From positions 1 to 24,093 of IMG/VR virus record IMGVR_UViG_3300028388_001212: a stretch of 24,093 nucleotides of DNA. One strand, 5' to 3'. Both the position numbers and the translations under genes were made by a program. Positions 1 to 24,093 of the stretch are shown here, one piece after another (position 1 is the stretch's first letter; every line of letters starts with the position of its first letter). The stretch comes from a virus. The notes below the pieces were generated by a model, which was not told the DNA's origin, did not search any database, and worked only from the letters and a program-made list of their open reading frames with translations.

Positions 1-1107
1 ATATTCTAATAAGGTTCTTGGAATATCTTGAATTTCTACGTTTCTAATAACGTTGTTAAGGTCTGGGTACTTAGATAAGAACACAAGTCCAAACGCATTA
101 CCGTATTTAGACACAATTCTTGGGTCAATCCCTGAACCTTCGTACACAATCTTTTGTGGGTTTTGGTAAAGCGTAGCAAGCGTACCAATAACAGATTGAA
201 CCTTGTTAATCATTTTAACATTTGGTAAAATCAGTTGAGCATCACTAATTCCCCAGAAATCTTGACGTTGTTCGTACTGGTCAAGCTTGATAAACGGGAA
301 AATGTTCGGTTGAATCTCTTCGATTTCTTTAATTTTAATACCATCGGCTAAGTAAGTCACTTTAATCTTGTAACCAATACCATCTTCACTTGTTACTTTC
401 TCATAAAAGGTAATTAAGTCTACAACATCTTGCTGATAAGAGCTATAATCCCTATTTAAGTAGATTTCACCACGGTCATACTGACCCATTTGCCCGGTTG
501 AAGCGACACTTCTGCGTTCTTTGAAGTTTTTCTTGTCTTTTTCTTCAATTGAAGGGTCTCTCATGATGGCTTCTTCGGTGGTTCTAATGAATGTTCCGCA
601 ATAATTGGCTTCTTCTAAGTCAAATGCGTACGGGTCAATGAAAAACGTAGACGGCTCGATGGGTTTAACTAAGATTTCCCCTTGGTAAAGGTGTCCTCTA
701 GTCCCACCGATGTAGTTTTCGTCCCAACCGATGTATAAAATCCCACTTCCTAAGAGTCTTGAAGTACGAACGACATCTAAAATATGGTATTTAACATTGA
801 GCTTGTCCCATAATTGTTCGTAAAATCTTTGAAGCATCCATATTTGGGGTTCATCTTCGGCTGATAAAGGTTTGAGTTCACCCAGATAATCATCTATCAT
901 AAGGTTACCGGTCTTGAACTTCTTAACCTTATTTATATAGTTCGTACTTGGCTTTGGAATCCATGAAGGCATTTCACCTTTTATGGTCCATTGCTCTCCA
1001 CGGTCAAACGCATCTAGCTCTTGCCAAGGAATATCTTTTTGTTGTCTACGAAACTGGATGGCTTCTCTGGCTTTCTCCCAAATATTTTTAGCATCTTCAT
1101 CGTACAT
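1..1107 (-). CDS. Phage portal protein, 3' end cut by window edge
   Basis: Portal proteins form the dodecameric ring at the capsid vertex through which DNA enters and leaves and to which the terminase docks. The visible 369 residues begin MYDEDAKNIWEKAREAI and include features typical of portal proteins: an early 'STNYINKVKKFKTGNL' segment, then 'SRLLGSGILYIGWDENYIGG', then 'VKPIEPSTFFIDPYAFDLEEANY' (the DP-containing segment common in P22-type portals), and later a long helical region with 'QLILPNVKMINKVQSVIG'. The ATG at 1107 directly follows the stop of the gene upstream (TAG at 1108-1110), with an AAGGAGG Shine-Dalgarno 5' of it. Its place after the large terminase, in the same leftward transcription unit, supports the call. 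The C-terminal part lies outside the window. The assignment rests on recalled family patterns and context; P22-like versus other portal subfamilies cannot be decided here. Confidence 0.8.
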   Translation of the reverse strand, partial: MYDEDAKNIWEKAREAIQFRRQQKDIPWQELDAFDRGEQWTIKGEMPSWIPKPSTNYINKVKKFKTGNLMIDDYLGELKPLSAEDEPQIWMLQRFYEQLWDKLNVKYHILDVVRTSRLLGSGILYIGWDENYIGGTRGHLYQGEILVKPIEPSTFFIDPYAFDLEEANYCGTFIRTTEEAIMRDPSIEEKDKKNFKERRSVASTGQMGQYDRGEIYLNRDYSSYQQDVVDLITFYEKVTSEDGIGYKIKVTYLADGIKIKEIEEIQPNIFPFIKLDQYEQRQDFWGISDAQLILPNVKMINKVQSVIGTLATLYQNPQKIVYEGSGIDPRIVSKYGNAFGLVFLSKYPDLNNVIRNVEIQDIPRTLLEY

Positions 1108-1425
1108 CTACATTCCTCCTTCCGGTGCAGGCATCGGTGCGGCAGATTCAGGACCCGCCATCTGACCTTCTTCTCCTGCAATAAGCGGAAGCAAAGGGTT
1201 TTGCTGCACAGCTGCTTGGTCACCACTCGCCATGGCTTCTACAAGCTGGTCAACGAGTTGCATAATTTCATTGATTTCATCATCCGTTTTTAGTTTTTCC
1301 ATAACCCCTTTTTGTTCCAGCGCTGACAAAATATCTTCACGAAGTTTGTCCGTTTTAACTGGGTCTGCTTTGGGGGTGGGTGCTTCTTGTGCCATTGGCA
1401 TCATTTCGGCATAATTTTTTTGCAT
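1108..1425 (-). CDS. Small Ala/Pro/Gly-rich protein between terminase and portal, unknown function
   Basis: This is a 105-residue protein of unknown function. The middle (about residues 23-72) is predicted helical and acidic ('KLREDILSALEQKG', 'DDEINEIMQLVDQLVEAM'). Both ends are low-complexity: 'MAQEAPTPKADPV' at the N-terminus and a C-terminal tail rich in A, P, G and M ('AGPESAAPMPAPEGGM'). The start ATG at 1425 has AGGAGG immediately upstream and lies 1 bp after the stop of the preceding gene; its own stop abuts the portal start, so all three are tightly coupled. Its location between terminase and portal suggests a virion or packaging accessory role, but nothing in the sequence names one. 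It has no Cys, no membrane segment and no recognised domain. Confidence 0.7.
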   Translation of the reverse strand: MQKNYAEMMPMAQEAPTPKADPVKTDKLREDILSALEQKGVMEKLKTDDEINEIMQLVDQLVEAMASGDQAAVQQNPLLPLIAGEEGQMAGPESAAPMPAPEGGM

Positions 1426-1426
1426 T

Positions 1427-1699
1427 TTAATCCTCCTCTAAAGACCTAGGTAATCCATAGTCTCTTGGTAAGTTTGCCGGGAACATATCTAAAGGATGAT
1501 ATTTTCTTTCTTCCTCAGGATGCTGTGCGTCATTTAACTTACTTTCTAAATCCGCAATTAAGCTTTCAAACATTTTAACTTTGGCATCGTAGTCTTCTTT
1601 TTTAGAAAATCTAATGTCAATCTTTAAAATGCCTGCAATCATAAATCCGGCTAAGAAACTAAAGACTCCTGTTGCAATGAGTCCTAATAATATTTCCAT
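1427..1699 (-). CDS. Small N-terminally membrane-anchored protein with helical cytoplasmic tail
   Basis: This is a 90-residue protein. Residues 1-24 (MEILLGLIATGVFSFLAGFM and onward to IAGILKI) form one clear transmembrane segment. A charged, probably coiled-coil region follows ('KKEDYDAKVKMFESLIADLE'), then a proline-containing tail ('HPLDMFPANLPRDYGLPRS'). The chosen ATG at 1699 has TTAGGAGGGATT in front of it; an upstream in-frame ATG at 1726 has no comparable ribosome binding site and would add nine residues inside the terminase gene. The gene starts 8 bp after the terminase stop and ends 1 bp before the next gene. A single N-terminal membrane helix plus a coiled coil fits several small late proteins (holin-like, spanin-like or membrane anchor), but none can be picked from sequence alone. 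Confidence 0.65.
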   Translation of the reverse strand: MEILLGLIATGVFSFLAGFMIAGILKIDIRFSKKEDYDAKVKMFESLIADLESKLNDAQHPEEERKYHPLDMFPANLPRDYGLPRSLEED

Positions 1700-1707
1700 A
1701 ATCCCTC

Positions 1708-3252
1708 CTAAAATTGTGTGTACCAACTGTCCCCGAAATGATGGTCATCGTCTTGCAAGGCTTTCGGGAAGTTTCGTTCGGGGTCGTAGCCTGAGCCTTT
1801 TATCTGACTGTAAACTTCTGATACCATCTTCTCTGGGTCATCGGGGAGTTCAGCTAAGATATACCTTAGTGTGTCCATCGCATGGTTGTTGGCATCGACG
1901 GGTTTTTCACCCCGGTTTTTCTCAGCATCGAGTTCGCTTTCTTTATATTTATACTCACGACCTTCTTTGATTAAGTTCACACAGTTACTCATAATCTTGA
2001 GTTTACCTAAAGAAAAGTAAGTGTAGACTTTCATAATCCCTGAGTCAATCTGGTTAGCCGCTTCTTTAAACCACAGCCCGTACTCTGAGTAATGACTGAA
2101 GTAAGACCTAAAATCTTTACCCCGGTTTTTACCGGCTGGGTCGGCAACCACTTGACCGTTTATCATCCCGGGCGCTACACTTGATAACATGCGGTGCATT
2201 GCTTTAGCATGATAACTCACTGGCTTTTCAGCTTCATAATGTTCGTCATAAATATACATAATCCCATCTTCTGGGTCAATCGCTGCAGCAAGCATTACGG
2301 TTGGGTCACGAAGCCCAAAGTCAACTCCAAACATGCGCTTCCAAGTCGGGGGCACAATAAACGGGTCAACGATGTGTTCTGAAAACATGGGGTAAACTAA
2401 ACCTTCTGCATAATCAAACGAACCGTAAATATAGCGTTTAACCCACCAGTCGGGTTTCCCTCTACCAATCCGGGTTTGAAAATCTGGGTCTAGATATTTA
2501 TTCTGATAACTCGAATGTAAGTGGGTTGATAAAAACGGATTAGCGTTTTCATCCCTCGGGTATATCGTCGGTGCGAAGACCTTGTCCGAGTAGTGGAGAA
2601 TTCTTGTGCGAATCCAACCGACATCAGGGTTAGAACAGATGAGCCCGAGGAGTCTAGACTTCTTGACACGGTGACGGTAGACTTGTCCGTTTTCATCCCA
2701 GTCCATAATAGGCTGACCATCTTCATCATACGCATACTCCAATGCTTTTTTATTCCTTGTCCTAGCGGTAAGTTCTGTAAATACCTCAAACGCTGCGTTA
2801 CTTGCTTCTTCTAAATAAAACGCTGAAAGGTTAAGCGACCGGATTTTATCGGCATTGTTACTGGGTAATAATAAAATCTTATGTCCGTTTTTTAAAATGA
2901 CCGCTTCAGAACCCTTTGTCTTAATCTCACGTTCTATCATGGTGTCTGGTAAAAACTTCATAAGTTCTGTATAAGATGTTTCTTTTAACATTTGCATGGT
3001 TGGAGCTAACATGGCACTTAGTCCATCCTTCACTGACAAGGCATGACGAATCAGCTCCATGGTTGCAGTGGTTGTCTTCCCTGACCCATACGCTCCGAAT
3101 ATCGCTTTGAATGTATGAGTATCTTTATGGAACTCTGCTTGATGGGGCTGAGGAACATAATGGATTTCAGTGGCGTTGCAAACGTCACATACTGAATAGT
3201 TCTTTCCCTCTTTGGTAATCATCTCACCGGAGGAACATACTTTACATTTCAT
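1708..3252 (-). CDS. terL: Terminase large subunit (packaging ATPase-nuclease) with N-terminal zinc ribbon
   Basis: This 514-residue protein is the motor that pumps DNA into the prohead and cuts concatemers. In order (ATG at 3252 as residue 1) it shows a four-Cys zinc ribbon (CxxC at about 3-6 and 22-25); Walker A GAYGSGKT at 53-60; Walker B-type acidic box 'FYLEEA' with E148/E149; the coupling motif 'CSNP' at about 206-209; and an RNase H-like nuclease domain with acidic residues in 'GVDFG' (D311), 'ADPAG' (D371) and 'HAMDTLRY' (D460). All ATPase and nuclease residues are present, so the protein is probably active. The start was chosen because AGGAGG lies 5-6 bp before ATG 3252; an in-frame TTG at 3255 is too close to that site. 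It is the first gene of the leftward late unit. No small terminase gene is adjacent, which is unusual. The N-terminal zinc ribbon is a family variation and may contact DNA. Confidence 0.95.
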   Translation of the reverse strand: MKCKVCSSGEMITKEGKNYSVCDVCNATEIHYVPQPHQAEFHKDTHTFKAIFGAYGSGKTTTATMELIRHALSVKDGLSAMLAPTMQMLKETSYTELMKFLPDTMIEREIKTKGSEAVILKNGHKILLLPSNNADKIRSLNLSAFYLEEASNAAFEVFTELTARTRNKKALEYAYDEDGQPIMDWDENGQVYRHRVKKSRLLGLICSNPDVGWIRTRILHYSDKVFAPTIYPRDENANPFLSTHLHSSYQNKYLDPDFQTRIGRGKPDWWVKRYIYGSFDYAEGLVYPMFSEHIVDPFIVPPTWKRMFGVDFGLRDPTVMLAAAIDPEDGIMYIYDEHYEAEKPVSYHAKAMHRMLSSVAPGMINGQVVADPAGKNRGKDFRSYFSHYSEYGLWFKEAANQIDSGIMKVYTYFSLGKLKIMSNCVNLIKEGREYKYKESELDAEKNRGEKPVDANNHAMDTLRYILAELPDDPEKMVSEVYSQIKGSGYDPERNFPKALQDDDHHFGDSWYTQF

Positions 3253-3353
3253 CAATACCTCCTACTGCTATTATACTTGGGATTTGATTTTTTTACATGG
3301 CTGTGTGAAAGGATGTTGCTATAAATATACAGACAACTAAAGGTAAAATAATA

Positions 3354-3379
3354 GGGGGGTATTTTAAGACCCACCCCCC
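3354..3379. repeat. G6/C6 inverted repeat (7-bp stem, 12-nt loop)
   Basis: GGGGGGT at 3354-3360 pairs with ACCCCCC at 3373-3379 across a 12-nt loop. No T-run follows on the plus strand; on the minus strand a mixed T/A tract follows, which makes a weak leftward terminator possible. It could also be a structured element upstream of terL. Confidence 0.5.
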
Positions 3380-3381
3380 GT

Positions 3382-3402
3382 AAACGGCACCCCTAAGCCA
3401 TC
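3382..3402 (+). repeat. Spaced direct repeat, copy 1 (AAACGGC-N5-TAAGCCATC)
   Basis: AAACGGC (3382-3388) and TAAGCCATC (3394-3402) recur with identical 5-bp spacing at 3492-3512, 110 bp downstream. Sixteen of 21 positions are fixed and the five spacer bases differ, the pattern expected of a bipartite protein-binding site. Confidence 0.65.
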
Positions 3403-3445
3403 CGTGGTTAAGAGTGGTAGTTTAAGAGTCAATGAGTCGCCACCC

Positions 3446-3477
3446 GAGGCGAGGCGAAGGCGAGGCGAGGGCGCGGG
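3446..3477 (+). repeat. GC-rich tandem GAGGC repeat
   Basis: About four GAGGC units occur in tandem (3446, 3451, 3462 and 3467, with one extra A near 3457), ending in GCGCGGG. The stretch is strikingly GC-rich inside an AT-rich intergenic region and sits just left of the first cre-like palindrome. Function unknown. Confidence 0.6.
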
Positions 3478-3478
3478 A

Positions 3479-3492
3479 TGTAAGCGCTTACA
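3479..3492. promoter_or_regulatory. cre-like operator, perfect palindrome TGTAAGCGCTTACA
   Basis: This perfect 14-bp palindrome matches the cre consensus for CcpA (TGWAANCGNTNWCA type), as bound by LacI/GalR-family regulators. An identical copy is at 4156-4169. It lies 20 bp upstream of the -35 of the promoter at 3513. Confidence 0.6.
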
Positions 3493-3512
3493 AACGGCTT
3501 AGGTAAGCCATC
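3492..3512 (+). repeat. Spaced direct repeat, copy 2 (AAACGGC-N5-TAAGCCATC)
   Basis: This is the second copy of the element at 3382-3402, with the same spacing. It abuts the TTGACA at 3513 directly and overlaps the small inverted repeat GGCTTA/TAAGCC (3496-3509), so a protein bound here would probably touch RNA polymerase at that promoter. Confidence 0.65.
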
Positions 3513-3541
3513 TTGACAGGTCAATATCTAAATAAAATAAT
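3513..3541 (+). promoter_or_regulatory. Candidate sigma-A promoter P1 (TTGACA-17-AATAAT)
   Basis: TTGACA at 3513-3518, a 17-bp spacer, then AATAAT at 3536-3541. Transcription would start near 3548, inside the cre-like site 3547-3560, so a bound regulator would block it. It would drive the gene at 3644 together with P2. Confidence 0.5.
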
Positions 3542-3546
3542 GGGAA

Positions 3547-3560
3547 TGTAAACGTTTTCA
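3547..3560. promoter_or_regulatory. cre-like operator TGTAAACGTTTTCA
   Basis: This 14-bp element fits the cre pattern with a central CG. It ends exactly 5 bp before the -35 of the promoter at 3566, the same spacing seen between the element at 4077-4090 and the leftward promoter at 4071-4043. Confidence 0.6.
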
Positions 3561-3565
3561 AAGGG

Positions 3566-3594
3566 TTGTATTTTAGCGTGTATCGTGCTATAAT
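3566..3594 (+). promoter_or_regulatory. Sigma-A promoter P2 (TTGTAT-17-TATAAT)
   Basis: TTGTAT at 3566-3571, a 17-bp spacer, and a perfect TATAAT at 3589-3594. The start point would be near 3601, about 40 bp before the ATG at 3644. A cre-like operator lies immediately upstream. Confidence 0.75.
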
Positions 3595-3643
3595 AATAGA
3601 GTGGGTAAAAGACTACACAAAAAAATTGAAAGGTTGTGATATT

Positions 3644-3970
3644 ATGGAAAATATCAAAAAAGTTTTACAAGATTTAAATGGGATTGTTCTTAAAGAGAAC
3701 AACGGAAAAATTAACCAAGTTCAAGCAAGACAGTTAAAAACTGTCATACAAGTTGGACTTATGAAAGATTTTCAAGATTTAGGTTTTGAAGTCGGTTTCA
3801 TTCAAAAAGGGTTTATTGTTCGTGTGCCGAACGATGACCAAGGTTCACTTGTAATACAACTTGACGCAGTTATCAAGTCATTAGATTTTGATTTTGACAC
3901 TGAAATTGCGAACGAAAAAGCGAGAAAGCAAGAAATTGCCGACCGCAAGAAAAATAAAAAAGCCAAGTAA
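3644..3970 (+). CDS. Small early protein with Lys-rich tail, unknown function
   Basis: This is a 108-residue protein that I do not recognise. It begins MENIKKVLQDLNGIVLKENN, has a middle likely to be mixed alpha/beta ('GFEVGFIQKGFIVRVPND'), and ends in a strongly basic tail ('RKQEIADRKKNKKAK') that could contact nucleic acid. An earlier in-frame ATG at 3566 lies inside the P2 promoter and is not used; the start at 3644 follows a modest AAAGG site. It is monocistronic: P1/P2 upstream, and an intrinsic terminator that overlaps its last codons. An apparent small RNA is transcribed toward its 3' end from the other strand. Expression is probably early and controlled through the cre-like sites. Confidence 0.75.
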   Translation: MENIKKVLQDLNGIVLKENNGKINQVQARQLKTVIQVGLMKDFQDLGFEVGFIQKGFIVRVPNDDQGSLVIQLDAVIKSLDFDFDTEIANEKARKQEIADRKKNKKAK

Positions 3971-3985
3971 TACGGCTTTTTTTTT
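3956..3985. terminator. Bidirectional intrinsic terminator
   Basis: A6-GCC (3956-3964) pairs with GGC-T9 (3974-3985) around a loop that carries the stop codon TAA. Because it has an A-run before and a T-run after the stem, it can terminate both the rightward mRNA of the gene at 3644 and the leftward small RNA starting near 4036. Confidence 0.8.
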
Positions 3986-3994
3986 GCGATATTA

Positions 3995-4008
3995 TGAAAG
4001 CGTTTTCA
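3995..4008. promoter_or_regulatory. cre-like operator TGAAAGCGTTTTCA
   Basis: This matches the cre consensus and extends to an almost perfect 18-bp dyad (3993-4010). It lies within the transcribed part of the candidate small RNA, so it may act as a DNA operator, an RNA hairpin, or both. Confidence 0.6.
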
Positions 4009-4011
4009 TAT

Positions 4012-4031
4012 ATAGTTTGTACGCAAACTAT
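4012..4031. repeat. Perfect 8-bp inverted repeat, 4-nt loop
   Basis: ATAGTTTG (4012-4019) and CAAACTAT (4024-4031) are perfect complements around TACG. The repeat lies at the 5' end of the leftward small RNA, directly after its predicted start site, and could be an operator or a stabilising 5' hairpin. Confidence 0.7.
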
Positions 4032-4042
4032 GGTAGCGGGCG

Positions 4043-4071
4043 ATTATACCACAGGTTAAGGGCTTTGTCAA
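4043..4071 (-). promoter_or_regulatory. Perfect-consensus leftward sigma-A promoter (TTGACA-17-TATAAT)
   Basis: Read on the minus strand, TTGACA (4071-4066), a 17-bp spacer and TATAAT (4048-4043) match the consensus at every position. Start point near 4036. The cre-like element 4077-4090 lies 5 bp upstream of the -35. Confidence 0.8.
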
Positions 4072-4076
4072 GCGGT

Positions 4077-4090
4077 TGGAAGCGTTTTCA
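4077..4090. promoter_or_regulatory. cre-like operator TGGAAGCGTTTTCA
   Basis: One mismatch (G at position 3) from the cre pattern. It sits 5 bp upstream of the leftward -35, mirroring the site/promoter arrangement at 3547-3594. The centre is at about -47 for both promoters. Confidence 0.55.
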
Positions 4091-4120
4091 TTTTTTATTT
4101 TGACCCCCGCCAAGATTGCG

Positions 4121-4136
4121 CTACTAATGACACGGT
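4121..4136 (+). repeat. Direct repeat copy 1, CTACTAATGACACGGT
   Basis: Fifteen of 16 bases match the copy at 4234-4249 (offset 113 bp). Each copy lies 30-45 bp after a cre-like element, so the two halves of this region look like a degenerate duplication. Confidence 0.6.
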
Positions 4137-4155
4137 TTAGTCCACGGACTGCGAA

Positions 4156-4169
4156 TGTAAGCGCTTACA
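4156..4169. promoter_or_regulatory. cre-like operator, perfect palindrome TGTAAGCGCTTACA
   Basis: Identical to the palindrome at 3479-3492. No promoter element is visible within 30 bp on either strand, so its target is unclear. A related but weaker dyad, TGAAAACCTTTTCA, with CC instead of CG at its centre, is at 4200-4213. Confidence 0.6.
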
Positions 4170-4233
4170 CAATCTTTGAGGTGCTTTTCATAAACTAAGT
4201 GAAAACCTTTTCATTCCACCTGATAAGATGAGT

Positions 4234-4249
4234 CTACTAATGGCACGGT
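4234..4249 (+). repeat. Direct repeat copy 2, CTACTAATGGCACGGT
   Basis: Second copy of the repeat at 4121-4136, with one base changed. It follows the degenerate cre-like dyad at 4200-4213. Confidence 0.6.
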
Positions 4250-4578
4250 ATGGGCTAAGAAATCACCTTTTCAAAAATTTTTCCAAAAAGTGGCATCTAT
4301 ACAAAATTAAAAAAAGTGCGAAATGCACACCGAAACTATACAATTTTACCCGAATACTCATTCAGGTTTGTAATACATGGCGCAATTTTTACACATATCT
4401 AAATATAGGGTATGATATATAAGGGAGGTGGGGGGTCTTATTTTATTATATAATATATTATACTATTATTACAAAACGTATACTTTCACTATACATTTTT
4501 ATCATTTTTTAAAAACACATATATGCTGATTTTCACGCCCCCGCCCCAAACCACCGCATTCTGGGCATATCACAAAAC
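4250..4578. other. Non-coding AT-rich stretch flanked by G- and C-runs
   Basis: No gene is supported here. A possible promoter (TTTACA 4388-4393, 17 bp, TATGAT 4411-4416) is followed by AAGGGAGG but no start codon at usable spacing. About 4440-4540 is extremely AT-rich, with alternating TA tracts. A G-run (4426-4436) and C-rich segments (about 4537-4553) bracket it and are partly complementary. The AT-rich tract next to repeats is what an origin unwinding region might look like, but that is conjecture. Confidence 0.4.
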
Positions 4579-4607
4579 TTGTAATTTACCCTGATATGTA
4601 GTATAAT
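4579..4607 (+). promoter_or_regulatory. Sigma-A promoter P3 (TTGTAA-17-TATAAT)
   Basis: TTGTAA at 4579-4584, a 17-bp spacer, TATAAT at 4602-4607; start near 4614. The first transcribed bases form the hairpin described for 4613-4703. Confidence 0.75.
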
Positions 4608-4612
4608 ATTTA

Positions 4613-4703
4613 TGTAGGGGAAATCCTACCGCTTCACGTTTGCCAAGAACAAGGGCTCCATTAAAACAAGCTATTCACAGTTCTTGACTTTCACCGTGAA
4701 GTG
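4613..4703 (+). ncRNA. Candidate structured RNA or 5' leader with nested stems
   Basis: Starting at the P3 start point, the RNA can form a 5-bp hairpin (4614-4618 with 4625-4629). It can then form a 9-bp outer stem (4630-4638 with 4695-4703, one G-U pair) enclosing a perfect 7-bp inner stem (4644-4650 with 4680-4686). These paired arms are exact complements over 7 bp each, which is unlikely by chance in nested order. There is no terminator directly after it, so it may be the leader of the 27-aa gene at 4731. The 3' arm also contains the -35 and spacer of promoter P4. No known riboswitch was recognised. Confidence 0.45.
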
Positions 4704-4712
4704 ATGTATAAT
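4684..4712 (+). promoter_or_regulatory. Sigma-A promoter P4 (TTGACT-17-TATAAT)
   Basis: TTGACT at 4684-4689, a 17-bp spacer, TATAAT at 4707-4712; start near 4719. It gives a very short leader (about 12 nt) to the ATG at 4731. Confidence 0.75.
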
Positions 4713-4730
4713 AGTTAGGGGGTTAATAAT

Positions 4731-4814
4731 ATGATAGAAAAAATTGAAAAAGTATTAGTTATTATGTTCCTTGTAGTGATGTTTGCGAGTATCTTGACAA
4801 ATATCGCAATGTAG
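4731..4814 (+). CDS. 27-aa hydrophobic peptide
   Basis: The ATG at 4731 follows TTAGGGGGTTAATAAT and a near-consensus promoter, and the frame ends at TAG 4812-4814. The peptide starts MIEKIEKVL and continues as a single hydrophobic segment (VIMFLVVMFASILTNIAM), so it is probably a one-pass membrane peptide. Size and composition resemble small phage membrane peptides and type I toxin peptides, but no family can be named. Its last codons contain the -35 and spacer of the next promoter (P5). Support comes from the promoter, the G-rich ribosome binding site and the spacing; conservation cannot be judged here. Confidence 0.55.
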   Translation: MIEKIEKVLVIMFLVVMFASILTNIAM

Positions 4815-4822
4815 TGTATAAT
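4794..4822 (+). promoter_or_regulatory. Perfect-consensus sigma-A promoter P5 (TTGACA-17-TATAAT)
   Basis: TTGACA at 4794-4799 and TATAAT at 4817-4822, spacer 17 bp; start near 4829. The promoter overlaps the end of the 27-aa gene. Its spacer is very like that of the promoter at 6038-6066. Confidence 0.85.
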
Positions 4823-4855
4823 ATGTATATAAGATAAAAAAGGGGGAAAGAAATT

Positions 4856-5050
4856 ATGACATTATTAGAATTAGCCAACAAAGTGGGGAATACTACTAAA
4901 ATCTACACCAAGACTGACATCAACGATAAGTTTGTATTACTTGGCTCGGCTGCCGATATTCGTGAGTCCGACAACACGCAAGAAGTTGTTATATTCTCAG
5001 CGTCTGCGGGTCGTTTAAATGTCCGTGTCAAAGACACAGTCGTAGCATAG
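4856..5050 (+). CDS. Small early protein (64 aa), unknown function
   Basis: This protein begins MTLLELANKVGNTTKIYTKT and has alternating hydrophobic stretches ('KFVLLGSAADI', 'QEVVIFSASAGRLNVRVKD') that suggest a small beta-rich fold. The ATG has AAAGGGGGAAAG upstream and is served by the perfect-consensus promoter P5, about 27 bp away, so it is probably among the most strongly expressed early genes. No domain, Cys pair or membrane segment is visible. It begins a run of five to six small genes ending at the terminator near 6020. Highly expressed small early phage proteins often act on host enzymes, but no target can be inferred here. Confidence 0.75.
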   Translation: MTLLELANKVGNTTKIYTKTDINDKFVLLGSAADIRESDNTQEVVIFSASAGRLNVRVKDTVVA

Positions 5051-5113
5051 TATTAGACCTGAGTATGTCTATAAACTACTCCAACCTTTCATACCATTTA
5101 TAGGGGGTATTAT

Positions 5114-5308
5114 ATGTTTACTTATGTAATTCGTTTAAGCAATCAAGGAGATTTGCTTTACAGAAATGCTGATAACTCTTGGGGTTCAACGAGGAACTTT
5201 GACAAAGCCACTAAGTTTGAAACAAGACAAGACGCAAGAGAGTATATGAGCAACCAAGCCGTGCGTTATATTTATGCGGATGCTCAAACAGAGGCAGTGT
5301 CAATCTAA
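5114..5308 (+). CDS. Small protein (64 aa), possible paralogue of the 5333 product
   Basis: The start ATG follows ATAGGGGGTATT. The protein begins MFTYVIRLSNQGDLLYRNAD and continues with 'FDKATKFETRQDAREYM', a pattern (short N-terminal strand, then 'A..F.T...A...') common to unnamed small phage proteins. The next gene has the same length and the same order of elements (YVI-L-G-L, then an 'ATR-LTKAQA' segment), so the pair could be an old duplication. It lies in the small-gene cluster, 63 bp after the previous stop. No catalytic or metal-binding residues are evident; function unknown. Confidence 0.7.
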   Translation: MFTYVIRLSNQGDLLYRNADNSWGSTRNFDKATKFETRQDAREYMSNQAVRYIYADAQTEAVSI

Positions 5309-5332
5309 TTTCGTTCCAAGAAGGAGATACGA

Positions 5333-5527
5333 ATGGCAATGTATGTGATAATGCTTGATACAGGCAAGTTCTTAGTTGAACTGCCTTTTGCTTATAAGTA
5401 TGGTGGCGTGATGGAAGCCACAAGATATTTAACGAAAGCACAAGCAAAGAAAGCAACAAAGACATTGGGGACTAAATCTCAATGGATTAAATCTAAGATT
5501 GTGGAGGTAGATTATGGAAATCGGTAA
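5333..5527 (+). CDS. Small basic protein (64 aa), possible paralogue of the 5114 product
   Basis: The ATG at 5333 has a strong AAGGAGAT site. The protein starts MAMYVIMLDTGKFLVELPFA and has a Lys/Ala-rich helix ('LTKAQAKKATKTLGTKSQWI'), with basic residues dominating its second half. Length, the YVI.L start and the 'ATRYLTKAQA' segment parallel the preceding gene. Its last 14 bases overlap the next gene, so translation is probably coupled. Function unknown; the basic helix could bind nucleic acid. Confidence 0.7.
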   Translation: MAMYVIMLDTGKFLVELPFAYKYGGVMEATRYLTKAQAKKATKTLGTKSQWIKSKIVEVDYGNR

Positions 5528-5717
5528 TATCGTGACGCTCAAAGATATTAGAGTGTCCGAGTATTTTAGTTTGGAAGAAGAAGTGCGTGAAGACTATCAC
5601 TTGTTTTTTGGTGAAGTCGGTGTATTAAATTGGGCAGATGATGCGATAGTAAGAATAGGCTTTGTTCGTGATTCGATTGACTTTCCAATTTATTTAGTGG
5701 AGCGCGTTGATGAATGA
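5514..5717 (+). CDS. Small acidic, probably beta-barrel protein (67 aa)
   Basis: The ATG at 5514 follows GTGGAGGTAGATT and overlaps the upstream gene by 14 bp. The protein begins MEIGNIVTLKDIRVSEYFSL and carries 'GEVGVLNWADDAIVRIGFV'. The pattern of 'I G n V T L' followed by 'G x V' and a short strand resembles KOW/SH3-like small barrels, as does the N-terminus of the protein at 9911 ('MQIGDKVKII...SGVILDI'). That similarity is by eye and weak. It is acidic overall and ends 'YLVERVDE'. No enzymatic residues; function unknown. Confidence 0.7.
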   Translation: MEIGNIVTLKDIRVSEYFSLEEEVREDYHLFFGEVGVLNWADDAIVRIGFVRDSIDFPIYLVERVDE

Positions 5718-5892
5718 TAACGCAGAAGTCTTAAAGCAACTCACTGAATGGTCTATTAGAGTTGATAATCTAAGAAGTCAGCTCATCTTATCAAGCCCAT
5801 TAGAAAAAGAAAGGGAAGAATACCTTGACTTAGTGGAGAAAATTAAGTTCATAATGGAGGAGTTGATAATCTATGAAGAAGACGAGTATTAA
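5710..5892 (+). CDS. Small acidic helical protein (60 aa)
   Basis: The ATG at 5710 is preferred over the in-frame TTG at 5707 because GGAG ends 7 bp before it. The gene overlaps the upstream one by 8 bp. The product starts MNDNAEVLKQLTEW and is predicted to be almost entirely helical, with a probable coiled coil ('LEKEREEYLDLVEKIKFIM') and a very acidic end ('IYEEDEY'). No known domain. It is followed, with a 20-bp overlap, by a strongly basic 47-aa gene, so an acidic/basic pair of partners is conceivable but unproven. Confidence 0.65.
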   Translation: MNDNAEVLKQLTEWSIRVDNLRSQLILSSPLEKEREEYLDLVEKIKFIMEELIIYEEDEY

Positions 5893-6016
5893 GAAAGCCA
5901 ACGTTAGTCATTTCGCCCATCAATACCACATTAAAAAGTCTAACGCAACGGGGGCACACAAGAATTACAAGAAAATCATTCCAAGGAAGGCTAAATATAA
6001 GAGGTCCTATGATTAG
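5873..6016 (+). CDS. Strongly basic 47-aa protein
   Basis: The frame ATG 5873 to TAG 6016 encodes a peptide beginning MKKTSIKKANVSHFAHQYHI and ending 'IIPRKAKYKRSYD'. About a third of the residues are Lys or Arg, with several His; there is no membrane segment. GGAGGAG lies about 12 bp upstream of the ATG, somewhat far but usable. It overlaps the previous gene by 20 bp, and its stop lies within the terminator stem, as expected for the last gene of a transcription unit. Composition suggests binding to nucleic acid or an acidic partner; function unknown. Confidence 0.55.
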   Translation: MKKTSIKKANVSHFAHQYHIKKSNATGAHKNYKKIIPRKAKYKRSYD

Positions 6017-6027
6017 GGCTTTTTTAT
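6001..6027 (+). terminator. Intrinsic terminator ending the small-gene cluster
   Basis: GGTCCTA (6003-6009) pairs with TAGGGCT (6014-6020), including one internal and one terminal G-U pair, around a TGAT loop. A run of T residues follows (6020-6025). It separates the small-gene unit from the promoter at 6038. Confidence 0.65.
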
Positions 6028-6037
6028 TGCCCGCTAC

Positions 6038-6066
6038 TTGACAAATAGCGCAAAGTGTAGTATAAT
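6038..6066 (+). promoter_or_regulatory. Perfect-consensus sigma-A promoter P6 of the amidoligase unit
   Basis: TTGACA at 6038-6043, a 17-bp spacer, TATAAT at 6061-6066; start near 6073. The spacer shares AATA-CGCAA and TGTAG-type blocks with the P5 spacer, beyond what sigma-A recognition needs. Confidence 0.85.
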
Positions 6067-6106
6067 ATAATAGTAGAAAAATAATTTACAAAGGGGGGCA
6101 CATTAT

Positions 6107-8458
6107 ATGATGAATGGCATCAAGGAGTTCAATTTCACAAAAGAACTCTTAATCAGCTACGATGACAAAATCAGTCAGTTTGATGAGTTAGTCAAGTTAT
6201 CTTTTGACGTTGACAAACCCGTTTACGACTCACTCAAAGATTTTAATTTCAAAAAGATTGAGCTTGTTTTGGACTCAGAAAATAATTCAGACAAGCAAGT
6301 CACCGCACAGTTTACAAGCACCAACCGTCCGTATAACATTACGTTAGATATAGTTAACGGCTATTTGAGAGAACTTAATCAGTACTCTCGTATTTCAGGC
6401 GATTCAATAGAGCAAATTGACAAGTTTTTAGAACAACAAATTGCCGAGAATCCAGGTCGTTTTAGAAAGCACGACCTAACCGTGAACAAAATGGCACGGC
6501 TTTTTAACGAAGCCTTTGCTTATCAAGCATTGCGTGCTTACGCATTCATAAAAGACAATCCATTGTTTACGACTTGGAGCTACACAGGTTTACAAGAGTA
6601 TAACTCTGACTTGTTATCAACCAGAACTGACATATCATTTAGATATACTCCACCAACCCTTCATCAACTTGAAGGTGCAAGCAATGTAATCAGCAACATT
6701 TTTGAAGGTTTTACAAACCACACTTCTTACTCACAGTCAAGAACTATTAACACAATTCGTAACCTTGTGTCGCACGTTATTGCTGGTGCGGGTTCTAATC
6801 AAGACCTTTACCAAAGGTTATACAAAGAAGGTGTTTTAAGGTTTACCTATCACGATGTATCACCCATTACCTTAATTGGTTTTGGTATGGTTATTCGTTC
6901 AACACTTTATACCGAAGAAGACGTTGACAAGTCTGTGTTGTTAAAAGACTCTAACTACATCACCAAAGTCTATGTCCCTATCTCAGAGACCAAAACCGCA
7001 CTGGTAAGCATTGCTTCTATGTTCGGTAATGACATTGACCGTGATAACTTTATCGCATACATCAAAACAGACGCACCGCCAATTCAAACCCCAGGCGGTT
7101 TATATCAATTTGACCTCAACCGTTGTAAGTTTACTAAGCATTGGTTTTTAGCCAACGGTCATAGAAGTGCTTTGACTGTTTATAACAAGCAATCACTTTC
7201 CAATTTCACAGGCGTCCGCACAAGAAGTATCTCGCCTACTACAAGATTTTTCGCAGAGTATGTATCTTCTGTGATAGAGAGCATTATCACAACAAATTCT
7301 TGCGACCATTGTGGTTCAAGAGTTTACGAACTCAATGGCTTAAACATTGACCATTTTGACTTACAAGATATTGTCAAAGAACGTTTACAAGATGTGATAA
7401 TCTTTGACCCAGATGCCTACATCCACCGTAACACCAGAGTTAAACTAGTCTACAACCATGAGCTTGGTAAAAAGATTTGTCAAATATGTGCGGTGAATTA
7501 CGAGGAATCTATGAGCCGATATAACGGTTATTTCAGCAAGGGTTATTTCTACTCAGAAGATGGTATCACTTCCAAAGACCAAATAGAATGTCCTGAGCAT
7601 ATGTATCTAAAAGATTATGACTACTCACCAGACTCTTTATACAGACTAAGTTCAGGTGATGTCAACCCTAACTTAGGTGTTGAGTTAGAAGTAGATGTTT
7701 TAAACTTAAACTACGATGACGATGACGACGAGCATTATGGCGATGCTGACTTAGGTGTTGACAGAGCCGTTGGTATGACTATGAGTTTACTGACTCGTGG
7801 TAAGGAACACGCTTACGCTATGCACGATGGTTCATTGCGTGATGGTTTTGAGATTGCCACTTACCCCGCAGATATTTACAAGCATATGGACACATCTCAT
7901 TTCAATTACAAACCTGCCTTTAAGAACATTGTTAAAGCAGGCTATCGTGGTCACGAAGCAGGCACCGCAGGGCTTCACATTCACCTTGACCGTGACTTCT
8001 TTGGCGACTCTACTTCCGACCAGCTCTACCGTGCTTCACTTATGGCATATATTATGGAGTCTAACTGGGAAGACTTTGTTAAGTTCTCTCGTCGTAGATA
8101 CCACCACCTTGACCAGTGGGCATCTAAGAAAGACTTAAAGTATCGTGTAGATACTAACTCAGTAAAAACTAACGAACAAGTTGCCAGAGATTTTGTCAAC
8201 GAGTATGATATGGACAAGTATGTAGCGTTTAACATCAACCACATGCACACGTTCGAGCTTCGTATCTTCCGTTCAACGCTTAACTATAACACTTACATAG
8301 CAACATTACAATTTGTTCACAATCTTGCTAAGCTTGTCAAAGAGATTGACTTAGCACAAGCACAAGTTATTACATTCAAAGATATTATAAAATATGAAGA
8401 GCATTCCGAACTCAACACTTATGTTGGTCAGCGTTTCGGTAATGACTACTTAAACTAA
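6107..8458 (+). CDS. Large zinc-binding putative amidoligase (GS-fold COOH-NH2 ligase)
   Basis: This 783-residue protein has two visible parts. Residues 1-395 match no family I recognise. Residues 399-461 contain two CxxC pairs (CDHC 399-402, CQIC 458-461), a likely zinc site. From about 520 to the end it carries the signature order of the 'putative amidoligase' family, COOH-NH2 ligases with a glutamine-synthetase-like fold: 'GVELEVD' (524-530), 'DGSL' with E582 (574-582), 'GTAGLHIHLD' (619-628), and 'FELRIFRSTLN' (716-726). An acidic insert, 'YDDDDDEHYGDADLG', follows the first motif. The family is ATP-dependent and joins a carboxyl to an amine; the substrate here is unknown. The ATG at 6107 follows AGGGGGG (a second ATG is at 6110). 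It is the first gene after promoter P6, and 13 bp upstream of a class II glutamine amidotransferase, the expected ammonia supplier. Confidence 0.75.
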   Translation: MMNGIKEFNFTKELLISYDDKISQFDELVKLSFDVDKPVYDSLKDFNFKKIELVLDSENNSDKQVTAQFTSTNRPYNITLDIVNGYLRELNQYSRISGDSIEQIDKFLEQQIAENPGRFRKHDLTVNKMARLFNEAFAYQALRAYAFIKDNPLFTTWSYTGLQEYNSDLLSTRTDISFRYTPPTLHQLEGASNVISNIFEGFTNHTSYSQSRTINTIRNLVSHVIAGAGSNQDLYQRLYKEGVLRFTYHDVSPITLIGFGMVIRSTLYTEEDVDKSVLLKDSNYITKVYVPISETKTALVSIASMFGNDIDRDNFIAYIKTDAPPIQTPGGLYQFDLNRCKFTKHWFLANGHRSALTVYNKQSLSNFTGVRTRSISPTTRFFAEYVSSVIESIITTNSCDHCGSRVYELNGLNIDHFDLQDIVKERLQDVIIFDPDAYIHRNTRVKLVYNHELGKKICQICAVNYEESMSRYNGYFSKGYFYSEDGITSKDQIECPEHMYLKDYDYSPDSLYRLSSGDVNPNLGVELEVDVLNLNYDDDDDEHYGDADLGVDRAVGMTMSLLTRGKEHAYAMHDGSLRDGFEIATYPADIYKHMDTSHFNYKPAFKNIVKAGYRGHEAGTAGLHIHLDRDFFGDSTSDQLYRASLMAYIMESNWEDFVKFSRRRYHHLDQWASKKDLKYRVDTNSVKTNEQVARDFVNEYDMDKYVAFNINHMHTFELRIFRSTLNYNTYIATLQFVHNLAKLVKEIDLAQAQVITFKDIIKYEEHSELNTYVGQRFGNDYLN

Positions 8459-8471
8459 GGGGGAATTATTT

Positions 8472-9458
8472 ATGTGTGTAATCGCATTCGCACCAAAAAA
8501 TGTTGACATTCCAAAAGACGAAGTAATGTCAGATATGTTTGACTATAACTCAGATGGCGCAGGTATTGCCTATACTTTAAACAACCGTGTCTATGTAGAA
8601 AAAGGTTATATGGAGTATAAAGAGTTTGCTAATGCTCTTGCTGGCATTGAAAAACGCCTCAAAAAAGCAGGTACTAGCACCAAAGAAGTTCCTATGGCAT
8701 TTCACTTTCGTATCGGTACCCACGGTCCTAACAGTCGTGGCTTGACTCACCCATTTCCAGTTGCTCAGAAGACAAAGTTCTTCGATGCGCTCGACTACAA
8801 GACTGACATCATGATGATGCACAACGGTATTATCACTAGCGTAACTCCTGTCAACAATACTTCTGACACCGTTCAGTATATTCGTGATGTCGTTCACCCA
8901 CTCTACATTCAAGACAAAAAGTTCTTTACCAACGACAACTATACTCGCTTGCTTTCCAATACCATCAACGGCTCTCGTCTATTATTCTTAGATAGAGATG
9001 GCGACTTCTCAATTATAGGTGACTGGAAAACTGACAAGAACTCACCAGGCGTGTTCTTCTCTAACCTTAACCATAACTATACTTACTCTATGCCTTATCG
9101 CTTCAAGTATGGTTCAAGCTGTGCTTATGATAGCAACATTGGAGAAAAGATTAGAGTAAAAAAGTTGCCAGATGGCTTCTTCCGTGGCGTTGGTGGTAAG
9201 AAATCTCTTGCCGCTAACGAAGTTGCCAGGGTCGAGTCCAACTTACTTATCGACTACTATGTAGATTACTTAGGTTATGTGTATCACGATATTACAGGCA
9301 ACGGCTCTGACAAAATTACACCTGCTATCTATTATGACACCGCATATATGGATTCTGGAGACAAATATGTGATGATTACTTCCGCAAGTAAGGAGTTAGA
9401 CGATGTCGAAACTGTCGAACGAGAAGTTATTGAAGACGACTACTTCTCATACTATTAA
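8472..9458 (+). CDS. Class II (Ntn-type) glutamine amidotransferase
   Basis: This 328-residue protein probably hydrolyses glutamine and passes ammonia to a partner ligase. It starts Met-Cys-Val-Ile, so removal of Met leaves Cys as the N-terminal nucleophile. Glutamine-site motifs of the family follow in order: 'NSDGAG' (26-31), 'HFRIGTHGP' (78-86, with the Arg and Thr that bind glutamine), 'THPFP' (92-96), 'MMHNGII' (115-121, the Asn-Gly oxyanion/amide pair) and 'SDTVQ' (131-135, Asp for the amino group). The remaining ~150 residues match no synthetase domain, so the acceptor enzyme must be separate. The neighbouring amidoligase (13 bp upstream) is the obvious candidate. GGGGGAATT precedes the ATG. 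Its last 56 bp overlap the sigma-like gene. Confidence 0.8.
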   Translation: MCVIAFAPKNVDIPKDEVMSDMFDYNSDGAGIAYTLNNRVYVEKGYMEYKEFANALAGIEKRLKKAGTSTKEVPMAFHFRIGTHGPNSRGLTHPFPVAQKTKFFDALDYKTDIMMMHNGIITSVTPVNNTSDTVQYIRDVVHPLYIQDKKFFTNDNYTRLLSNTINGSRLLFLDRDGDFSIIGDWKTDKNSPGVFFSNLNHNYTYSMPYRFKYGSSCAYDSNIGEKIRVKKLPDGFFRGVGGKKSLAANEVARVESNLLIDYYVDYLGYVYHDITGNGSDKITPAIYYDTAYMDSGDKYVMITSASKELDDVETVEREVIEDDYFSYY

Positions 9459-9927
9459 AGATTTAGAACCCCTCATCTACTCAGTCTTACACAAGACACA
9501 CTTTTGGAGCATCTTCCCTTCTTATAGGGAAGACTTCCTCCAAGAAGGTCGTATGGCAATTCAAAAAGCCATTGAGAGTTTCAATGAAGGGGGCAAAGTG
9601 AAACTAAGCACATACGCATATGTGCTTATTCGCAATGCGGTGTATGACTATGCGAACAAAATGAAGCTACACTATCAGTATAAGACACTGCCACTTAACG
9701 AAAATCTTGTTGAAAATAATCGGCACATTGATTTAACTGCCGCATATATTGTGAGTGAGATGCGTGATAGTGAGTATTATGAATGGCTAAGGGATTACTT
9801 TATCTACGAAGACTCACAATCCACGATTGCCAAGCGTTATAATACTAATCAACAAAACGTATCAAGAATTATTGTAGAGTTTAGAGAATATATGAGAAAG
9901 GAGTTAAAAGATGCAAATTGGCGATAA
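9403..9927 (+). CDS. Sigma-70-family-like transcription factor
   Basis: This 174-residue protein resembles short alternative sigma factors. Residues about 20-86 look like region 2: 'LEPLIYSVL', then 'EDFLQEGRMAIQKAIESF' (the D-QEG--A--A---F pattern of region 2.2, core binding), then 'LSTYAYVLIRNAVYDYANK' (STYA--IR-A---Y, regions 2.3/2.4 that melt and read the -10). Residues about 135-168 form a helix-turn-helix-like region 4 ('STIAKRYNTNQQNVSRIIV'). The ATG at 9403 lies inside the previous gene but has AAGGAG 7 bp upstream, which fixes the start. It would redirect host RNA polymerase, most plausibly to the late leftward genes, whose upstream region lacks a good sigma-A promoter; that target is inferred. 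A non-sigma role for a region-2-like fold cannot be excluded. Confidence 0.75.
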   Translation: MSKLSNEKLLKTTTSHTIKDLEPLIYSVLHKTHFWSIFPSYREDFLQEGRMAIQKAIESFNEGGKVKLSTYAYVLIRNAVYDYANKMKLHYQYKTLPLNENLVENNRHIDLTAAYIVSEMRDSEYYEWLRDYFIYEDSQSTIAKRYNTNQQNVSRIIVEFREYMRKELKDANWR

Positions 9928-10228
9928 AGTAAAAATTATACAAGAAGACGCACCGTATAATAGTTCAGGTAAATCAGGGGTCATCCTTGATATTGATTAT
10001 GATAAACAAACTTGGTACTGGGTTAGGTTTGACAAACCAAACGATGACTTACCTTACGAAAGCTGGTTTGTGAAAGAGCATTTAGAAACAGAGCCAACCG
10101 ATTATTTCAAGCGTAAATTAGAGAGCAATGGAGCATTCATTAAGGTGTGGGACACTATGGTCAATGACCCAGATGAGGTCAAGAAGTTAAAGGAGTTGTT
10201 TGGAACTGAGTTCGAACACATTAAATAA
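9911..10228 (+). CDS. Small protein with KOW/SH3-like N-terminus (105 aa)
   Basis: The gene starts at an ATG preceded by AAAGGAGTTAAAAG and overlaps the sigma-like gene by 17 bp. The N-terminal ~55 residues have a small beta-barrel pattern ('MQIGDKVKII', 'GKSGVILDIDYDKQTWYWVR', 'ESWFVKEHLE'), like many phage and host KOW/SH3-type modules that often bind nucleic acid or RNA polymerase. The rest is charged and helical. Co-translation with a sigma-like factor makes a transcription role conceivable, but this is inference. Its stop TAA shares its last A with a candidate ATT start of the next gene. Confidence 0.65.
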   Translation: MQIGDKVKIIQEDAPYNSSGKSGVILDIDYDKQTWYWVRFDKPNDDLPYESWFVKEHLETEPTDYFKRKLESNGAFIKVWDTMVNDPDEVKKLKELFGTEFEHIK

Positions 10229-10644
10229 TTGTTGCTGAGTTCTTAGCCCTTAGCTTACCCAATGTAAGTTTGACCCCACTTTTGTTTGCCGTTTACTTTT
10301 CGGCAAGGGGCTACAAACAATCTCTGTATTTAATTACGGTCTATATGGCAGTCGAGATTTTACAATGGGGCTTTGGGCTATGGAACCTGCCCATGTTTTT
10401 AGGTTGGACTTTGTGGATGGTAATGGTTAAGAGTATTAAACTACCGATACCTTTTTTAGGCTTTACTTTTGGGTATTTATATGGTATAATGTTTATGCCT
10501 TTAACGGTTATTGTCTACAACGTTGACTGGTGGGCATACTTAGTCGCTGACTTCCCATACGCAACGACTATGGCAGTAAGCAACACCATTACGCTTATGT
10601 TTTTACATAAAGTTTTAACAAAGTTCTTGACAGAACGCTCATAG
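10228..10644 (+). CDS. Small polytopic membrane protein, apparent ATT start
   Basis: The open frame begins at 10225 after an in-frame stop. The first ordinary start is TTG at 10270, which has no ribosome binding site and would cut into a continuous hydrophobic N-terminus. Starting at ATT 10228, which overlaps the upstream stop as TAATT, gives a natural start (MVAEFLALSLPNVSLTPLLF) and 138 residues with about four membrane segments. The pattern, including 'GFGLWNLPMFLGW', 'GFTFGYLYGIMF' and the C-terminal 'DFPYATTMAVSNTITLMFL', is reminiscent of S components of ECF vitamin transporters, but this is weak and by eye. It could supply a cofactor such as B12 for the class II reductase, which is speculation. 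Its last codons contain the promoter at 10627. If the ATT start is wrong the gene is 10270-10644. Confidence 0.55.
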   Translation: MVAEFLALSLPNVSLTPLLFAVYFSARGYKQSLYLITVYMAVEILQWGFGLWNLPMFLGWTLWMVMVKSIKLPIPFLGFTFGYLYGIMFMPLTVIVYNVDWWAYLVADFPYATTMAVSNTITLMFLHKVLTKFLTERS

Positions 10645-10655
10645 TATGGTATAAT
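10627..10655 (+). promoter_or_regulatory. Perfect-consensus sigma-A promoter P7
   Basis: TTGACA at 10627-10632, 17-bp spacer, TATAAT at 10650-10655; start near 10662. It lies at the end of the membrane-protein gene and drives 10684 and probably the long replication unit beyond. Confidence 0.85.
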
Positions 10656-10683
10656 AGTATTATAATAATAAAGGGGGTAGCAA

Positions 10684-10923
10684 ATGAATAAGTATGAAGA
10701 AGCAAAGAAAGTATGGAATAATCGTATTGAAGAAGCAAAGGTAGAAAAATCCAAAGCGGTTGATGTATTAAAAAGTATGAATCAAACATTGTGGGGTCTT
10801 TGGATGGGCAAGTTAGACAGTACAGCTATGGAGTTTTACAGTTGGTTAGCAGAACAAAAAAAAGGGTTTGAGTCTTATATGCGAGAGCATAATATTGTAG
10901 AAGGCTCATTGAGTGCAACTTAA
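10684..10923 (+). CDS. Small helical protein (79 aa), unknown function
   Basis: The ATG follows AAAGGGGGTAGCAA and is the first start after promoter P7. The protein begins MNKYEEAKKVWNNRIEEAKV and looks mostly helical, with a Trp-rich middle ('QTLWGLWMGKLDSTAMEFYSW'). There are no Cys pairs and no clear membrane segment. It is the leader gene of what looks like a long replication operon, and its stop TAA overlaps the next ATG (TAATG), giving translational coupling. Function unknown. Confidence 0.7.
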   Translation: MNKYEEAKKVWNNRIEEAKVEKSKAVDVLKSMNQTLWGLWMGKLDSTAMEFYSWLAEQKKGFESYMREHNIVEGSLSAT

Positions 10924-11066
10924 TGTGCACAATGAAACTAATAACACCCATAGATGTTTACAACGAGGCACAAAGATTACGATTTAACGGAGACCTTGAA
11001 AGTTATAGGGACTACTTAGATAAATACAAGGAGCTGGTGCGTTATAAAACTACCCGAGAAAGCTGA
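10923..11066 (+). CDS. Small charged protein (47 aa)
   Basis: This frame starts at an ATG that overlaps the upstream TAA (TAATG coupling) and ends at TGA 11064-11066. It encodes MCTMKLITPIDVYNEAQRLR and then 'GDLESYRDYLDKYKELVRYK'. A second in-frame ATG is at 10932. There is little independent ribosome binding site, as expected for coupled translation. The peptide is helical and charged with no recognisable domain. Its 3' end contains an AAGGAG (11028-11033) that appears to serve the next gene. Confidence 0.55.
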   Translation: MCTMKLITPIDVYNEAQRLRFNGDLESYRDYLDKYKELVRYKTTRES

Positions 11067-11514
11067 ACAAAGAATGATAGAAGTTATGTATTTCCACATC
11101 TATCACCAACTTAAAGACTCAGTGCCGAATGAGAAGTTCCATTTATATATGGAGTCATTCTGCCGAGTCTTTGATGTGGATTACACCTCTATTTCTATTG
11201 TCAATAGCCAATTTGTATCTAAGTTAGTTCCAGATAAGATAGAGAAAACCATTTATGCCATTATGACAGGGGCTAAGTTGAAAGATTTAGGTCTTGATTA
11301 CAGAACGATTAGAGCCCACAAGAAAAAGGTAGAGGAAGGGTCGCATGAACTATTCCCTCGCATATTAAATAGGTATTTGCTAGACGATTTACGCAAGTTC
11401 GTAAAGAAGTTTCTTAGCCTATTCCCAGAGGATGCCCCGTTCATGCACCAATTCTATCAGGAAGGAGGTTTAGAGAATGACTTTAGCCGAAGTGGTCGGA
11501 ACACTGAAAATTGA
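11044..11514 (+). CDS. Unknown protein with possible helix-turn-helix, apparent non-ATG start
   Basis: The first ATG in frame is at 11074, but no good ribosome binding site precedes it. AAGGAG at 11028-11033 points instead at ATA 11044 (10-nt gap) or GTT 11041, giving a natural N-terminus (MKLPEKAEQRMIEVMYFHIY) and 156 residues. Residues about 85-110 ('GAKLKDLGLDYRTIRAHKKK') look like a helix-turn-helix, so a DNA-binding role is possible. The C-terminal part is helical and hydrophobic ('LRKFVKKFLSLFPEDAPF'). It overlaps the following gene by 38 bp. No family was recognised. If the upstream start is wrong, the gene is 11074-11514. Confidence 0.6.
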   Translation: MKLPEKAEQRMIEVMYFHIYHQLKDSVPNEKFHLYMESFCRVFDVDYTSISIVNSQFVSKLVPDKIEKTIYAIMTGAKLKDLGLDYRTIRAHKKKVEEGSHELFPRILNRYLLDDLRKFVKKFLSLFPEDAPFMHQFYQEGGLENDFSRSGRNTEN

Positions 11515-11860
11515 TGATGCCGTAAAGCAAAGATATACACGCTTAGCTACGGTATTTGAAGACAACATTGAAGCGAATATATCTAAAACACACTTTGAAT
11601 TAGCCAAAGACACAGGAATACCTTACGATGAGTGGGGTTCTTTTATGTCAATTACTGAAATCGCTGGTTGGATTAACGAAACCATGCGAATTATGGCTCG
11701 TGTAGGTGAGCGTAGGCTTATCAATGACTTATCTAAGGGTGGTTCAAGTGTCAAAGATGTCAATGCTTACAAAGCAATTAAAGAATATAATGAAAAGAAC
11801 AACGATATTGATAATTCAAATGTCGTAATAATGTATTTACCACCCGAGGGAGATGTATGA
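11477..11860 (+). CDS. Possible terminase small subunit
   Basis: This 127-residue protein begins MTLAEVVGTLKIDDAVKQRY. The middle has 'GIPYDEWGSFMSITEIAGWI', then 'RIMARVGERRLINDLSKGG' and 'VKDVNAYKAIKEYNEKN', and a hydrophobic C-terminal strand 'NVVIMYLPPEGDV'. The order W--F---------I, a long helix with R---L, then 'S-DV-A-KAI' and a beta C-terminus resembles small terminase proteins of Gram-positive phages, which bind the packaging site as a ring. That is a by-eye match. If right, terS is about 8 kb from terL and on the opposite strand, which is unusual but would fit its absence next to terL. GGAAGGAGG precedes the ATG, which lies 38 bp inside the upstream gene. Confidence 0.5.
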   Translation: MTLAEVVGTLKIDDAVKQRYTRLATVFEDNIEANISKTHFELAKDTGIPYDEWGSFMSITEIAGWINETMRIMARVGERRLINDLSKGGSSVKDVNAYKAIKEYNEKNNDIDNSNVVIMYLPPEGDV

Positions 11861-12042
11861 TAGCCTTCGCACAGTGGTTAGTTAGGTTAGGTTTGCTTGC
11901 GTTTACGATTAGTATTGTAACTTGGGCACTCGCTGCTTATAACCCAGACAACCAAAAACTATGGGAAAGAATGACCCCACCTTTATTCTTTGGTGGTTTA
12001 GCTACTGCAGTTTTAGGGGTGTTATTACTTGGAGGTGTATGA
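11857..12042 (+). CDS. Small protein with two membrane segments (61 aa)
   Basis: The start overlaps the upstream stop (ATGA) and is preceded by GAGGGAGATGT. Two hydrophobic helices flank a short charged loop: residues 1-27 (MIAFAQWLVRLGLLAFTISI and onward) and residues about 42-61 ('PLFFGGLATAVLGVLLLGG'), with 'NPDNQKLWERM' between. This is the shape of a small holin or other phage membrane protein, but its place among replication genes rather than lysis genes argues against simple lysis timing. It overlaps the helicase start (TGATGG). Function unknown. Confidence 0.65.
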   Translation: MIAFAQWLVRLGLLAFTISIVTWALAAYNPDNQKLWERMTPPLFFGGLATAVLGVLLLGGV

Positions 12043-13658
12043 TGGAAATTGTAGAATACGATGACAATTTCATATATTTAAATGCTAAAACAAAAGAAGC
12101 AAACGCTATTGGTGCGCATTATATACAAAGTCGCAAGGCTTTTCGTGTGCCTTTAAGTGTAAAAGCGATTGAAGAAATAGAAAAATACGCTTCTGTTTCA
12201 GCAATAAAAGATATTTATGAAAAATTATTGAAAAATAATACAAAACTTTTATCAATTAAAAATCAAAAAGAAACACAAAACAATGATACTTTACTTAGAC
12301 CTTACCAAGCAGTAGATGTTGAGTTCCTAAATCACAAAAAAAGTGCCGCAGTGTTCAATGAACAAAGGACTGGTAAGACTCCAACAATACTTACGGCAGT
12401 TAAAGACAGTTTACAAAGCGGTATTGTTGTATGCCCTGCTTCATTAAAGATAAACTGGCAAATGGAATACAAGTCTTGGGTTGATGATGCCCCAACTAAG
12501 GTCATCTCAGGTTCAAAACAAAAAAGATTAAAAGCTTATGAAGACTTTGCCAACGGTAAATACAAAATGCTATTTATTTCTTATGAGACTTTGCGTGCAG
12601 ATGTCGATGAGCTTGTGTTTATGACACCTAAAATAGATGTCTTAATTGTCGATGAAGCTCATAGACTAAGAAACTATAAGAGTAAACAGTCCAAAGCATT
12701 GTATCGTTTGCGTAGAATTGCAGACCGTGTGTACCCAATGACAGGGACACCCGCAGTCAACCACCCAAGCGATGTGTTTGGCATATTAAAACTATTAGAG
12801 CCAGACAAATACACAAGCTATTGGCAGTTCATCGAGCGGTACTTTGGCTATACCGAAGGCAGATTTGGTAGAGAACTACTTGATGTCAGGTCTGACCGCA
12901 AAGAAGAGTTCCAAGAAATCTTAGAAATGTGTTCAGTGCAGCGTAAACGTAGAGATGTCATGCGCTGGATTCCTAAGATTATGCTAAGAGATGTTTATGT
13001 AGAACTTAATGACAAACAAAAAAGGCATATTAAAAAGATTACCCAAGAGTTTATGGTCGGTGACATTGAGATACCTAACGTAGTAGCCCAAATAACCCGC
13101 CTAAGACAAGTTTCCTTAGACCCAGGGCTATTAGACCTTGATGGTAAAAGTGCTAAGACAGACTTTATAAAAGAGTTTTTAGAAGACAATGATGGTAAGG
13201 TGGTTATATTCAGTGCCTTTACAAGCTATCTAAAAAGACTCAAAGAAGAAATACCAAACAGTGCATTACTAACAGGAGAGCAAAGCCAAGAAGAAAAGCA
13301 AAACGCTGTGGATGCTGTGCAGTTTGGAGACACAAGAGTGTTGTTATCTAACATTATAGTAGGTGGCACAGGTTGGACACTTGACAATGTTGACACGATT
13401 ATCTTTACTGACCGTTCATTTAACCCAATAGATAATGCACAAGCAGAAGACCGTATCGTTCCAACCAAACAAAACAAAGTATACGGTGCCAAACAAATCA
13501 TTACTTTAATCGCAGAAGACAGTATTGAAAAGAACATTGAACGACTGCTTAAACGCAAAATTAACATTATAAAATTTGTTAATGATTATGGTATGAATGC
13601 TTTGGTAAATTATGGAAAGGGGGAGAATAATAATAATGCAGGTCTATCTAATTTATGA
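12042..13658 (+). CDS. SNF2-type superfamily 2 helicase
   Basis: This 538-residue protein is a DNA-dependent ATPase of the SNF2/SF2 group, probably remodelling branched or protein-bound DNA during replication and recombination. Motifs in order: Q-like 'LRPYQAVDVEFL' (85-96); motif I 'EQRTGKT' (107-113); Ia 'VVCPASLKINW' (129-139); II 'DEAH' (204-207); III 'MTGTPAVN' (233-240); IV 'KVVIFSAF' (386-393); V 'GGTGWTLDNVDTIIFTD' (441-457); and VI 'QAEDR' (467-471). The helicase core is complete. The first ~80 residues are an unassigned N-terminal part. ATG 12042 is chosen because GGAGG ends 6 bp before it; ATG 12039 is too close, and the longer in-frame extension lies inside the previous gene. It belongs to the operon continuing to the ATPase and primase genes. 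Confidence 0.9.
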   Translation: MEIVEYDDNFIYLNAKTKEANAIGAHYIQSRKAFRVPLSVKAIEEIEKYASVSAIKDIYEKLLKNNTKLLSIKNQKETQNNDTLLRPYQAVDVEFLNHKKSAAVFNEQRTGKTPTILTAVKDSLQSGIVVCPASLKINWQMEYKSWVDDAPTKVISGSKQKRLKAYEDFANGKYKMLFISYETLRADVDELVFMTPKIDVLIVDEAHRLRNYKSKQSKALYRLRRIADRVYPMTGTPAVNHPSDVFGILKLLEPDKYTSYWQFIERYFGYTEGRFGRELLDVRSDRKEEFQEILEMCSVQRKRRDVMRWIPKIMLRDVYVELNDKQKRHIKKITQEFMVGDIEIPNVVAQITRLRQVSLDPGLLDLDGKSAKTDFIKEFLEDNDGKVVIFSAFTSYLKRLKEEIPNSALLTGEQSQEEKQNAVDAVQFGDTRVLLSNIIVGGTGWTLDNVDTIIFTDRSFNPIDNAQAEDRIVPTKQNKVYGAKQIITLIAEDSIEKNIERLLKRKINIIKFVNDYGMNALVNYGKGENNNNAGLSNL

Positions 13659-13794
13659 TGAGCTACACAGGATTATCAGATACTACGATGACATAAGACC
13701 TATGTTAATAGATTTGTTTAAGTTAATGAAACAAGGAAAGTATGTATATTATAAAAGGGAGGTATTTAATGTCAAGGAACTTCGAAGTTACTAA
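13636..13794 (+). CDS. Small basic/tyrosine-rich protein (52 aa)
   Basis: The start ATG at 13636 has AAAGGGGGAG about 10 bp upstream and lies within the end of the helicase gene. The peptide begins MQVYLIYDELHRIIRYYDDI and contains 'FKLMKQGKYVYYKREVF'. It is rich in Tyr, Arg and Lys. It overlaps the next gene by 26 bp. Coding status rests on the ribosome binding site and on filling the interval between two sure genes. Function unknown. Confidence 0.5.
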   Translation: MQVYLIYDELHRIIRYYDDIRPMLIDLFKLMKQGKYVYYKREVFNVKELRSY

Positions 13795-14731
13795 GGCTGA
13801 GCGTGAGAAGTTAAAGTTCTCAGCCATGTACATGGGAGCCACAGGCTCAGGCAAGACAGTCGGTGCACTGATTACTGCCAAAGGTATTATTAGAGGTATG
13901 TACCCTGACTTAGACCCTAGCTCACAAGAGTTTTGGGACAAGATAGGGGTGGTTGATACCGAGCATAACCGTTCCAAAGTCTACTCAGATACTGTTATTG
14001 GTGGCACTTATATTGGTAAGTTCTACCATATTTCGTTTGAGGCACCTTTTGATGTCGATAGCTATATCGGTGCCATCGGAGCACTTAAAGACTTAGGTGT
14101 CCAAGTGGTTGTTGTAGACAGTGTGACCCACGCATGGGACGATGCTGGGGGTATCTTAGACCTGCACCAAAACCTAGGTGGACAGTTCTCTACTTGGGCG
14201 AAGGTTAAACCAATTATTAAGAAAATGTATTCTGCCTTTGCAGCAGATGACAACATACATATCATCTCAACAGTCCGTAGTAAGATTAAATACGAGGCGG
14301 CAGCTACCGAAACAGGTAAGATGAAGGTCTCGAAAATTGGTCTCAAGCCAATTATGCGTGATGACTTTGAGTATGAAGTGTTGACAGCTCTGCATTTCGA
14401 TGAAGACCACAAAGTATCAGTAATCAAAGACAACACACAAGTCTTTGAGGAAGGAGTTCTGTTATCGGATGACTACGGCAGAGAGTTGCTTGGCTTCTTA
14501 GATAAGGGTGTCGATATTGCTGCACTCAGAAAAGAGAAGGCGGACAAGCTAATCACAGACATTGATAAGCTGGTCGCAAAAAACAAAACTAATCGAGAAG
14601 TTGAAGCACTCATGTCCAAAGTGGAATTACAAGCTAAGCGTAAGTATGGACTTATGACTTGGAAGGAGCTACCAGTAGCTACGCTGGAGAGCGTTAAAAC
14701 TATGATAGAAGAGGAGGTAGCAAATGCGTAG
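13769..14731 (+). CDS. RecA/Sak4-like P-loop ATPase (AAA_24-type)
   Basis: This 320-residue protein has Walker A 'GATGSGKT' (23-30) close to the N-terminus and Walker B 'VVVVDS' (113-118), with 'HIISTVRSKIKYEA' (164-177) as a sensor-like segment. The layout fits the phage RecA-like ATPases called Sak4 or AAA_24 proteins, which promote single-strand annealing or recombination with an SSB partner. Two genes downstream is a DUF669-like protein often found with them. The last ~90 residues form a charged helical tail. The ATG at 13769 has AAAGGGAGG in front; an earlier in-frame ATG at 13742 lacks one. It overlaps the next gene by 8 bp. A general ATPase role in replication initiation cannot be ruled out. 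Confidence 0.8.
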   Translation: MSRNFEVTKAEREKLKFSAMYMGATGSGKTVGALITAKGIIRGMYPDLDPSSQEFWDKIGVVDTEHNRSKVYSDTVIGGTYIGKFYHISFEAPFDVDSYIGAIGALKDLGVQVVVVDSVTHAWDDAGGILDLHQNLGGQFSTWAKVKPIIKKMYSAFAADDNIHIISTVRSKIKYEAAATETGKMKVSKIGLKPIMRDDFEYEVLTALHFDEDHKVSVIKDNTQVFEEGVLLSDDYGRELLGFLDKGVDIAALRKEKADKLITDIDKLVAKNKTNREVEALMSKVELQAKRKYGLMTWKELPVATLESVKTMIEEEVANA

Positions 14732-15278
14732 GAAAGAAGATAAGTTAATTAAAAAACTTTCAGGTCATGAGTTGTTCTTTAACGATGAAGAGTTCAGTGA
14801 GTTTAAGTTTTACGGTCGGTTAAACGATATGTATGACATCTCAGTGCTAATCTTTCATCCAGAAGACAAGACATACCGAGAGTTTATTGTGGACATCGCT
14901 ACACTGTTAGCTATTTATGAGTTCGCAGAAGATGAGAACTTTAGCGTTCACAAAAGATTTATTAAGCCAGGGGCAAGACCTGGTGCAGTAAGACCTTTGT
15001 TAGAAAAACAGGGCTACACATTACTCAAGACAGGAGACTCTAAAATTGTTAAATCATTCTTAGTTGGTAAGATGGTTGAACATAGCATTGTTGGTAGTTT
15101 TGTTAAGAGTTTAGACATCAAGCGTATCATTACAAGACCGAGTGAAGGCTCACCACTTATAGGGGTGGACACAATGGTTATGCCACACTATGTCGCAGTT
15201 CAGTTTATGAAGTTTGTTAAAAAATTATTTAAAAATGTCGATATTGAAATCGATTTGGAGGAGGCTTTAAATGGCTAA
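14724..15278 (+). CDS. Unknown protein (184 aa) between the Sak4-like ATPase and DUF669-like genes
   Basis: The ATG has GAGGAGG upstream and overlaps the ATPase gene by 8 bp; the end overlaps the next start by 8 bp. The protein begins MRRKEDKLIKKLSGHELFFN, has a mixed alpha/beta first half ('YDISVLIFHPEDKTYREFIV'), a central 'RPLLEKQGYTLLKTGDSKIV' and a basic C-terminal helix ('AVQFMKFVKKLFKNVDIEI'). No motif for an enzyme or metal site was seen. Position in the recombination cassette suggests a role there, for example as a partner of the ATPase, but that is by association only. Confidence 0.75.
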   Translation: MRRKEDKLIKKLSGHELFFNDEEFSEFKFYGRLNDMYDISVLIFHPEDKTYREFIVDIATLLAIYEFAEDENFSVHKRFIKPGARPGAVRPLLEKQGYTLLKTGDSKIVKSFLVGKMVEHSIVGSFVKSLDIKRIITRPSEGSPLIGVDTMVMPHYVAVQFMKFVKKLFKNVDIEIDLEEALNG

Positions 15279-15705
15279 GATTACAATTATTGAAGATACA
15301 GGGGAGAAAAAAGATTACGAAGTATTACCTGAAGGTTTCTATGAAGTCTATGCGCATGCGTTCGATGAGCCTGAGACTGTTGGGGAACTAGAAAAGTCAG
15401 CGTTTTTACTGAAAGTTAGAGACGACCTAAGTGAAGAACATGCAGGTCGTAACATCTATGTGAATGTTAGCTCAAACCCAAACATCGCATGGAAGCTCAG
15501 TAACATTGCCAGAGCGGCTGGAGTGCCTGCTGGAACCGACTTTGATGGGTTAAAAGACTACATGGAAGCTGTAAAAGGAAAATCAATGCGTATCAAGTTA
15601 GCTCACCGTGAGTACAACGGTAAGATTTACCCAGATGTTAAATCGTTCTACCCGACTCGTGAGAAAGCATACGCAGTATTAACTGAAGAAGACTCTATTA
15701 TATAA
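15271..15705 (+). CDS. DUF669-like (putative ssDNA-binding) protein
   Basis: This 144-residue protein matches the general pattern of the phage DUF669 family: an early 'LPEGFYEVYAHAFDEPET', then 'SAFLLKVRDDLSEEHAGRNI', then 'NPNIAWKLSNIARAAGVPAG', then 'AVKGKSMRIKLAHREYNGKI' and a final strand. Members usually lie beside Sak4/AAA_24 ATPases and replicative helicases, and are thought to be OB-fold single-strand DNA binding or annealing-accessory proteins. The same neighbourhood is seen here. The end is acidic ('LTEEDSII'), as in many SSBs that recruit partners through an acidic tail. The ATG follows GGAGGAGG. It was recognised by pattern and context, so the molecular role is inferred. Confidence 0.65.
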   Translation: MAKITIIEDTGEKKDYEVLPEGFYEVYAHAFDEPETVGELEKSAFLLKVRDDLSEEHAGRNIYVNVSSNPNIAWKLSNIARAAGVPAGTDFDGLKDYMEAVKGKSMRIKLAHREYNGKIYPDVKSFYPTREKAYAVLTEEDSII

Positions 15706-15717
15706 GGGAGGTAAGGA

Positions 15718-18498
15718 ATGGGTTTCTTTGAAACGTTTTTCAAAGATACTGACTTTGACCAAGCGAGTGACTCAGGGGAGGTGGCAGTTAATTGTCCCTT
15801 CCCTCACTATAACGGCAACGTACGGTATTTCGAAACCGTTCCTTCTGCCCACATAAATGTAGATAAGAGAGTCTATCATTGTAAAGTTTGTGGAGCGCAA
15901 CACTCAGAAGTAGGCTTCTTTTCTGAAGTCTTAGGAGTGGATTATGCAGCTGCTTACAAACTCATGAACCATATTGAGAATAGTGCTATCAACGTTCGGT
16001 GGAATACTGCCATGCACAACTTAAAGACCGAACAAAAACCTAAAGCTCTGTTAAGAGATTTACACATTACTGAGCAAGCAGCTAATGAGCTTAAGCTTGG
16101 TTACGAAGGGGAAGGCATATCTTTCCCTGTGTATGTCTATGACCAAATCTTAGATGTCCGTAAGTATAACCCCGGACATGTGCCTAAGGTAAGGAGCAGA
16201 ATAGGTGTAAAAGCTGGTTATCTTATTCCAGATGTTGCAAAGATGAAGGATGAGAGTGAAGTCCTGATTTGTGCAGGAGAAAAAGATATGGCAATTGCAC
16301 GAAGTTTAGGGTTGACAGCATACACAATAACAGGTGGCGAAGGTCGCTTACCTTCTTTGTTCGGCTATGCCTTTAAAGACAAGCACGCATATATCTTATA
16401 TGATAACGATGACGCTGGTCGGAACGGGGCAATGAAGCTTGGTCGCTTTATTAAAGAGCATGGAGGTTACCCACACATTGTCTTTGGACACCACAGAGTG
16501 GCTAAAGAAAAAGGCGAAGACCTTTGGGACTACCTAGTTAAATATAACAAAACCAAAGAAGACTTACTTGAAATCATGTATGCTACGGAAGAAATGTCCG
16601 AAGAAGAGTTTAAGGAAGAAGAAGAAAAAGTTCATCCTACTATCTCTTTAGATAAATCGGTCGAACCTGCTTACCGTAATAAATATGTCACATCACTCGT
16701 TCAAGTAACTGGTGTTTATAACAACAGCTTTGGTGTACCTAATGTTATAGAATATGAGAAGTTGCCCGTAGAAGGTGGAAAACCTGCCTACAATAAAATG
16801 GCACCTGGCTTTAAAGGGGTCTACACGGTAACTGACAAAAACAATGAAGATATTCTTTATCTGATGGACAGTGGCTTAAGGGACACTCAGGTACAAAAGA
16901 ACATTAGAGATTTATGTAAGATACCACCAAAAGAAGAAAACGTTAGAATAAAGCACGCATCTCATGCAACAATATATAAGTCTACCGTTGTAAACTACAA
17001 CGATAGCGCACCTATTGAATTAGATATATACACATTTGTGCCATTAGAGAATGGTAAAAAATACAAGATAATTTACAAAACTGTGCAACACCCATTAAGA
17101 CAACAAGAGTTAATTTTAATCGGAAAAAAAGTCACAAACATAGACAATGACTTACAAGATTTTAGAATTACAAATGATGTTAAGAAAAGACTCAGTGTGT
17201 TTAAACAACAAAGTGGTGAGACTGTTGACCAAGCGATGGACAGGCTTTTTGAGTATGACAAAGGCTACATCGGTGGCGAAGCTCAGAAAGATATTGTTCA
17301 AACGGTTGACTTAGTTTATAATTCTCCACTTTCTATTAAAGTTGGCACACGAACTATTAGAGGGTCTATCGATGCATTCATGGTGGGAGAGACAAGAACA
17401 GGGAAATCTAAGACATCTAAGATTAAACGAGAGCTATATGATTTAGGCAGTATTATTAACTTAGGAACCACAACAGTTGCAGGTCTTATTGGTGGGACAA
17501 ACAAAGCCACCAACCGAACTAAGATAGGACTGTTGCCAAGAGAACATAAGAACTTAGTTGTGCTTGAAGAGTTTTCCTCTATGCAAGACAACGCATTTAT
17601 TAAAGCAATGACTGAGATACGGTCTTCAAACCAAGTAAGAATTGTAAGGGTGGACAGTGACCTTCGTGTGCCCTGTACTTTAAGAATGCTTACTATATCA
17701 AACCCGAAGACTGAAAACAATAGCACAGGAAAATCTCTCAGTAGCTACCCTAACGGTATATCGGTTATTTTAGAACTCATTCACAGTCCAGAAGACATAG
17801 CACGGTATGACTTCTTCACACTCATTCCTGAGCCAGAAGAGTATATCTCTTTCTTAGAAGAAGACTTTCCAAAGCTGCCCCAAGAAAGCTACAAAGATAG
17901 AGTTCGTTGGGTATGGACAAGAAAGCCCGAAGACATCGTCATGAGCCCAGAGGTTCAAAGGAAACTTTGGTTTGACTCAAAAGAACTAAACGAGAAATAT
18001 AATACTCATGTTAGATTATTCGGTACAGAAGCTTGGCAAAAGGTAGCCCGTGTGGCTGTAGCAAATGCAGCGATGCTAGTGTCTACCGATGACTCTTTTG
18101 AAAAGATTATTGTTAAAGCTGAACATGTTGAATGGGCGAAGAACTTTTTCATTCGCTTATACGACAACAGTGTATTTAAACTTTCTCAGTTTGTTAGAGA
18201 GCAACGCAAGTACACCGATGTCGATGATAGTTTACTCGTAGAGTTACAAGATATGTATGCTAAGCATGCAACGCTCTTTAACTTTATGGAAACCACAAGC
18301 GGTATTACTCGTGCCACATTAAGAGACATCTCAGGTATGAACAACGAAGAGTTTAGTATCTTACTCAACGAGATGGCAAGGCTATACTTATTTAAGTGGG
18401 CTGGTGGAACACTGATACCAAGTGAACGATTTAGAAAAGGACTTAATAAAATAAACCGACATGTCAAAGTAGCTAAGGGAGGTGACAGTGTTGTATAA
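15718..18498 (+). CDS. TOPRIM primase fused to MCM-like AAA+ helicase
   Basis: This 926-residue protein combines two replication activities. N-terminus: a zinc site (C26, H30, C55, C58) as in DnaG-type primases. Then a TOPRIM domain with 'CAGEKDMAIA' (E188) and 'YDNDDAG' (228-234), the metal-binding acidic residues. A middle region (about 300-540) is unassigned. The C-terminal AAA+ core has Walker A 'GETRTGKS' (557-564), 'GTTTVAGLIGG' (583-593), Walker B 'VVLEEFSSM' (614-622), sensor 1 'TISNP' (659-663) and an MCM-like 'ARYDFFTLI' (695-703) carrying a candidate arginine finger. That order is the MCM order, not that of RecA-type DnaB helicases. The last ~120 residues look like a winged helix. 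It would unwind and prime the phage fork. GGGAGG precedes the ATG. The polymerase gene overlaps its end. Confidence 0.8.
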   Translation: MGFFETFFKDTDFDQASDSGEVAVNCPFPHYNGNVRYFETVPSAHINVDKRVYHCKVCGAQHSEVGFFSEVLGVDYAAAYKLMNHIENSAINVRWNTAMHNLKTEQKPKALLRDLHITEQAANELKLGYEGEGISFPVYVYDQILDVRKYNPGHVPKVRSRIGVKAGYLIPDVAKMKDESEVLICAGEKDMAIARSLGLTAYTITGGEGRLPSLFGYAFKDKHAYILYDNDDAGRNGAMKLGRFIKEHGGYPHIVFGHHRVAKEKGEDLWDYLVKYNKTKEDLLEIMYATEEMSEEEFKEEEEKVHPTISLDKSVEPAYRNKYVTSLVQVTGVYNNSFGVPNVIEYEKLPVEGGKPAYNKMAPGFKGVYTVTDKNNEDILYLMDSGLRDTQVQKNIRDLCKIPPKEENVRIKHASHATIYKSTVVNYNDSAPIELDIYTFVPLENGKKYKIIYKTVQHPLRQQELILIGKKVTNIDNDLQDFRITNDVKKRLSVFKQQSGETVDQAMDRLFEYDKGYIGGEAQKDIVQTVDLVYNSPLSIKVGTRTIRGSIDAFMVGETRTGKSKTSKIKRELYDLGSIINLGTTTVAGLIGGTNKATNRTKIGLLPREHKNLVVLEEFSSMQDNAFIKAMTEIRSSNQVRIVRVDSDLRVPCTLRMLTISNPKTENNSTGKSLSSYPNGISVILELIHSPEDIARYDFFTLIPEPEEYISFLEEDFPKLPQESYKDRVRWVWTRKPEDIVMSPEVQRKLWFDSKELNEKYNTHVRLFGTEAWQKVARVAVANAAMLVSTDDSFEKIIVKAEHVEWAKNFFIRLYDNSVFKLSQFVREQRKYTDVDDSLLVELQDMYAKHATLFNFMETTSGITRATLRDISGMNNEEFSILLNEMARLYLFKWAGGTLIPSERFRKGLNKINRHVKVAKGGDSVV

Positions 18499-20548
18499 AC
18501 GGTCAATTATTAAGACAAAAGAAGAAGCACAGACACTTATTAAACGACTAGAAAAAAGCGTAGGCTGGTTAGCATTTGACACTGAAACCACTGGCTTACA
18601 TTTGAAGAAAGATAAACCATTTTTAATCACACTTACATTCAATGAAGAAAGCTATGCGATACCCATTATGTTTGCAGTTCCTGACTGGTTGCAAGATGTT
18701 TTTGATGCTATGGAACACTTCGAACTTGTGATGGGACACAACGTTAAGTTTGACTTACACATGTTAAAGAACATTGGCATTGTATATAAGTATGATAACC
18801 TAACCGACACCATGACTATGGCAAGACTATCTCTTGCTGCGGATGAGACTATGACCATCGCACTAAAGCCCCTCGCTAAAAAGTATTTACATGCGAGTGC
18901 AGGGGAAGATGAAAAGCTTATTAAGTCAGGACTCACTGCGATAAGAAGAGAACGCACCTATGAGATAAAGGAAATGTTAAAACGCTATGGCAAGACTAAA
19001 AAGTGGTATGACTCTGTGGTCAAAGACACCATCTTCATTCCTTCAGATTTAGAAGATATGGAAACGGAGTGGGTAAAGTATCAAACAGAGCACCCTGACC
19101 CTACCTACTTAGATATTTACTTACATAAAGATTACACAGATGCCATGCTCAGTTATGCTATGAACGATACCGAACTTACATTAAACTTAGCTAAGAAAAT
19201 GTACCCTGTCTTAGTTGCCAAAAGTCAAAAGGAAATCTTTGAGCTAGAAAATAACTTAATCAAACCATTCTTTAGAATGGAGCGAGTCGGTTTAAAGATA
19301 GACCGTGACTACTTGCAAGAAGCTAAGAAGAATATGAGAGACTATATCATTGAGCGTAGAAAAGATATGGTTAGACTTGCTGGGGAAGAAGTATCAGTAG
19401 GTCAACATAAACGTATCAAAGAAATCTTCGAGGAGCGTTATGATGTAAAATTAGTATCAACCGATGATAGAGCTTTAAAGTCTATTGAAGGACCTAAAGC
19501 AAGCCAGTTAGCGGAAGTTATAAGGGAGCTAAGAACTTTAGAAAAATGGTACTCAGCTTATATAGAAAGGATGCTAGATAAGAGTGAATATGACGGAAGA
19601 GCTTATACCCAAATTAACTCTGCGAGCGCTATTACAGGACGAGTCTCGAGTGATTTTCAACAATTTCCCAAATACGGAATTGTTTCAAAGAGCGGGACTG
19701 AGTTGGTACATCCCCGCAAGATGGTTGTGGTAAGTGGTGGAAAATACGACAGCATTTTCTATTATGACTACTCTCAAATAGAACTAAGAGTGCAAGCAAA
19801 TTATACCTACGACATTAGTGGGGGAGATACAAACATGTGCCGTGCGTACATGCCCTTTAAGTGTCACAACAAAAAGGGATTACCTTATGACCCCGAAACC
19901 GATAAAAAGTTAATTGATACAGAGACTTGGTTTAGGGATGAAGACAACGAACTGTGGGAGCCTGTTGACTTACATGCGGCTACCACATTAGAAGCCTTTC
20001 CACATTTATCTAAGGAAGACCCAGAGTTTAAATACTACAGAAGTCTTGGGAAGTCTACGAACTTTGCTAAGAACTATGGTGCTACTACCAAAGCATTGAT
20101 GGAGCAGTTTGGCTTTGATAAAGAAACGGCAGATAAACTAAACGAAGGGTACTACAAAGCGTTCCCTAAAATCTTAGACTATCAAAAAGCTGTGACCCAA
20201 ACATTCCACCGTAGAGGGTTTGTTAAGAACCGCTATGGTCGTAGATATTATTTAGATAATAACCGTTTTGTTTATAGACTTTATAACTACATTATTCAAG
20301 GCACATGTGCTGATATGTTAAAGGAAAAGATTATTGAAATTGATAGACTATTACTTAGCTATAAGACACGGTTCCAAATGAACATTCACGATGAGCTGTC
20401 GTTTGAAGTCTATAAGGGAGAAGAGTTCTTACTCCCTGTAATAAAAGAGATTATGGAAGATGTCGACTGGATGGTGGTTCCACCAGTGTCAGACTTAGAA
20501 TTAACCATTACAAATTGGGCAGAGAAAGAAGAGGTAAAGTTTATATGA
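18488..20548 (+). CDS. Family A DNA polymerase with 3'-5' exonuclease
   Basis: This 686-residue replicative polymerase has proofreading exonuclease motifs 'DTETTGL' (31-37), 'HNVKFDLHML' (84-93) and 'YAMNDTELT' (223-231), then polymerase motif A 'DYSQIELR' (427-434), motif B 'RSLGKSTNFAKNYG' (518-531) and motif C 'HDE' (634-636). All catalytic acidic residues are present. There is no 5' nuclease domain, as in phage polymerases. About 60 residues separate motif A from 'DLHAATT', longer than in E. coli Pol I. GGGAGG at 18477-18482 sits 5 bp before GTG 18488 and 8 bp before TTG 18491; either could be the start, while GTG 18482 overlaps the site itself. It overlaps the primase-helicase gene, so the replisome proteins are co-translated. 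Confidence 0.95.
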   Translation: MLYKRSIIKTKEEAQTLIKRLEKSVGWLAFDTETTGLHLKKDKPFLITLTFNEESYAIPIMFAVPDWLQDVFDAMEHFELVMGHNVKFDLHMLKNIGIVYKYDNLTDTMTMARLSLAADETMTIALKPLAKKYLHASAGEDEKLIKSGLTAIRRERTYEIKEMLKRYGKTKKWYDSVVKDTIFIPSDLEDMETEWVKYQTEHPDPTYLDIYLHKDYTDAMLSYAMNDTELTLNLAKKMYPVLVAKSQKEIFELENNLIKPFFRMERVGLKIDRDYLQEAKKNMRDYIIERRKDMVRLAGEEVSVGQHKRIKEIFEERYDVKLVSTDDRALKSIEGPKASQLAEVIRELRTLEKWYSAYIERMLDKSEYDGRAYTQINSASAITGRVSSDFQQFPKYGIVSKSGTELVHPRKMVVVSGGKYDSIFYYDYSQIELRVQANYTYDISGGDTNMCRAYMPFKCHNKKGLPYDPETDKKLIDTETWFRDEDNELWEPVDLHAATTLEAFPHLSKEDPEFKYYRSLGKSTNFAKNYGATTKALMEQFGFDKETADKLNEGYYKAFPKILDYQKAVTQTFHRRGFVKNRYGRRYYLDNNRFVYRLYNYIIQGTCADMLKEKIIEIDRLLLSYKTRFQMNIHDELSFEVYKGEEFLLPVIKEIMEDVDWMVVPPVSDLELTITNWAEKEEVKFI

Positions 20549-20703
20549 GTTTAGACCAAGAATTATTTATTAGAGATGCCATTGAGAAAGCAATTAAAGA
20601 TAATCCTGATTATGATAACCTAAGTGTTAAAGTGCATGTAGAAGTTGATGGCAACAGAGTTATTGTGAGAGAGGGTGTTGAGTCATTAGAGTTATCTCGA
20701 TAG
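20545..20703 (+). CDS. Small acidic protein (52 aa)
   Basis: The ATG at 20545 overlaps the polymerase stop (ATGA) and follows AGAGGTAAAG. The protein begins MSLDQELFIRDAIEKAIKDN and has a beta-like second half ('VKVHVEVDGNRVIVREG'). It is too short to assign. The last 19 bp overlap the ATT-started resolvase gene. Function unknown; coupling to the polymerase suggests an accessory role at most. Confidence 0.65.
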   Translation: MSLDQELFIRDAIEKAIKDNPDYDNLSVKVHVEVDGNRVIVREGVESLELSR

Positions 20704-21173
20704 ACCCCTCAGGAAACTACACAGAAGGAAAAGGGATTACAGGCTACACGATATTTTCTTTTGAGCTAGAGGAAGCTGGGAATATTAGAGCAGACAAGTT
20801 CGAAACTAAATTAGAGTATTGGGCTGAACATGAACGCTTAGTCAATGCAGGTTACGATGTCATCATAGTAGAAGATTATAGGTTGTATAACCATGCAGGG
20901 GCGAGTGCGAGCATGCAGTCCTACTCCCAAATGGAAACCCCCAGACTGATAGGCATATTAGAATATTTAGCTCACTTAAATAATAAAGAGATTGTCTTCC
21001 AGATGGCTAATCAAATGAAAGCCTATGATGAAGAAGTCTTAATTAAAAGAAACTTACTTAGAAAACAAGGGAAGAGGTATTATTATAATGGCTCGAACAT
21101 TACATTAAACGGGCATATGAGGTCTGCTTACAAGCACTTCCTCAAGTGGCTCGGAAAACAGAAAGGAGTATAA
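20685..21173 (+). CDS. RNase H-fold (RuvC-like) Holliday junction resolvase, apparent ATT start
   Basis: The first ATG in frame (20883) would remove the conserved core. The frame opens at 20682 with no ATG, GTG or TTG before the first motif. ATT at 20685, with GAGGG 9 bp upstream, gives MRVISIDPSGNYTEGKGITG, a typical first strand of an RNase H-fold nuclease with catalytic D7. It continues with 'YDVIIVEDYRLYNHAGASAS' (E63), 'METPRLIGILEYL' and the C-terminal 'NGHMRSAYKHFLKWL', giving 162 residues. In phage RuvC-like proteins the C-terminal segment usually reads H-RDA--H; here the Asp position is Ser (RSA), so the last acidic ligand may be elsewhere or missing. The role would be cutting branched DNA before packaging. 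The start codon is the main uncertainty. Confidence 0.65.
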   Translation: MRVISIDPSGNYTEGKGITGYTIFSFELEEAGNIRADKFETKLEYWAEHERLVNAGYDVIIVEDYRLYNHAGASASMQSYSQMETPRLIGILEYLAHLNNKEIVFQMANQMKAYDEEVLIKRNLLRKQGKRYYYNGSNITLNGHMRSAYKHFLKWLGKQKGV

Positions 21174-21174
21174 C

Positions 21175-23127
21175 ATGTGGGACAATTTAGATGAACGGCA
21201 AGAAGTCGTTCTCTCCAAGTACAAGAAAAAAGGCGAGACACATGAGGAGTTTATTGAGCGTATTAGTTTAGGCGATAAAGAACTCTATGAGATATTTAAA
21301 AATAAAGAAGGTTTATGGGGTGGTCGTAACCTCTATGCCATCGGTAGAGAAGGAAACATCACGGGCTCTAACTGCTATGTCGCTACTGACCCAGAAGATA
21401 GTCTCGAAGACATCTACCGTGCTGACTACCATTTAGCTAGGACTTACAGCTATGGTGGTGGGCAAGGTTTAAACTTATCTAAGATTAGACCTAAGGATGC
21501 TAAGGTAAATAACACCTCAAGCACAAGTCCAGGACCGATGGTGTTTGCTGAGAAGTATTCACACACTACCTTAAATACGCAACAGGCTAAGCGTAGAGGG
21601 GCTTTAATGCTCATGATGAACATTGACCACCCCGATGTATTAGACTTCGCTACAGCCAAGCTAGACCTCACTAAAATCAATGGGGCTAATATCTCCTTAG
21701 CTATGACTGATGACTTTATTAAAGCCGCAGCTAACGATGAAATGTGGGAGATGAGTTTTGAAACTCCATACGAAGTTATTACAAAACGTGTGAGAGCTAG
21801 AGACTTAATGGAAGTCATTGCGTATGCTAACCACACCATGGGTGACCCTGGAATGATATTCATTGATAATGTCAATAACTACCATTTACTCAGTGAGTAC
21901 CCTGATGTTAAGTTCACAGCAACTAACCCCTGTGGTGAGCAACCACTTATGGCGAATGGTTCTTGTAACTTAGGCTCTGTAAACCTATATGCGTTCGTAC
22001 GCAAACCATTTACCGAAGATGCTTACTTTGATGCTAGCAGATTTGCACATGTCGTCAAACACATGACATGGGGCTTAGACGAGCTTTTAACTATGTTGGG
22101 TGATAGACATGCACTTCAAGAACAAAGAGACCATGTAGGACAGTGGAGAGAAGTAGGACTAGGTGTCATGGGTCTTGCTGATTTAGCTTTAGGTATGGGC
22201 ATGGCTTACGGTAGCGAGCCTTTCATTGAACTTTTAGATGACATCATGAAGCTCATGGCAAACGCAGCAGCTCAAGCCAGTGCTATGAGAGCACAACACT
22301 ACGGCTCATTTGAGCGCTATGACTATGACCTTGTTAGTAAATCTGTCTTCTTCAACCATGCTTACACAGAAGAAACTAAGAGTATGATTAAACAGTTTGG
22401 TCTTCGTAACTCTCGTATCTTATCTATCGCACCGACTGGGTCAATTAGTAATGTGTTAGGTGTCTCAGGTGGGGTGGAACCATTCTTCATGTTAGGTTAT
22501 AACCGCACCATTCAAAGTATGTTTGAAGCTGAGAAGACCATTACAGTGTGGGAGAAAACTCCTAAGGCACTTGCAGCTCACCTTAAAATTGATAGCATTG
22601 ACGAACTTCCTGAGTGGGCAAAAGTCACCAGCCAAAACATTGACTTCGATGACCGTGCCGCTGTTCAAGCAACCATTCAAAACTATGTTGATACTGCCAT
22701 TAGCTCTACCTTTAACTTAAACAACGATGCCACAGTCGATGACATCATTGACATTTACTTTAAAGCACATGAGTATGGTCTTAAAGGTGCAACTGTGTTT
22801 AGAGATAACTGTGCTAAGGTTGGTATTCTTTCTGGGACAAGTGGTTGGCAAGCAGATAAAAACCCTGCGGTTGCCCCTCGCATCCTAGTTCAAGAAACTT
22901 GGTATGATAAAGAAACTAAAGAAACAAAAGAGTTCACTAAGCCATACGAGATTAAGGGAGACGCTGTTATAAAGATTGAGGATGAAGCAATTCTTACACC
23001 ACCTACAACCGTTTATAACAACGAGATGTTGGATGTGTGTCCGATATGTGGGGCACCATTAGTTAAAAGAAATGGATGCACAGAGTGTATCGAACCAGAA
23101 TGTGATTATGCGAGGTGTGATGTTTAA
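21175..23127 (+). CDS. nrdJ: Class II (adenosylcobalamin-dependent) ribonucleotide reductase
   Basis: This 650-residue enzyme reduces ribonucleotides to deoxyribonucleotides for phage DNA synthesis. Seen in order: 'ITGSNCYVA' with redox Cys C67; 'NPCGEQPL' (251-258) with the radical-site Cys C253 and Glu E255; 'GSCNLGSVNL' with C264, the partner of C67; and the phosphate loop 'APTGSISNVLG'. A cysteine-rich tail ('DVCPICGAPLVKRNGCTECI' and 'CDYARC') provides the shuttle thiols and/or a zinc site. There is no ATP-cone at the N-terminus, so allosteric control of overall activity is probably absent. No small radical subunit or glycyl-radical site is present, which points to class II. It works without oxygen but needs B12 from the host. 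AAAGGAG precedes the ATG. It is coupled to a MazG-like gene. Confidence 0.9.
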   Translation: MWDNLDERQEVVLSKYKKKGETHEEFIERISLGDKELYEIFKNKEGLWGGRNLYAIGREGNITGSNCYVATDPEDSLEDIYRADYHLARTYSYGGGQGLNLSKIRPKDAKVNNTSSTSPGPMVFAEKYSHTTLNTQQAKRRGALMLMMNIDHPDVLDFATAKLDLTKINGANISLAMTDDFIKAAANDEMWEMSFETPYEVITKRVRARDLMEVIAYANHTMGDPGMIFIDNVNNYHLLSEYPDVKFTATNPCGEQPLMANGSCNLGSVNLYAFVRKPFTEDAYFDASRFAHVVKHMTWGLDELLTMLGDRHALQEQRDHVGQWREVGLGVMGLADLALGMGMAYGSEPFIELLDDIMKLMANAAAQASAMRAQHYGSFERYDYDLVSKSVFFNHAYTEETKSMIKQFGLRNSRILSIAPTGSISNVLGVSGGVEPFFMLGYNRTIQSMFEAEKTITVWEKTPKALAAHLKIDSIDELPEWAKVTSQNIDFDDRAAVQATIQNYVDTAISSTFNLNNDATVDDIIDIYFKAHEYGLKGATVFRDNCAKVGILSGTSGWQADKNPAVAPRILVQETWYDKETKETKEFTKPYEIKGDAVIKIEDEAILTPPTTVYNNEMLDVCPICGAPLVKRNGCTECIEPECDYARCDV

Positions 23128-23456
23128 TGGGAATTAGAGGACTGCAAAAAGCCATTCATGAAATGGCTAAAGAGAAAGGTTGGTGGGATGAGGGCAGAGA
23201 CTTTCCTGAAGTCGTAGCCCTTGCTCACTCTGAACTAAGTGAAGCGTTGGAAGAGTACCGTAATGATATGCCACTCTTTTACTTTAATGAAGACAAACCC
23301 GATAAGCCAGAAGGCATTGGTATCGAGATGGCAGATGTCATCATTCGTATTCTTGACTGGGCAGAAAGTGTAGACTGCGATATAGAAGATATGATTAAAA
23401 TTAAGTTTAATTATAATGCCACAAGACCTTACAAACATGGTGGTAAGAAGATTTGA
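23127..23456 (+). CDS. MazG-like nucleotide pyrophosphohydrolase
   Basis: This 109-residue all-alpha protein has the MazG-type metal-binding pattern: 'LAHSELSEALEEYR' (E36, E39 and E42-E43 in an E--EA-EE arrangement) and, later, 'IEMADVIIRILDWAE' (E67/D70, an E--D motif). Such enzymes cut NTPs or dNTPs to monophosphates, or, in phages, may lower (p)ppGpp or clear unwanted nucleotides. The start ATG overlaps the reductase stop (TAATG), so both nucleotide-metabolism genes are translated together. The basic end ('YKHGGKKI') leads into the exonuclease gene. Substrate cannot be told from the sequence. Confidence 0.85.
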   Translation: MGIRGLQKAIHEMAKEKGWWDEGRDFPEVVALAHSELSEALEEYRNDMPLFYFNEDKPDKPEGIGIEMADVIIRILDWAESVDCDIEDMIKIKFNYNATRPYKHGGKKI

Positions 23457-24093
23457 AAGTAGCTCCTAAAAGAAGAACAGGAGTATCAAGTTCCAAGATT
23501 TCTGCCATATTAAACCGCAACCGGTATAGAGATGTTATAGACCAATGGATGCAAGACACCAAACGGGCAAAACCTTCTTTTACTAATACGGCTAAAAAGA
23601 AAATGAGCATGGGAACTAGGATGGAACATATCATCAAAGAGCTTGTCGAAGAACATTTCGGCATTGCTCTTACGGTTGATAAAAACCGTTATGTTGACGA
23701 TGCTAGAGATTACATGAGCATTGAGTTTGATGCCTTAGACTACTTCAATAAAACCGTATATGAGTTTAAGAACACTGAGATGGATGAAGACCATATCTAT
23801 GAGACTTACTATGGGCAAGTTCAGTTTGCTATGTATATGATAGGGTGGCATAAGGCTCGCATTTGTTATCTAAGAAATGGTTGGGACTTAGGTTATGTCG
23901 ATGTCCCAAGGGATGATAACTACATAGAGAATATGTTAGTTGCTGCGGCTAAGTATTATTACTGCTTAGAACAAGACAGACAACCTGACCCAGAAGACTT
24001 TAACGAGATTGCCAACCGCATTGAGTTCTATCAAAAGCTAGACCACAAAGAGTCTGCAACCGAACCTGCTGACTTAACCTTAGAAGAAATTGA
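23453..24093 (+). CDS. YqaJ/lambda-exonuclease-type PD-(D/E)XK nuclease, cut by window edge
   Basis: The frame starts at TTG 23453, overlapping the previous stop, and runs off the right edge (213 codons seen). The protein begins MKVAPKRRTGVSSSKISAIL. The nuclease motifs are 'MGTRMEHIIKELVEE' (helix with the first Glu), 'SIEFDALDY' (the Asp), 'TVYEFKNT' (the E-x-K) and 'YYGQVQFAMYMIGWHKARI' (the Q---Q-type helix). This is the order of YqaJ-type recombinases and 5'-3' exonucleases that make single strands for annealing. Together with the Sak4-like ATPase and DUF669-like protein it would complete a phage recombination system. The start is less certain: the upstream GGTGGTAAGAAG is a weak ribosome binding site. 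Confidence 0.75.
   Translation, partial: MKVAPKRRTGVSSSKISAILNRNRYRDVIDQWMQDTKRAKPSFTNTAKKKMSMGTRMEHIIKELVEEHFGIALTVDKNRYVDDARDYMSIEFDALDYFNKTVYEFKNTEMDEDHIYETYYGQVQFAMYMIGWHKARICYLRNGWDLGYVDVPRDDNYIENMLVAAAKYYYCLEQDRQPDPEDFNEIANRIEFYQKLDHKESATEPADLTLEEI

What the first reader, a model, noticed from the sequence alone, without database searches (positions are those of the whole stretch)
6038..9458. Amidoligase plus class II glutaminase: a probable glutamine-fed modification system with its own promoter
A 783-aa protein ending in the amidoligase signature (GVELEVD, DGSL, GLHIHLD, FRSTLN) sits 13 bp before a class II glutamine amidotransferase that keeps every glutamine-site residue but lacks its own synthetase domain. 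Established: the amidoligase family is predicted to make amide or peptide bonds from ATP, a carboxylate and an amine; class II amidotransferases supply ammonia from glutamine. Inferred: the two act together to amidate a target such as cell-wall peptide, a protein or a modified base. The ~395-residue N-terminal part and the four-Cys zinc site of the first protein are not explained by the known family and may hold the target specificity.
Basis: partly seen in the sequence, partly recalled or inferred. Interest (0 to 1): 0.85.

Follow-up and report, generated by a model that had tools for sequence, protein, structure and literature searches.

The report
Phage amidoligase–glutaminase gene pair
A bacterial virus carries two adjacent genes that together look like a glutamine-fueled enzyme for putting amide groups on some target; this pairing is already known from many phages, so it is an ordinary (though experimentally untested) system with one unusual feature, a long front part with no known relatives.

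Summary
A 783-aa ORF (6107-8458) ends in a glutamine-synthetase-fold amidoligase domain (PF12224; best PDB fold matches YbdK, glutamine synthetase, GmaS, Dop/PafA). A 328-aa class II glutaminase (GlmS/GFAT-like, residues 1-204, catalytic set complete) starts 13 bp later. A 12/12 sigma-70 promoter lies upstream. But the pair is not new: it is annotated in OM43, Marvin and LUZ24-like phages, and later papers credit the idea of cell-wall modification to Iyer et al. 2009. The four-Cys zinc site is also ordinary: most relatives carry CxxC modules before the amidoligase core. What remains unexplained is residues 1-395, for which no relative was found, not even in the nearest syntenic phage (which has its own unrelated extension). 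Best reading: a two-component, glutamine-dependent amidoligase that amidates a carboxylate on a target chosen by the variable N-terminal part; target unknown. New member of a known kind.

The parts
5999..6028 (+). terminator-like hairpin and T run that ends the upstream unit
   Evidence: fold of 5990-6037, -13.9 kcal/mol, z -2.3; not listed by the terminator scan
6038..6066 (+). sigma-70 type promoter TTGACA-17-TATAAT
   Evidence: 12/12 consensus match; shares TTGACAAATAnCGCAAnGT with the promoter at 4794
6107..8458 (+). amidoligase gene, 783 aa
   Evidence: PF12224 E 3.6e-5; fold matches YbdK/GS
6107..7291 (+). N-terminal extension, residues 1-395, no detectable relative
   Evidence: no significant hit in Pfam, PHROGs, phage tblastn, IMG/VR, or relatives' ORFs; pLDDT mostly <50
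7301..7489 (+). Cys4 zinc-binding-type module (C399, C402, C458, C461)
   Evidence: direct reading; CxxC modules in the same place in most relatives
7673..8455 (+). glutamine-synthetase-fold amidoligase domain, residues about 523-783
   Evidence: mostly pLDDT >75 with large parts >90; PDB fold matches YbdK, GS, GmaS, Dop
8472..9458 (+). class II glutaminase gene, 328 aa; catalytic domain residues 1-204, C-terminal tail unassigned
   Evidence: profile hits GlmS/PurF; fold hits GFAT/GlmS; pLDDT >85 over 1-200, <50 after 205
9403..9927 (+). sigma-70-like factor gene overlapping the end of the glutaminase gene; same order in the nearest phage relative
   Evidence: PF04542; TIGR02937; synteny in L008

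Best explanation
A two-component glutamine-dependent amidoligase. The small protein hydrolyses glutamine at its N-terminal cysteine (after Met removal) and releases ammonia; the C-terminal GS-fold domain of the large protein uses ATP to activate a carboxylate (acyl phosphate) and joins it to that ammonia, giving a carboxamide. The zinc module and the variable N-terminal part of the large protein would hold the target. Shown by computation: the folds, the catalytic residues, and the linkage of the two genes. Inferred: that the proteins act together, that ammonia (not another amine) is the nucleophile, and the target. Target estimates (my judgement, not measured): peptidoglycan precursor peptide 0.35, a host or phage protein 0.3, a small metabolite 0.2, nucleic acid 0.15.
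For: PF12224 match; PDB fold matches YbdK E 1e-4, glutamine synthetase, GmaS, Dop, PafA; invariant acidic/His/Arg set across 50 relatives; glutaminase fold and profile matches to GlmS/GFAT/PurF with complete Cys/Arg/His-Asn-Gly/Asp set; glutaminase stands alone, with no synthetase domain found in the same chain; gene pair kept in 65/79 IMG/VR and 76/80 bacterial-genome loci; 130 distinct close same-strand pairs, many overlapping by 1 bp, with correlated distances (Mantel r 0.89, best of 999 permutations 0.16; viral only 0.62); amidoligase-glutaminase-sigma order kept in the nearest phage relative.
Against: No biochemistry was found for any phage pair. One Clostridioides phage/plasmid-like lineage and a few other records keep the amidoligase with no detectable glutaminase in the record, so the glutaminase is not obligatory everywhere. 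Distance correlation can come from shared inheritance alone. No complex was modelled. The window glutaminase itself does not reach Pfam's GATase models.
Confidence: 0.68

Rival explanations
1. The amidoligase joins an amino acid, peptide or other amine (not ammonia) to its target, giving an isopeptide or gamma-glutamyl bond; the class II enzyme then supplies glutamate or handles gamma-glutamyl groups rather than acting as an ammonia source.
For: PDB fold neighbours include YbdK (carboxylate-amine ligase), GmaS and PafA/Dop, whose acceptors are amines rather than ammonia; some other phage and Tn6164 amidoligases sit beside AIG2/GGCT-like genes; some lineages have no glutaminase.
Against: In class II enzymes of known function the glutaminase passes on ammonia; no GGCT gene was recognised beside this pair.
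Confidence: 0.2
2. The two enzymes make a small molecule (a metabolite) rather than modify a macromolecule.
For: Amidoligases and glutaminases can act on metabolites; the family was proposed for synthesis of novel metabolites (title of Iyer 2009, cited in PMC10580990).
Against: Zinc modules and long variable N-terminal parts fit a macromolecular target better; no consistent third biosynthetic enzyme in the viral or genomic neighbourhoods.
Confidence: 0.2
3. The genes are linked by chance or by shared regulation only, and work separately.
For: Some lineages keep the amidoligase alone.
Against: Close same-strand pairing across very different phages and mobile elements.
Confidence: 0.05

Closest known systems
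Phage amidoligase (PF12224) + class II glutamine amidotransferase pairs: OM43 phages MEP401/402, mycobacteriophage Marvin, Pseudomonas phages tf/UFV-P2 (LUZ24-like), podovirus MW202733
   Same: Amidoligase with a class II glutaminase gene next to or near it, with the same motifs; zinc-type cysteines before the core in MEP401, Marvin and MW202733
   Different: The window protein has a 395-residue N-terminal part without detectable relatives and one Cys4 site; LUZ24-like phages also carry ATP-grasp, COOH-NH2 ligase and AIG2 genes nearby, not seen here
YbdK / gamma-glutamylcysteine ligase-like and glutamine synthetase folds (1r8g, 8fbp), PafA/Dop
   Same: Fold of the C-terminal domain
   Different: About 8-15% identity; substrates of the phage enzyme unknown
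GlmS/GFAT and PurF glutaminase domains
   Same: Class II glutaminase fold and catalytic residues
   Different: Stand-alone, no synthetase domain; unassigned tail of about 125 residues
MurT-GatD (Staphylococcus aureus peptidoglycan glutamate amidation, PMC3267633)
   Same: Two-gene glutamine-dependent amidation in concept
   Different: MurT resembles Mur ligases (PMC3267633 abstract) and, from general knowledge, GatD is a class I-type glutaminase; different folds

Membership tests
Amidoligase_2 (PF12224) | Pfam profile at or above gathering score | tested here: met
   24.2 bits vs cut-off 22; 49 of the 50 aligned sequences, the window's included, also match
Amidoligase_2 (PF12224) | Glutamine-synthetase-like fold | tested here: met
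   AlphaFold model, Foldseek to YbdK/GS/GmaS/Dop
Amidoligase_2 (PF12224) | ATP-dependent amide-bond formation | not testable with these tools
   needs purified protein
Class II glutamine amidotransferase (Ntn) | Cys directly after initiator Met plus Arg, HNG, Asp of the glutamine site | tested here: met
   C2, R80, H117-N118-G119, D132 conserved in 36 sequences
Class II glutamine amidotransferase (Ntn) | Fold/profile match to GlmS/PurF glutaminase | tested here: met
   Pfam match absent for the window member alone, present in many relatives
Phage amidoligase-glutaminase pair | Adjacent, co-directional genes | tested here: met
   13 bp apart; 65/79 and 76/80 relatives have both
Phage amidoligase-glutaminase pair | Zinc-type module before the amidoligase core (common, not universal) | tested here: met
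   C399/C402/C458/C461; 61/91 viral and 83/84 genomic ORFs or pieces with >=2 CxxC
Phage amidoligase-glutaminase pair | Joint glutamine-dependent activity | not testable with these tools
   no measured activity found in the papers held
MurT-GatD | Mur-ligase domain and class I glutaminase | tested here: not met
   GS fold and class II glutaminase instead

The most novel reading that the evidence does not exclude
Residues 1-395 are a new, fast-evolving target-recognition domain of the kind that is exchanged between phage amidoligases (L008, L048 and MEP401 have their own, mutually undetectable extensions) while the core and the glutaminase stay, so that the pair is an amidation engine with interchangeable specificity parts.
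Probability: 0.2. Interest if true: 0.55.

Novelty: new member of a known kind. Interest (0 to 1): 0.3.

Why it matters
Amidoligase-glutaminase pairs are common in phages and in mobile elements of gut Clostridia, yet no paper found here reports a measured activity or target. If the pair amidates host cell-wall peptides or proteins it would be a widespread phage tool, perhaps for superinfection exclusion. This member adds a long N-terminal part as a candidate specificity element.

Tried and rejected
Single-protein scans of IMG/VR for the full protein, the glutaminase and the N-terminal part found no relative; profile-based scans did for the amidoligase. A scan with the neighbouring AAA protein found only the one sister phage already known. 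hhalign of the N-terminal parts of the window, L008, L048 and MEP401 gave no signal above a helicase control. AlphaFold did not give a usable N-terminal model, so its fold was not searched on its own. PDB sequence search with the window protein alone found nothing. PADLOC: no defence family for the two genes. No RNA family in the window. No consistent third gene in the viral neighbourhoods. Literature searches for a tested function found only predictions; Iyer 2009 and the Marvin paper are not held, so their content is cited second-hand. The idea that the four-Cys site is new to this protein was rejected.

Full report
Observation. The window is a 24,093-base virus record. Both genes, the 13-bp gap, the motifs, the four cysteines and the promoter are present as described. 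The promoter scores 12/12 and follows a terminator-like hairpin. Promoter-like matches are frequent in this AT-rich region (37 found vs 24 expected, all strengths), but only four 12/12 sites occur in 3200-11000. No match better than 10/12 lies inside the unit, and the glutaminase gene's end overlaps a sigma-70-like gene (9403-9927), so a promoter-amidoligase-glutaminase-sigma unit is likely (inference).

Large protein. Pfam places PF12224 at residues 602-738. An AlphaFold model from 50 sequences is confident over most of 523-783 and poor before about 390. Foldseek against the PDB returns YbdK, its Salmonella homolog, glutamine synthetases, a GS homolog, GmaS, then Dop and PafA: the GS/GCS fold. 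Sixteen columns are invariant in 50 relatives, including acidic, His and Arg residues of the kind expected at this fold's nucleotide and metal sites (the assignment of roles is from general knowledge of the fold).

Small protein. A six-sequence profile matches GlmS and PurF glutaminases in the PDB (E 8e-11). The model is confident over 1-204 and matches GFAT/GlmS; the rest (205-328) is not modelled. No synthetase domain was found.

Linkage. Profile scans gave 79 IMG/VR loci and 80 bacterial-genome loci, selected for amidoligase similarity, not for the glutaminase. A glutaminase lies within the fetched flank in 65 of 79 and 76 of 80 (three of the four others end within 140 bp of the amidoligase). 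In 130 distinct loci the genes are same-strand and -79 to +224 bp apart, often overlapping by 1 bp. Distances correlate (Mantel r 0.886 overall, 0.618 viral only; best of 999 permutations of the full set 0.161), as expected of a unit inherited together; this is not proof of interaction. Several records, mainly one Clostridioides lineage, lack a detectable glutaminase (records may be fragments).

Nearest relative. L008 (IMGVR_UViG_3300042366_000770) has the same order: amidoligase, glutaminase, sigma factor, further genes, helicase, AAA protein. Identities: amidoligase core 37%, glutaminase 36%, sigma factor 37%, AAA protein 64%. The parts before the core (523 residues in the window, about 346 in L008) are not detectably related.

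Zinc site and N-terminal part. CxxC modules before the core are the rule in relatives and some resemble LIM or double zinc ribbons. The window has a minimal version. Residues 1-395 gave no significant match anywhere tried.

Mechanism. Folds and residues fit a glutamine-fed amidation: glutaminase releases ammonia, the GS-fold domain activates a carboxylate with ATP and adds the ammonia. That the two proteins work together is inferred from linkage and family knowledge. The target is unknown; a macromolecule or a cell-wall precursor is favoured because of the zinc module and the long variable N-terminal part, which is an argument, not a test.

Known or new. Amidoligase plus glutaminase is annotated in OM43 phages (PMC10580990), LUZ24-like phages (PMC3890496), Pseudomonas phage tf (PMC3517423) and Marvin-type phages (roles quoted in PMC10580990). 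PMC10580990 and PMC11318856 attribute to Iyer et al. 2009 the idea that the system of phage phiEco32 modifies the cell wall and keeps out other phages; that paper was not available here. Hence: a new member of a known kind, with an unexplained N-terminal part.

Noticed in passing
window 3479-4213: Seven cre-like palindromes (TGWAANCGNTTWCA, up to one mismatch; CcpA/LacI-family type), all between the minus-strand terminase gene and the early genes, where 0.43 are expected in the whole window. One (3787) lies in an ORF. None in the sister phage stretch L008.
   Followed up: partly
window 4794-4822 and 6038-6066: Two 12/12 sigma-70 promoters that also share TTGACAAATAnCGCAAnGT, suggesting a repeated early promoter module.
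   Followed up: partly
L088-L167: In gut Clostridia genomes relatives of the pair sit near a serine recombinase (46 of 80 loci), DUF960 (29) and a MobA-type relaxase (17), i.e. apparently on mobile elements.
   Followed up: partly
L004, L012, L019, L021, L024, L027, L029, L041, L069, L081: Amidoligase homologs in records with no detectable glutaminase anywhere in the record.
   Followed up: partly
window 21175-23127: Phage ribonucleotide reductase large chain with a C-terminal cysteine-rich tail.
   Followed up: no
L026, L009, L014: Some phages carry two amidoligase genes close together.
   Followed up: no
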